This document shows positions 1-64,000 of a DNA stretch of 64,000 nucleotides, one piece after another. The notes beneath the pieces were generated by a model. That model made no database searches, had not been told where the DNA came from, and saw only the letters and a list, made by a program, of their open reading frames with translations. Made by a program: the position numbers and the translations under genes. The stretch is taken from the NCBI GenBank assembly GCA_021234155.1, contig JAJEKV010000020.1, positions 20,203,018-20,267,017 on the forward strand, given 5' to 3'. Numbering within the stretch: position 1 is the first letter of the stretch; every line of letters begins with the position of its first letter. The DNA is from Isoetes taiwanensis (lineage: Eukaryota; Streptophyta; Lycopodiopsida; Isoetales; Isoetaceae).

Positions 1-1180
1 GGCTCTATACACTCTACAACTACAACGAAGAAAAAGAAGGCACCATAAATATGCATGTGACTCCCAAATGAAATGTGAAGGTGACATTGTTTTCTATGTT
101 TCATGCTTCATGTTTCTTTCCTCTCATGGTTCTTACCCCTTGCCACCACATCTAACCCTTTGTAATACTTCCTTAGGCATGTATTCCTTCAAGAAAGATC
201 TCTGCTTGCATCGCTAGACCATTTGCTGTGTTGCTAGCATTCTTGCAAATAGTACTGTTGTGCAGAGGATCTTTAAACACTTCTGCAAACCCCATCCCTA
301 GTCTCAAGCCTACCCTACTAAACACTTCACAACTAAAGAGGAAAGATAAATTCAAACATCTAACTAAACATTTTCCACTATTGCACCATCGCTTAGAGTA
401 GTCTCCCCATATACTTATGTATATTTGGTACAAGAACAAAAGAGAATCATCTGGCACTATTGTTTGACTTTCTCGAGCAATTATCTTGTATCCCAAGTGG
501 ACAACAATATACAAGCAAAGTCATCGGAGTTGGAAAACTGGAGCCTTGCACCAACTCACGAACTTAAGGACTACTGCAAGGAATCCATATGTGTAGTTTG
601 CACTAATTTTAAGTGCAAAGCACCTTTCAGTTCATGTCTTAATGATCGTATCAAAATCACCCCAACAATGCCCCATCACGGTAAATGTCGGACGTGGGCA
701 TGTTATAGCCAGCCTTAAATGGCAAAAAATCCGTTGTCCACAAAAACGCAGTGTATTTTTTTTTGGGCATGGCTATAACATATCAAAGACACGGATATAC
801 CACGGATATGCCCGTGGCTATAGCATGACGGCGTCCGATATATACGGCGCTCCAACAATGCCATGTGCTCGTCAATAATGAAAATCTTTAGTAACATGGA
901 TTGATAATGTCATCACATAGCCCTATCACATAGCATTTGAATTACAATACCTTCTAAATGCCATTGTATAACCCCATCACATAACACTAAAATTCACGCC
1001 CTTTCCCTATCGCACCTCTAAATGTATAGCTTGCACTAAGCACTAAGCAACTTTTTGTTCATATCTTAACAAACAAACTCCAAAAGACAATCATGTCAAA
1101 ATAAGTCTCGTCAAATGCAACTACTCTATCCCCGCCTTAACCTTCACCCCAACCTTGCATTTCTGCTAGTTATGGTTTTT
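1..1180. other. No supported gene; AT-rich intergenic DNA
   Basis: I see no recognisable protein motif in this stretch. A 113-codon open frame on the minus strand (173-514) has no motif I know, and short frames at 425-897 overlap on both strands. The segment around 720-860 is rich in short self-complementary words and may be the remains of a small inverted-repeat element. Nothing here is strong enough to name. Confidence 0.5.
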
Positions 1181-1356
1181 GGGTTGCCCCTAAGGGGGCA
1201 AACCCTTGTTTATGTGGGCTTGTGGCATATTCTAGGTATGTACTAGAATATGCTTAAAATATGCTGGTGACTGCTAAAAACCTAGTGTTCCCTGTAAATT
1301 GGCGGTCAGGTGTATTCTGGATGGACGATGTTTCAACCGGGTAACTGGTAACTGGC
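1181..1356 (+). repeat. Dispersed repeat family A, copy 1
   Basis: This ~175 bp segment recurs at 7417-7592, 13480-13648 and 26434-26608, always on the same strand. Shared landmarks in order: GGGTTGCCCCTARGGGGGCA, then TTTATGTGGGCTT, TGGCATATYCTAGGTATAT, a cluster of ATATGCC/ATATGCT words, GTAAACTGGCGGTC, and finally CAACCGGGTAACTGGC. Copies diverge abruptly after the last word, so that is probably an element end. No coding capacity is visible. It could be a SINE, a MITE or a short LTR piece; there is no clear tRNA box B. Confidence 0.7.
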
Positions 1357-2118
1357 TTCTCGCTGCGGGATGCGCCGTTAAAGGAAGACAAAATGGAGCT
1401 AGGAGTTGCAGCGATGGTGGAACAGTGGACATTTTAGGTGTAGGTGCAAGTAAGGATGTGCTGGAGTTTGAATACACCCCGGTCGTGGCTCACCTTCCGA
1501 AGCTTGGCCAACTACATCGGCTAAACTAGTCCTTCCCTTGGCAACGACTGAAATTGGATGAATTAGACTGAAATCTATGGCACAAACCAGCTGTTTCTTA
1601 CCAAACACCCCGTTTCCGAGATCTAGCAACATATTTTCAGCCAAAAATTGACAAGATGGTGGAAGAAGCAGCAATATGGGTTCCAAGCTGCAGCCATGGA
1701 AGATTAACGTAGCATGCATCAACCAAAATATCACAAAATTAAAATGCCCAGAACCTGTACTGGAGGCTTCAGATGTTGATATGAAGAGTAACTCATTGCA
1801 AGATTATATCCAGGTGCCATTTCGATTACCTTGAAATAGTTTTTGTGTTTCATTTAGCGTATGTGATCATGTTTGGGGCTAGGTAAATGCTTTTTTCAAA
1901 GAAAAACATGGAAAAATTTGTGTACTAAGGAGGCTAATCTTGGCGATGCCCTTTTTCTTTGATTTCGCCAAAGAATAGCGAGGTTCAGCTCTTCGGGGTT
2001 TGGGAGTTACGTGGTTTCGAAGTCTTGGGCTGGGAGATTCTGATATATACTATACCACCTTATAAATACATCTTTAATCTAAAGCTACTGGGCTTCTCTA
2101 AGGTCTGCAGATTTAAGA

Positions 2119-3105
<987 letters not shown>

Positions 3106-3109
3106 GTAT

Positions 3110-4880
3110 CCATGTATGTCGATGGAGAGGGTAGCTTCTTGAAGCCCTTTGACAGGCACCCAAGGTGAGATCAGGGCACAGTGCCCCACTGTCAATAGTA
3201 AGAGCTCTTTAGAAGTTGTTCTGATTGTTTATCTACTTTGTGTTGTATTAGCTCATCTACATTTAGCAAAAGTAATTCAACATTCAATAGATAGTTAATT
3301 GCTTCCGCATCCACGAACATAGTAGTTCCCTCCATTGTCTTGGCTCACTTGGAATGGGGCTGTCTGGTCTATATATGCCGGGAAAAGGCCCATCCTGAAA
3401 AGCTTCCATGGGGAAAAGGTTATACGTATTGGTGTTAATGCGGTCCATTTGCTGATCATAATTTGATGATAGCATGATCCTCTAGCATGGGCTGCATGGC
3501 CTTCAGTATTATTACAGATACACACCCAGGATTTTTTTTTGGTTATAAGGAATGCTTGAACATTGTGCTCAAAGTCTTTAAGCTATTAATGTTAAGGTTA
3601 CTCTGTCATAATGTCTTCAAACATCTACTAATGACCCATTTCTATAGGCTCATTGGATGTTCTTCTAATATTTTAGCACCATGTTTTGTGTAGATGAAGT
3701 ATCAAGCTCGATTTATTCCCTACAAGGGAAAAGTGATTGGGGATCGTTTGTATATAACTGCGGTACAGTTAATCTACTTGCCTCTTCTCTTAATATTAAT
3801 TTGAAATTATAGCGTTTAGTTGTCTAGATTATGATATCCTGCATACACCTCATGTCTCTCTTGGAATGAACTGTAGTTTTTGTCTCCTGAAAAACTATGG
3901 ACTGGAATCTGGTGATATGCCTTTGAAGCTACTTTTACAGAATCGGTCGGAATTTGACACGTTATAAGTGGGATCCTTTAAAGTCCGAGGTCTCTAGGAG
4001 ACACTTATGTTGCAAAGGCGACATATCCCTGATTTAACATAACAGATTGATCTCTATAGTCACTATTTTGACCTAATCCCCATTGTTGTTTAAGAAGTAT
4101 GAATGGCCTGTCGCATTCTTATTTTCTTTAGATTTTAAATCTGTCATTGTGTCACAACATTGTGTACGTGCATCCAATGTCATATGGATTTTATATTCCA
4201 TATTTTATGCATCTAGTACGTTTGAAGTTATAGGCACCCTACTTACTCTTCTAAAACCTGCTGCAACTACAATCAGACTTCCTTGGGCTATAGCTGAAAG
4301 AGCCTTGAATGAGATTGTGTTTCATAGATTTTGTCTGTCAAACTGGTCTCCATCCTGAAAGTTCCAAATGTAGGATCATGATAAGAGGCAGATCATGTTC
4401 ATCATAGAAGCATTTGTTGTGGATTGGAGGCCTGTGAGCTTGGAGGTTATTTTGACTGATTATACAGGCTGTGTAGATATTGTTGTCCTATGAGTGTTTT
4501 ATGTGTGTTTTATATATTCAGTCCAGCAAAGAGATGCAACAAGTGACAAAATCTGACGGCCAGGAACAGAGATAGACACGAGGGGGACATTCTGCGTTGA
4601 TTTGTGCGAACAAAAGAAAAAACACACACAAAAATAAAAAAGAACTTACAGACCTTGGCAGAGGCAAGCAGAATAGCAGAGCTTTTAACACACATAATAT
4701 ATCTTTTTCAGTGGTAAGATATCTATGTGTAGAGCTCAAAGGGATTCATCTTCTGACTTCTTTATGCCAGAATTTGCTCTTAACTTCAAATCTTGCTTTC
4801 ATGATATTTTTACCAGAGAATGCTAATGCTAATTATATTTGTAACTCCTAAAGCTTGCTGGATTTATAATGGTTTTACGG
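3110..4880. other. No supported gene
   Basis: Downstream of the peroxidase relic I see no confident coding region. A short open segment near 3690-3760 (reading MKYQARFIPYKGKVIGD) looks protein-like but is too short to assign. The rest is AT-rich with stops in all frames. Confidence 0.45.
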
Positions 4881-4884
4881 GGCA

Positions 4885-5030
4885 GGGCCCAATCTGCAGG
4901 GGAGTGCGTCTATTGGATCATGAGCAGGTAACTGAGAAGGGTCTTGGCTTTGAAGTTTTTGTTAGGAGGGCCCTTGTGGATATGTATAGCAAGTGAAGCA
5001 TCGATGAGAGAGAGTGAGTTTTGCAAACTG
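4885..5030 (+). pseudogene. PPR-like fragment
   Basis: The translation contains HEQVTEKGLGFEVFVRRALV followed by DMYSK. This matches the common pentatricopeptide layout of a helix, then 'GF..DVFV..ALVDMYSKCG', found in plant PLS-class organellar RNA-editing proteins. Only about one and a half repeats survive, stops flank it, and no start or DYW domain is present. It is a decayed fragment if the assignment is right. The resemblance rests on one motif, so confidence is modest. Confidence 0.4.
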
Positions 5031-7416
5031 GCACAAGTATCAAGACCTAGAGTGCAGATGGTCTAGTCCCTCACATTATTAGGTAAGATTTAAAGTAATT
5101 ACATTGTCACAGCTAATGCTTCTGTACCCTGGTGGCTTCAGCATATTATTGATGCCACAGTTTGCCACTCTGTTCCCCTCTTTTCTTCCTTGCCTCTGCT
5201 TCCTTCCATTTTTCTTCCTTTTAGTTTATTTGTAGCAAAGACTGGATCTTGCAGGCTAAAGGAGGTGGCATGCTCTTTCAAAATGGTCATTTCGATTCAA
5301 AAACCTTTGCATTGCTAGGGTTCATTATGAAACTATTTTGGGCGATCATGTGCAAGGGCGGAAAAGCAAATCATTTTGCTTTACCATCTACTCAAGGATG
5401 CCTTTCAGGTGGAGTCCGCTTCTTCAGCCCTTGATAGAAGTATCCTTCTAGAGATTTGACTGCCATGACTTCTGGGTTACATAATGCACAACTATATTAA
5501 CAAAACTGTGGAGACATTTATTGCCTCAACAGGAATGACTTGTCCAATAGACTTTGCATATGCTATTGACAAGAGAAAGTATAAGACTCCATGGCTTAAA
5601 TTTGGGGCATGGTATTTATTTTCTTTTTATAAAATTAGGTTGCCGTATTGGGAAGTACTTGCAGATTTGTGTAATTGTGTCATGGAAGGCACACCAGGCA
5701 GCTTCCTTCAGAATTGCTATCATCTAATAAAGATTTGTTATTTGGTCTTTTGACCATCCACATGTCAAACTAATCTGGCAAGAAATAGGTCAACATGGTA
5801 TATATGTCCAGTCTTTGTATAGTTGTCATATTACGTTGACCCGATATGTTGTGTTTGCTATATGTTATGTTTCTTCGATGCATTAAAAATTTTGCACTTG
5901 AATTTGCCTGGGATGAGGCGGACACAATTTGGCAATGAACCAAGATATAAAAAATGCTAGTAGACATTTGGATTCAACCTTCATAATCATTTAACAATGA
6001 ACCATGCTTATTAGGATTGCTTTGCATTCTTTGGTATATTGAGAACCAGAGCATCACCCATGTTCTATTTGCTCAGTTTGTTTGATTGTTAAGAATATTT
6101 TCATCATGTTTTTCAATTGGAAAAAAGAATTGATACATCAAGTATTCGTCAACAGATGATCTCACCAAATGTAAATACATTTATCGGGGAAAGAGTATGT
6201 TGTCCAAGCAATCTTTGTACATCTTTTTCCAATCTTTGAATACAAGGATACGGTTTTGCAATCATTTTAGTAGTTTGTAAATCTGGCCGAGTTGATATTC
6301 ATACTTCTTTACCTCTCCGCAAACTAAAAGCTCTCTGTTTTTAAATGACATCTCATGCAATGTAGTAGAGCCTTTTACCTTTGGTCAGATGCTTGTAATG
6401 GTGATGAAGCAACGGGGAAGGAAGAGGGCAAGCTATAGCTTGTCATTTTAACTCTTATGTATTACCACATAACGATAGTTAAATGTCCTAAAATTCTTTC
6501 TTAGAGACAACCAGAAATTCATTCTTTTATTTTTTTTAAACTAAGCACAGGAATATTACCGATTGCCCTCCCTTATTAGATTCGTTTTATTTAATTTCTT
6601 GTATGTCTTTCTTCCATCTTGCAACGCACTGTGCGACAAGTGTGATCTTATGTATTACCATCTCAGACTCAGGCTCGATGTATTTTCTACATTGTGATCA
6701 ACATGCATTATAAACATTTAAAGGATATACGAGATTTTAATGTCACATGCGGTAAATATTTAAAAGACATACGAGATTGTGACGAAGAAATCACCATGCA
6801 GTTTGAGACTATGACTATCATATTGGAACCTAAACACATTTCTAAAGTTTTTGATGTTTCCAAATTCTCTATGTATCTATTGTGGCAATTGTGGAAGACC
6901 TTCGTTGTGCATTTTCACACCCTGGTAACCCTAAGCATGAAGCAAACTTCAACGAAAATAGGGTCTAGAGAGATCTTGAGCATAAAATAAAATATCTACA
7001 TATCCTTTGCATGCTTCTTCTGCATAAAGTAACCAGAGATTTTTTTGATATAAGTATCTTTTAGCCTTCATTAAAATCTATCTTCCCTTCATGCGCCACC
7101 ACCTCCGCCACTGCCTCGGCATCTAGACGCTCCTGCACTAGCCTCCCAAGCAGTAAACACCCGGCTCCAACTTCCTTCCGGGCTCTAGTCCAGCCAGCAT
7201 CCCCATCCAGATTCATATAGTTTTCTTCGTCTTACCTGGAGCCAATTCCAGCGCATAATTCTGTTATAGAGCCAATTCAATGGCATCCGCTACTTTTGAG
7301 ACGTGAAATAAAGCCTTGTGCAAAAAAAAATATTGTGTCTACTTGAGCAAATGTTTCCCTTTATCGCGCCTTCTGTACTTTGAGTTGTATTATCCTCCCA
7401 AAAAAAAAAAAGGTCT
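5031..7416. other. No supported gene
   Basis: Several short open frames (for example 5249-5434, 5484-5753, 6694-6990) carry no motif I recognise. Base composition is AT-rich throughout, apart from a C-rich patch around 7080-7200. No tRNA, rRNA or clear repeat was identified. Confidence 0.4.
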
Positions 7417-7592
7417 TATGGGTTTGTGGCATATTCTAGGTATATGCCAGTATATGCCCAGAATATGCCAATAATTGCTCCAAACCTATTATCGACTGTA
7501 AACTATCTGTGGCCCTTGTTGCTGGGCAGCCACTCTGGAAACGCTTTAGATTTTGAGTCTGTGATTTAGTAGATAAACCGGCTAACCGGTGC
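7417..7592 (+). repeat. Dispersed repeat family A, copy 2
   Basis: The most diverged of the four copies. It keeps GGGTTTGTGGCATATTCTAG, the ATATGCC cluster and a degraded end (AACCGGCTAACCGGTGC). It lacks the GGGTTGCCCC head, which is replaced by an A-rich run at 7399-7410. An imperfect ~25 bp duplication (TTTAGAT...TGGGCCTGTGATTTAGT-like words) follows at 7545-7625. Confidence 0.6.
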
Positions 7593-8096
7593 TTGGTCCT
7601 CGCTTTAGATCTTGGGCCTGTGATTTAGTGGATGAAGAGCGAAATAATACCCAGATTTTTTTGGGCTCGAATATGGGAATGCATGCAGATTTGAAATCGA
7701 TAGAATGTCCCAAGAACAAAAGGAAAGAGTTTGCCTTCAAAACCAAGCTGCAGGGATTTTTGATTACAGCACAAGAGTAGACAGTGAACAGTGCTTGCCG
7801 CAGTACCTGAGCCTTTGATCCTGCTCATCTTATCCTGAAAGAACACATTCGAAGCTATTTGAGTGATGAGGAGTTTGTACAGACAATTAATGTAGTGAAT
7901 GAGATCCTCCGTAAGTAAATTTTTTGCCATTGTATCTGTGTTTTTTGCAATGGAAGTCGTGAGCAAGGACGATCTCAATAAAAAAAATAGTAGAACGGGT
8001 AAAAACTGAACACCATATATACTTTAGGTGATACTCTTCACCATTCAGTAGTTTCAACAAATGTTTTTGTGCTTATTTTTGTACATACATAGGCAG

Positions 8097-8203
8097 CTAA
8101 GCACACATTCATTGTAATATTGAGATATGTTTTTCAAACCGTTGCAAACTTATACATTGTGATGGAGTATTTAAATGGAGCTGACCTCTTCTATCATCTC
8201 AAG
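8097..8203 (+). pseudogene. AGC-type protein kinase exon remnant
   Basis: A 107-base exon with intact splice consensus (GCAG before, AAG|GTAC after) encodes HTFIVILRYVFQTVANLY followed by IVMEYLNGADLFYHL. This matches the S6K/RSK/AKT-like AGC kinase region from the HPFIV..L.Y.FQT strand to the hinge and GG.LF.HL. The family-typical P and one hinge G are replaced (HTFIV, NGAD). No other kinase exons (P-loop, HRDLK, DFG) are visible nearby, so it is a captured or decayed exon. A possible upstream exon at 7803-7913, ending in a GTAAGT donor, is open but unassigned. Confidence 0.6.
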
Positions 8204-8579
8204 GTACTTTTGACAACTTTTATTGAATGAAATAAAAATGATTTGCCATACAAGTCGAGATTTACTGGCAAATTCATGAGCCAATGTGTAGGTGATAAAT
8301 GTCTTGTGTTGTAGAAACCAAACATTTTTTGGGGCATGCCTTTTGAAGGTTGATGCTTCATATATGATCTTGCTGATATATTCTAGAATGGGACTCGCAA
8401 GAAACCAACAAACCGCCGAGATAGGCTTCTCATTCATCTCGTGATTTTCTACAATGGTGGTGGGCCGGTGGGTGGGTAGCACACATGCGAACTACCCACG
8501 AAAAATAAAGGGAAAATCCAATTATATCATTTGGACCCCAAAACAAATACAATGCTAATAGATGAGTGGCTGATGTACC

Positions 8580-8660
8580 TGCCGAAAGCTTATCACCGGG
8601 ATTAAAAAACCCCGCCCTTTCGGGTTTTCGAGGAAAAACCCTAGTGATAAGCCTTCGGCA
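8580..8660. repeat. Hairpin element, copy 1
   Basis: Seventeen-base arms (8580-8596 and 8644-8660) are complementary at 16 of 17 positions. They enclose a 47-base core containing GGATTAAAAAACCCC and later GAGGAAAAACCC, which itself can pair. The same core occurs at 24238-24290 with entirely different but again self-complementary 17-base arms. Confidence 0.8.
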
Positions 8661-8882
8661 AGGGGCTTAGACAAACGTAAGGCATAGAATCGCTCCCAAA
8701 ACCCCCGCATGGAGAAGTCGAAACAGATGCTCGCCAACTTTGTCCCGCACATCACCAACACAACAAACGAGAAAACATACCAGAGAATAGCATCACCCAG
8801 CGGGTGGAAAAACATGATAAACAGAACTTGTACAAAATATAATAAACAAAGAAGGGGGGGAGGGTGGGTTCAAAGAGAATAA

Positions 8883-9386
8883 GAGGAAGCGCCGATGAGT
8901 CGTGGATGCAGAAATGCGCCTAAAATAGCGAACTCCCAACCAAAACGGGCATGCGCCGCCCGCATGCATGCATGACATGCATGCTCGTCCCATTCTAGAA
9001 TGGCGATCCGATGGCTCGGATCGATGCGATTCTAGAATGGGACTCGCAAGAAACCAACAAACCGCCCGACTACCAGAGAACTTCCTGACAAACTAGGATC
9101 GAGGACGAAGGTCACAGGACGAGGCCAAAGGCCGGAAAAGGATAGCATGAAAGATACGCCAAATTGGCTAAGCCAGGCAGGAAGAAGCCCCTCCCCTGCC
9201 TGGAAACAATTCAAAGAGAATAAGGTACTGCTGAGAGAAGAGGAAGCGCCGATGAGTCGTGGATGCAGAAATGCGCCTGAAATAGCAAACTCCCAACCAA
9301 AACGGGCATGCGCCGACCGCATGCATGCATGACATGCATGCTCGTCCCATTCTAGAATGGCGATCCGATGGCTCGGATCGATGCGA
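8883..9386. repeat. Direct repeat pair rich in short palindromes
   Basis: A block of about 147 bases at 8883-9029 recurs at 9240-9386, offset 357, with few differences. Each block holds three palindromic modules: GCATGCATGCATGACATGCA, the CATTCTAGAATG inverted repeat, and CGATCCGATGGCTCGGATCG (8-bp perfect stem). A related start, TTCTAGAATGGGACTCGCAA, also occurs at 8381 and 9030. Minus-strand open frames through the blocks (8793-8993, 9032-9322) share a peptide but have no recognised domain. Confidence 0.75.
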
Positions 9387-9639
9387 TCCCATGCTGTAGT
9401 GCTTAGTTTGTCTTTGTGTATTAAAGGTATTCATTATTTTATTGACTTTATTATTTTGTTCTACCTTCACTGTAAAGGATAAAGGCGATGTAGCTGGCTT
9501 CAGAATCATCTTGCTAGGGACGTGGTGGATAGCTACCAGCAAAGGACGGTTCGTTTTAAAAATGTATATTTTTCTGTGTAATATGTACATGATAGAAAAG
9601 TTTGTGCAAATGTTATATTTATTCAAGTTTAATGTTTAG

Positions 9640-10580
9640 TTAATGCAGATCTGATCTAAAGGTCAAAGATGAGGCTTTGAAACAGATTGGTTATTTCATT
9701 AGGTACTTTATCATGCTTTATAATTTTGGTAACTCTGGAGGGACGATTATCTTCCTCTTTCTAGCGACTCTTAAATTGCGCAAGGAAAAAATAAAAATGT
9801 AAATAAATCAATGAAATAGTTAAAAAGTATTCTGGTATATGTGTGCTTGTTCTAAAAGCTAAACTGGAAGAAATTTGACAATAATCCACATGATCACGTA
9901 TTCAAAAAACATATAATCTAAATTTATTGCATAAACACCATATGTATTGTTTCGAAAGTCTAAAATAGGTCAACTTGAAAGTTCCAAAGACAACCTACTC
10001 TTGCTCTATACAACAAAAAAAGTTACATGCACTTCTTATTTTCAAAAACATCACATCATATGATTGAGAACATCTTTCGCATTTACACATGAAGCTATTT
10101 TCATATCATTCCATTCCATGAAATTATGACTTGTCTAAATATACTAATACATAGTTTGCATATCTACAGTAGTACATACACATGCTCAGAAATAAAGCGA
10201 AGAAGTAGTGCCTCTAGTTGTTACAAAAAACCATATGCTATGAAGGACGTTGTGATAACAAAAAATGTGTGGCTAACACAAACATTACATACCCTCTTTA
10301 GTACTCAAAATGAACTGGGTATGCACTTCCATTCCTAGTTCTTTCCGACTCTCCTATACGTTGCCACTCGCCCAACAACATTATAGACAAAGACATAAAA
10401 CACGTTCAGACATTTCTAGAACATCCAAGTACTTAATTACATACACAACTCGATCGAGCGAGACTTGTAGATGGGCTTCTAGATGAATGTAGGGGATCTA
10501 CAAACTGATTATAAGAACATGGTAGGGGTCTACTTTAATTTAAATATTGAGTCGATATATATGATGGGGGTTTGACGTAG
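9640..10580. other. No supported gene
   Basis: AT-rich DNA with no recognisable motif. Small frames at 9442-9639 and 10126-10338 are unassigned. Confidence 0.4.
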
Positions 10581-10582
10581 AA

Positions 10583-10672
10583 ATTTTGATTCCACACGGT
10601 TTGATTTAAGCCACTTTACCCACAGAAAACTAAGGGCAACCCTCCGTGCGCAGCACCTTGTTTCTTTTCTTT
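10583..10672 (+). repeat. Dispersed repeat family B, copy 1
   Basis: Shares GGTTTGATTTAAGCCACTT and then GGGCAACCCTCCGTGCGCAG followed by CACCTTGTTTC with copies at 17100-17166 and 41215-41262. The shared end CACCTTGTTT is followed by unrelated T-rich DNA in each, which suits a retroposon 3' end. No ORF. Confidence 0.65.
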
Positions 10673-10694
10673 AGGGTTTAAGTGCCAAAAAAGA

Positions 10695-10900
10695 ATGGAT
10701 CCGGCAGTCGCATCTCTGGCTATAGTGACCACAAAACTTTTTGCTCAGCGCCCAGCGTTGCTGCATCTCAGCAATGGATCCGGCGGCCGCATCTCTGGCT
10801 ATGGCGACCACAAAACCTTTTGCTCAGCGCCCAATGTTGCTGCATCTCAGCAATGGATCCGGCGGCTGCATCTCTGGCTATGGTTCCAGCAGGTAGAAAC
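10695..10900 (+). repeat. Tandem repeat, 79-bp unit, ~2.5 copies
   Basis: Three copies of ATGGATCCGGCRGYYGCATC begin at 10695, 10774 and 10853, each followed (fully in the first two) by CAAAACYTTTTGCTCAGCGC and TTGCTGCATCTCAGCA. Because 79 is not a multiple of three, each unit shifts frame; two overlapping frames are open through the array. The third copy runs into a possible splice donor (ATAGGTAAG at 10906). It might be a duplicated first exon, but no domain supports that. Confidence 0.75.
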
Positions 10901-11570
10901 GACACCATAGGTAAGAATTCTGGCCGACCCTTTTTGTTGAACGTGGCTTATCACAGATCCAAAGACTCATATATACTTTCCATTTTTCATTCTTTCTCTT
11001 TGCAGGAAGTCTTTTTATTCTGTGCAAATTCAATCTGTCTTTTGTGATTCCAAATTGTTCGATATAAAGTTCCGCAATTTGTTCTAGCACCCAATGACGT
11101 GAAAAAGGTCTCTGATCTTGCTACTCATGACCATGGCCAGATCTATAAGCTATTTGTTTTGTGCTTTTTATTGTATTTTGCTGGCAGTTACCTTATTGAT
11201 CTAAAAGCTGACAAACGTTTTTAACTACTTTACTGATGTTGACTTGGATTTGTAGATGAAAGCTTTGTATAGCACGATGAGTGGATGGATAGATGTTGCT
11301 GGATGGTTTCTATGTTAGACACTTACAGCACCACAAATGACAAGCCAGCCCCTTCATTTTCTGCTTCGATAGCTGCTAAATTGTGGTGGTTGCACAGTAT
11401 TTAGGTATTTATTGTTTTTGTTTCTACAGTGATTGTTAAATAAAGTTACACTAAGGAGATTTGTCGGTGGTTGCACTGTATTTAGGTGTTTATTGTTTAT
11501 CTTCAATAATTTTTCTGTTGTAAGAAGATATGATGAGGTGTGCTTATCCTTACACAGTGTGTTTGTCTGA

Positions 11571-11925
11571 TTGGCAGTAAAAATGGACATCTTAAAAGGT
11601 CCAGAGAATATCCAAGATTTTTTCATATGCTTGGAAATGTCCCTTGCAGCAATTGGTCAGTGTTCCATATTTAAAGAGTATGCAGAAGCTAATATTGGTG
11701 GCTCTTCTATCCTGCATGGCAGCGTTGCATGTCAGATAGTGTTCAGGTCTAATTTCGACCAAAAGTTTACTTTTCTACTACCTGGGAATAATCATATGCT
11801 GACAAATGTTCTATTTCTGCAGGTTTGGACCAACATATTTGTTCTTTACAGCAATAGTGGTGATGAAGCACCAAAGAAGTATCGTGTGGACTTTTGTGTC
11901 TGTTTGTAAAGAAATACTCTGCATC
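11571..11925 (+). pseudogene. TMEM184/LAZ1-like (DUF300) exons, broken
   Basis: Plant LAZ1/TMEM184 proteins are multi-pass tonoplast membrane proteins. An exon opens after TTGGCAG at 11577 and reads GPENIQDFFICLEMSLAAIG, then KEYAEANIGG, resembling the family's 'QDF.IC.EM..AA..H..AF..KEY'. A second exon after 11821 reads VLYSNSGDEAPKKYR in one frame and FGPTY in another. Together these resemble the family's 'FAPTYHDYVLY...EAPKKYR.RTFV', so a frameshift lies between them. Exon edges at 11752 and 11821 have usable GT and AG. No complete membrane core is present. Assignment from memory of the motif, moderate confidence. Confidence 0.45.
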
Positions 11926-11929
11926 GGAA

Positions 11930-13479
11930 TAAGAAGATGTTTGGAGCTGGCAAAGTTGATGAAACGTATGCTGCTGAGCTCTTTTCCTTGGATGCTAGAA
12001 AATTAGGTGATTTAGGGCATGTGAGATTCATTGTTCTATGACTCAAGTCTTTCAAGTTTACAGTCATATGATATGTCACCTTTAGTTAGAAGTTAGATTC
12101 TAATCTGATAGTCAATGTTTTCTGCTGCTAAGCGAGATAGCTCAGAAGAATGATGTGCTTGAAACAAGCTTTCTGGCTTCAAACAGAAGAAAATCCTCTC
12201 ATGGTGTTGTGATGGACGAGACAACATTCATGAAGAATATTAAGGGTTTGTGCAGCGGTGATGTTAATGGGCTCACCAGGTTACAATGATTGTGTTTTTG
12301 CTTACCTTCTTGGCACGTGTTCCCATCAACTTATTTCTCATGTCCCTTTACAACAGAAGGTAAAATTTGCCATGTGACTGGAGTCTAGATTTTGATCCAA
12401 ATATATTTCATTTTTTATTTTCACATGAGATCACACAATTACAATAAAAAATAATTACCTTAAAAGGCCCTCGATTTCTACAATGAACAGTGGTTTATAA
12501 AAGAATAAATTCATTTCATTGGCTTTGCTGACCTACAATCACTTCACTGTTTTAACCTCAACTCCAGCTAGAAAACCAATGCCTAATAGCAGAACAAGTG
12601 CATATGAAAGAAGGCAAACTAGAGTCATTAAAGCAGCATGAATCAACATGTTACAGAGAAGCAACAATTAATAGGGTGCAACTTCTTGGGAAGCTTGCAT
12701 ACATATTAAAGAAGCAACAATTAGTAGGGTTTGCAACTTCTTGGGAAGCTTGCATGCATATTATAAGTTATGACATGTTAATTGTTGTGTTATAAGTTAT
12801 GACATGGTAATTGTTGTTGTGGTACTTTAATGTTCTGCCATAATATGAATGTGGGTATAGTTCCCATTGTTTTGCAATGTACTTTTTGTCATTGGTTCAA
12901 AAAAAAACTTTGCTTCTATAGTTATCACAGTTATTCAAGAAAATCCATTAAGCCCATCCTTCATCTTTTTCAAGTAGGCGTATATATATTCAAGAAAATC
13001 CAATGTTTCATATTTAATTGGAAAGAGTTATGAACACAAGTTTCGTATTTTATTTGAACACACAATTAACATCCAAGTATTTTTAAAGATATCTCTAATA
13101 AAAGAGCAAAGTACTTTTAAAGATAACTATAGATAAAGGTGCAATACACAATGAACAAGCCCTCTAAGGTCACACTAAATAACACAACAAATGCAATGCT
13201 TCCAAAAGTTTACATGATGTTCACAACTCATCCATAGCCATAACACATCCACATTCATGTACAAGCAGCAAGAGACCATGACTATATGAGATTTAGTAAA
13301 CACCATCAACAACCTATAGACATGGCCACTTGCAATCTACATGTTTCCAAAATGATCCAATGGCCCAGAAGTTGTTCTACGCAAATAGACAAGTTCCCAA
13401 CATTTATAGGTTCCCAAAATATGCCCAGCAACGCTGGGCACCGTTACTAGTCTATCTATTAAGCAAATAGGTAGCTTTT
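11930..13479. other. No supported gene; possible trailing exons
   Basis: Short open pieces at 11935-12005 (KMFGAGKVDETYAAELFS) and 12135-12285 (NDVLETSFLASNRRKSSHG) read like protein and may be 3' exons of the gene above, but I cannot confirm the family. A short duplicated phrase (AGGGTTTGCAACTTCTTGGG versus AGGGTGCAACTTCTTGGG) lies at 12672-12756. The remainder is AT-rich and featureless. Confidence 0.35.
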
Positions 13480-13648
13480 AGGCTAGGCAAACCTCAAAAT
13501 TGTTTATGCGGGTTTTTGGCATATCCTACGTATATACTGAAATATACCTAGAATATGCTAGTGACTGCTCAAAACCCACTGTTCGTTGTAAACTGGCGGT
13601 CACCTTCGTTGTGGATGGCGGATGCTCCAACCGGGTAACTGGCAGGGC
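13480..13648 (+). repeat. Dispersed repeat family A, copy 3
   Basis: Contains TTTATGCGGGTTTTTGGCAT, CTAGAATATGCTAGTGACTG, GTAAACTGGCGGTCAC and the terminal CAACCGGGTAACTGGCAGGG. The head is damaged (GGCTAGGCAAACC in place of GCCCCTAGGGGGCAAACC). Confidence 0.65.
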
Positions 13649-14004
13649 CCTGGGCTTACGGGTCCGATAGATGCGGTGGGTGCAGCTAATCCCACCGCAT
13701 CACTGTAGAAGATCGATGTTCACTCCAGCTATAAAAGGCATCCACTGCTCGTTAGTTGGAAGAGCATTTTTCGAACATATCTAAATGCAAATAACACAGA
13801 TCAGAAAGGGATAATTTAGAAGCAAAGTAATAATCACAAAGCCCTTGTTTCAGTGGTGAACATACTCGTTTCAAAGAAACCTTGTACAAATAATGCATTC
13901 AGACATGCCTTCCAGCAGTGTTTTCCGGCCTGCAGAAGTTAAATCCACTCTCATCAGAAGATCAGGGGCAAGTCTCTCTTCAGCGTTTTACAGAGTATTC
14001 TGGT

Positions 14005-14900
14005 GCCTATACAAAGTCGGACTCCATTGCCCATTGCACAGACAAAAGTAATGTGCCAGAGTAGATATGTTTAACACAAATCTCAGGGATAGCTCCAGCC
14101 ATATTGGGGAAAAAAGGGAGAAGATTCTGGGCTCAGCTACAAAGATCATTTCCGTCCTGCTTGATTTCCGACGCCCTTACAGCTACAAATGCAGCTCTTT
14201 TGACAAGGCTAACAGAAGTATGATCAAACCTTCTGTGTTAATGCCAGAGTTTTTCGCCCATAGCTAAAGATCTAAATAATAGAAGGGGTGAGTCAGAGAT
14301 CTTCAGTCAAGAAGGTTAACAAATGAGTAGAAGCAGAAATATACCTTATTTGCAAGCGCCGGACTCCATCGCCCTTAGGTCTAGAGCTCTGTCGTTTAAC
14401 CTTGCCGGATATGAAGATTCAGATTTATAGGGAAGCTGTTCATGCATGAAGACATGCAAAGAGCTGAACGTACATGCAAAGATCCAACAAATGCAGATGC
14501 ATGGAGCGGAATGTCATTCAGAGATAGCGCCATAGCCAGAAACTTGAATCGCCAGAACCAACAAAAGCTCAGTACATGACTTTCTTCAGCAAATGCAAGT
14601 AATCCGGCGCCTATACAGGTAAAACATAAGGGTCTCATCAGGGATATCCATGCAACAAGAGTTCTTGAAGCGTGAATCTACCTTTTTTGAGAGCGCTGAC
14701 TCCATCGCATATTGCTCAGTAAGAAGCATGACAAAAAGGCTTTATCAGCAATATTTTGCTTGGTAATCCGGCGGCTGTGCAGTTGCAAATGAAAAGGTCT
14801 TTATTACTTCATATGAAAAGACTAATAGAAGAGCAAATCTACCTTCTGAGTAAGCGCCGAACTTCGTCGCCCATAGTCAATGATCTCTGTTGGAAAATCA
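14005..14900. repeat. Degenerate repeat array, ~166 or ~332 bp periodicity
   Basis: A motif of the form GCGCYGGACTCCATCGCCCAT recurs in diverged form near 14015, 14350, 14682 and 14845, with weaker echoes at 14170, 14240 and 14500. Spacings of roughly 335, 332 and 166 suggest an old tandem array. Associated words GACATGCAAA and CTGTGCAGTTGCAAATG also recur. No coding content is visible. Confidence 0.45.
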
Positions 14901-15089
14901 AGCCAGATATGGAGCCGCAGATTTATAGCGAAGTAAGGCATGCATTTAGACATGCAAATGGCCGGAATAGTCATGCAAGATCGAAGACATGCAGTTGCAT
15001 AGAGGGGATGGGTAATCGGAAGACAACACCATAGCTGGAGCTTCGGCTTGGATTGCACAGGAGTGGGCATGGTCACCATGGCTATGGCG

Positions 15090-15930
15090 CTTCAGCTAAG
15101 GCGTAAGAAAAATGCTTAAGGCCCAGAATCGATCATTACCCAGACTGTCGGAATAGAACAGTTCAGTTTTTTGCCAGAATCGTACTGCCAACTGGTCGTC
15201 CGTTATGTTTTTCGTATGGTCAGACAGAGATAGGTGCAATCTGACAGTCTGGCAAGACTCTTATCATATATGTCTCTTTCTCAGTGACTCATATATGATG
15301 GACATGATATCATAAAGTGATGCCTGCTCTCTACATCCCCAGAATTACATAATCGGCATAGTCTACCTGATCTACTGGTTTCAGACTTTGTTCTTATCCT
15401 GGAGGTTTAATAGCATCAATAGCTCCACTTTTTACTGATCAATAACAAAATTTAGAATTGGAATTCATTTCTAGCCTGATTAACAGAAATCCTACTAGAT
15501 TCAGGATCCAATCCCAGGTTCTTAACTGCCCTGATCTTAAGTATAAGGGTTTGCTGGTGGGCATATATTTTTGAAGGAAAATACTGATTTGTTTTGGACA
15601 GTTATAAGTTTTTTGTTTGGAGGCAATAATATAAATTACAATAACTATTACCTTGTGTTCTACAAATTTACAATATAGTGAGGAATATAACTCTTGCCTT
15701 TTGTAATTTGTATTGGAAGGCAATATTCTGGTAATTTTTTAGAGGAAAAGGATTTTCCGGTTACATGGAAAAAAATCCGTCAAATGTAAATTAAGTAAGG
15801 CATTTTTGCTGGTTAGCTATCATGCTATTTTCGAGCCCTGTTGTGGTGATAACTTTTTAAGGTAAGGCTTCCATTTGAAACAAGGTTAGGTTTCCATATG
15901 AAGTGAAGTTATCTTTTTGACCTTAGGGTT
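15090..15930. other. No supported gene
   Basis: AT-rich DNA. A 94-codon minus-strand frame (15439-15723) carries no motif. Confidence 0.4.
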
Positions 15931-15939
15931 GCTGACATG

Positions 15940-16520
15940 TATTCTTTTGGCAAGGTGGACGTATGAGCCCCCTAGCCATTTTTTCCAATTTCCTTCCCTA
16001 GTGGTTACTGTGTTGTTAAAAATCCTTCTTGCCTTGTTGGGTTAAGGGGATCAATTCCTACCTTGTTGGGTTAAGGGGATCAATTCCTACATTCAGGGAC
16101 TTCAAGTTAGTGGTTCGATCCCTCGTGAGGTATTCGGTCCCCCCTTGGTGGGGTGGTTAACCTTAATTGTAATTTTTTGTATCCCTTTGTTCATGGTGGT
16201 GGTACGAGTTCCCCCATGACTGTTTTGTCTCTTTTTTTTCCTTTTTCTTGTTGCCTTGCCTTGGTGGTTATGGTGCTTAGCTTAGGGGCTTGCCTCTAGG
16301 CTAGTGATCCTAGGTTCAATCCCTTTATATGTATGATGATTCGCTTAGTGGAGCTAAGAATCCCCGAAGTGTGATGTGTTTCTTTTGTTTGGTGGAGGCT
16401 CTTATCTGGCCTTGTTCCTTTTTACCTATCTTGTAGCCCTCTCTTCTTGGTAGTGGGGCATGGTTAAGGGGCAAGCTCCAAGGCATGTGATCAAGGGTTC
16501 AATCCCTTCACATAGTCTTT
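15940..16520 (+). repeat. Cluster of tRNA-derived SINE-like units
   Basis: Three segments spaced about 190 bases apart pair a box-A-like stretch (TGGGTTAAGGGGATCAATTC near 16050; GCTTAGCTTAGGGGCTTGCC near 16274; CATGGTTAAGGGGCAAGCTC near 16460) with a box-B-like stretch (GGTTCGATCCC at ~16111; AGGTTCAATCCC at ~16312; GGGTTCAATCCC at ~16497). These resemble the two internal RNA polymerase III promoter elements of tRNA genes and SINEs. None folds as a complete tRNA by eye. A 29-bp perfect tandem duplication (CCTTGTTGGGTTAAGGGG...) lies at 16032-16090. Similar T-rich tails follow near 15990 and 16230. Confidence 0.55.
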
Positions 16521-16532
16521 GCAATTCAGAAC

Positions 16533-16719
16533 CACTTTAGTGGAAGGAACTCGAGTTTAGCCATCCATTACATTCCTATTATGACAAAAAGGACAACTCA
16601 TGATTGCCAACTTTAGAACCACCCACAAAATGTGACACTTTAGCGGAAGGAACTCGAATTTAGCCATCCATTACATTCCTATTATGACAAAAAAGACAAC
16701 TCATGATTGCCAACTTTAG
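16533..16719 (+). repeat. 103-bp tandem duplication
   Basis: The phrase CACTTTAGTGGAAGGAACTC, followed by GAGTTTAGCCATCCATTACA and onward to TCATGATTGCCAACTTTAG, occurs twice with an offset of 103 bases and few substitutions. It adjoins the SINE-like cluster and may be its 3' body. Confidence 0.8.
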
Positions 16720-17099
16720 TTGCATTCTCAACTATGGACGTTCATACTAGGTTCGATCTTTAAATGTTTCAAATTGACAAAAAATTGGCAATAGCAGTTG
16801 GACATCTCTACTTGCTATCTTTGAAACCTATGTTATGTACACTTAGAAAGGTAGTGTTTTGATCGATTTGTTGAAGTAGATCATCATGCTGTAGGATATA
16901 TCCTGCATGTGAAGGCAGCCTGATAGAAACATATTTGTTCTTTTCACTGCGTATCTTCAACACCCGATAACGTTTGCACCAAGTATTATATACATGAGTG
17001 CCTTTGCACTGGGCCGAAACAAAGAAATATTCGCGATGGTCTTGGCCATTGCGATAAATTTCTTGTAGATTTAAATATTGATTGTGAAAACATGACTTT

Positions 17100-17166
17100 A
17101 TGGTATGATTTAAACCACTTCACCCTCATGAAAATGGAGGGCAACCCTCCGTGCGTAGCACCTTGT
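17100..17166 (+). repeat. Dispersed repeat family B, copy 2
   Basis: Contains GGTATGATTTAAACCACTTC, GGAGGGCAACCCTCCGTGCG and CACCTTGTTTT, matching 10583-10672 except for a few bases. Unrelated flanks on both sides. Confidence 0.65.
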
Positions 17167-17169
17167 TTT

Positions 17170-19230
17170 AATAAGTTTTACAACAATTTTAGGGTTGTAA
17201 TTCATGTTGAGTGGAGATTTTCTAAGATGCCATTCAGTTACCTCCGCAAACCAATCGAATCAATTCAATTCCATTCTTTTTTTGAAAATCTATTTTCATG
17301 GGTTTTTCGATGAGCTGAGTTAATCCACCGCCTCAACATATGGTCAAAATATTAGAGGCATCTTCAAAGTGCAGACACGAGTTCTTCAAGGTGCAAAGAC
17401 GACTTCTTCTGCTGCGAATTTTGCAGGCCTGCAAATGCACTTGCATCCATAAAATTTGAAGCGCTTAGGTATCTATGGAGTTCTCTTGGTTTATCTTTGG
17501 TCCGGATTTGTGAAAAAGCTCTATCACATAGGGGAGGGTGCCCCACTAATCTCGCACTTAAAGTTTAAACCTCTATAAGTAGTGATTTATGCATCAAACC
17601 AACACAAATGAGGCATTATTGGAAAGATCAGATCCTAAGCTTTCTGGATCAAAATTTTAGTCCATTTGGATAAGTTGACAGGAAGTTACAAGGTGTTGAA
17701 GTTGGGTCCCTTGCCTGCCCACCTCCCCACACCAAATGCCCAGTCATTGTGCACGAAGTGCCCATTGATTGCTTCTAATGAATCTGGAAGAGACAGCAAG
17801 CACTAATCCACGTGTCAACTTGATATTGGTGGAGAAAGTTACACACAGTTGCAGGGCATGCACAAAACAGGGGGATATGGCTGCGGGGTCAGTGGGCAAG
17901 AGTGTGGAATTGAGCCGCGCAATAGCTGGGCAACCTCCCCTATCTCTGAAACAAGATTGCTTTCATTTTCTGCAATCCTTTGCTAGCCCTTTGCTTGAAT
18001 CAGGCATAGCTTCCTTGAGTTTTAATCATATGAATATGAAATATGAAGTGCCAAAATCAATTTGTCTTAGCTTTGTGAATTCCTACAAAAAAATATAAAA
18101 ATGCATATCTCTATTGTAAACCCTGCAAACAATCTCAACATTAGTTTGAATTGGCCGAGCTCTTCATCTCCAACAATTCTGATTCTCCCTGCTCACTCTA
18201 TGATTTTTGGCGCCTCAAAAGTTTCTCACTGCTCTCTATGATTTGGCGCCTCGGAATTATGTACAGGTAAATGCAGCAGGTCCTTCTTTGGGCAATGAGC
18301 ATCAATGATCCCAGAGTTTTTAACATATTATCACATGTTGGTGAACCTTTCCTATAGAACCTTTCCTGTTTATTACCATTGAGTGTCTACTACCGGGAGT
18401 TCGTGCTTATTTTAACAACACAGCATGTCATAGAAACTACGTTCTTTTGAGTTCTTTTGTTTCTGTACAGTTTATTTTGCATGGTTTTCGCTAAACTTTG
18501 TTCAAATATACATTACCTCTATATTCTCCTCATCATTATTGTTTATAATTTCTATTATTCCAATACCACTCCGCATGATCTTTATCCTTTGGTACATTTT
18601 GTGTTAGTACAAATAAGCTTTCATATGTTGAAACTGCTTTTGCGATTGCTGATACGAATACAAAATCTTATGGCAAAACAGTAATCACTGAGTAAGATTA
18701 ACAAGCAAAAGATAACTCAAATAACAAAGTCTAGCCTTCAAGGCTAAGCAAGAGAATTGCAGAGAAAGACTTAGTTTTGGAAGTAATTGGCTTAAAGTAG
18801 GAAGCAATTTTGACACTAGAGCATCCGCTCAACAATAACACAAATTCAAAGGGAAGAATTAATTGTAAGAAAGACTTGGATAGGATTTGGGTTAACCTCC
18901 AAAAGAATTGATAGACTCCTCTATCTTATTCCACACAAAGAGATATCAACAATAAATTCCACAAAGATATGTCGCAGATTAAGAGAGGGGGAAAAGCTGG
19001 GTTCAAGAAATCAATGGCAATCCTTGATTTTCTAGTGTCAGATTGGCCGAATTTGCAGTCTGTCGGCCTCGTTGTCGAGTTTAGTAGCTGAGGCCCTGCC
19101 ACAGGTCGATAAGGCATCGTTGATGTCGGAGTTACAGAGATATTGGGAGCTGTCCAGCCTTTGATGCCTTACCGCTACCGCCCTTATATAAGGACAATCG
19201 GATTTTTTCTCAAGGCTCTATGCCTTATAT
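17170..19230. other. No supported gene
   Basis: Open frames at 17769-18098 (109 codons) and 18457-18684 have no recognised motif. I see no RNA gene or transposon end. Confidence 0.4.
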
Positions 19231-19232
19231 TA

Positions 19233-19350
19233 GGCCCTTTTTCCATGGCACCTCTGTCTTATATTTTGCTTAATATTATTGGGCCACGTAAGATAATAAG
19301 TCACCATAGTTTTTCCATGACACAATTTAAGACATGTCTTAAATGGGTTC
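19233..19350 (+). repeat. MITE-like repeat family D, copy 1
   Basis: Begins with GGCCCTTTTTCCATGGCACC, continues with TGTCTTATA and ends near GACATGTCTTAAATGG. The reverse complement of 22130-22256 begins GGCCCTTTTTCCACGGTTGG and also contains TGTCTTATA and GACATGTCTTAAA. Short, non-coding and AT-rich, as expected of a miniature inverted-repeat element, but the second terminus was not resolved. Confidence 0.45.
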
Positions 19351-19721
19351 CGTACAAGTTGAGTGGAGCATTTTATTCCGGGGGAAACCCCCCGCCACAA
19401 AATAAGGTATGCATTTCTATTCTATCACAGGGCTGCTCTGCCGGATCTTTAGGGTGTCATAAAAAAGAGTAAACAGAGGAGAAGCAGCCATTACCGGAAT
19501 GGATCGTCAGCCTGGCCATGGAATGGATCGTCGACTTGCAGACCTTCAGCTGATTGAATCGTCGGGAACGGAATGGAAAAGGCCAAAGGAAAACGTAGTC
19601 ACTGTTGTAAGACATGCATCTATCAGAAAGAGAGAATGGAGGTTTATTGGTGTCCAAAGCCGGAGCCTTGTATTTTAAGATTTTAACTGCGTTTGCTGCC
19701 TACAATCATGGAAAACAGAAG

Positions 19722-19793
19722 TTATTCACACGGGGGGTTGAATATGCCTATCCAACAGCTCTCGCTGCCCTACGTCACCCCCCGTGTGAATAA
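19722..19793. repeat. Perfect 17-bp inverted repeat
   Basis: TTATTCACACGGGGGGT at 19722-19738 is the exact reverse complement of ACCCCCCGTGTGAATAA at 19777-19793, with a 38-base spacer. It could be a foldback, a remnant transposon end or a structured RNA. The G-run is also a possible protein or quadruplex site. Confidence 0.85.
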
Positions 19794-20221
19794 GCACCCA
19801 AACCAAAGGGGGTTTAAGGGGGATTTTAATTTAAATATGTTGGACCCAATGGTTGTGTTAATTAATGTTAAAGGTACTTATGTATTAGTTGTTATACAAA
19901 AAAAAATTTTGGGCCCTTCGGGCCCTAAAAAAGCCATTTCGTCTCATTGTAATATGTTGAACTAATATGTAATATTTACAATTTAAAAAAAAAAAGAATT
20001 GTTAATAATCCCCTTTGGTAATAACTAGTAATTTTAACAATAACCAAGCAATAATATGAGTAATACGAGTAATAATATGAATATGTAATATGGTAGATAT
20101 TGTGAGGAAGGGTTCCATTTTAATTTTCCAAGGTTAAAGGATTTTGAACAAAAATAGATAAGGAAACAATGTTTTTTACCACACTTTTGGAATTAGGGCA
20201 GCGTTAGGTTTCAACATTCGA

Positions 20222-20312
20222 CATGGCAGCTGCTAGGGTTTCAACATTCGAAATGGCAGCTGCATGCTTCAGACTAGGGTTTCAACATTCGAGATGGCAG
20301 GTGCATGCTTCA
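20222..20312 (+). repeat. Short tandem repeat, three units
   Basis: The phrase GGGTTTCAACATTCGA followed by RATGGCAGSTGC occurs three times (about 20205, 20235 and 20277). The last two units also share ATGCTTCAG. A second small tandem duplication, CATCTGATCTCATGGTACAC, lies at about 20650-20702. Confidence 0.7.
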
Positions 20313-20759
20313 GGACATGGTTCTGAGTGCCGGATTTGACTGCGGTGTTGGCAGAGCATGGGGTAGAGACGATTCTATAGCAGATCCAAACTGGTGGATC
20401 GATTTTTGAAGCCACAAAGTGAATGTACATAATAACAATACGTCTCTGATAGCATTGGAATGCATTGGATGCAAGCTCGGAAGGTTTATTCTCAAAGATA
20501 TTTGTGCCATTGTTCCAACTTGCCTAATTTTGATTCTTTGCTTACATGTATTCAACAAAGCTTGAGATGCCGCAAATGCCCATAATCTGTGATTCATTCG
20601 TTTTTTTGTTTCCACATGGACTTTCTATAGAACACTGGTCATGCAAACATCTGATCCCATCTGATCTCATGGTACACTGCCATCTGATCTCATGGTACAC
20701 TGCTGCTTATGTCCACCCATTCAATTTGAGGCTTTTTCTACAAGGATGTTGATATCCTC

Positions 20760-22120
20760 TCTTCCACAGTGACCTCCCTAATGCCGCATGTAATCTGTTT
20801 TATACAAGGACATGAAAATATAATGTGCATGGAGAGCAGCTGTGTAGGATTTCTGGCATGGCTAGAATGCAAGGTAGTGGAGGAAATTCTATTAGCGGAA
20901 GGGATTCCATTAACATGCCTACAAAAGGGTTCATATACAGCACAAAAGGATGAGAAGGTTCATGCCAACAGAAGAGGATATGGCATAGCTGCGTATGAAT
21001 ACTTTGCTCGAATTCGAAACTAGATGGAAAACAGAGCAACACATACCTGCAAGTAGAAGGAAAGACCAATATCTTTGCCGTTTGGGTCACAGAAAAGTTT
21101 TCTGAAAACTACTTAACCGACAGTTGTTTCGATCTGTCGCCTTTGTCACTTCCATACTTGCAGACTCAACTCTTCTACGGTACGGTGCTCCAACAAAACC
21201 CTCATAAAAACCGTTGGCCATACCCATGAGCTCTGCTCGCGCGCTGGCTTCTGTGTAAGCACAAAGGAGGCAAGGCAAGTTTTCTAGCTGCAATGAACTG
21301 TGCCGGAAAAATTGAGATTGCCCTATATTCAAGTCTCTGCATTCAAACAACAAAATAAAACTCTAAAATATGTGACTCAAACTTTGCATGCCAAAAAAAA
21401 AAAACGGGTAAAATTAAAAAAAGGAAAAAAAAACTCTGCCCCTAAAATAAAAAGAGGGCTTTTGTTGTGAGCCCTTGGATGTTGGACCATTGAAAAAAAA
21501 AAAGCTAAATCAACGGCTAAGAAATGGTGCACTCTAGATGTACGCATTAGTACATCTATTCGAATACGCCATGAAATCTTAGGCAAACCTTTGTGAAAAG
21601 CGTACAAAAACACAAAAAAAACCCCCTGTTATTATGCTACATATATTCATGAGCTTGGCTTGAAACAGGGGAAAGCAAGGCATGGAAAACAGAACTTATT
21701 CATGAGCTTGGCTCGAAACAGGGGAAAACAGCTTGATTCGGCCGAAGAAATCACAGTTAAGAAATTGTTTACAACCACATAAGACTTTGATCGGCTTTAC
21801 AGATCCCCTGCACTGCCACGACTAGCATTAGCATAAATGAAAGCAAACTAAAAAAGGAGAAGAAGAAGGGGCACGATGGCTGTTTCTTACATCCAACCCA
21901 TGCAACATAGAAGGGGCACGATGGCTGTTTACCTATTCCAGTTACCTGTTTACCTGTTCGTCAGTGCAATAGATGGGTTTCATCAATGGTTCTTTATTTG
22001 AAACAGCTTGCATGCATCAAGAAATGGTTCTGCGAAAGTGAAATTGTGTCTATGAAAAAAACATGCAAGAAAACTGCAGAGTAGTGGAAAATCATATTTT
22101 ATGAGACACGTCTTTTATTA
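20760..22120. other. No supported gene
   Basis: Frames at 20769-21023 (+), 20800-21090 (-), 21087-21353 (-) and 21377-21613 (-) are open but carry no recognised domain. A duplicated phrase (TTATTCATGAGCTTGGCTYG near 21646 and 21699; AGAAGGGGCACGATGGCTGT near 21864 and 21909) shows local duplication. Confidence 0.4.
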
Positions 22121-22129
22121 TAAGCTACT

Positions 22130-22256
22130 TCTTATAATGGAGCCGTGGAAGAGTATTTTTTTTAAGACATGTCGCAAATGACATGGCACCTCAAATGGTG
22201 TCTTATAGTTATAAGACAGCCATATTTTAAGCCAACCGTGGAAAAAGGGCCTTAGT
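22130..22256 (-). repeat. MITE-like repeat family D, copy 2
   Basis: Inverted relative to the copy at 19233. It ends (plus strand) with CCGTGGAAAAAGGGCC and contains TATAAGACA and TTTAAGACATGTC. Confidence 0.45.
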
Positions 22257-22259
22257 TAA

Positions 22260-24220
22260 AAGAAAGGCCTTTGCCTTTTATTAAATGCCAACTTTGGCTT
22301 TTATTATCCACACTAACTATTATTTTAACATAGAGGCTTGGTTGAAGGATTAGCATAAATATTTCTGTTTTTCTTTCTCTTTCTCTTGCTCCACACAGCC
22401 ACTCCTCCGAGCAGCACCATATCAATTGTTTTTATCTGTGCTTATTCACTTATGGCAGCTCCTTATGCTTCCAGATCTACAAAAATTACATCCATTCTTT
22501 TAAAAAATTACCATATATCTTGAGTTTCTTCATATTTCATTTGTTTCAATTTCTTCTGTAATATTTCTAGCTGGAAAAAAGATTTTACCTCATCCCTATC
22601 CATTAGATATATACACATTTGTTTTGGGCTCATCTTTTTTAACTTGAGTAGAATATTAAGTCCGATTCTACTAGTAATTATACCTTTTGCTCTAATGATC
22701 TTTGTATCAATTGATTTCAGAAATGTTAGAGGTACCTTTGCTAGAAGAACTTGCAACCGATCTCTTTCCTTCAATCCTTCACTTGCATTGTCACTTCCTA
22801 TATGAATCAATTCCCATAGGCCTTTTCGTGCAAGATGTTCTAGTTCGTTTCTTTCCAAACTTAAAATCTAGATCCACCCTTATATAGTTCAGCTCCCTTA
22901 GCAATGATGCTGGGAACCTTGTTGACATATTGACTATGGCTTTGATATTGCTGTTAGAAAGATAGGTGAGCTAAAGAGCAATGAAATTGAATTGCGTAAG
23001 GTTTTTCTAGGCAAACCAAGCACCTTCAAATATTAAACATTTAATATCCAATGGTTCAATAAATTTACTCAGTGCACTGCTCACTCAACGCAATGTAGCT
23101 AAAAAATAACGACTATGCACAATGACGGCCATGTTCACAAGCATGATTCCATCATCCTCTAAGCATCTCTAACCTCCTTCTTATCCAATATCGGCTCCTA
23201 CCGAGATTGCAAAATAGTTGCTAACTTCTATTTTCAAAAAAACTGCATCCTTGCTTCTTTCTTTCCTTTTGCAGTACCATTACCATGATGATTATATTAA
23301 ATTCTAATACAACCCTTACACAACTTGATTGAGGGCATTTGTGGACGGGCTTGTAGTGGCCCTATAGCAGTTTGTAGATGAAGGTCTGTTCAAATTTATG
23401 AAACTATTTATAAAAATAGGATAAGGGGTCTGGCTGAATTTAGATAATTCATTGTACAACTATGGTAGAGGATATGGAGGAATTCCTAGAATCCAATGTA
23501 CATATATGGTAGGGGGTATATCTAGAGATTCTAAGAAATTCCATATACGGGGATTTTTTTCTAGGTTTTTAACTATATAAGGGTTTTTTTCTTTAATCCT
23601 ATGCACGTAGATGTCATATAGACTTTACATTCGCTGCCCCACCCCCCCCCCCCCCCCCAACACCTGGGGCCCCCTCCTTTGGCCTACACATCCAGACTTA
23701 GAAGGTTAAAAACAATTAGGAAATAATCTGCAACATACCGTATGTTTTGACGAATTTTACCAGATACCTTTGAGTTTTGATACATTTCTGACCCTTGGGC
23801 AACATTCAAAATATTTTGTATATTTTGAAATTGTTCAAGTGCCCTTAAGATTTATGTTAATTCTCCAAATGTCTTGTTAATTTTTCAAATGTCTTTAAGC
23901 CGCATAACATGACATTTTTCCAAATTTAAAATATTTCAAAATTTACTAAATAACTTAGGATTTAACAAAATAATCCAAATGCCCTTAAAGAAATAAGCAA
24001 TTGAGACACTTCATTGATTTTGTCTGAGATGTAGATTGATGATCGCTGAGAGCGAAATAGATGGAGCAGAAGACAATTCAATGCTTTCTATGAGGACTGC
24101 AAATATAAATATGTGATTCACCAAAAAGGCACCATCGATATCTGTTGAAGAAGGAACAGAAATAGAATAGATTTTTTAACGTCCATGGAGACCAATAGGT
24201 CATGGGACCCATACAATGGG
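22260..24220. other. No supported gene; contains an 18-C homopolymer
   Basis: A 116-codon minus-strand frame (22508-22858) is charged and lacks a motif I can name. A run of about 18 C residues at 23642-23659 is followed by GGGGCCCC. The rest is AT-rich with no visible structure. Confidence 0.4.
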
Positions 24221-24307
24221 CTAGTACAATCATTACTACTAGGATTAAAAAACCCCTGCCTCGAAAGGTTTTTAAGGGAAAAACCTTTGCAGTAATGATG
24301 ATACTAG
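24221..24307. repeat. Hairpin element, copy 2
   Basis: Arms CTAGTACAATCATTACT (24221-24237) and AGTAATGATGATACTAG (24291-24307) pair at 15 of 17 positions around a 53-base core. The core shares AGGATTAAAAAACCCC, the central CGAAAGG/TTTCGGG loop and GGAAAAACC with the copy at 8597-8643. The arms of the two copies are unrelated in sequence. Confidence 0.8.
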
Positions 24308-24324
24308 ACAATCAGAGATAATGA

Positions 24325-25012
24325 CTACTGAGGGCTCAGTAATTGACGACGTTCATCTAGAACCTCAAGTATGTATAATGCCAAGTCATGCACAGATGGT
24401 GCTCTGAGAAGTTGTGGAAGAGTGGAATGCAAGGTCAAAAAATGATTCTGGACTATCTCAAAAGCAGGGCAACTCAGAAGAGTATGGTTTTCATCTTCAA
24501 TAACTTGTAACTGGCAACAGGCACATAGTCTCGCTTCTCGCGGCAATTGCGGCCGCTCCCATCTATCTGTCTCAATCCGTAGCCTGTGGGACCCCGTGCG
24601 AATTGATGCAATAGCTACAAGCTTGTTCCTGGACAATGAAGCAAGCAAATAAGCTTGGAGCCCTGGTGCCAAGGTGGGATTTATGTGTGCATGATAATGA
24701 CCAGTTTTCACTTGGGCCAAGGTAACTGCATCCCATATCTTTTGAGAAAAACGACCATTGAGATATTGTTGCAAAAGCTTAGGATCATAACTGGCGAGCA
24801 TCAGGCAGTGCTCTGGTTGCACAGCCCAACGGGCAAACCATGTAGTGCAAATGCTCTTTCCAACATCGTTTCAAACGCTGAGGAGATTCAGCCATGGCAA
24901 GTGCAAGAACAGGATACCTATCATCATCCATGTGGTGCACCTTGCAGATATAGTGGAGATGGCGCTTCATGGCAGAATGTTCTATCTCTTGTAAAAGAAT
25001 AGCATAAGGCAC
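24325..25012 (-). pseudogene. LINE reverse transcriptase C-terminal region (non-L1 type)
   Basis: The translation runs through a RT-thumb/post-RT region (YAILLQEIEHSAMKRHLHYI, then CKVHHMDDDRYPVLA) into a C-terminal zinc-binding motif. That motif is LRIETDRWERPQLPREARLC followed by CACC, EDENHTLLSCPAF. The pattern 'LRIETGRW..R..RLC..C...EDE.H.LL.CP' marks a class of plant/algal LINEs. A frame change near 24800 separates the two halves. The RT core and endonuclease are absent. Confidence 0.65.
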
Positions 25013-25309
25013 CGAATAAAATACGAATAACTGGAGGGCATTTGATGAAAGTTAAATTCTACATAGGGATATAGCATTGCAGAAAATTATCAAAACTCTA
25101 GTGAAAATCGTCAAAATATTAGAGGGTATTTTGTAGTTTTTTCCTAGAATTTATGGATTTCTTGTCAAGCCACTGCACCTACACCTAATTTCAGCCATGC
25201 ACCACCTGCACCCTAAGCCACCCCTAAATAGTAACAAATTACCTTCTTTCTTTTTTCCTTCCCTTTTTTTTTTTTTGGTATTCTCACGCCATTATAGAAC
25301 CCCAGGCCA

Positions 25310-25890
25310 CGAAAGATGTTCACATCAAAATATTTTAAGGTTGCCAAACAAAAGGCCTACTCTCGTCAAGAGTACCCATATTTACAAACAGATCTACCAT
25401 TTCAGTCATCTCCTTCCAAACATCCTTTATGTAAGAACTCAAAGTATTTGGTGGGAGAGACAAAGAGTTCAAGCAAAGTAGAACATCATATACCATATTT
25501 ATCCCTGATGTATCCATAAGCTGGACACTCTAAAAATGTATGATGTTCAATTATACCTTAGGATGAAGACAGCTTGGGCAACAATGCTCGTGCCTTGGTA
25601 TATCATACCATCTACCAGTCTCAACATGAAGGTAATGAGAAAATCAAGATTCGATTATGCCAATTAATATTCGACAGTAAATATGGTTGCTGCTCTTTGT
25701 AGTCTGCCATTGGGTTAATTTCAATCTTATAGAGGTGTTTTTTGACCTCGGTATCATCAATACTCCATATCTTCTCCAAAACCTTAGGCATGATGTACTC
25801 TTTAATGTCTTCTAATTTTGTGGAGCTCAGCCACAAATACAACCAGATAACATTCTTAAAACAACAAGATCTCTCTCTTACAATGAACAA
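25310..25890 (-). pseudogene. Second LINE 3'-end remnant
   Basis: Across frames, the minus strand reads YLLSNINWHNRILIFS, then ETGRWYDIPRHEHCCPSC, HHTFLECPAYGYIRDKYGI and FVSPTKYFEFL. This is the same zinc-binding tail type as 24325-25012 but much more decayed, with stops and at least two frameshifts. The two pieces lie head to tail on the same strand but are not close copies, so they are probably separate insertions. Confidence 0.5.
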
Positions 25891-26430
25891 ATAGACATAA
25901 TTTCTGAACTCAAATACATAATACCAGCCCCGTTTTCCCTGTCAGAAAGGAAAAGGAAGTACTCAAGGACGAAAATCTAGAAATCTCAGTCCTTGGCAAC
26001 AACCGCTCTTCCAGAAATCTCTCTGGATCTCCTGTGCAGCGTGGTGTGTGCCGTTTCTTGCTTTTTCCTCTTCTTAAAAGCTCCACAAATTCGTTGGGCT
26101 CTATGTCTATGGTGGATTCGACATCCATTATAGCTCTGTTTCAGATTATGCCAAATCCTCATGTATCCAAATGATTCTTCCTGTTCTTTCCCCTCCAGCT
26201 CAAATCCTCCTACACAGTTCTTGCCAGCATAGGTCTAGGTCAAGAATGCAAAAACGAAATGGTGAAACAAAGGTCTTCGTCTATGGAAATGGAATATTGG
26301 ACAAAGGCTTAGGTTAGAACAAAAATGTAAGAACTGAAATGAATGATACAAGGTTTTGAAATGTTGGTGCAAACAGAAATGAGGGATAAAATATGCAATT
26401 TCGAAGATAGGCCTTTCTTTTCTTTTCTTT
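25891..26430. other. No supported gene
   Basis: A 72-codon minus-strand frame starting at 26128 (MDVESTIDIEPNEFVELLRR) reads like a genuine N-terminus but I cannot assign it. Nothing else was seen. Confidence 0.35.
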
Positions 26431-26433
26431 TTT

Positions 26434-26608
26434 GGGTTGCCCCTAGGGGGGCAAACCCTTGTTTATGTGGGCTTTTGGCATATCCTAGGTATATGCTAGA
26501 ATATCCCTAGGATACGCTGATGACCGCTCCAAACCCATTGTCGCATGTAAACTGGCGGTCTTGTGGGTTCTGGATTGTGAATGTTGCAACCGGGTAACTG
26601 GCAGGGCA
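26434..26608 (+). repeat. Dispersed repeat family A, copy 4
   Basis: The best preserved copy: GGGTTGCCCCTAGGGGGGCA, TTTATGTGGGCTTTTGGCAT, GTAAACTGGCGGTC and CAACCGGGTAACTGGCAGGG in order. A minisatellite of GGGACAAGGGCAAGAATGGG units follows at about 26675-26760. Confidence 0.7.
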
Positions 26609-26769
26609 GGAGAAGCTCCAATCTGATGCTGCTGGACCTTTACTGTTATTGGATGGATCATGTTGCCGTTCTATTCGGGACAAGGGCAAGAATGGGCATT
26701 CGGGACAAGGGCAAGAAAGAGCAAGGATGGACATTTGGGACAAGGGCAAGAATGGGTTTTCCAGCACCG

Positions 26770-27984
26770 ATGGTGGAATAGGTACGATAGCCCTTTCAAT
26801 TCAGTACGAAAGTTTTAGATTTGCATTTTGTTGCAATTTGGATGCTTCTGATTTCTGCCGGATCAAATCCTACAGGAGTATTGCCTGGTAGGTTGGATCT
26901 GTGGAGGCAAAACATACAGGCTATGTAACAGAATGGCCATCGGAGAAAATCTATAATCCGCCATAGCTGGGAGTTCCACAACCCAACTCCAACTCATCAG
27001 TACATAAGTGGCCAGCTTGGGGATGAATGTCGGCGAAAATAATACAGAAGGTTAATAGTTTTGTTGCTGGATCCCTGCCTTTTGCATGACAAGATCGTGG
27101 ATGGATGCTTCTGCTCCTGTAAGTATAGTTTTCCTTCTTGGCAATTTCATTGGGGAATTCTCAGTTGCAGAATTGCTGTAAATACGATCAGTATATGCAA
27201 ATAAAACATATTCATTCGTTTCTCTTTCTCAACGCAATAATATACATATCACCCTTCTTTGTTTTGCTATATGAAGCTTTTGCTTATTTACCAGTTACCA
27301 GCAAAGGTTCGTTGGAGCATAAGATGCTTAAATATCTGTAAAACTAAGAGATTTAAGAAAATTAGATATGAGAAGAGATGGCCATCTGATGGTAAGTTTT
27401 ATAACTTGGCCATCTGAGGGCAATTTTTATACCCAAGTTTTATGGTAACCTAAATGTGGATGTGCTTCATCGATGCAGCATTTACCACAGTAAGTGTTTG
27501 CCATGGGGCTAAATAGAGAACCCAGTCTATTATTGACTTCAAATTTTAGTGCTGGATAGTGTCTATCCAAAATGCTTGCAACAGGAGATTCTTTTGCACG
27601 TTGATTAGCTTGGCCTCTTATTTAATTGACCTTGAAGCAGCCTACCTTTGATTTTGCGTATGTAGTGTTTGTTCTACTGGGATGCTATGAGGATTTTCAA
27701 ATTAGCATCTTGACTGTTTTATGTCATGTCTGCAGAATGTACTGCCGTATGGTTACCAAGACACACTGGCAGCTTTCATGAAGCCTGTGGAGAACCTTTC
27801 GTTCAATTTTGTCTCCAAAATGAAATGGCACAAATGCATTTCATGAAGATTATGCACTAGATTAAAGACCCATCATTGTGTGTGGTAGGTCTATGTTCTC
27901 TTCATTATCTAAATATATGCTTATTAGGGAAATGGATGAAGTTATGACTTTGCATTGCTGAAGTGTAAGACTGAAAGTTTCTGG
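26770..27984. other. No supported gene
   Basis: Short exon-like pieces (27736-27846, ending CACAAATGCATTTC) are open but unassigned. The segment ends at the target duplication of the transposon at 27985. Confidence 0.35.
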
Positions 27985-27988
27985 TAAT

Positions 27989-28010
27989 GGGTAAAAGCAC
28001 GCTGTGGTGT
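27989..28010 (+). repeat. Left terminal inverted repeat
   Basis: Begins GGGTAAAAGCACGCTGTGGT. The only mismatch to the right end is A versus G at position 6. Just inside, at 28031-28043, is CGCCACATTTTGG, which recurs in direct (not inverted) orientation near the right end at 37868-37880. Next to it a self-complementary ACCACCTTTGTGGT occurs, paralleled at the right end by ACCACAAAAGTGGT. Confidence 0.9.
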
Positions 28011-28217
28011 ATCAAAAATGTGCATTTTGACGCCACATTTTGGCACCACCTTTGTGGTAGAATCGGGTGGTGCATACCGAAGCGGAGATTGCGGGAGTGC
28101 GAATTAATGAGCATCGATTATTTTGAATTTTATGCCACGTCATTGTCCACCTTTTTGAATTAAGAAAGAATCACCTCTTCCTCTGTTTTTTTGCCGCTTC
28201 TTGCCGATTGAACCCTA

Positions 28218-30830
28218 ATGGAGTCAGAATTGAACGCCACTGGTTACACGATGAAATCTCTCCTCAAACAAGAGATTGTGCCCCACGAAGATCTAAAGAA
28301 GCTTTGGGGTGACAGAGTTCCAAATAAATCTGGCTACAGGTATTTTCCCCCAAATGTTTTGTTCAAACTGCAAAAATTAAGGCATATGTTTTCTTGTACA
28401 GGTTGAAGAATCTGAGCAATGAACAATACAAAGAGTTCATGCAAATTTACAAAAGAATTACAGGGAAGCCACATACATGGGGCGGAATGGCTCCTGGAAC
28501 CTGGGCAGTGGCTTATTATCTGCATATAAAGGGGGAGGCTGTTAATTGGAAGAGCTTCTCGGATTATTATAAAACTCTCGATGAGAAAGCAGAGGCCAGT
28601 TCTTCTAGACCCAAGAGAAAGCATAGGCAAATCCAACCTGACGAGGAGGAAAATAGTAAAAGTGACAGGGATGATGAAGATGATAGGGAAAAAACCAAAT
28701 CAGGTTCCTCTAGACCACACATTCAATCTGAACTCACAATCAAAACAGAAAAGCAGAGCAATGTTCTGAGACCAAAACATGTTCAATTATTAGTTGTGTT
28801 ACAACAGAAAAAAAATCTCAAGCTTGATCTAGTTGTTTCTATCAACACAGAAAAGGTAACATCAAATCCACTTCAAGAATCAGGTATGTCTACTACCATT
28901 TTGCATCATGTTGGCTGTATTGTCATGTTGTGTCTCTATGATGCCATCGTGGGGCATTTTGCAATGGATGCCGAAATAGATGAGGTATGTGTGGTGGTGG
29001 TGAGTTGTTGGCATCCACCATGTCCCACACCACACCCCACGATCTCCCACCACTACACTCTACCATCTCCCACCGCCACACTCCCACACCACACCACCAC
29101 CACCACACACCACCACCATCACCACACTCCTCCACCACCACCACCACTCCACCACCACCACCACATTCCACCACCACCACACTCCACCACCACCACACCA
29201 CACCACCGTGACTCCACCATGTCCCACACCACAATCCACCACCACCACACTCCACCACAACCACACCACACCCCACCACCACACCCCACACTCCACCACC
29301 ACCACACCACACCCCACCACCACACCCCATCACCACACTCCACCATGTCCCACACCACACTCCACCACCACCACCACCACCAAACCCCACCACCACACCT
29401 CACCACCACCACACACACCACCACCACCACCACCACACACACCACCACCACCACCACCACCCCACCACCACCACCACACACACCACCACCACCACCACAT
29501 CGTGTTGTGTGGTGTGTACTGTGCAGCGTATGTTGTGTGGTGTGTGGTATGTGGTGGTATGTAGAGACTACCTTGTGTTGTGTGGTGTGTGATTGTGGTT
29601 TTCCATCAGTACGTGGCTTACTATTTTAGGAGGCTGACATATACGTAGTGTTTTGTTTTGCAGACTATGGCAGACTTGTGAAGGAATGGTTGGCTGCAAC
29701 ATCAGCTAGGTTTGATAGATGCAAGCAACGATTGCAAGCAAACGAGGATAGGAAAAATGATATCAAAAGAAAGATTGAGTTGATGGAGCATAAAGCATCA
29801 GAAATTAGAGCTGATTTGCACAGATGGCAATCAATCATGACAGCAAATCCGAAAGCAGCAGAGGGTGTTTGGGTTGTAAGCGAACTAAATGATGAAGAGC
29901 TAAATGGTACAGTGTTGCCTGGGCTGAAACAATTAAATAAGGAATTAACAGAAACTGAAATTGAGCTAAAGGCATGTGAAGACTTACTGCTGGAGCTGCT
30001 ACCTCGAATGCAAAGATTTGAGATTTTTTCTGAGCGTAGTAGTCATGACACTCCTTTAGATCCTGCACTTCCAATGCTTCCTGAGGCAGAAGAAGAGGGT
30101 GATGAAGGTTGTCCATTTTGTGGACGTTGTCTGAAATGGGAGGGTAAAATGTTGCCAGTTGTGATAGCAGAATGCAGTCACCAGTATCACATTCCATGTC
30201 TATCACACCATTTGAGGTAAATATTATCATCTCTAACCCTCGTCTAAAGACTCTATTGATTTTGGTTTTGCAGACACTCTAGAACCTGCTGCAGCCCCAG
30301 TTGTGGCCACATTATGACTGAGACATTTTGGTGTTCGAGTGGTACCACAAGAACCAATAGACACAAGTAAGTCCTTTTGCTGGCTTAGTCTCTTTTGCTT
30401 GTCCTGTTTATTGTATCTAAAGTGCCCCCTGGGATGAGATCGCTCGCTCATTTTAGGGGGCACTTTAGATATATATAAACAGGAACATCGAAAAGAGAGT
30501 AAAAAGCCTGGTGCGTGACCCTCTTGAATGGTTGTCAACTCACCAGGCTTGACATTGTTCGCTGCAAACAATATAGATTCGCTGCAAACAAGTGCCTTAA
30601 CTAATGTTTACTGATGTTGTCACAGGTCTACTGACTTAGTGTTTGCAGAATTGCAGAAATTTGAGACCAAGGATATCCAACAGTTATCCACGCCTCGATC
30701 AGTTATGAGACTGCAAGATACCTCCCGGTTGTACCTAGAATTCACCCCATTTGATACTCCTAAGTCAATCCCAGCTGCTGACGGCGTGGAGACTCCAAAA
30801 CGAAATTTGGATAGTCAACTGAATGCAAGC
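28218..30830 (+). CDS. Transposon cargo gene, 5' part: coiled-coil and RING-like zinc finger protein
   Basis: Five exons join in frame with good splice sites: 28218-28339, 28402-28883, 29664-30216, 30274-30366 and 30626-30830, about 485 codons. ATG at 28218 is the first in an open frame. Residues ~40-100 form an unrecognised globular block (GGMAPGTWAVAYYLHIKGEA). Then comes a basic/acidic linker (RPKRKHRQIQPDEEE), a long charged helix likely to be coiled coil (~215-330), and at ~350-400 a zinc-binding cluster CPFC-x17-CSHQYHIPC-x8-CCSPSCG resembling a RING finger. RING fingers usually mark E3 ubiquitin or SUMO ligases. The downstream phosphatase exon follows in frame, so this is probably one protein. 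No stop or frameshift was found in this part. The zinc cluster lacks perfect RING spacing, so 'RING-like' is the safe term. Confidence 0.65.
28990..29515 (+). repeat. (CCACCA)-rich low-complexity tract in intron 2
   Basis: About 500 bases made almost only of C and A in CCACCA/CACACC units on the strand that is sense for the cargo gene. It lies within intron 28884-29663. Immediately 3' (29510-29600) the strand asymmetry flips to GTGTGGTGTG. A long artificial frame of His/Pro/Thr runs through it; this is not a protein. Confidence 0.9.
30387..30500 (+). ncRNA. Long imperfect hairpin in intron 4 (pre-miRNA-like or nested MITE)
   Basis: The left arm 30387-30429 pairs with 30456-30500 along about 43 positions with few mismatches. 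The core TCTAAAGTGCCCCC/GGGGGCACTTTAGA is perfect, followed by bulged TTTAT/ATAAA and CCTG/CAGG, then TCTCTTTT/AAAAGAGA. The loop is ~26 bases. Size and pairing suit a plant microRNA precursor, but a small foldback transposon would look the same. It lies wholly within the intron 30367-30625 in sense orientation. Whether it is transcribed or processed cannot be told here. Confidence 0.5.
30504..30550 (+). repeat. Second intronic hairpin
   Basis: AAGCCTGGTG (30504-30513) and CACCAGGCTT (30541-30550) form a perfect 10-bp stem with a 27-base loop, three bases after the larger hairpin. A duplicated ATTCGCTGCAAACAA-like phrase follows at 30556-30592. Confidence 0.75.
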
Positions 30831-30913
30831 GTATGAAGCGGCACCGATGCCACATACATGATTTATTTTTGTATTTTTTACGTGGTCTTCCCGATTTCAA
30901 TTATGTTGCAGAG

Positions 30914-31860
30914 ATAAATGCTACTGCAACTGGAAGCCATGACGAAGAGATTCCTAGTGCATCTGATTTAGGGGGGAAAATTAATTCCCTTGAGATTCAT
31001 TCTGTACGGGGTCCTTCACCAGAAAAAAGTTTTGGTGCTGAATATGAGCCAAATGCGGATGCAGGTGATGAAGTTGACAAAGAAACCCCGGATCCTGGAC
31101 AAGATGCAGACTGCTCAACGAGTCCAATACAACCTCAACCAACAAAAACCAAGAGGTTAACTGAAATTCTCCTTGTTCTGGATTTTAATGGGGTTTTAGG
31201 CAAGTTTTATGACTTGAAAGAGAGGATCCCTACATCGGCCGAGCCAGAAGTAACCATCCAGAAATTGAACCATCAAAAGTTCGCAGTTTCCAGGCCTGGA
31301 TTTCAAGAGTTCTTAGAATGGTGTTTTTCAAAATTTGAGATTGCATTGTGGTCCAGCATGGCTAAGAGTAAAGTTCGCAGTTTCCAGGCCTGGATTTCAA
31401 GAGTTCTTAGAATGGTGTTTTTCAAAATTTGAGATTGCATTGTGGTCTAGCATGGCTAAGAGTAATGTTGACTTGTTGACGAGAAAGTTGCTGCAGGAAT
31501 ATAAGGGCAGATTTCTTTTTACTTGAAATTAGGATGACTGCACCAACACAAAATTAAAAGTGGTTAATAAGCCAATTTTCCTTAAGGATCTGTCCAAAGT
31601 GTACCAGAAATTTTGGAGATACCAGGTGACAAACACATTGTTGATAGATGACAGCAGATATAAGGGTTACGCCAACCAAAGAACACAATGATATGTCCAA
31701 ATAGTTTTGCTCCGACGGGTTGGATTCCAATTTCCTTTTGGAGCAACTCAAACCATGGTGGAGGGACTTACGGCTGCGAGAAAGTGTGCCGGCTTATGTG
31801 AAGGAACATCAAATGTGGAACATGTGGGATTCTCAAGAGTCAAGAATCGCATGAAAATGC
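30914..31860 (+). pseudogene. Transposon cargo gene, 3' part: FCP1/NIF-type phosphatase domain, disrupted
   Basis: FCP1/NIF (NLI-interacting factor-like) phosphatases are haloacid-dehalogenase-fold enzymes that dephosphorylate serines, classically in the RNA polymerase II tail. After an acidic linker, LTEILLVLDFNGVLG at ~31163-31202 is the DxDGT/V catalytic loop with N in the third position (DFNGV). RPGFQEFLEWCF and IALWSSM follow as in the family, then LLQEYKG, DDCTNTKLK, IFLKDLSKVYQKF, LLIDDSRYK and SFAPTGWIP in order. The second half is broken. A 94-bp tandem duplication (31276-31463) shifts frame, two in-frame stops replace what were probably W and Q just before DDCTN (~31525), and 1-base shifts occur near 31688 and 31795. 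The domain is recognisable end to end. Confidence 0.8.
31276..31463 (+). repeat. 94-bp tandem duplication inside the phosphatase exon
   Basis: Bases 31276-31369 recur at 31370-31463 with a single substitution seen (GTCCAGC versus GTCTAGC). Because 94 is not divisible by three, the duplication frameshifts the gene. Near identity implies it is younger than the surrounding decay. Confidence 0.9.
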
Positions 31861-31984
31861 TTTCGACAAGTATTTTCATAAATGAATCTTGTAAAACTCT
31901 TTGAAAGTCAATATAAGTAAAAAAAAATCTATGATATGTGTTGTACTTTTTCAATTTAAAATATTTGAATGGAATGTGAGCAAA

Positions 31985-32900
31985 TGTTCTCGTGTGTGTT
32001 TAGAACTAGAGATGATAGAGCTTCGGCAGTCCCTGACTATCTAAAGCCAAATACACATCCGGAAGTGGTCTTTGAGTGGAACTGGAATCTGTCGTGATTA
32101 GCTCCACCGACATCAAAATTTTGGAAGCTGATACGCAGTGGTTCAATGATCAATTGATCCTCCTCTTCTCAAGGTGATACTTTCATCTGATTTGTGATCA
32201 TCAAGATTGTGCCAGATGATATGCATATGTTTGTAGATACATGGAATACTACTTGATTCTCCAAGGAATGAGCCATCCCTTTCATTTCTTTGACCCTCTT
32301 TTTCACTCAACATTGTCCAAGGACACAAATAGTTACAAAGCAATAAGGAAACATGTGAATCGGATAAGTGCCGATTACATGTTTTTGCCCCGCTTGTGAT
32401 GGACATCATGGACGTTTTTTCGATTGTAAAACGCGTGTCTCGCCTGAGATATAAACTAGGGATATATCACTTTGATAGCTCGGGCTTGCATGGCGAATGA
32501 CATATTGAGAGGTTAGTGCTTGCTCATTGCATTTCTTTGTTGTGGCACAATGACAACAAACTTTGAGTGCGGGGTTCCTCGGAATTGCTTGGACACAATA
32601 ATTTCAGCTTTATAACCTCGGATGTTGTGAAAATTTCCAGAACGCCTCTTCAAACCGATGGTCATTCATGTGGCCCTGCCGTATGTTCGTTTATGTACAA
32701 ATTTGTGAGGGGGTACTTAAAAGGAGTGAATATATTGTTGCCTGATCTAGTAAGTCAACTTAAATGCAGTGCAGACAAACCAAACGGTTATTGACAAAGT
32801 GTGGTTAACTACGGAGGTTGTGGACATTTCAGACCAAGATCTAGTTGATGTTAGAGTGTTCATGCTTGAAGTTTTAAGATTAGAAGCAACAAAAGTTTGA
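31985..32900 (+). pseudogene. Ulp1/SENP-type cysteine protease domain, disrupted
   Basis: Ulp1-family proteases mature SUMO and remove it from targets. Across frames the order of family motifs is kept. VISSTDIKILEADTQWFNDQ (~32093-32154) is the N-terminal 'W.nD..i' element; HPFHFFDPLF follows a likely intron (~32176-32236). The catalytic His region GHH lies at ~32401, the Asp region YHFDSSGLHGE at ~32465, and QTDGHSCGPAVCSFMYKFV at 32651-32707 supplies the oxyanion Gln and catalytic Cys. Stops and single-base shifts lie between them, and the C-terminal helix continues in another frame to a stop at 32898. It could be a separate second gene or the 3' part of the RING-phosphatase gene; no clean promoter or start separates them. 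Confidence 0.75.
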
Positions 32901-33331
32901 ACCGAGAGGAACATATGTATTGGGAAATATGTAGGTGCATGAGTCACCTCGTACTTAAATCATTGTATATCTTTCTTATGTACATAATTGTTATTGTAAC
33001 CTCGATTCATTTCAATGAAAATTCATATTCAATTCATCTCACAAACAAAGGAATCAAGTGTTTTGTAAGAATTCAAATCTTCAAAAGAAATCAAGACAAA
33101 CTCATTTTCACAATTTGAAGCACAAGACTTCACATGAGTTTGAAAACTACTGAGAATGGTTTTACATTTCATCATCATCGAAAAGAACCCGGGTAAATTA
33201 CGTAAAATTTTCTCCTCATCTAAAGGATCCATCTATATCTGATCTGTTTTTGGCGTTTAGTTGGTGGCATGTGAAGTCCGATTGCACAGTCGTGTTGTGA
33301 ATACTATGCCTAAAGCGTCTTTGCGCAAAGA

Positions 33332-35045
33332 TCATAGGCGGCCGGTTGATCTTGCGCCCTTCTTGTAATACATACATTCTATGACACTATCACCGGTGAG
33401 GTACCATGTTCCATTGAGTTGGAAGTCTTTCTCCACTATCCATTTTGGTTTTGTGCACATCGAGAATCCAAAATTCAGAACCCTCATCATTCCTTTTGAA
33501 CAACGACAAACAAAATTATCACCAACTCTAAGTGCCTCTGCTAACATCGTGGGATTGGAGGAGAACAAGGACTCTTTGGATTTACTGATCCTCAATGTCA
33601 AGATGCACATTGGAGGATGGTACAATAACTTGAAGTTTTCAATCATCAGCGTAGTGCTTGTTCACTAACTGTCCCACATGCCATCCAAGCGGTAGGAGCT
33701 TGAAGCATGAAAGTTCCCTCGTGTGCAACCGCCGCGGGGAGATTGAGGATTGAATGCATGTACACAATGGATGCGCCTAGTGTCCAAAATCCTTTTACGC
33801 ACCCCATGCTTTCTTTCTATCTATATCCTCCACCTTGACTTCCCAAAAGAACCTTTTTTATATTCTTCCTCTTCTTGGTTTTCAGATGTGTTCATCCACT
33901 CGGATGTTCCACAAGTAAACATCTCTTCGGCAACTTCTACCACTTCATGAGCATTACCCAATTTTATGTCTTTGTATTTTTAATTGCGCTTGTCTTAACC
34001 ATCTCTTCAACTCGGCGGACTTTGCCATCGTGTTCACCTTTCCGTGGTTAGAACCAAAAAAATTCCACATCATATAGACATCGATTGTCGTTTGTGTACC
34101 TAGCCATAAAGTAAAATGGTCTAGAAGCCTTGAATTGAGATCTTCGCACCATCCGAAAACATATAATGTCCTGTTTGGAACCCCTTCCTTTACGCTCCGG
34201 ATATTTGTGGTGCTTCATGAGCGGTGTTGCCCGAACAAAATATCGTGTTCCCTATCATCGATACATAGTAATGTGTTTCCTTGATAATCTCATGCGCCGC
34301 CGAGTCATCTTGATATGTTATTTGAACCAAAATGGTAATCGGTTATTGACCCGGCGCGATCGGCGCACCTCCTCTTGTTTCTTGAATGTATAGTTTCTCG
34401 CAAAATCCACTACCGAGAGACATGCATCTGGGGGGAGATTCTCGAAGCTCCTTAAACTATTTTACACGCCATTGGTTTTTGAAATTATGCGGTGGAAAGA
34501 TTTTTAGGCGCTCTTTCGGTTTATCCGAAGCTCCTTGGGTTACGTCTCATTGTCTTGATGAGTGGGTCTCCTACGAGAACTTCGAGGCGTTGTCTTTTTC
34601 ATAGTCAATGTACTCCCATTTCACTTTCCTTCGCCACTTCCTTCCATGGGACAGTGCGAAACTTCTTGATTCCACACGACTCACAATTTCCAAGGATGCA
34701 CGCCTTCTTGTGAAACTCATCTAATTCACTCTTTGGACACAATATAGATCTCCACAAGCTTCTGTACTTGCAATTTTATCTTTGGTGTGCCCTGCATTGA
34801 CCAAGTTCATGTGATCTACAAACATCGCAGTGCAAGTGCAATTCTTCGGATGTTTGGTTCTCATCCCATTGAGTCCATCCACTAGCATTTGCATCCTCCG
34901 TCTTTGAATGCAAAGCAACTATTGAAGTCCTTCAATTTCACAACAAACCGTGGTTTTAGCTTCTCAAAAGCTCTAAGACGAATCTTAATTTCGGATGTTG
35001 GTCGTAAACCTCTTGAACAATAGGCTGCATGAAATGAACACTAAA
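33332..35045 (-). pseudogene. Transposase, exon 2 (DDE-type, plant TIR element), decayed
   Basis: The exon starts after an acceptor (CATCCCAACAG on the minus strand at 35046). Motifs in order, across several frameshifts: FEKLKPRFVVKLKDFNS; CTCTAMFVDHMNLVNAGHTK; ELDEFHKKACILGNCESCG (Cys-rich); VVDFARNYTFKKQEEVRR (first acidic residue, ~34385-34420); HYYVS; FSDGA...SQFKASRPFYFMARY (second, ~34120-34175); and WNFFGSNHGK with EHDG (third block, ~34020-34065). The C-terminus is RVLNFGFSMCTKPKWI with LNGTWYLTGDSV, ending at the stop at 33332. The D-D-(D/E) layout with 'DFA.NY', 'SDG..QFK' and 'FF...HGK..HDG' is shared, as I remember it, by transposase-like proteins of mosses and lycophytes. At least five frame changes make it inactive. 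Confidence 0.7.
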
Positions 35046-35189
35046 CTGTTGGGATGTGTATACCACACCAAACCATGCACCATACCATGCCCCACACTCA
35101 TCATATTCACTTAAGCGAGCACCTTAGTCTGTGTACATTACCACACACCACACCACACCCCACCACACACCATACCATTCACCACACAC

Positions 35190-35690
35190 CATACACCAAA
35201 TGGTGGAGTGTGGAGTGGTGGTGGAGTGTGGTGGTGGTGGAGGTGGTGGTGCTTGGGTGGTGGTGGTGGATTGTGGTGGTGGGGGGTGGTGGAGTGGTGT
35301 GTGGTGGTGGTGGGGTGTGGTGGTGGGGGTGGTGGTGGAGTGGTGTGTGGCGTGGTGGTGGGGGGTGGTGGTGGGGGTGGTGGTGGAGTGGTGTGTGGTG
35401 TGGTGGTGGGGGTGGTGGTGGTGGTGGTGTGTGTAGTGGTGTGTGGTGCTATGATGTGGTGTGGTGGAGTGTGGTGGTGGGGTGTGGTGGTGGGTGGTGG
35501 TGTGTGGTGGAGTGTGGTGGTGGTGGAGTGTGGTGGGGGGGTGTAGTGGTGGTGGTGTGGTGTGGTGTTGTGGATTGTGGTGTGATGTGGTGGTGGTGGA
35601 GTGTGGTGGTGGTGGTGGAGGGGTGTGGCGTGGGATGTGGTGGGATGTGTGTGCATGTGGTGGTAATGTGGTGGTCGCAAAGATGTGGTG
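35190..35690 (-). repeat. (GTGGTG)-rich tract in the transposase intron
   Basis: About 500 bases of GTGGTG/GTGTGGT on the plus strand, so CCACCA-type in the sense direction of the minus-strand transposase. It lies inside the ~1.9-kb intron 35046-36988. It mirrors the tract at 28990-29515 in the other gene. Long frames through it are artefacts. Confidence 0.9.
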
Positions 35691-35799
35691 GTAGTCTATG
35701 GTGGTGGGATAGATGGGGTGTGGTGGGGTAAGAGGGGAGAATAAATAAAATTGAATCCACACATATCATACACACCCACATGACACCATGGACATAACG

Positions 35800-35855
35800 C
35801 AACCCACACCACACCACACCACACCACACCACACCACACCACACCACACCATCAC
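35800..35855 (+). repeat. (ACACC)n microsatellite
   Basis: About ten perfect copies of the pentamer ACACC in the same intron, followed by CACATCACATCACATCAC. It is separated by ~110 bases from the GTGGTG tract and has opposite strand composition. Confidence 0.9.
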
Positions 35856-36099
35856 GACACCACACATCACATCACATCACTTTTATCCTATTTCGTCTGA
35901 CATAAAAAATCTGCCTAGCCTGCTCTCATAAACACTTCTGAAATTCGTACACCCTGATAATAATTACATTCCTCTTCTAATCATTAGAAAAGGATCGGGT
36001 CCTAAATCCTCGTTCCTACGTCTGATTTTTGGCGTTTCATTCCCAATTCAAGCCAAATAGAAACAGGTTCATTAAGGCAACATGGTAGGATCCATGTTG

Positions 36100-36569
36100 A
36101 GAGATCACTACGGCTATTGTAGGGTGACCGAGGAGGGCATTTAGGCACATGTTAAACAGGGGCTCGTGATCAATCTCTCAAGGTGGATATGCCTAAATCC
36201 ACCTTCTTTGCTGATTTGAATCCAACCTAAAGGCATACAACAGACCGGATTTGGGCCTTCAATGGCTATGCTTGGAGTCGATTGATTGGGAGAGCTCTTA
36301 GACAAGGTCCATCAGCTTATGTTACATGCTGCTGCAAGGGCAGTTGGTATATTTGTTCTCTGTCACTTGTCCGCTCGACTCTGCTTGCGCGGGTTTTCTT
36401 GGCGAGAATTGCGTACTTACCACCCGAGGAGGATCACGGGAAGCAGCGGCAAACCTCATCTGTTAAATTTGGGATGACTGCAGAAAGCTTAGATGCTTTA
36501 GTGCAGAAAACAATAATTTTGGATGCACCAGTTCTCGAGCCAGTCATACCAGCATTTCCTGTTGCTTAG
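36100..36569 (+). pseudogene. Unidentified plus-strand coding fragment inside the transposase intron
   Basis: The most open reading (36282-36569) ends MTAESLDALVQKTIILDAPV then LEPVIPAFPVA and a stop. The same stretch in the adjacent frame reads GELLDKVHQLMLHAAARAVG and FVLCHLSARLCLRG. This suggests a frameshift inside a once-longer protein C-terminus. It lies antisense to the transposase. I do not recognise the family. A captured host gene fragment or nested insertion is likely. Confidence 0.35.
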
Positions 36570-36988
36570 GATCATGCATGTAAATTTAGTTCTCGGGTAC
36601 AGAGCTTTCAATGGAAAGCCAAATTTTGTAAAGCCAAATTTTGTAAGATCCTTTTTTTAATATATATCATACTTTCCAACAGAGTTTGCTTGAATCGACA
36701 AAAAAATTGTCTTTATTCAACAAAAATTTGTACCTCGGGATCGGAGTTAGTTATAGCTCAAATATTTTTAGACTGCATACACACACCCAAAAAGGAGTAC
36801 TCAATTTGTCATGTTCTAATAATATTCTAAACATTAAACATTGCATTTTAGGACTAGAGTCAACTACACACAATTCACATCTTCGCATCAAGATACACCA
36901 TAATCACTATACAACACAATAACCACCACATGCACCACCACACTAAGCACCATAACTAAGAAAACATGAATAACAGAAATAAACTAAC

Positions 36989-37654
36989 CTGTGAGTTCTC
37001 AATCCAAAATTTTTGAATCTTTTCTATATGTTCATCTGAAATTGCATCGAATCTTTTAGCCCTCTTGTAAGAAACCCATTTCCCACCATTGTGTCGATCT
37101 CTTCCCTCTTTTTTCTTTGCTTTTTTTGCGGGTTTCTTGGGTGAACACCTAATACCTTTCAAGATCTCATTTGGCTGATTTTGTCACTTGTTTGAGAATG
37201 CACTTGCGGCGTGTGTGACATTATTGCAAAGGCGGCTATTATTCTTGGCTGCTAGGCGGTCATTGCTGGTAGAGAGTTTGACGGTCTCCGCATGGAGTCC
37301 CAGAGGCTCCTTATAGCGATGCTCTTGGCTTCCGGATCCTTTAATTCTTCACCTATGAATTTTTCCAATGTTTTATCCCTCAAAAATCAAGTAAAAATTT
37401 CTTTCTTCGTGCTATCCTCCATTCTTTTGGTCCGTTTTATGGAAAGGCGTTAGCAAATTAAGGACAATACTGGCGTTCTTTGCTTGCACTTCTTGATGAA
37501 CCGGATCATACGCCAATTCACGCAAGCTCAATTTTTCTTCTCTTCTTCTTTTCCTCTGGCGTCTTTTCTTCAATATTTCTTGTTCCTTGGTTCTTCTTCG
37601 TTTTCTTTTGTCTGAAATGCCGGTTTGTGTACAGATTACCTCATTGACATCCAT
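36989..37654 (-). pseudogene. Transposase, exon 1
   Basis: Reads from ATG at 37654 (MDVNEVICTQTGISDKRKRR) into a very basic stretch rich in K/R. It continues after a frame change with KTLEKFIGEELKDPEAKSIA, RPSNSLPA and IIAAFAIMSHTPQVHSQ. Near the end come KWVSYKRAKRFDAISDEHIE and KIQKFWIENSQ, then a GTTAGT donor. The 'FW.eNs..SP' phrase is typical of the N-terminal half of this transposase family. Two in-frame stops interrupt it. The start lies ~275 bases inside the right TIR, a normal promoter distance. Confidence 0.6.
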
Positions 37655-37906
37655 ATCCACAATGGATTGGAGCTCGCAGCAGGGAGGGAGCCAAAGAACA
37701 GGACGTAGGCAAAGAACAGGAAGGGGCCAAAGAATAGGAATTTGAATTTGAATTTTAGTTTTTGAAATTAGAATTTCCCCCACAGCTGAGCGGGACTCTA
37801 TTTTTAAATACCGGCAGCTGAGCGGTGCCATAATTATACTTTTATACCACAAAAGTGGTGGATGCAACGCCACATTTTGGGGGGACAGGGGGACAGCCGA
37901 ATTGGA

Positions 37907-37928
37907 ACACCACAGCGTGCTTCTACCC
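37907..37928 (-). repeat. Right terminal inverted repeat
   Basis: Read on the minus strand it begins GGGTAGAAGCACGCTGTGGT, matching the left end. It is followed on the plus strand by TAAT, identical to the four bases before the left end. Confidence 0.9.
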
Positions 37929-37932
37929 TAAT

Positions 37933-39250
37933 GTCATTGAATGTGTTGTTTAAGTTATTCTAGCATTTGAGTGTAGGCATGATCCAACGTACATTTATTG
38001 CGTTACAATTGAGCATATACTTTTGCTATATGCAGGAGCAGCTAGTGGACATTATTAAGCAACTATTAATAGGATTTTGGCATCCTGCATTCTGTATTAC
38101 CTAAGCTACAATGGTATTCGCATTTCCAATGTTGTTCCTTCTACTTATTTTAGATTCTTTGCTCTTCTAGAGCTTCACCCTCGTGCGTCTATTTCAGGTA
38201 ATTTTGCTGGAGCTTTTACTATTTGGAGCTTTGTTGTATTTTAGAGTTAAAGCCGTTCTATTGAACTCGGAAGTCTGATGGAGGGATTTTGTGAGTTCGT
38301 TAGATAGACTCCATTTTAATGCTGCTTCTTTTATGAAAAATGCAAAGTAGAGCAATGTTTTCGCATGCAGGTTCATTTTGCGCTGTAGTGTTCAGCAGAG
38401 CCTTATTCTTTTTTTTGGGAGGGGGGCCATAGCAATTGCAATTCTGCGTCTTAAATTGTCTTGAGCTTGATTGTTCCTCCCATGGTAAAATCGTCTGAAT
38501 ATCTTTGCCTGGATGGTTTGTCTCATCAATAAGAAGCCTCTCATAAGCAATTGTATTGGCCAGGGCTTCTCTCAAGTTTTTCTGTCTGAGCTTGAACTTG
38601 CTGGCATATTTCAGATCCTTGAAAATGAGAGTGTGCTTTCCATTTTGTTGATTTGAATGTCTCTTTTTGAATTTATCGCTAGAATCTCAGCTTTTTGAGT
38701 GAGTCTAGATCATTGCAACGTTGTTTGGGATTTGTCTAGATGTAGTTCAATTTACACTTGTTGTATTGAATCATTGTCCTTGCCTACTACACTTTGCGGA
38801 GTTGTGCAACTTTCGGGTGAGATTTTCCATATATGTAATATGCATCTCTCTTATTATTTTAAATTGCAAGAAGTTATTTCATTCGCTCATTACTGTCTAG
38901 CAAAAGCAGCCTACGATCTTGGTAGTTCCTTTGATGGAACTTTAGCAGGTGTGCAAAGCAATTTTGTTTGCTTGACCTTCAGCCAGAGGAAGATTAGGAG
39001 ATAGAAGAAGAGGAGTCAGCACAACAAGAACTCCCCTAGTCTATGCTAAAAACACATTCTCTCTATTTATGCAAACGTTGGTAGAGAATTTTAATGGTAG
39101 ATTAAATCCTACTGAGAGGCCACGATCAACAAGTTCTTTGTGTGAGGATGGTCTTGAATCATAAACTTTATGGAACTATGGTCGTTTCATGCAAACTGAA
39201 CCATCCATGTGAACAGTAGCATAAAAAAGATGTTTGCATTGCACAGTGCA
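37933..39250. other. No supported gene
   Basis: Short frames at 38300-38575 (-) and 38699-39004 (+) have no recognised motif. The DNA is AT-rich. Confidence 0.4.
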
Positions 39251-39254
39251 ATGA

Positions 39255-39779
39255 TTAGCTCGGTACCTTGGAGAAGAATATGAGCTTGAGAGCATACTTC
39301 ATTTTCATCTTAAATTCAATGCGTTCTTCGAGAGGATATCTCCAAGCAACAAAATCAGGGGGGATGGATTCCGCCTCAAAATTTCGAGGCGGCGCACAAG
39401 CGGCGGAGCCGTGAGTGCTCCACCGAGGCTGGCGCGGCCGCCGAAAAGTTTTTCGGTGGAATCTCGACTGCCTGAAAATATGAAACGTAATGAACATTTG
39501 CTTCAAGTTAAGTTTTTGGAACGGCCATGGCGGAGCATGAACGGCTATGGCGGAGGAATGTCTAAGAACAAGGCTCTTCTCTGGCATTTTCTTCACAACT
39601 CTTTTGTTTAAAGAAGGAGATGCTGCAGTGGTCGGTGGAGCCATCCATTTCCAGGTTCCCAATCCGGCAAATACGAGCTTCAAGGGCTGCGCTATGCTTT
39701 CCCAGGCCGAGTCAAGCAGTATCATGAAAGAACGGATAATGTACAGAGCGAAAATGGGAAGATCATGCCATGTGAGCAA
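39255..39779 (-). CDS. Unassigned 174-codon open frame
   Basis: An uninterrupted frame in a locally GC-richer patch (39360-39700). It has an N-terminal hydrophobic stretch (FALYIIRSFMILLDSAW) and an Arg/Pro-rich middle (FHRKTFRRPRQPRWS), but no domain I recognise. The opposite strand is also open over much of it, so it could be chance in GC-rich DNA or a retroelement 5' leader. Its reality as a gene is doubtful. Confidence 0.2.
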   Translation of the reverse strand: MLTWHDLPIFALYIIRSFMILLDSAWESIAQPLKLVFAGLGTWKWMAPPTTAASPSLNKRVVKKMPEKSLVLRHSSAIAVHAPPWPFQKLNLKQMFITFHIFRQSRFHRKTFRRPRQPRWSTHGSAACAPPRNFEAESIPPDFVAWRYPLEERIEFKMKMKYALKLIFFSKVPS

Positions 39780-40437
39780 TTACGACTAAGATTTGGTTCC
39801 GACTCATTATTGGCCCTTACTTGAACCAAACTACGAGAAAAGTTGTCGAATTTGTCCCAACAAGAAGCAATCAAGAAGCTCAAGGCATGAAAAGCAGGAG
39901 CTGGAAGAGATTTCTAACGTCTGGATGCTTGATCCAAGTCTGGCAGGTGCCATTATCCGCACAAGGAACTCATTCTCCAGTAAACAGAGCAGGGCTCTTC
40001 ATAGTGGCTGCCGTAATGCTGGGCTTCACCGGTGCAAAAGAAAATTCCACAAGGCGCCGGGGGCGATATTGCGCGTGATAAAATAGACATAATTTACAGT
40101 AATTTGAAGCAAACGTTTATTACGAGATTATATCTGTATCTTAGTGAAGTTCTAAAGTTTAGTCCTATTTATATTCCAGTCAATAATTTGAAGAGACTTA
40201 TCTATCATATTCCGACCGAGCTGTTGGAACTCAAAATGATCCGGTAAAAAGATAAGGCGTGATTTATATCTCTTACTCTATCTCTTACCCTCTCTCTAAT
40301 TTGCAGGTTTGCTGTGCAAGTATATTTTTCCATCTGTATTATTAGAATTGAAAGTTGCGGAACAATAGATCAATGTTGTAAAAGCAAACTATGCCATGAT
40401 TGTTTCCTTTTCCATAGTTCTTTTCCTCCCACAAAAA

Positions 40438-40500
40438 GGAAAAGGAAAAGAAAAGAAAAGAAAGATAAAGGGAAGGAAGGGAAGGGAAGAGATAAGGAAA

Positions 40501-40549
<49 letters not shown>

Positions 40550-40551
40550 AG
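40438..40551 (+). repeat. Purine-only tract with (AC)n and poly(A)
   Basis: About 65 bases of only A and G (AAAAGGAAAAGGAAAAG...), then (AC)5, about 25 A residues, then (GA)5. It may be the tail of an old retroposon. No matching body was identified upstream. Confidence 0.7.
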
Positions 40552-41214
40552 CAAGAACACATTAGAAGGCTTTAACAAGGTAAGACGTTAGGGTTTTATT
40601 TTGACTTGGTGTCGTCAGTCAAGAATTGGTGGCTAATTTTCTAAACATATGTAATTGAGTTTCTAATTTTTTCTTTTCTTTTTTCGTGTTCTCCGCCGCA
40701 ATCTAAATGAAGGTTGGGGAGCCACGTTTGCGGGTAAATGAAAGAAGAGATCTCCGCCGTAGATACCACCGCCATAGCTGGGCTTTCAAGAAACATATGC
40801 TGCCGAAGAAGGTATTGCAGAGCTCTTTCGTGGATTCACTGCGTCAGCTAGGGTGGCTCTTTAGTCGGAACTACGAAAGGATTATTTTTCTGTTGCCTCC
40901 TTTTGTTTTCAACCCACCATGCAGGATCTTGACCTCACTACCTACTGCTGATTGTATAAAAATCCAATCAAGCATTGACATTTCAAAATCCAATCAAGTA
41001 GTTCTCTTCAAACAATTCAGGAACTTTCAACTTGAACTAATTCTAGAGGTGACCTATGACATCACGAGATCCATCAATTGACCCCCTCCAAAAAAAAAAG
41101 ATGTCGTCCAATCGAGCCTGTTAGCCTTTACAACTTCACCATCTGCCTTTAAATAAACCTGCTTCTTTGAATTTCAACACGAAACTATAAAACAAATAAC
41201 ATGCAAACACACCC

Positions 41215-41262
41215 TCGGGGCACTTGAGGGCAACCCTCCGTGTGCAAGCACCTTGTTTCTAA
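41215..41262 (+). repeat. Dispersed repeat family B, copy 3
   Basis: Contains GAGGGCAACCCTCCGTGTGC followed by AAGCACCTTGTTTC, matching 10640-10672 and 17137-17166. The upstream half (GATTTAARCCACTT) is absent or unrecognisable. Confidence 0.6.
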
Positions 41263-41324
41263 TTGCTCCTTCTCTTTTCTTCCCCCTTTTTTTCTTTTTT
41301 ATTGCCCAAGTTTTATGGGCAACG

Positions 41325-41450
41325 GCTAGAACAGAGATAAATGGCAAGCAAAACAAGAAGTGTACAGAGATAATAGATGGGCAATGGCTAGAATAGAGAT
41401 AAATGGCAAGCAAAGCGAGAAGTGCACATAGATAATAGATGGAAAAGAGC
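41325..41450 (+). repeat. 63-bp tandem duplication
   Basis: The phrase GGCTAGAAYAGAGATAAATG, GCAAGCAAARCRAGAAGTG and AGATAATAGATGG occurs twice in a row (41325-41387 and 41388-41450) with a few differences. Confidence 0.75.
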
Positions 41451-42157
41451 TAGGGATATGAATGATAATGGGTGAAATGGATCTAAAGATGTGGCAACTG
41501 TGACAAGGATGGCGAAGTGGATGCGGATGCTGACTGCACCATGCAAGAGTCTTCAAGTTTTCTAAAAATTCATCCAAAAAATCGTGAACATTGCACCAAC
41601 TTGTGATGCCTTAATCGATGTAGCATGCTGAGTTGGTACTCTGTAACCCATAACTTAATTTGCTCATAGTTATTCCTTCAGCAAAATTCCCCATTTGACC
41701 CTTATGTCTGCAACACATTTCTGCAAGTATAGTTGTTGTGCTCAAATGTAGTAAAGATGCTGGAAGCAAGGAAATGCTATGGTGGTGGAGTACGATAGAG
41801 AAATGCATGAACAAATGCAAGTGGAGATGGTATTACTTATGCAAAAATAAGATAAGCCCTAATTAAATGCAATGAAGTTGTTGGCACCAAAAAGGTGGCC
41901 AACATTTTTGCCCCAAAAGAAGGGCTGGTCCCCTCAACCCTAAGGCCAATAGGGCTTCAACTAACTGTCATTTATCAGGCTGGGCAAAAAGATGTCGTCC
42001 AAGTTTTTGGGAGTGTAAATATGGTGTCCTGATACACTGTCAATTATATAAGGTCCATTCCAGGAAGACGTAAACTTCTTCTTAGCTTTCTCTCGCACCT
42101 TACTCTACTTGAGTACAAGGTCCCCTGATTTGAAATAGTTGTGGGACCATGCTTCTT

Positions 42158-42985
42158 TCAGAAGTGAACTTGGTCCCTGTTCTTCTTCAGCTGAATAGCC
42201 AAATGTGCATGGTATCTATGTTCATCAAGCTGCTCTAACTCGTCCAGTCTGTCCTGCACATATGCGACATGCCCCAACTCTTGTGCAGCAGCAATTCTTA
42301 AAGAAGGGACCTCCATCTCATAAGGCACTGCTTCATGGCCATAAACCAACTGAAAAGCACCTTTCTCATGTGTCCTGTACGCCAAAGGGCAGCCTGTAAA
42401 TATGTATGCCAATCATGACCATGCTCAAAAATCACCTTAGTGATGATGTGTATCAATTGCTTGTTGGTACTTTCTGCCTGGCCATTGCCCTGGGGTAATA
42501 AGAGCTTGAAAAGACGTGTCTCAGTTTGATCTTGTTGATTAATTCCTGCATCAGCTCGTTCATAAAATGAGAACCCCTATCACTTAATCAATACAAGAGG
42601 GATACCATATCTGCAACATACTTATTGATACACAAAAGTACAAACCACTTGAGCTGTTGCAGCCTTTGCTGGAATTGCCTCAGCCCACTTAGTGAAGTAA
42701 TCTGTGGCCATAAGGATGTATTGGTGTCCAGAGAATGACATCGGGATTGGGCCTATGAAATCTAACCTCCAAGTGTGGACGGGTCCAAAAATAGGAACAA
42801 TGGCTAAGTCTGCAAAGTTGGCTCATTTGGGTTGATGAAATTGGTAGGCTTGGCATCTTAGGTATGATTATGGGCGTCCTTGAATAAGGTGGGCCAATAA
42901 TAGTCTGCTCACAAGATTCTCTTGGTTGTAGCTTGCCTAGCGAAGTGAGCTGAACAAGCACCATTATGACACATCTCCAACACAT
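42158..42985 (-). pseudogene. Ty3 integrase core and C-terminus, decayed
   Basis: Fragments read RTPIIIPKMPSLPISSTQMS and RRPNPDV-like text, then WAEAIPAKAATAQVV-type sequence in a shifted frame (~42650-42700). Finally FQLVYGHEAVPYEMEVPSLR appears at 42158-42412, the typical 'P..LVYG.EAV.P.E...PSLR' after the DDE core, followed by LEQLDEHRYHAHLAIQ. Several frameshifts and stops. Integrase inserts the cDNA into the host chromosome. Confidence 0.7.
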
Positions 42986-43637
42986 ATTGTTGTTCCTCTT
43001 TGCTTAAACACATCTGGAGTACCCCATCAGCACTTCTACGACAAAGTATACCATCAACAAGCAAGAATTGAGATAGCTTCCACTTTATTCTTCTCTGTTC
43101 TGGGCCTATGAAATGATCTGGCAAGTCTAATCCATGTAATAAGTATATGTAGAACAACATCCATGAGTCTTGGATGAATATGCAAGCCGAGCTTTCAGCC
43201 ACCTCTTCTGGAATGATGTCCTCCTCCATGAGAGCATACGGCAAATACCCACTTGGATTGCTGAGAGTGTGAGCTGATTTAATTGCAAAGTCAAATTGTG
43301 CCAGGTAAGACATCCACTTTTGATGCTTAGCCTTCTTAAGGCTCTTCCCTGATATCAGTGGCATGGGATTCTTTTTCATGATGATTTCAGTGTGCTCCTT
43401 ACGTAGAAGGTGCTCATGCCTATGAAATAAGAACACCAATGCACAAGCATACCTTTCTAGTACAGGATATCTGTTCTCCACATCTGAAAATTGCCTCTCG
43501 GAGTAGCAAATTATATCATATCCCTTCGTCTCATTCTTTTGACATAAAGCAACCCTGATGGCCCACTTAGTTACTGTGACAAATGCATTGTAAGGACGAC
43601 CGTCTTGTGATGGCACTAAAACTGTAACACTTGTCAT
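42909..43637 (-). CDS. Ty3 RNase H and integrase zinc-binding domain
   Basis: A 242-codon frame. It begins in the conventional Ty3 RNase H (PYNAFVTVTKWAIRVALCQK, YSERQFSDVENRYPVLERYA, MPLISGKSLKKAKHQKWMSY), whose first catalytic Asp is not evident. The linker follows, then an integrase N-terminal zinc domain ending YVLEMCHNGACSAHFARQAT, with the H-H-C-C pattern partly kept. No stop interrupts this module. Confidence 0.75.
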   Translation of the reverse strand: MTSVTVLVPSQDGRPYNAFVTVTKWAIRVALCQKNETKGYDIICYSERQFSDVENRYPVLERYACALVFLFHRHEHLLRKEHTEIIMKKNPMPLISGKSLKKAKHQKWMSYLAQFDFAIKSAHTLSNPSGYLPYALMEEDIIPEEVAESSACIFIQDSWMLFYIYLLHGLDLPDHFIGPEQRRIKWKLSQFLLVDGILCRRSADGVLQMCLSKEEQQYVLEMCHNGACSAHFARQATTKRIL

Positions 43638-43704
43638 GATCTGCAGTAATTTATCAAAAGCATCTTGGCATTTTAGTTACTGTGACAAATGCACCGGTGT
43701 ACTT

Positions 43705-44616
43705 TTACTTTGCCCCTTTAAGAGCTTCCCAACACAGGTAAGCTTGGTAATTGGACCCATTAAATGTGAAAATTTTGGAATATGTATCTGTTTTGGGCAC
43801 AGATAGCTTATGAATGATTTCGATCTTCTTACTTGAAATTTGTATCCCTCTGGTTGAAACATAGTGCCCCAAAAGCACTCTTCCGTCACGAAAGAACTGG
43901 CACTTAGCTGGATTAAGACATACTTGGGATGCTCTGCTTAAGGTCAGCACTTCCTCCAACTATTTTAAGTGAACCGCACGTTTGTTAGCCAAGCATAAAT
44001 TGTCAAGGAAGATGCCTAAACCTTGCTGGAGCATGCTGCGATATGTCACTGCCATACACCTCTGAAATGTGGCAGGAGCGTTCATTAAGCCAAAGGGCAT
44101 CACATTCATGGCATAGGTGCCCCAAGGCGTGATGAATGCAGTTTTTGGCCTATCTTTCGGACAAATAGAGATTTGGTTAAAACTGTTAAAGCCATCCATG
44201 AATGAAAATACCTCCTGCGTAGCCGCTTGATAAAGTATCTCTTCTTGGAATGGTAAGGGGTAATGATCCTTCAAAGTGGCCTTGTTCAAGTCTTGATAGT
44301 TCACACATACTCTGATCTTCTTGTTCGTTTTTAGCACAGGGACAATACATGATACCCACATCGGATTTTCAATCTCATATATAAAACCAACCTGCAACAA
44401 TTTGTCAAGCTCTTCTTTCACCATATTGAGCAGGTGCGGGTTAATCCTCCTCAGCTTGTGCTTGACCGGCATCACTTCTTCTTTTTTATTGATATGGAAC
44501 TCACAAACCTTTGGAGGTATTCCTTTTAGCTCCCCATAGTCCCAAGCAAAATAGTCTGCAAACTTGTTAAACATTTTGGTCAGCTTTGATTTTTCTTTCT
44601 CGCAGCCATTCTCCAA
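43705..44616 (-). pseudogene. Ty3 reverse transcriptase, active site altered
   Basis: The frame 44616-43960 carries FADYFAWDYGELKGIPP, VSCIVPVLKTNKKIRVCVNY, FSFMDGFNSFNQISI and MPFGLMNAPATFQRCM in normal order. The YxDD box reads IFLDNL, so the second catalytic Asp has become Asn. A frame change near 43960 leads into the thumb/connection, LNPAKCQFFRDGRVLLGHYV. The RT family is unmistakable; the altered DD makes polymerase activity unlikely. Confidence 0.9.
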
Positions 44617-44753
44617 TCTTTAAAGTTCTCTCCTTCCCATTCTTCACAACTGTAATCTCAGACAATTTATTGGCACTTCAGTAGATATAGTAAAAATTTC
44701 GCATATGTGTTGTCCAGAGCCCTGTGGCAGCTCATCTTCTCTCACCACTCCCT

Positions 44754-45452
44754 TCACACAAAAGCTTCCATAATGATCTTTTTACATAAAGCATCAGCTT
44801 CTGTGTTATGTGTTCTTGCCATATGAGAAATTCTAACCTCTTTGAATCTGCTTAATAATGAGAGTGTCTCTTTACATGGCTCCTGCAAATGAGCGTACTT
44901 AACTTGATAAAGCTGCAAAGATTGGTTGCACACCAGCTCTGAGTCTCCCTGAACCTGCAAGACTTCAATCTCTTGGTCCAAAGCTAAGCGTAATCCTGTT
45001 ATCAAGGCTGCATATTCTACCATATTATTTGTGCACAAGGGAATGGATTGGCCATGTGTTAGGATAAGCTCACCCTTAGGTCCTCTTATAACAACACCGA
45101 TTGAGGCTAAGCCTAATTTCTTTGACATACCTGCTGGTGGGCCCAATTCATTAAATATACTATAATTTCCAGCACTCACCTCTGCAACAACATCTTCAAC
45201 TTCAGCTATGTATACAGGTGTCTCCATCATTTTTCCCACCCTTTTTGCATAAATTGTAGCCTTGTTTTGACCATCCGAAATCGTGCATTCACCTTTTCTC
45301 CATATTGATCTAGCATCTACTGCAGTTAGCCATGTCCTACCTAACAGCAAATCATAAGAACAAGCATGTTGTATTGGATCGGCAAAGGCTATGACCATAA
45401 AGTTGGCTTTTGTTCTCAGACCCTGGACATCTAGTTTGCCATTTTCCACCAT
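44754..45452 (-). CDS. Ty3 protease C-terminus plus an RNase H-like domain ahead of RT
   Basis: A 232-codon frame. Residues ~1-75 complete the protease region (YDLLLGRTWLTAVDA). Residues ~100-230 match the second ('archaeal-type') RNase H of Tat-lineage elements: GVVIRGPKGELILTHG, TNNMVEYAALITGLRLAL (Glu kept), LQVQGDSELVCNQSLQLYQV (Asp kept), SRFKEVRISHMARTHNTEAD ALC (last Asp kept). The first catalytic Asp is not visible. In described Tat elements this domain lies after the RT and its own RNase H; here it lies before RT. Confidence 0.75.
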   Translation of the reverse strand: MVENGKLDVQGLRTKANFMVIAFADPIQHACSYDLLLGRTWLTAVDARSIWRKGECTISDGQNKATIYAKRVGKMMETPVYIAEVEDVVAEVSAGNYSIFNELGPPAGMSKKLGLASIGVVIRGPKGELILTHGQSIPLCTNNMVEYAALITGLRLALDQEIEVLQVQGDSELVCNQSLQLYQVKYAHLQEPCKETLSLLSRFKEVRISHMARTHNTEADALCKKIIMEAFV

Positions 45453-45454
45453 CC

Positions 45455-46267
45455 CTATTGGACTGACAGACTGCTGGTTGAACCTTTTATGATCAGAGAT
45501 GAAGTTGAAGTGATGTGCAAGCCTAACAACATGATATGATGGGGCATGACATTGACTCCTGACCCTCCATCTACAATAACATTTGACACTTCAAAGTCCC
45601 CTACATAAGCTGAGCAAGGTAAGACATCTGGATCTTCAAATTTTGCTTCACTAACTAATAAAATATGATCGTTGGGTGATTCTACATCAATTAACTGCAA
45701 AAACCCCTGTTTGTAGGAAGGCGATGCTCTAAACAAGGTCAACAGATCTATACTTACCTTGGTAGATTTAAGAAGGTGTTCTACTTGTGAGCTTGGAGTC
45801 AAAGCTGAGATTTTTGGGACCGGAACTGGTGGCAACCTCTCCCTTGCTTTAAGTAGCTCATTTGTTTGATCAAGTGGCTGTTTCCCTTTGTCTGCTTGCA
45901 ATCTCTTTATTGCTAGAACAGACGTTATATCTGGTTCACAGGTCTCAATCATGCAAGAACTTGCCTCAATTGCTTTTTCCTTTCCCCCGATTTGATCAAA
46001 TGCCTTTACTTGGCAGAACTTATCATCATGCCCTGTTAGACCACAATATGTGCATACAGGACATTCCTTACCAAAGTGGCCACTCTTAGTACATCTTGGA
46101 CATGGTCTTCTCCAACATGTTTCCTCTGTGTGACCGATCCTATTGCAGAGCTTGCATGCCATGCTTGATGCTGTGGACATATTTATCATGTTTTTCTGCA
46201 TCTCTTCCATCATTTTTTTTATCTGCTCCCCAAACTGTTCTTGTTGTTTTGTGAGCTGTAATTGCAA
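45455..46267 (-). CDS. Ty3 Gag zinc knuckles and protease
   Basis: A 270-codon frame. After a Gln-rich helix come three CX2CX4HX4C zinc knuckles in a row (CKLCNRIGHTEETC, CPRCTKSGHFGKEC, CTYCGLTGHDDKFC), which bind genomic RNA. A linker follows, then the protease active site VIVDGGSGVNVMP (DGGSG replaces the more usual D-S/T-G). Three knuckles instead of one or two is notable. Confidence 0.85.
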   Translation of the reverse strand: MQLQLTKQQEQFGEQIKKMMEEMQKNMINMSTASSMACKLCNRIGHTEETCWRRPCPRCTKSGHFGKECPVCTYCGLTGHDDKFCQVKAFDQIGGKEKAIEASSCMIETCEPDITSVLAIKRLQADKGKQPLDQTNELLKARERLPPVPVPKISALTPSSQVEHLLKSTKVSIDLLTLFRASPSYKQGFLQLIDVESPNDHILLVSEAKFEDPDVLPCSAYVGDFEVSNVIVDGGSGVNVMPHHIMLLGLHITSTSSLIIKGSTSSLSVQ

Positions 46268-46567
46268 GTCCTTCTGCTGCTTCTTCAGATCCTCTTTTGC
46301 TCTATCTCAAGTCTGCTACCTCCTTTTTCTCACTTTTCTCTGCCCTGACTGCATAAACAAAAGCATTCTCATGCATAATAAAATGCTCATACCATAGTTT
46401 GGCCTTCCCCTTCATACATTTTTTAAACATAAAAATCTTATCTCCTCACCTCCTGCCGTGTAATTCATAATAGTCTTCAAAATTGTGCAAGAACGCAGTT
46501 GGGTTCCACGAACCATCAAAAGCTAGAGGAGCTGGTGTAAAGGGAGCTAGCAGCATTCCAAGTTCAT
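46267..46567 (-). pseudogene. Ty3 Gag, part interrupted by the CACTA insertion
   Basis: Reads LAPFTPAPLAFDGSWNPTAF, LHNFEDYYELHGRR, MKGKAKLWYEHF and VYAVRAEKSEKKEVADL in order, with one stop after HGRR. It is cut at 46567 by the CACTA terminus; the upstream part of gag is at 58044-58400. Confidence 0.65.
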
Positions 46568-46619
46568 CACTACAAGAGAAGGGGTCTGTGTCAAATTTTG
46601 GCCTAGAATGGCAATTCAA

Positions 46620-47050
46620 ATTTTTTCAATAGCTGACGCTATAGGTGTCAAAGCTCACTGACACAAATACAACAGTGAGAACGTCATATATAACGTCAGC
46701 AAGTATGTCATCTGTAGTGTCAGTACCCACGTCACCCATAATGCCATATATAGTGTCACCTGTGAAGTCGAATATAGTGTCACTTATAAAGTCAACTATA
46801 GCGTAAAGCATTTCATCAACTATTATGTCACCAATAATGTCGACCGTAATGTCACCATCAACGTCAGTTTTAGGGTCGTCTATAGAATCACGTGTAGCAT
46901 CATCTATTGTTGCACACATAACGTCACGTGTAAAGTCAATGATAATGCCACTCATAATGTTAATTATTTTGTCATAATTAAAGCCATACATATTGTCATC
47001 TCTAGTGCCAATTTTTATGCCACCCAAAAAGTCATAAATAATGCCATCTG
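46620..47050. repeat. CACTA left subterminal repeat region
   Basis: More than 25 copies of a short unit around ATRATGTCA / TAGTGTCA, spaced 12-20 bases, mostly in one orientation. Such arrays are the binding sites of the TNPA-type protein in En/Spm elements. A 133-codon minus-strand frame through it (Ile/Asp/Gly-rich) is an artefact of the repeat. Confidence 0.8.
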
Positions 47051-47239
47051 TCCCTCAATATCAATGTTATTTGTTGCTCCATTGTAGAAGATTGCCATGT
47101 ATAATGGCGCTACCTATGGCACTGTCACTTGCTTCAATTATTTCAATTGATGTTTTCCATTTGTAACCCATTGAAAGGCAATTGTATTGTATCAAATGAC
47201 TCACATTTATCAGTACCTATTGAAATTCTTTAATTGAAT

Positions 47240-48525
47240 TATTTTCTTGCTTTTTAAGTTTGACGCAAAAGATTTTGCTGGAAAAGGCCCCACGAAATGC
47301 ATATTCAGGGCAAAGGAAGCTTTTAAGAAGGTGTGTATGCTCTGAAATTATACTTTATTGGGAAAATTGTTAAAATGCCTTTCTATTTTGTTGTATTTAT
47401 CGAAATGCCTCCTGACCCTCCTCTTCCTCCAAGTTCTCTTGCATCTGGTTCTCATCAATGGTGCACAAAGGGTCATCGAGGATTGCTTGATAGGCTGTAA
47501 TTTTCTGACACCAGAATCAGGGGGCTGCGCAGTAACACCAAACCAAGGATTTACTTCATACTCTTCTTTCCCAACCCTTGCTTGTTCTTCATTAACTACT
47601 TCATCCCCTCAGGAGGGCTTCAAGCTCTTGGCTGTCCTCCTGAAAGCTTGTACAGCATATGGAACCAGAACTGCATCATATACCATAGACGGAATGCAAA
47701 TATTTGGAGAAGATTTAGCATGCACTTCCAATGGCCACGCATGCTGGACATCATAGTACCATAAAGATGCATATGTTGGATTTATTATCTGATGTTGAGC
47801 ATATGCAATGCCAAGCTCTTTACGTGCAGATGGATTCTGAAAAACAGACACTTCATTTATATGATCTAAAGGGTATTTTCAACATTTTTCCTATTGTATT
47901 ATAAGTACTTCTTTTATTACATGTTATCAAGTAACTAAATAATACTTATAATAGGTTTGAGATGTTCTTATCCATTTTCTTGTTTTCTTATAGAATGATG
48001 GAGCAGGCACTTCAAAGGACAATTTAAATGTGGAAGTGACTAATTCCTTGAGCGATTTGCTAGTGTTGATGCTCCAAGCATTGTGTCAAATTCAGATTCA
48101 TACGACATAGACATCATGGGGCTATTTGACGAAAAGGTTTTTTATACTTTGAAATGCATTTACTTTTAAGAAACAACTCGTTTTTTTTCTTATATAGTAT
48201 TCTGACTTGTAGGAAAACGATCTAAGTGATCACGTCTATAATGATAAATATGGTAATGCTGATCCAAATAATCCAGGAAGTGGAAACACAAATACGTCTT
48301 CTAGTTGTGGATCTTCAAGTAGTAGCTCATCTGCTACTAGCAGCTCATCAGAAAGTGATGATGAGAAGGATGGAAGTGATAGTAGTGATGCGGCAGACTT
48401 AGGGACAAGACCAAGAACACCACCTCCGAAGAAAAAAACAGTGCATGATGTTTGTAAAAGCATCTATGGTAGGCGAGGGGAACCAGAACCGACAGTACCT
48501 GAACAATTTATAAAAACTTAAGCAC
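47240..48525 (+). CDS. CACTA-encoded acidic Ser-rich protein (exons, partial model)
   Basis: Probable exons: 47258-47331 (FDAKDFAGKGPTKCIFRAKE), ~47993-48138 (SVDAPSIVSNSDSYDIDIMG, after one frame change) and ~48211-48521. The last reads NTNTSSSCGSSSSSSSATSS, an acidic ESDDEKDGSDSSD, then RPRTPPPKKKTVHDVC and a stop. The role is unknown; by position it may correspond to the accessory DNA-binding gene of CACTA elements. The region 47430-47860 between exons has an unassigned opposite-strand frame reading PSMVYDAVLVPYAVQAFRRT. Confidence 0.4.
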
Positions 48526-48679
48526 ATTGAGTTTGATTTTGTTGTTGCTATTTGCTATGATCTTGTATTTGATTTATAAGACGATAACTAATGTATTGCT
48601 TATTTTGGAGTTATAATATTAATCAATATATTTTACTCAATAGCATTATGGATCCATCATTTATAATGAACTCAATGGA

Positions 48680-50604
48680 ATGCTATATACAGTGTCCTTA
48701 CCTTTACTTCAGAAACCTCTTGCGTTTTAATCCACTTCTTAAACCCACCTGCATTTTTTATCACTTCTAGTTGCATGGTAGTAGGGTATCCACGATAATG
48801 CTTGAACTAAATTAGTAATGCACACAATAATTAGAACATAAAATAGCCCACATATGTGGGCAACCATTTAAAAAAGGTAGCTTGCACAAATCTGCAGGGG
48901 TTCAAAAGAGCATAGTCTACATCGCACAAGAGAACTAGGTACAGAGCTGGGGAACCAACCTGCTTAAATGCCTGCTTAGTGAACAGAAAAAGTTACTGAC
49001 AGCATGGACAGAGGATTTGGGGAAAGAGCGAAATGGAATTACATGAATCGACCTGAGACCACACGGCTGTCTGCATTCAGAACTAGACATAACTATAAAT
49101 GCAAGTTGAGCGAAGCAAAAGAAGAGGACAGCAAAAGAGGAGGACATTTTATGGCTGTAGTTACTTGACATGAAGCAAGACTAGTATGTTACAGTAAAAC
49201 ATTAACATATTAAGAAGTTGAAGGACATATGTGAACTTGAAGAATCCTCTAACTTTAACATTGAAATGAATGCAAAAATAACAACAACTTACAAATTCAG
49301 CTTTAATGGAATCTAATCCCCCTGAACCGGTTGTATTCTTTATCTTTCTTGCAGCAGCCGCATTCTTCTTATCCTTATTTTCCTTCTTACTATCCTCTAA
49401 AAATATTCCCATACCTTGTCGTTCTTGCAATCTTGAGGTTTCCTCATTCTTGGATTTTCTCGTGCTTGTTTCCTCATTTTATATCTATAACAAGGCATCA
49501 CATGTTTTAGAAAGCAAAATATAAAAATGACGATGAAAGTCAAGAATGTTTACCTGTAATCATTCCATTTCTTGCTGAGCCTTCCTAAGACCCAACGGCT
49601 AGAAAAACCCGTGCCATAGTCACTTTTCAAAGCATGAATGACTTTTTCTTTATGGGCTCTTTTTACCAAGGGCCACGGTTGATGTATGTCATGGCAATGA
49701 AGTCTGACAAGTTCCATGGCGGATCTCATAAATTTTTTTCCTTCCTCATCCATATGTATCTGCCCTCCTTCATAAACACAGACCTGGTGCAATGCAAGAA
49801 GGTATTAGAAATGAGATCTGAAGACCAACACTATTATAGTTAATCCATGCACTAGTATTATAGACACAAGCATGAAATAAAAATATGATGCAAGTTAGCT
49901 TAAGAATCTCTATATTCACTACTTAGTCACTGCCATGGTCTCGTCAATCCAACTATCTGACGAAATAGATATTAGAATCAAGTGTTAGAACAAGAAGAAC
50001 CCATAAAACCAGCAGTATGGCTATGGATTAAAGGGGCAAAAAGCTCTGCTACAAGGTAACAGAAAATCAGGGGCAGGAATTAGAGGGAATGAGGAAAAGA
50101 AAAATACTGCTAGATCCTGGAAGAAGGAGGCATGACAGATCAGATCTTGAACACCAAATATTGCCTAACAATATGTCAGAATATGTAGATCAGGTCTTGA
50201 ACAACAATGCTGAAATTACATATCAAATATTGAGCAAATATAACAGTAAAATATGCACTAGCCTTTTCTTTGGATAAGAATCTAAAGGTAACAGACTTGG
50301 CCCTGTGTCCACATGGGTCTTCCTCGTCACTGCCTTCATCGGCTACTTCATGGTTGTCATTACTGAGGTCTCTTCTTTTGGTTTCGTGCTCTGAACTCTT
50401 ACGACTGGAGAACGATGCATCTGACTTCCTACCGCTTTTACATATGCTCCCACTCTTACAAGCACTAGGAGAATCATCAGCCGCTCCCATCATAATGTTG
50501 CTTGCCCTTTTCCTAATTCCTGGACTTAATAATTGGGACAAGAAAGCAATTCTTTCCAGAATCTGCTGCTGGCTCAATGCATCATCTGCATGATTAGAAC
50601 CCAA
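48680..50604 (-). CDS. CACTA second gene (Transposase_24/PTTA-like?)
   Basis: Begins MGSNHADDALSQQQILERIA at 50604 with a Ser/Lys-rich acidic region (SGRKSDASFSSRKSSEHETK). An exon at 49792-49550 reads LVRLHCHDIHQPWPLVKRAH and YGTGFSSRWVLGRLSKKWND. An exon at about 49490-49290 reads NPRMRKPQDCKNDKVWEYF and KKNAAAARKIKNTTGSGG. The last piece, at about 48810-48680, reads KHYRGYPTTMQLEVIKNAGG. The order of a basic Trp-containing block, 'D..WEYF', then 'N...R.K...TGS' resembles the plant transposase accessory family Transposase_24. Exon edges were not fully resolved. Transcription opposite to TNP2 is odd for CACTA. Confidence 0.5.
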
Positions 50605-50639
50605 GTCATGATTATAACTTATTTCAAATTAGGCAAGTA

Positions 50640-52187
50640 TCAAGTGAAAAATATGGATGTATATCTAGAGCCACTCATCGAAGAGTTGCAAATACTATGG
50701 AAAGGGATCCAAATGCATGATATAACTAGGTCGCCTCAGGCATTTACCTTTCGTGCTATATGTTGTTTCACCATTCATGACTACCCAGGATTTGGCTATG
50801 CATCAGGTGTGTTATACATATTATAAATTTGTATTCTAGGCTATATCCTTTGATGATTGTATAGTTTTTCTCATCTTTCATTTCTTAATGCATAGGTTTG
50901 CAAACAAGTGGAAAGTTTGGATGTCCTTCATGTGGAGTCGAGTTGCCATCTTATCGCTCGAAGCACTTATATAAGCAAATATACCGTGGCCATAAAAAAT
51001 ATTTGCCACCTGCACATCACATGCGTGGACGTATAAACACTGGAAAACCAAGAAGAAGAACTCCCAAGGATTGGTTAGATACTTGGGTAGAAGCTCGTAC
51101 ATCCCAAAATTTGACTGATGATAGTTTGGTGGTTGCACCCCCTGGTATGAAACGACTTTCCATTTTCTATAGCCTTGAGTACTGGTCACAGCTAAAAATT
51201 GCACACTTGCTCGACCCCATGCATATCTTTAAAAATGTCGGCCACTCATTATGGAGACATTTAATTGGTGATTGTGATACTTTGGCCAGTAGAAATGATT
51301 TGAAGGATCAAAACATAATGCCGCAATTATGGCCACCACAAAATGGACGGAAGTGCAAAAGTGCACCTTGGGTACTAAGCAAGAAAGAGGAGAACCAAGT
51401 CAAACAGGTTATATCTAGTATGAGAACACCCACGGGTTATGCTGCATCCTTGCGCAAGGCATTCACCAGAGATGGTGAGCTTAAGGGATTGAAGACACAC
51501 GATTGGCACAAGTTTCTACAAGTAAGTATTGAATTCCTTTTGTAAATATATAAAATTGCATTTAGTTTTTACATACATTTTGCATTTGTTGCATCATGCT
51601 CGACAATGCATTATAATTCAATTTTGATACCAATATTTGCTTTTTATTTTAGCATGTTCTACCATGTGCGATAGATAAATGCCTGACACCAAAAATACGA
51701 GATGTCATTTATCGGTTGGGAAAGTTTGCAAGGTACAAAACCTATGACTTGTTAGTTCATTATGTGAAATTGTATTAATAGCAATATTATGTGTCACAGG
51801 TGGGTTTCCTTAAAGGAAATTAATGTGTCTGATATACCAAAAATGGAGGTTGAAGTTGTTGAATTATTATGCATCTTAGAGCGAGATTTTCCTACCAGTT
51901 TTTTTGATCTTCAAGTACATCTTTTGATACATCTCCCAGAGGGGATTCGCTTGCTTGGGCCAGCTCCTGGACGTTGGATGTTCTTTTTGGAATGGTATAT
52001 GAAAGTTTTAAAAGGTTTTGTTCGTCAAATGGCTAGACCAGAAGGATGTATGGCAGAAGGGCATTTGGTGCAAGAGATCCTTTTCTTCATGACTGATGCC
52101 ACCACATCAATACAAGGGGATGCTCCACATATATGGAAGAAAGAGCTTGCCCCAGATTTTTGCTCACAAGGAAAATTTCTTCCATAG
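50640..52187 (+). pseudogene. CACTA TNP2-type transposase, truncated at both ends
   Basis: Exons at about 50640-50806, 50896-51531, 51653-51732 and 51800-52187 have good GT/AG edges. Exon 1 carries MDVYLEPLIEELQILWKGIQ and FTIHDYPGFGYASG. Exon 2 carries FGCPSCGVELPSYRSKHLYK, the 'P.H..R' region and HLLDPMHIFKNVGHSLWRHL (the 'D.MH..KNV' hallmark). Exon 4 carries LERDFPTSFFDLQVHLLIHL, GPAPGRWMFFLEWYMKVLKG and ARPEGCMAEGHL. These are TNP2 (Transposase_21) landmarks. The N-terminal third is missing, and the protein stops where the LINE begins (~52190). TNP2 binds the 13-bp ends and catalyses excision. Confidence 0.88.
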
Positions 52188-52189
52188 CT

Positions 52190-52555
52190 AACTGCCCGGT
52201 CTACATTATGGACTGGAATCCCCTCTATATCCCGGGCAATTTTTCTGGTGTTGCCACTACTACTTGGGTCTCCTGCCCAAACCTTCCCCCAAAATTCTGG
52301 ACTCATAATCACCTTACTGCTATAGGAGGCTGTCTGGGGGAAGTTGTCGATATTTCTATCCCTCAAACCGACTTCCCCTCTATCTGCATTTTGAAAGAAA
52401 TTGAATCTGGAGAAATTCATTGGTACCAGGATTGATGAAGACATCTTTCTAGATGTTGTAATCAAGTATTCCAAAATTCCTGTCATAAAGGAATATAAGG
52501 AAGATAAAGCTCCCCTCGATAAAGGAAAGGCTCCAATGTACTGACCTAAAAAAGG
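52190..52555 (+). pseudogene. LINE ORF1 C-terminal piece (DUF4283-like)
   Basis: Reads NCPVYIMDWNPLYIPGNFSG, then WVSCPNLPPKFWTHNHL and GGCLGEVVDISI. This matches the RNA-binding DUF4283 module of plant L1 ORF1 ('P..V.LP.LP.EYW....L..I...G...'). A shift then continues VVIKYSKIPVIKEYKEDKAP to a stop at about 52541. Confidence 0.6.
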
Positions 52556-52979
52556 TTTGGGTTGGAAAAAGCCCTAAAGAGTAAGAAAGAGGGAGATCTG
52601 CGGTGAGTGGGGAAACCAAGCAAACAAAAGAATGATAATCCTATAAACATCATTCCTCTTATGATCTCACATTGCTAATAAGGTGAATAACATTGAAAAT
52701 ATCAAGGCAAATAATGTGATCATCGAGGAGATTGAAGAGATGAAGGATGACAAAGCTTTAGTTATATGTAAGAAGTTTTGGAAGAAATTCACTATGTTTA
52801 TGATAGTGACCATTCGGAGCAAACACTTCCTAGAGCGGGGGGATTGAAAGGGACCTAGATAAAGAAGATGAAAAAAGGCTCTTGGGAACTGGTCACATCA
52901 AGCGAAAAAAAAGAGAAATAAAAACAAACCTTTGAAGTCTCAAGGAGAAGTTCAAGGGTCGAGAAAAAAACTGATTTTT

Positions 52980-53832
52980 ATGGATATTAACTTTAGATGT
53001 GTATCTTGGAATCTCCAAGGTATTAATTCAAATGTCAAACGAGATAGGCTAAAAGTTTGCATTTCATCCATTAATCTTCGACATGATTTTTTTTTCGGGA
53101 ACATAAGCTTCATGATGATGATTTTGAGAGACTTATAGCTAACACCCTTCCTCCTAGTTTTAGACTTTGGGCTATTAGGGCAAATAATAATTTCTGAGGT
53201 ATTTCTATAGCTTGGAAAAGCAGTTTAAATATATCCAACATTCAGATGATGCATGGCAACTGTGGGAGATGGCAAATTCTCCATGGAGATCTCGGAACCA
53301 AAAGGTTTGCCTTGGTCAATATCTATGCTCATAATCAGCCTGGTGAGAGAAGTCCCATGTGGAATATAATCAGAAATAGCTTAGCTAATATCCCTTATGA
53401 TAACCGCATTCTTCTTTGGTGATTTTAACATGGTTACTCATGATTTTATGAGGAGTACTAACTTTAGACCTCTCCTCAACCAAGAGCTGAGAATTCTTGG
53501 GGGCACCTTATCTCCATGCATGATCTTAAACTGGCTAGAACTCAACCAAATACTTTTAGCTGGTTTAATCAGAGAATTGATGACCCTATCCACTGCCTTC
53601 ATGACCGTTTCTATGTCAGTGAGAACCTTTGGAACCAATGTGATAGGGTTTCCAATCTAAATGGCTTTACTATCTCTGATCACTTTCCCCAGTTGCTGGA
53701 AATAAGAGGAGACACCTCAAATGCCAAGAGAAAATCCTACTTCAAGTTAAATGTCTCTCTTCTTGATCAGACTACCTTTCTTCATGAATTTGAACAGGTT
53801 TATAGGAAGACCCTAAACCTAGAGATCGGTTA
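52980..53832 (+). pseudogene. LINE ORF2 apurinic-type endonuclease domain
   Basis: Starts MDINFRCVSWNLQGINS (the conserved WN..G). It continues through shifted frames with GRWQILHGDLGTKRFALVNI and FFGDFNMVTHDFMRS (GDFN), then TFSWFNQRIDDPIHCLHDRF and SNLNGFTISDHFPQLL (SDH). These are the catalytic landmarks of the EEP endonuclease that nicks target DNA. Stops between blocks make it inactive. Confidence 0.8.
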
Positions 53833-54205
53833 GGATGGATGGAATGGTGGGTGAAAAGCGCCAAAATATAAAAAGCGGCTCAAAATCAGGGGCAAGCAAA
53901 TTTATAATCAAGAAAAGCAAGACGATGGATTTGAGAACTCAACTCCAAGCAAACTCCCTTGGATCAGCAAAGAGAATATAAAAATTCAAGTTGAGAGAGA
54001 AGAACTCAAAATTGCTAAAGGTTGGAAGCTAAAAGCAAAAAATCGGGGAACTTAAGGATGATGAGAGGAGTAATTCAAGTATTTCTTCATCAAAGCTAAA
54101 GGGAGGGCTAAGAGAAATCAGATCTATAGTGTAAAGGTCAATGGCAATCCCATCTCTGAGGACAATGATCTTAAACAAGCTGCTACAGATCACTTTAAGA
54201 GAATA

Positions 54206-55720
54206 ATGGGAACCTCTCCTACTACTATGGAAGAGAATATTGACAATTTCATTCAGATTCAGAGATCCATCCAAGATGAGCAGAATGAAAGCATGAATGC
54301 TCCTTTTACCAATGAAGAATTGTGGGCAAATGTTTCAGGTATGGAAAATGGTAAGACTCCGGGTCCTGATGGCCTCCCAGTGGAATTTTTTAAAAAAACT
54401 TGGAATATTATTGGAAATGAGGTTACTAATGTGTGTAATGAGTTTTTAATTCTCAGGAATCTAGACTGCAGAATCAATACCAGCTTTATCTCCTTGATCC
54501 CTAAAATAGATGAACCTGAAACTTTCTCTGATTTCAGACCCATATCCCTCACCAATGTTATTTACAAAATCATCTCTGCTACCATAGCCTCTAGACTGAA
54601 ACCTATTCTGGATCTTACCATCTCCAATACCCAAAGTGCTTACCTAAAGGATAGGTCCATTCTAGATAATGTAGCCACAGCTATCATTGGCATGCATTGG
54701 GCTAAAGAAACTAAACAGGACATTGCCCTGCTCAAACTGGATATTACTAAGGCTTTTGACACGGTCAGCTGGAGTTTCCTCTTCAAATGTTGTCAAAAGA
54801 TGGGGTTCTCCCAGGAAGTGATAAGTATTTTTCAAGCCATCCTTTACAACTCAAGATCCTCGGTTCTGATCAATGGAGAATGCAGCCCTTTCTTTGAGAT
54901 AAAGAGAGGCGTCAAGCAAGGTTGCCCTCTCGCCCCTTTTCTTTTTCTTATAATCATGGAAGCCTTGAATTGTGCTTTCAAAAAAGCTGACCAGGAGAAG
55001 AGAATTGTGGGACTTAAACTTCCTGATAATCAAGAGGCATGTTTTTTCCTTAATGCTCACTTTGCAGATGACACTTTTCTCTTTGTCACTATGGAAGAAA
55101 GATCCATCACAAACACCCAAATTGTTCTCCAAGACTTTGGTAATTGCTCGGGATGTAAGATCAACCCTCTCAAATCCAAACTCATTGCAAGAAATCAGGT
55201 AAAAGGGCAGCAAACTGCCCAAACCCTTGGCTGTGAGTATCTCTCCCCAATTACTAATAAATCTAAAATCTTGGGTATTCCTTTTGCTTTAAGGACTAAT
55301 GCTAGTAATCTTTGGGGGGATATTATTGAGAAGTTCCACAGAAAGGCTGATCTCTTAAACAGTAAATATCTGTCCAAAAATGGAAGAGCTATCTTAGCCA
55401 ACTCGGTCATTTCTTCTTCTCATGTTTACCAGTCTTCTATCCTCTTAGCTTCTAAAAAGGTCACTTCTAAACTCCAAGGCATTTTAGGTAGATTTATTGC
55501 TAGTGGGGGTAGCAACAGAACCTGGGTTCCAGTTTCCATGAAAGAATGTATGAAGAAAAGGAAGCATGGTGGTCTTGGAGTTTTGGATATTGAGAAACAA
55601 GGGCTGGCCCCGGCGATAAATACATTTATAGAGCTGGCCATGATGAGATTAATCACCACGTGTCAAAGCTTATTGATCATTACCTTGCTAAGTGTAAACC
55701 CTTTGGGTGGAGAAATGTGA
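54206..55720 (+). CDS. LINE ORF2 reverse transcriptase domain
   Basis: A 504-codon open frame. Motifs: MENGKTPGPDGLPVEFFKKT, FISLIPKIDEPETFSDFRPI, LLKLDITKAFDTVSW, GVKQGCPLAPFLFLIIME (with QGCP), AHFADDTFLFV (catalytic FADD intact), and RNLSKNGRA-type and WVPVSMKECMKKRKHGGLG tail motifs. It is intact through the palm but its 5' link to the endonuclease is broken by stops at 53834-54205. The RT domain size matches plant L1 elements. Confidence 0.9.
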   Translation: MGTSPTTMEENIDNFIQIQRSIQDEQNESMNAPFTNEELWANVSGMENGKTPGPDGLPVEFFKKTWNIIGNEVTNVCNEFLILRNLDCRINTSFISLIPKIDEPETFSDFRPISLTNVIYKIISATIASRLKPILDLTISNTQSAYLKDRSILDNVATAIIGMHWAKETKQDIALLKLDITKAFDTVSWSFLFKCCQKMGFSQEVISIFQAILYNSRSSVLINGECSPFFEIKRGVKQGCPLAPFLFLIIMEALNCAFKKADQEKRIVGLKLPDNQEACFFLNAHFADDTFLFVTMEERSITNTQIVLQDFGNCSGCKINPLKSKLIARNQVKGQQTAQTLGCEYLSPITNKSKILGIPFALRTNASNLWGDIIEKFHRKADLLNSKYLSKNGRAILANSVISSSHVYQSSILLASKKVTSKLQGILGRFIASGGSNRTWVPVSMKECMKKRKHGGLGVLDIEKQGLAPAINTFIELAMMRLITTCQSLLIITLLSVNPLGGEM

Positions 55721-56661
55721 ACATGCACCTCCCTGAAAGCTTATTCTTTGATTTCAAGGTTCCTAATAATACCCCCGGAATCATTAAAAAGTGGATTAGA
55801 GCATGGAAAGCAGTTAGCAGGATGTATTCTTGGAAGGAGGGCCTTTCTAAGGATCAAACAATTTTTTGGAACCCCTCTCTAATTCTAAATAACCCTGACA
55901 TCTGCTTGGCTATGCATTTTCCTATTCAGTGCAAAAAATGGTCAGATAGAGGCATCACTCACATTTCTCATCTGTTTAATGATGTGGGCTTTATAGAATT
56001 TCAAAATTCAGTTCTTGCAGACATGGGTGAAGATCATGAGAGACTCTACCAAGCCATAAGGAGTTGCCTTAATGAAGGAGTGTGGCATAACCAAGAAACC
56101 CAATGGCATGTTCATGGTAACACAGGTTACAGGGTTAAAAATGCTTACAGATTCCTGACAAGGAGCTACACCATCTCCATTCATACCAAATGGGAGATCA
56201 CTGAGGAGAGATGTATAGCAAATCTAAAATTCATGTGGAACTCTCCTATTAACCCCAAAATCAAGGCCTTTTTATGTGGCAACTTCGGCATAAGGCTTTA
56301 GCCACCAATGTAAAAAAAGATTTAGATTAAACATGGTGCTTCTAACTTATGTGAGAGATGTTTCTGTGAAGCTGAAGATGAAAGTCATTTGTTCAAGAAC
56401 TGTTTATGGGCCGAGTGGGTACTTGAGCTAGTCTGGCCGAGGGAATTCCAAATTCCCAACCCTTTGTCCTCTACCCCCTCGGTTGAAATCCTCTTTCCTA
56501 ATGATCCTCGAGGATTTTGGAGAATCTACATTCTACTACGGAGGATCCGGAAAGCAAGGAACTCAATCATTTTTGACCAAGAGATTATCCGGCCGATTGC
56601 GGTGATCAAGCAAACCAAATATGATATCTCTTGGATAAGAGAGATTTTCTCAATTCACTAA
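55660..56661 (+). pseudogene. LINE ORF2 C-terminal region with zf-RVT
   Basis: Continues after a frame change with WRNVNMHLPESLFFDFKVPN and PIQCKKWSDRGITHISHLFN. Then TNWEI-type sequence and KFMWNSPINPKIKAFL(C) lead, after a stop at 56299, into CERCFCEAEDESHLFKNC (the zf-RVT zinc motif) and FWRIYILLRRIRKARNSIIF, ending at 56659. Confidence 0.75.
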
Positions 56662-57252
56662 CGTCTTCTTTTTTTTTGATCCAGTAGGTAATATTCTCAT
56701 TGCACAAAAGAAGAATTGGAATCGGATTAATCTGGGGTAAATTCCATGTGGTTGGATGGACCAATTGAGCCACACCAACAAATTTTACCATGGTGATCAT
56801 TGTCGTTGTATTGTTCAGGCATTCAAAGTCCGGGCCTTGAGGAGAGGACTCATTTGTGAAGCAATAGACCACTCGTGTCGTTTTAATCCTTCTAAATGTG
56901 GGTCATGTAGTCAGATTGCGCTCTCATTCATTCATCTCTGCTACCAAAGGCATGGGTAGAAAGGACAAAAGAAAAGTTGGAGAAGCATCTGGATCTGCTA
57001 AACCAGAAATCTGAAATCAGACTTATCATAGAACTATATATTAGATCATCTCAGTTTTAAGTTTTTTTTTTAAGTCTTATATGACTATGGATGTAGTATC
57101 TAAGTTTTAGATTTTTTCCAGAATCTAAAAGATAGATCGAATGGGTTAATCACTTCCCAAGATAAAAAAAGTTGACTTTTTGTACTCATATATACATATG
57201 TATTTCTATGTATAACTTATTAATACAAATATAGCCTTCAATCAAAAAAAAA
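56662..57252 (+). other. LINE 3' UTR with poly(A) end
   Basis: Non-coding and increasingly AT-rich, ending AATACAAATATAGCCTTCAA then TCAAAAAAAAA. A small frame at 56756-56959 is unassigned. Confidence 0.6.
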
Positions 57253-57489
57253 GATTGATTTTATATATAATAGTAACTAGCGATGTTTTCTTGCAATTGT
57301 GATGATACACCATTATGCAATCTTACACTATAGCTTATACCATAGAATTGCAATGTTGGACTAACATAGTTATTGACCTTCCATAATGAATCGAATAGTA
57401 ATATCAAGGCAATATGTTACAATTATTGATGCAAGTACAAACATTACTTGTAACAAGCAAACAAGACTATGTACTAATAAATTAATGGA

Positions 57490-57970
57490 GGAGTTGTTGA
57501 AAATGTTGCATCTTCAGTCATATTATTACTATAACACTCATAATGTCACTACTTGAATCGAGATAGCACGTCACACAATTGATGGGACAATATCTAACAA
57601 TATTGGTGATGCAAATAGTAACGTCTATTGTGGCATATACTATGGCTACACAAACATTGACGGAATTTGTGAGACTAAAGCTGCTATTATATCTGTTGCT
57701 AATAACACCACTTATAGTGTCAGTAATGGATACTGACACTAATAATGATGCTATATATGCAACAACTGGTGACACTATAAGTAGTGGACACTGACACTAA
57801 TAGTGATGCTATATGTGTAGCAATTGGTGACACTATAGTTGATGCTAATAACAACATTTATTGTGTCATAACAAAGTTACTGACACTACCAATGACACAA
57901 TAAGTGAGGCTATAGGTGACAAACATTGTGGCACCTATAGTATCACTTCTTTATAAATGTCATCAATAAT
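57490..57970. repeat. CACTA right subterminal repeat region
   Basis: Many copies of ACTATAAGTGGTGACA-like, TGACACTA and AATGATGCTATA units, including a ~50-base tandem duplication (TACTGACACTAATAATGATG at 57729 and CACTGACACTAATAGTGATG at 57789). Mostly inverted relative to the left subterminal array, as expected. Confidence 0.75.
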
Positions 57971-58043
57971 GGCATAGTGTATATTTTTCAAAGTTTGGGT
58001 GACGTTTTGGTGACACTAATTGACCCCTTCTCTTGTAGTGCAT

Positions 58044-58400
58044 GAGGATGGAGCCCTGCATTCCCTTGCCCTGCATCTGCATTTTCTTGCCTTGCATCCT
58101 CTAGAGGTGGACCTTGGTTAGTGGCAAATTGACTGTCTGCCAATTCTTCTTCAATCCTTCTTACCATCCTTTATTGCTTCAATCCTTCTTACCATCCTTC
58201 AATCCTTCTAGCAAATAGAACAATATTCCAGGGAGAATCTCGGTAGGAACTCCAATATGATGGCCCCTAGCCTGGATCTTGAGGCAATCACGTGTGTTGG
58301 AGATGACGATCTAGACCCAAGTCACTGGTGGGCAGTGATTATACCCAAAGCATCCTTTGAGCAGCTAGTTGATATGGTAGCACTGAGGTTTTGAGATGCA
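58044..58400 (-). pseudogene. Ty3 gag, upstream part displaced by the CACTA
   Basis: The minus strand reads through Arg/Cys-rich sequence joining, after removal of the CACTA and one CAT, into the gag piece at 46564. Upstream LVRRIEAIK-like and LEFLPRFSLEYCSI text is visible with stops. Proof is positional rather than by a strong motif. Confidence 0.45.
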
Positions 58401-58797
58401 GAAGGAAATTGTTTCAAGAAGAATGATTAAGGTTTAGCAACTTGGAGAAAGGATCACTCTTTTAGTAAGAATAGCAAGAAGATAATGTTGGTAAATGAAA
58501 GTCTCTTTTTTTTCCTTTTCCTCGAAAGAGAAGGATTATGCTGGATAATAAAGCAATATGTAGATAAGCTTAGGGGATAAACAAATCGAAATGGTTCAGA
58601 TACAGCAGATAACTAACAGCAGGTCACGTTTTAAGCAAAGTATGTAACAAATGATATGTTTTTTTTATTTTGGATGGAATAACAACTACTTCACTTTGTA
58701 AGTTAGGCAATTATGCAGAAAAACTACAACAAACAGAAAGATCAGAATGCACTTTTGATGCAACAACAACTATACTTGCATTAGTTGGCTCTCCCAA

Positions 58798-59037
58798 TTG
58801 ATCAATCAGATCATGGAATTCCTCAAATACATCTTCATCAGAAGGCCATCCGGTTACAGTGGTCGCCAGGTTACTCCACCCGAAATTGAAAAGCATATCG
58901 AGGCTGGAGCTGTTTGTTCTATGCGGGTTCTAGAATGGGTTGATCGAGCTTACCCAGATCAGGAGCGTCTTCTAGAAATGAAGATATATGCCATGGAGAA
59001 CGACCTGCATATAGAGCTGAGGATGCCCCCCGCTTGA
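58798..59037 (+). pseudogene. Unassigned protein fragment
   Basis: A 79-codon frame whose second half, PPEIEKHIEAGAVCSMRVLE followed by WVDRAYPDQERLLEMKIYAM, reads like a conserved helical protein C-terminus and ends at a natural stop at 59035. I do not recognise the family. It is probably a retroposed or captured gene piece. Confidence 0.3.
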
Positions 59038-59459
59038 AGATCAAGCCTGCTGCCAGCCCTTTTTAGTTTATAGATTTGTGTTTTTTAATCCCGAGTTTCA
59101 CTTGTATATTTTGCAATAGTCCTTGTGACTATTTTTGTAAAGCTTCCTCAGGGACATGCCCTTTTTTAAGAAATGCTTTTTACTTACCTGAAAGGTGATG
59201 ATTAATGACAGACCTCCTCTTCTATACAACTGTTGTGACTATTTTTGTGGTTTAACTGTTCTCTTAGTTTCCACTGTTCTTTTACTTAACTGAACTGTTC
59301 TATTCTTTTCTGTTACTGTTACTTTTTTTTTACTGTTTTCAACTTCAAATGCACACAAGTACTTGTATGTACAGACAAGAATCTCACACAAGGACAGGAA
59401 TTTCCTGTAACAAGCCACTTGGAAATCATGCAAACCCTGTTTGATATTATCAATTGCAT

Positions 59460-60110
59460 CTTGAAATCGTGAAAGTACTCGGAAGTACAGACTTAAGAAT
59501 CATGAAAACCATGTTTAAAATTTAACTTGCAACTTGAATTTGGCACTAGTATTAGGAAGTACAGGCTTAAGAATCATGTAAACCCTGTTCAATATTTAAC
59601 TTGAATTTGGCACTTGAATTTGGAAGTACAGATATAAGAAACATGTTTGGTATTTAGTTTGACCTGAATCATGCAAGACTTGTTTAGTGTTTAACCTGTT
59701 TAGTAAAACTTCTATATTACTTGCAATTTGAAATCAATATCAGGTTTAGTACTCAGGTTTTGTAGGATATTCTGGAATCATAAACTTAGAATCATAAACT
59801 TGAACTTGGAAGTACAGACTTGAGAATCATGTGAAACTTAACTTGCAATTGGTATAAGACATGCAACATGAATCTGGCACAAGTATTTGGAAGTAGAGAC
59901 ATAAGAATCATGTTTGGTATTTAGTTTCCAATTGGTATAATAGTCATGCAACTCGAATTTAGCACGTGTTTGCAATAACAGACCTGAATCATACAAGACT
60001 TGTTTAGTATTTAACCTGTTTAGTAAAACTTGTATATTACTTGCAATTCGAGATCAATATCAGTTTTAGTGCTCAGGTTTTGTAGGATATTCTGGAATCA
60101 TAAACTTAGA
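59460..60110. repeat. Diverged repeat array with a 320-bp offset direct repeat
   Basis: Bases 59661-59790 recur at 59981-60110 (GACCTGAATCATRCAAGACT, TTAACCTGTTTAGTAAAACT, TTTTGTAGGATATTCTGGAA). Within and before the repeats, GGAAGTACAGACTTAAGAAT and AACTTGAATTTGGCACT recur every 60-110 bases. Non-coding. Confidence 0.75.
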
Positions 60111-60357
60111 ACATATTCTTATCTTCAGTTTGCTGGAATCATGGTTGACTGGATACAAACAAGCAAGAGAAATCAGAAAACTTGGTGACTAAAACCAAGC
60201 TGAAAGCTTGCTAATTTCATGAAGAAAACCTACTGATATAACTATACAATTACTTTGCTGACCTGCATTTTAGAGTATCAGGATTTGAACCTAATTTAAA
60301 CCAGTATTCTCAACCTTTTTTTTTTGTTGCACTATAGTGACAGAAAATACATCACAT

Positions 60358-61871
60358 TCAACATGAACAGCCATCTACTCTACCATTATCCAAGATTACA
60401 ATGCTAAGAGTGCTTGGGGGCTTGCAGCCCTTGCATTGCACGATAGATTCACGATGAAAGCCAATCTTCTTACCATCCAAATAGAACTGAAAATCACCAT
60501 AACAGCAAAATGACTCCACTAGCTTCCTGCACTCAAATAATGTCCAATCTTCCTCCACATTAAAAGTTATGTCACCCATACCCGTACAAGATATTGAGAA
60601 CTCCATTGAATTTGAAGTAGCCTGGTGATCTTCCACCGCCTTCCATTCCCAATGATTTTGTTCCCAAATGCGTCGTCTTCTCTCCACAAAGTAATTTGCA
60701 TAAAATATCTGCTTGGTGATACTGTACCTGCAGTAGCAAGTGCCAAAGATTTTAGACAATCAAGGACTAAAGTGAATCAAGCAACATACCTGAACACTAC
60801 TGTGTCCCATGCAACTGAGGTTTCAGTCAGTTGCCCTCCACTTTCATGCTGCCTACTTTTCTTGTTACTTGGCAGCAGCAAGTCTAATGCTTCGGATGAT
60901 GGTTTGCTGACCGTGTATGTTACTGGTGCCATGCTAATCGTCTCGTGCTTGAAAAAGAAAGCAAAGGCAGCAATTGGTAGAAATACTTTGAATGCACATC
61001 TTACCCCACCCCTTTCTGTTAGTGTTCTAAAGAATTCAGCTCCAATACATTCTTGATATGTTGTTGCAAGACTCCTGTCATAAAAGTCAGCACCAATTTG
61101 CTTCAAATCCGGCTCTCCAATCTCGGCCAGCTTACCAATACCTGCACGAGAGACCATGTAATGATACTTGTGAAAGAAAATACCTCGGGCTCTCAAGCTG
61201 GATGCAGAATCCTGAAAAATCAACTGGCCAAGCTTGTGATGATACACTTCAAACACACTAGTAATGCTGCAGGCAGAAACTTTGTCAGTGTAATCCGAAG
61301 AACAAATTGTGTTGGCTTCAAGATCCGGCCTTCTAGAAATTTTCTTGTTGGCCAAATCAGAGCTAGTATACCCATGTTCCACAATGACCTCCTTCACCTT
61401 ACTGCCTCCTGAACCAAATACAATTCCTTTTACACGGGCTTTCCAGTGGGCATTGACATCCTTTATTCTGGCTTTACTGCGTGAGTACCTGTGGATCTAG
61501 GACGGAGGTAACCCAGCAGCCAACAAAAACAACAAAATCAAGCCATTCTCCATTGGCATCCTTGACATTGTGAAGGATTACTGTTCTTACTTCATACCGG
61601 CCTTCATATCGATTGCCCATACTGCATGAATGCCAAAAAACAAGAAGTTAGTTTTAGAGAAATTTGAAATGCCGGATCAATACCTTACCATGTGAGAGCT
61701 AATCACTGGCCCTGTTATTGAAAAACAATTTGGTAGTTCAGAACCGAAAGGGTATCTCCAGTAAATCCGTGCTTGAGACCCGATTTGGAGCAGCTTCTGT
61801 GCCTCACAATTGTTCTTCCTATGCTTCCCACACCAGCTCCAACCCGCCAACATAGAATTCAAAAGCAGCAA
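60358..61871 (-). CDS. Spliced gene of unknown function with possible ubiquitin-like C-terminus
   Basis: Exons read on the minus strand: ~61871-61690 (candidate start MLLLNSMLAGWSWCGKHRKN, donor CACATG|GTAAGG), ~61620-61500 (MGNRYEGRYEVRTVILHNVK), 61496-60790 and 60727-60358. The last junction is exact (TTCAG|GTATGT to CTGCAG|G) and keeps frame. The 707-base exon is fully open: ARIKDVNAHWKARVKGIVFG, KYHYMVSRAGIGKLAEIGEP, FLPIAAFAFFFKH (possibly membrane). The C-terminal ~75 residues, from SCTGMGDITFNVEEDWTLFE to FQFYLDGKKIGFHRESIV, suggest a ubiquitin-like fold. The junction near 61496-61620 needs a further intron or a one-base shift. I do not recognise the family. Low decay suggests a functional gene. 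Confidence 0.6.
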
Positions 61872-64000
61872 CCAAAATTAACTGCACGTAAGTAAATGAC
61901 CTCCAATCTCCATTGGGAAATGCTCTCCCTTGGGAGAAGGGACCCTATCTAAAATCGACACGTGGCAGCCAAAGCTAACTAGGCATGGCAGGCATGTATG
62001 GATTAAGAACAAAGTCACTCATTTGTGATTGGATAGAGAAAAAATCTAATGTGGAATTTCTCTATTTTCATAAAGGGCCCATTGGAGACCCCACACTTTC
62101 TCTAATGTAATTCACTACAAGCTGAGCCCTTAAGGTTTGCGTCCAACATAGACCACCAATTTGAAGCTGGCAGCCTATCAGCCCACAATTATGTGGCTTA
62201 TCAGAATCAAGGCTCCACTACGCTGCCACTCCGTGCACACGTTAAAACCTTCTCTTTAATGTAGGATTCACGTGAGTCTTTAAATTTGCAGCAGCAAGGG
62301 ATATGGGTGTGACTAGCAGCGCAGCAACCCTCTAGCTGCAACAGTGCCCAAGATGCAGCGGAGCTACTTCAAAATCTGCAGTGCTACTTAAAAGTTTGCA
62401 ACGCTGCCCAAGATGTCACGCCCTCTTGCAGCTGACATTTTTTCCTTTCTGTTCATGTGAATCTTCCATAAATCGTCATGCCAAATCCCTTATACGTATT
62501 CATCTCCCTTTGCTTCAAGCCTCCCTTTACTTTTGCCCTTTGGTCTCTTCCAATTCTCCCACCGTTTGTTTTTGTATATAAGAATCACCTCTTACTTGTG
62601 ATTCTGGCGTGGATGTGCTGTCGATGTTGTTAGGCGGAGGCGGCGCTGACACACCAGAATCAGAGGTAAGAGGTGATTCTTAAAACGTGAAATCAAAGGT
62701 AGCAACAATTCAACGAAGTGAAATCTGACAGAATGCGAAGTGAATCGGCCAGAATCCAAGGTGAAAGCTCCAGAATGTGGAGTTAAAAGTTAGAATCTTC
62801 GGCTGAAAGAAGAATGCAAGAAGAATGCTGCAGTAAAAATTTGCTCATCGTTGCTTGAAATTTTCTTTAACATTCTTCAAAAGAATAAGTGACATGTGGC
62901 GAGGCGTGATTGATGGACGCGGCTGAATTGCTGCTACCCTGATTTTATGTATCAGACTTGTCCACGTGGCAAGGCCACTTGGCAGCATCCCTCGGAATCT
63001 AAATCGGCAGAAGCCGATTGCCATCCAGTGCCTGATAATTCGTGGCTCAGCCATGATGGTGACTGCCCTGCTATTAGGGGTGCTCGCCCCTCTATTTTAT
63101 GTTATTTCGTACCATTGATTTATAGGTACATAAATCTTGACTTATAATAGTCTAGTTCTCCAACTAAATCAATGTCTATGTCAATACCACAATCACAAGA
63201 ACAAGGCAATGTCGTCCCCTAGTATGCAACCATTAAATATTTCACGGCATCCCCATACCATGGAAATATTATGTTGCCCCAGATCAAACATGCATGTTCA
63301 CTTTTACAAAATGGTCTACAAATTTGGACGTAACACCCATTTAAGTAGCTCAACAATAAACCCAATGGTATCATGTGATTTACCATTCTCCATCCCTTTT
63401 TAAGCATTTTTAACATCTGAAATATCAAACAGAGAACCATTGCATTTACCCATATATGCCATTGGCTTGCAATTGTAGGGGTATAAAAAGCTCGGTTACC
63501 CATTGTGCCAAATCTGCTTGGAAGAACTCTCCCACATCCGCATGGGATTTTAGTTTTCTTCAAAACTTTTTTGGATCTGTCTCTATCTCAGCAATCATGT
63601 TTTTATGATGTTCTCTAAGCCAACCCCTTTTCTTTTTCTTTTTTTAACTTTTTATGGGCTTTCTTAGCCATAGCCTTATCAGAATCATCTACCTATGACA
63701 CTAACACCGTTTTGTAATTTATTCTTAAGTTTGAGCTTTGAGTTCTAACAGGACAAAGCTAATGTGCAATTCGGTTCGAATAGACACCAGTGGAACGTAT
63801 GGCATCTCCGCGGGAATTGATTAGGCTCCTATTATCGTCTTCCATGTATTGTGATCAGAACTTCAAAAAGACGAAAATACATTCTCAGAGAGCAGGAAAG
63901 AAGCAATATCTTTCCACTCTTTCATTTTCTATATACGCCTTCTTTTCTGTTGATTGTTATTTCCATGGAGGAGCTGTAGCAGAGGCTTCCTTTCGTTTTG
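61872..64000. other. No supported gene; probable promoter side of the unknown gene
   Basis: The first ~400 bases lie upstream of the minus-strand gene and may hold its promoter, but I cannot pick a TATA box with confidence. The phrase AAGAGGTGATTCTTA occurs near 62668 and its reverse complement AAGAATCACCTCTTA near 62580 (15 bases, inverted). Frames at 62845-63563 have no recognised motif. Confidence 0.45.

Follow-up and report, generated by a model that had tools for sequence, protein, structure and literature searches.

A probable two-gene DNA transposon family with NIF-like and Ulp1-like domains in the lycophyte Isoetes taiwanensis

A 64,000-nucleotide stretch of the Isoetes taiwanensis genome (contig JAJEKV010000020.1; the window) contains, between two short inverted repeats, a transposase-like gene on one strand and phosphatase-like and protease-like coding sequence on the other. 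Does this locus hold a single mobile element equipped with its own accessory protein, an element with a passenger gene, or a local patchwork, and is its evident breakage real? To our knowledge, a role for transposon-borne Ulp1 in transposition has been proposed but not settled. Ulp1-type proteases occur on several unrelated transposons, according to the part of PMC2836005 consulted. The explanation that we favour is that the locus probably belongs to a two-gene cut-and-paste DNA transposon family, with many copies and fairly recent multiplication in this lycophyte; 'probably' applies here to the whole explanation, namely the family, the transposase role and an accessory protein that helps in trans.

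Ends, target sites and copies of the element

The element occupies positions 27989-37928 of the window (9,940 bp). It is bounded by 22-bp terminal inverted repeats (TIRs), GGGTAAAAGCACGCTGTGGTGT on the plus strand at 27989..28010 and its minus-strand partner at 37907..37928, which a script comparison found to be identical at 21 of 22 positions. The script also located the TAAT target-site duplication (TSD) that flanks both ends, at 27985..27988 on the left and 37929..37932 on the right, and there is no third copy of the TIR in the window at six or fewer mismatches. Inspection by eye identified two subterminal sequences: GCCACATTTTGG, on the plus strand at 28032..28043 and again in the same orientation at 37869-37880, and CACCACCTTTGTGGTAGAA, on the plus strand at 28044..28062 with an inverted near-copy on the minus strand at 37842..37860.

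We read 21 copies, 14 of which have no right TIR within the stretch fetched. Several of these 14 are interrupted by other insertions. Perfect 4-bp duplications flank all seven copies in which both ends are visible, and they differ from copy to copy: TAAT (the window), CACA, TTAG, GATT, GCAT, TAAA and TAAG, the last belonging to L020, whose right TIR differs from that of the window at 6 of 22 positions. All 20 fetched copies, which were picked by a left-end search, have the left TIR with minor changes. Each of the seven complete copies has the same two opposed genes and matches the window element through both, and the six that were sized measure 9,647-10,787 bp. The initial annotation had described a complete transposon with 22-bp TIRs (21/22), a 4-bp TAAT duplication and cargo inside its ends, and this description is borne out both by the script and by these seven independent insertions, in all of which the cargo lies between TIRs with 4-bp duplications.

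Genome-wide searches with the left and right ends returned 553 and 524 unscored first-look candidates, and 40 of each, when scored, were 97-100% and 93-100% identical. From these 40 left and 40 right hits, 11 left ends could be matched to a right end that lies on the same contig, in proper orientation and within 40 kb. No short cargo-free derivative with the same TIRs is found among the 11 pairs, the shortest of which is 9.94 kb, in a search that would miss shorter derivatives retaining only the very ends. Ulp1 sequence is present in the flank of all 12 of the best transposase loci (L035-L046), and at least 39 of 100 transposase loci have a Ulp1 sequence tail-to-tail on the opposite strand, 1.0-2.8 kb away.

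Structure of the plus-strand gene

The exon borders given for the plus-strand gene are predictions read from the sequence. Exon 1 (28218..28339) starts with an ATG, is open in the 21-copy consensus and joins in frame to exon 2 (28402..28779, end approximate), a charged, lysine- and acidic-rich exon read from the consensus. The consensus donor site of exon 2 is absent from the window copy. Intron 2 contains a CAC-rich minisatellite (29014..29499, plus strand; Tandem Repeats Finder). Exon 3 (29664..30216) encodes a coiled coil, recognised by eye, and the first half of a RING-like motif, the second half of which (CCSPSCGH) is encoded by exon 4 (30274..30366), with in-frame consensus joins. Downstream lies a segment of ~184 bp with an internal inverted repeat (30379..30563), which is missing in L014, L023, L024, L026, L027 and L028 and is probably a nested small element. 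A linker exon (exon 5, 30626..30838, end approximate; consensus reading) is followed by exon 6 (30912..31869), which encodes the NIF/FCP1-like domain (LVLDFNGVL ... LLIDD; Pfam PF03031). A 94-bp tandem duplication falls within this exon (31276..31469, plus strand), and in other copies that span 31276-31469 the match breaks as a single unit would predict. The Ulp1 domain begins in exon 7 (32004..32173, consensus reading), continues in exon 8 (32237..32511; GHHWT and YHFDS, Pfam PF02902 on the stitched consensus) and is completed in exon 9 (32574..32942, start approximate; QTDGHSCGP in the consensus), where the gene ends as judged by eye.

Five of the exon joins are in frame in the consensus. 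With the GT-AG intron removed, 8 of 16 readable copies have NIF and Ulp1 joined in one open frame; in the other 8, the window copy included, the join fails. On this reading of the sequence, the RING-like, NIF and Ulp1 parts most likely form one multi-exon protein. The initial annotation had correctly placed these plus-strand domains inside the element, and it is their arrangement that is revised here.

Domains of the putative accessory protein

The NIF domain passes the Pfam cut-off in the window's own frame (PF03031, E 8.2e-5, 22.8 bits). Frames stitched by hand across the frameshifts give the scores for the full NIF domain (consensus E 9.3e-17, 61.6 bits against a cut-off of 21.8) and for Ulp1 (PF02902, consensus E 6.9e-9, 36.3 bits against 20.7); the window's own two Ulp1 pieces have no Pfam match. 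Among solved structures, SENP5, SENP1 and SENP2 stand nearest to the Ulp1 part. The His, Asp, Gln and Cys that we take to be its catalytic residues all stand in the consensus, and its motifs are intact in 14 of 14 copies for YHFDS, 9 of 14 for GHHWT (HH in 13) and 7 of 14 for QTDGHSCGP.

The catalytic motif of NIF/FCP1 phosphatases is DxD. In this family it reads DFN, the second catalytic Asp being replaced by Asn; across 19 copies LDFNGVL is present in 10, DFN in 2 more and DFI in 1, and 6 are shifted. No RING match rises above the Pfam cut-off (zf-rbx1 E 0.0075 in the window and 0.014 in the consensus, 16-17 bits against 31), and the Cys/His pieces are intact in 13/20 (GCPFCGRC), 8/20 (ECSHQYHIPC) and 3/19 copies (CCSPSCGH, shifted in 12). 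The phosphatase domain that had been proposed for this locus is present with an altered catalytic motif, the proposed Ulp1 domain is recovered on the stitched consensus, and the RING assignment is not upheld at the cut-off.

The putative minus-strand transposase gene

The opposed gene has a first exon encoding a basic N-terminus (36989..37654, minus strand, borders by eye) and a second, broken here, with the motifs VDFAENY, SDGA..QFK and NHGKG (33161..35045, minus strand), which was traced with stop-free relatives. A repeat-rich part of the intron between them (35140..35865, minus strand) is mostly GTG-rich on the plus strand and CAC-rich on the sense strand. In the window, exon 1 is without a stretch retained in other copies. 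Broken as this gene is in the window copy, stop-free frames are present elsewhere in the genome, and across eight transposase frames VDFAEN, DGAASQFK and KGEH are invariant and provide a candidate for the acidic triad of an RNase H-like fold. A single pair, L049 and L035, gives a dN/dS of 0.19.

Against Pfam and NCBIfam, the matches of the eight frames are all weak and unrelated (0.0081 and 0.0037 at best), and a PDB profile search produced nothing below 0.07. The AlphaFold2 model, from eight sequences, is of low confidence (mean pLDDT 36.8, pTM 0.22). Pattern searches of contigs from viruses and from bacteria and archaea gave matches in 89 and 88 stretches, 0 of which were confirmed. The label 'DDE' that the initial annotation gave to the transposase has its basis in the conserved acidic motifs and not in a family model or fold.

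A possible mode of action

The minus-strand protein would be the transposase, which may bind the 22-bp TIRs and the subterminal repeats, excise the element and join it to the target with a 4-bp stagger. The plus-strand gene would give rise to a single accessory protein, combining the coiled coil with the RING-like, NIF and Ulp1 parts, that aids the element in trans. Ulp1 might strip SUMO, or a tag resembling it, from the transposase or from proteins of the host that act in silencing or repair. Given a weak RING and a NIF motif that is DxN instead of DxD, these two parts are more likely to serve in binding or targeting than in full catalysis. An action of the cargo on chromatin or Pol II, put forward in the initial annotation, is a hypothesis. 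A bolder proposal makes the accessory protein a dedicated counter-silencing factor, which strips SUMO and also acts on, or binds, a phosphorylated partner (the RNA polymerase II tail, for example), so that transcription and movement of the element continue in a plant genome with heavy methylation; we hold this to be rather unlikely.

Alternative explanations

Both genes are broken in the window copy, with the 94-bp duplication and many frameshifts and stops, and the same could be read as real decay in a family long dead, whose copies owe their movement to rare intact relatives acting in trans. No minus-strand frame exceeds 231 aa in the transposase region of the copies scanned (a scan outside which the transposase part of L013 falls), a 10-copy alignment is full of indels, and at the C and G of CAG/CTG the most frequent changes are C-to-T and G-to-A, a pattern such as methylation decay would produce. 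Indels, however, should not track methylation, yet deletions concentrate at CAG/CTG positions (2.2-5.1%, compared with 0.6% elsewhere), and changes to the central A or T of these motifs affect 23.9% of cells versus 2.3%. Moreover, outside CHG and CG sites the divergence of copies from the consensus is just 1.4-4.1%, stop-free transposase frames exist, and the available part of PMC8566536 gives R9.4.1 flow cells and Guppy 3.1 for the published assembly. Since much of the apparent breakage falls on CHG motifs, it suggests nanopore miscalls, and we regard long-standing death of the family as improbable.

No signal of selection on the cargo is seen within the family (normalised N/S 1.43 for singletons and 1.10 for shared variants, p 0.38), and the transposase looks alike at the same depth (1.47 and 0.93); the singleton and shared values are 2.37 and 0.79 for the Ulp1 exons (p 0.20), 1.53 and 2.00 for the NIF exons and 0.95 and 0.91 for the RING exon. 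Such neutral-looking variation fits a captured host gene that sits between the ends as a neutral passenger of no use to the element, as do the altered NIF motif, the weak RING and the lack of Ulp1 in one 801-bp stretch beside each of two divergent stop-free transposases, weak negative evidence given the shortness of the stretches and the chance that another insertion lies in one of them. A neutral signal would also be expected, however, of any gene that drifts once it has inserted, and it is blurred by sequence errors; the cargo is retained in all seven complete copies, the catalytic residues of Ulp1 stand in the consensus, and the 11 paired ends include no short cargo-free pair. Passenger status is on balance doubtful, if less so than the death of the family. 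Alternatively, the element could have three genes, with Ulp1 as its own short gene ~100 bp past the NIF stop: the consensus NIF frame can stop ahead of the Ulp1 exon, a Met-led frame precedes that exon in the consensus, and in half of the 16 readable copies the reading frame does not continue across the join. In the other half it does once the GT-AG intron is removed, a gap of this size leaves very little room for a separate promoter, and three genes seem to us a poor prospect. That nested or chance insertions brought the domains together here might be suspected from other transposon remains in the window and from the small nested segment at 30379-30563, but seven independent insertions, each with its own TSD, share this order and content; the common layout led us to reject a chance or local patchwork, which we consider extremely improbable.

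The two-gene family, which combines numerous similar copies and a separate multi-domain accessory gene with stop-free transposase relatives in one genome, offers a testing ground for whether SUMO removal aids transposition or blocks silencing. The CHG-linked errors carry a wider warning: in plant nanopore assemblies of such age, transposons may wrongly look dead.

Comparison with known transposons and domain families

Ulp1-carrying Mutator-like elements of plants are DNA transposons with a Ulp1-like gene, as here, and we know of no NIF domain in them. Neither a MULE transposase model nor any integrase model of Pfam matches the eight frames at E up to 1, absences that are weak evidence. Elements of this Mutator-like kind are named for plants in the consulted part of PMC2836005, and the 4-bp duplication in seven of seven copies differs from the 7-12 bp that excerpts of PMC10741241 give for Mutator-like elements.

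Ginger1 elements, as portrayed in the sections of PMC2836005 available, share the 4-bp TSD and carry Ulp1 (or OTU), one family having a PHD finger. They have TGTNR ends, CCGG-like targets and a Gypsy-integrase transposase with Ulp1 at its C-terminus, whereas the ends here are GGGTA, the targets vary and are not CCGG-like, and Ulp1 belongs to a separate gene on the opposite strand (PMC2836005).

The Sola-like placement suggested in the initial annotation is tentative: the likeness consists of TSD length, TIRs and element size, compared by description. Curated sets of Sola1, Sola2, Sola3, Academ and other DDE elements were employed in PMC10294476. Passages of PMC10741241 give Sola 4-bp TSDs, TIRs of at least 11 bp and lengths mostly of 2-9 kb, some above 15 kb, a range that includes the 22-bp TIRs and 9,647-10,787 bp found here; the 4-bp TSD of all seven copies also agrees (PMC10741241, PMC3627910), and Sola is reported in a moss (PMC10741241, PMC3627910). 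Amoebal Sola2 likewise has an accessory gene on the element, in that case Fanzor1 (PMC10741241, PMC3627910), but the TSDs here are not limited to AT-rich motifs as theirs are in these excerpts, since CACA and GCAT occur. Ulp1/NIF cargo is absent from the Sola descriptions in the portions of PMC10741241 and PMC3627910 consulted.

By their domain matches on the consensus, the cargo parts resemble NIF/FCP1 phosphatases (PF03031) and SENP/Ulp1 SUMO proteases (PF02902); unlike the known proteins of either kind, both domains are in what is apparently one transposon gene, and NIF reads DxN. No joining of Ulp1 to NIF on a transposon was found in the literature searched, within which NIF is a new partner for Ulp1 on such an element. 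Ulp1 on transposons is already known; its combination with RING-like and NIF parts looks new.

Structure of the element and its copies

A DNA transposon with 22-bp terminal inverted repeats (TIRs) and a TAAT duplication had been proposed in the initial annotation, and both ends and the flanking TAAT were located by script. The left TIR (27989-28010) is identical to the right TIR (37907-37928) at 21/22 positions, and TAAT is present on both flanks of the 9,940-bp element; no third TIR copy occurs in the window at up to six mismatches. From our reading of the frames, the cargo gene (28218-32942, plus strand) and the transposase gene (37654-33161, minus strand) are arranged tail to tail. Each has a CAC repeat-rich intron on its own sense strand; the two long intronic minisatellites, at 29014-29499 (cargo) and 35140-35865 (transposase), are therefore opposed, like a loosely matched inverted repeat with arms some 6 kb apart. 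A segment of ~184 bp with an internal inverted repeat (30379-30563), present in some element copies and missing from six, is probably a nested small element.

The genome searched comprised 1,658,258,908 bp in 1,110 contigs (the available text of the genome paper gives 1,658.30 Mb in 204 scaffolds and 909 contigs; PMC8566536). Searching with the left end (416 bp) yielded 553 first-look candidates, and the 40 that were scored show 97-100% identity; the right end (483 bp) yielded 524, with 40 scored at 93-100%. Among these 40 left and 40 right matches, 11 pairs lie on the same contig in the correct orientation within 40 kb, spaced by 9.94-23 kb. Twenty-one copies were read, including that in the window; 20 were fetched via the left-end search and six of these were extended. 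Seven have both ends in view, all with perfect 4-bp target site duplications, each different in sequence (TAAT, CACA, TTAG, GATT, GCAT, TAAA and TAAG); the right TIR of the TAAG copy has six mismatches. No right TIR was found within the fetched letters of the other 14, several of which are split by other insertions. Both genes could be matched to the window element along 7/7 complete copies, so that the cargo layout repeats in several insertions, each with its own duplication.

The window also holds retrotransposon remains (42912-44619, minus strand; RVT_1 and RNase H domains), which we read as LTR-type; a 548-aa reverse transcriptase frame (54074-55717, plus strand; RVT_1 E 3.4e-33), which we read as non-LTR; and Tnp2-like (CACTA-type) transposase pieces (50889-52184, plus strand; DUF4218 E 2.5e-27, Transposase_21 E 1.6e-5, below cut-off).

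Apparent breakage of the genes

Differences and indels cluster at CAG/CTG in this nanopore assembly, with the result that the transposon genes appear broken. In alignments of coding regions and some intron sequence from the fetched copies (L009-L028), columns varying in at least 30% of copies account for 230/670 positions in CHG motifs versus 202/4,771 elsewhere (Fisher p 7e-107). Within CAG/CTG, 23.9% of cells show a changed central A or T and 5.1% have lost it, whereas other positions are changed in 2.3% and deleted in 0.6%; the corresponding values are 6.4% and 0.4% for the centre of the reversed motifs GAC/GTC, and 9.3% and 1.7% for CG sites outside CHG. Since deamination turns CGG and CCG into CAG and CTG, it can account for some of the substitutions; the deletions are not explained in this way. 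The assembly is described as built from R9.4.1 reads with Guppy 3.1 basecalls and racon and pilon polishing (PMC8566536, available text). Given the CHG-centred deletions and this chemistry, we consider many of the frameshifts likely to be sequencing errors at putatively methylated CHG sites, which may also affect other annotations of this genome. With CHG and CG sites excluded, the 21 copies diverge from their consensus by only 1.4-4.1%, which suggests that the family is fairly young.

The transposase

The window transposase is disrupted by many frameshifts and stops. When the same genome was searched with the protein, 11,226 first-look candidates came up and 100 of them were scored, giving 112 matches that include stop-free frames of 526 aa (91% identity), 593 aa (85%), 494 aa (65%) and 454 aa (54%); these lengths run from stop to stop without the first exon, and the beginning of the 593-aa frame is translated repeat. 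VDFAEN, DGAASQFK and KGEH are invariant across eight aligned frames. Two transposase loci, L049 and L035, have a dN/dS of 0.19, and in pairs involving the loci L047 or L048 synonymous sites are saturated at a dN of 0.25-0.38, which argues that the protein is under long purifying selection. Pfam, NCBIfam and PDB searches returned no relatives and a predicted structure was too low in quality for use. Similar 'SDGA..QFK' proteins probably exist in other plants and animals and may be associated with Sola.

The cargo gene

In the window's own cargo frame NIF barely passes the Pfam cut-off (E 8.2e-5), the RING-like motif falls under it and the Ulp1 pieces have no Pfam match. On consensus proteins stitched by hand from 14-21 copies per exon, two parts of the proposed RING/phosphatase/Ulp1 cargo held, with NIF at 9.3e-17 and Ulp1 at 6.9e-9, and RING stayed beneath the cut-off (0.014). 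In the PDB, the Ulp1 part finds relatives in SENP5, SENP1 and SENP2 (best 1.7e-5); the best for NIF is UBLCP1 at 0.019.

Motif integrity varies across copies. Within Ulp1, YHFDS is intact in 14/14, GHHWT in 9/14 (four altered after HH, one shifted) and QTDGHSCGP in 7/14 (four altered, three shifted). The NIF motif LDFNGVL, with Asn at the position of the family's second Asp, is intact in 10/19 (three altered, six shifted), and the RING-like motifs GCPFCGRC, ECSHQYHIPC and CCSPSCGH in 13/20, 8/20 and 3/19 (12 shifted), respectively. A script finds that the consensus, itself shifted inside exons 3, 4 and 6, keeps the frame across exon joins 1-2, 2-3, 3-4, 4-5 and 5-6; joins 7-8 and 8-9 seem in frame by eye. 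The NIF-to-Ulp1 join, examined in 17 copies (one unreadable), is open and in frame in 8/16, the window copy being among the eight failing. We favour a single putative cargo protein.

Among-copy normalised N/S was computed at sites outside CHG and CG. In the cargo, singletons stand at 1.43 and shared variants at 1.10 (p 0.38), with 2.37 and 0.79 for the Ulp1 exons (p 0.20), 1.53 and 2.00 for the NIF exons, and 0.95 and 0.91 for the RING exon. The transposase values are similar (1.47 and 0.93), so the test is underpowered here, and it gives no selection signal on the cargo; the case for cargo function would be based on its integrity and presence in copies.

An Ulp1 query gave 1,386 candidates, of which 150 were scored (202 matches). 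Of 112 transposase matches, 100 were compared, leaving out 12 second pieces of already counted loci. Among the Ulp1 matches listed, at least 39/100 transposase loci have one tail-to-tail on the opposite strand: at least 28/64 at ≥80% transposase identity, 8/23 at 70-79% and 3/13 below 70%. Ulp1 sequence flanks all 12 best transposase matches (L035-L046), but none was found in one 801-bp stretch beside each of two more divergent stop-free relatives. At L051 (G000:C1066:2383400-2384200), other, partly open sequence occupies the expected Ulp1 place beside a stop-free transposase.

Comparison with known systems

A limited search of 5.39 million open papers did not turn up this cargo combination: none brings together transposon, Ulp1, FCP1 and RING finger, and none contains four of the terms Ulp1, transposon, CTD phosphatase, passenger and terminal inverted repeats. 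Ulp1 on transposons is already known: the available text of PMC2836005 describes Ulp1 and OTU domains in Ginger1 elements, and Ulp1 in Mutator-like elements with a proposed role in transposition or repair. The word Sola is absent from the available main text of the I. taiwanensis genome paper (PMC8566536). Amoebal Sola2 elements carry Fanzor1 (PMC3627910, in part), and Sola, present in a moss, makes 4-bp duplications as does the window element (PMC10741241, in part).
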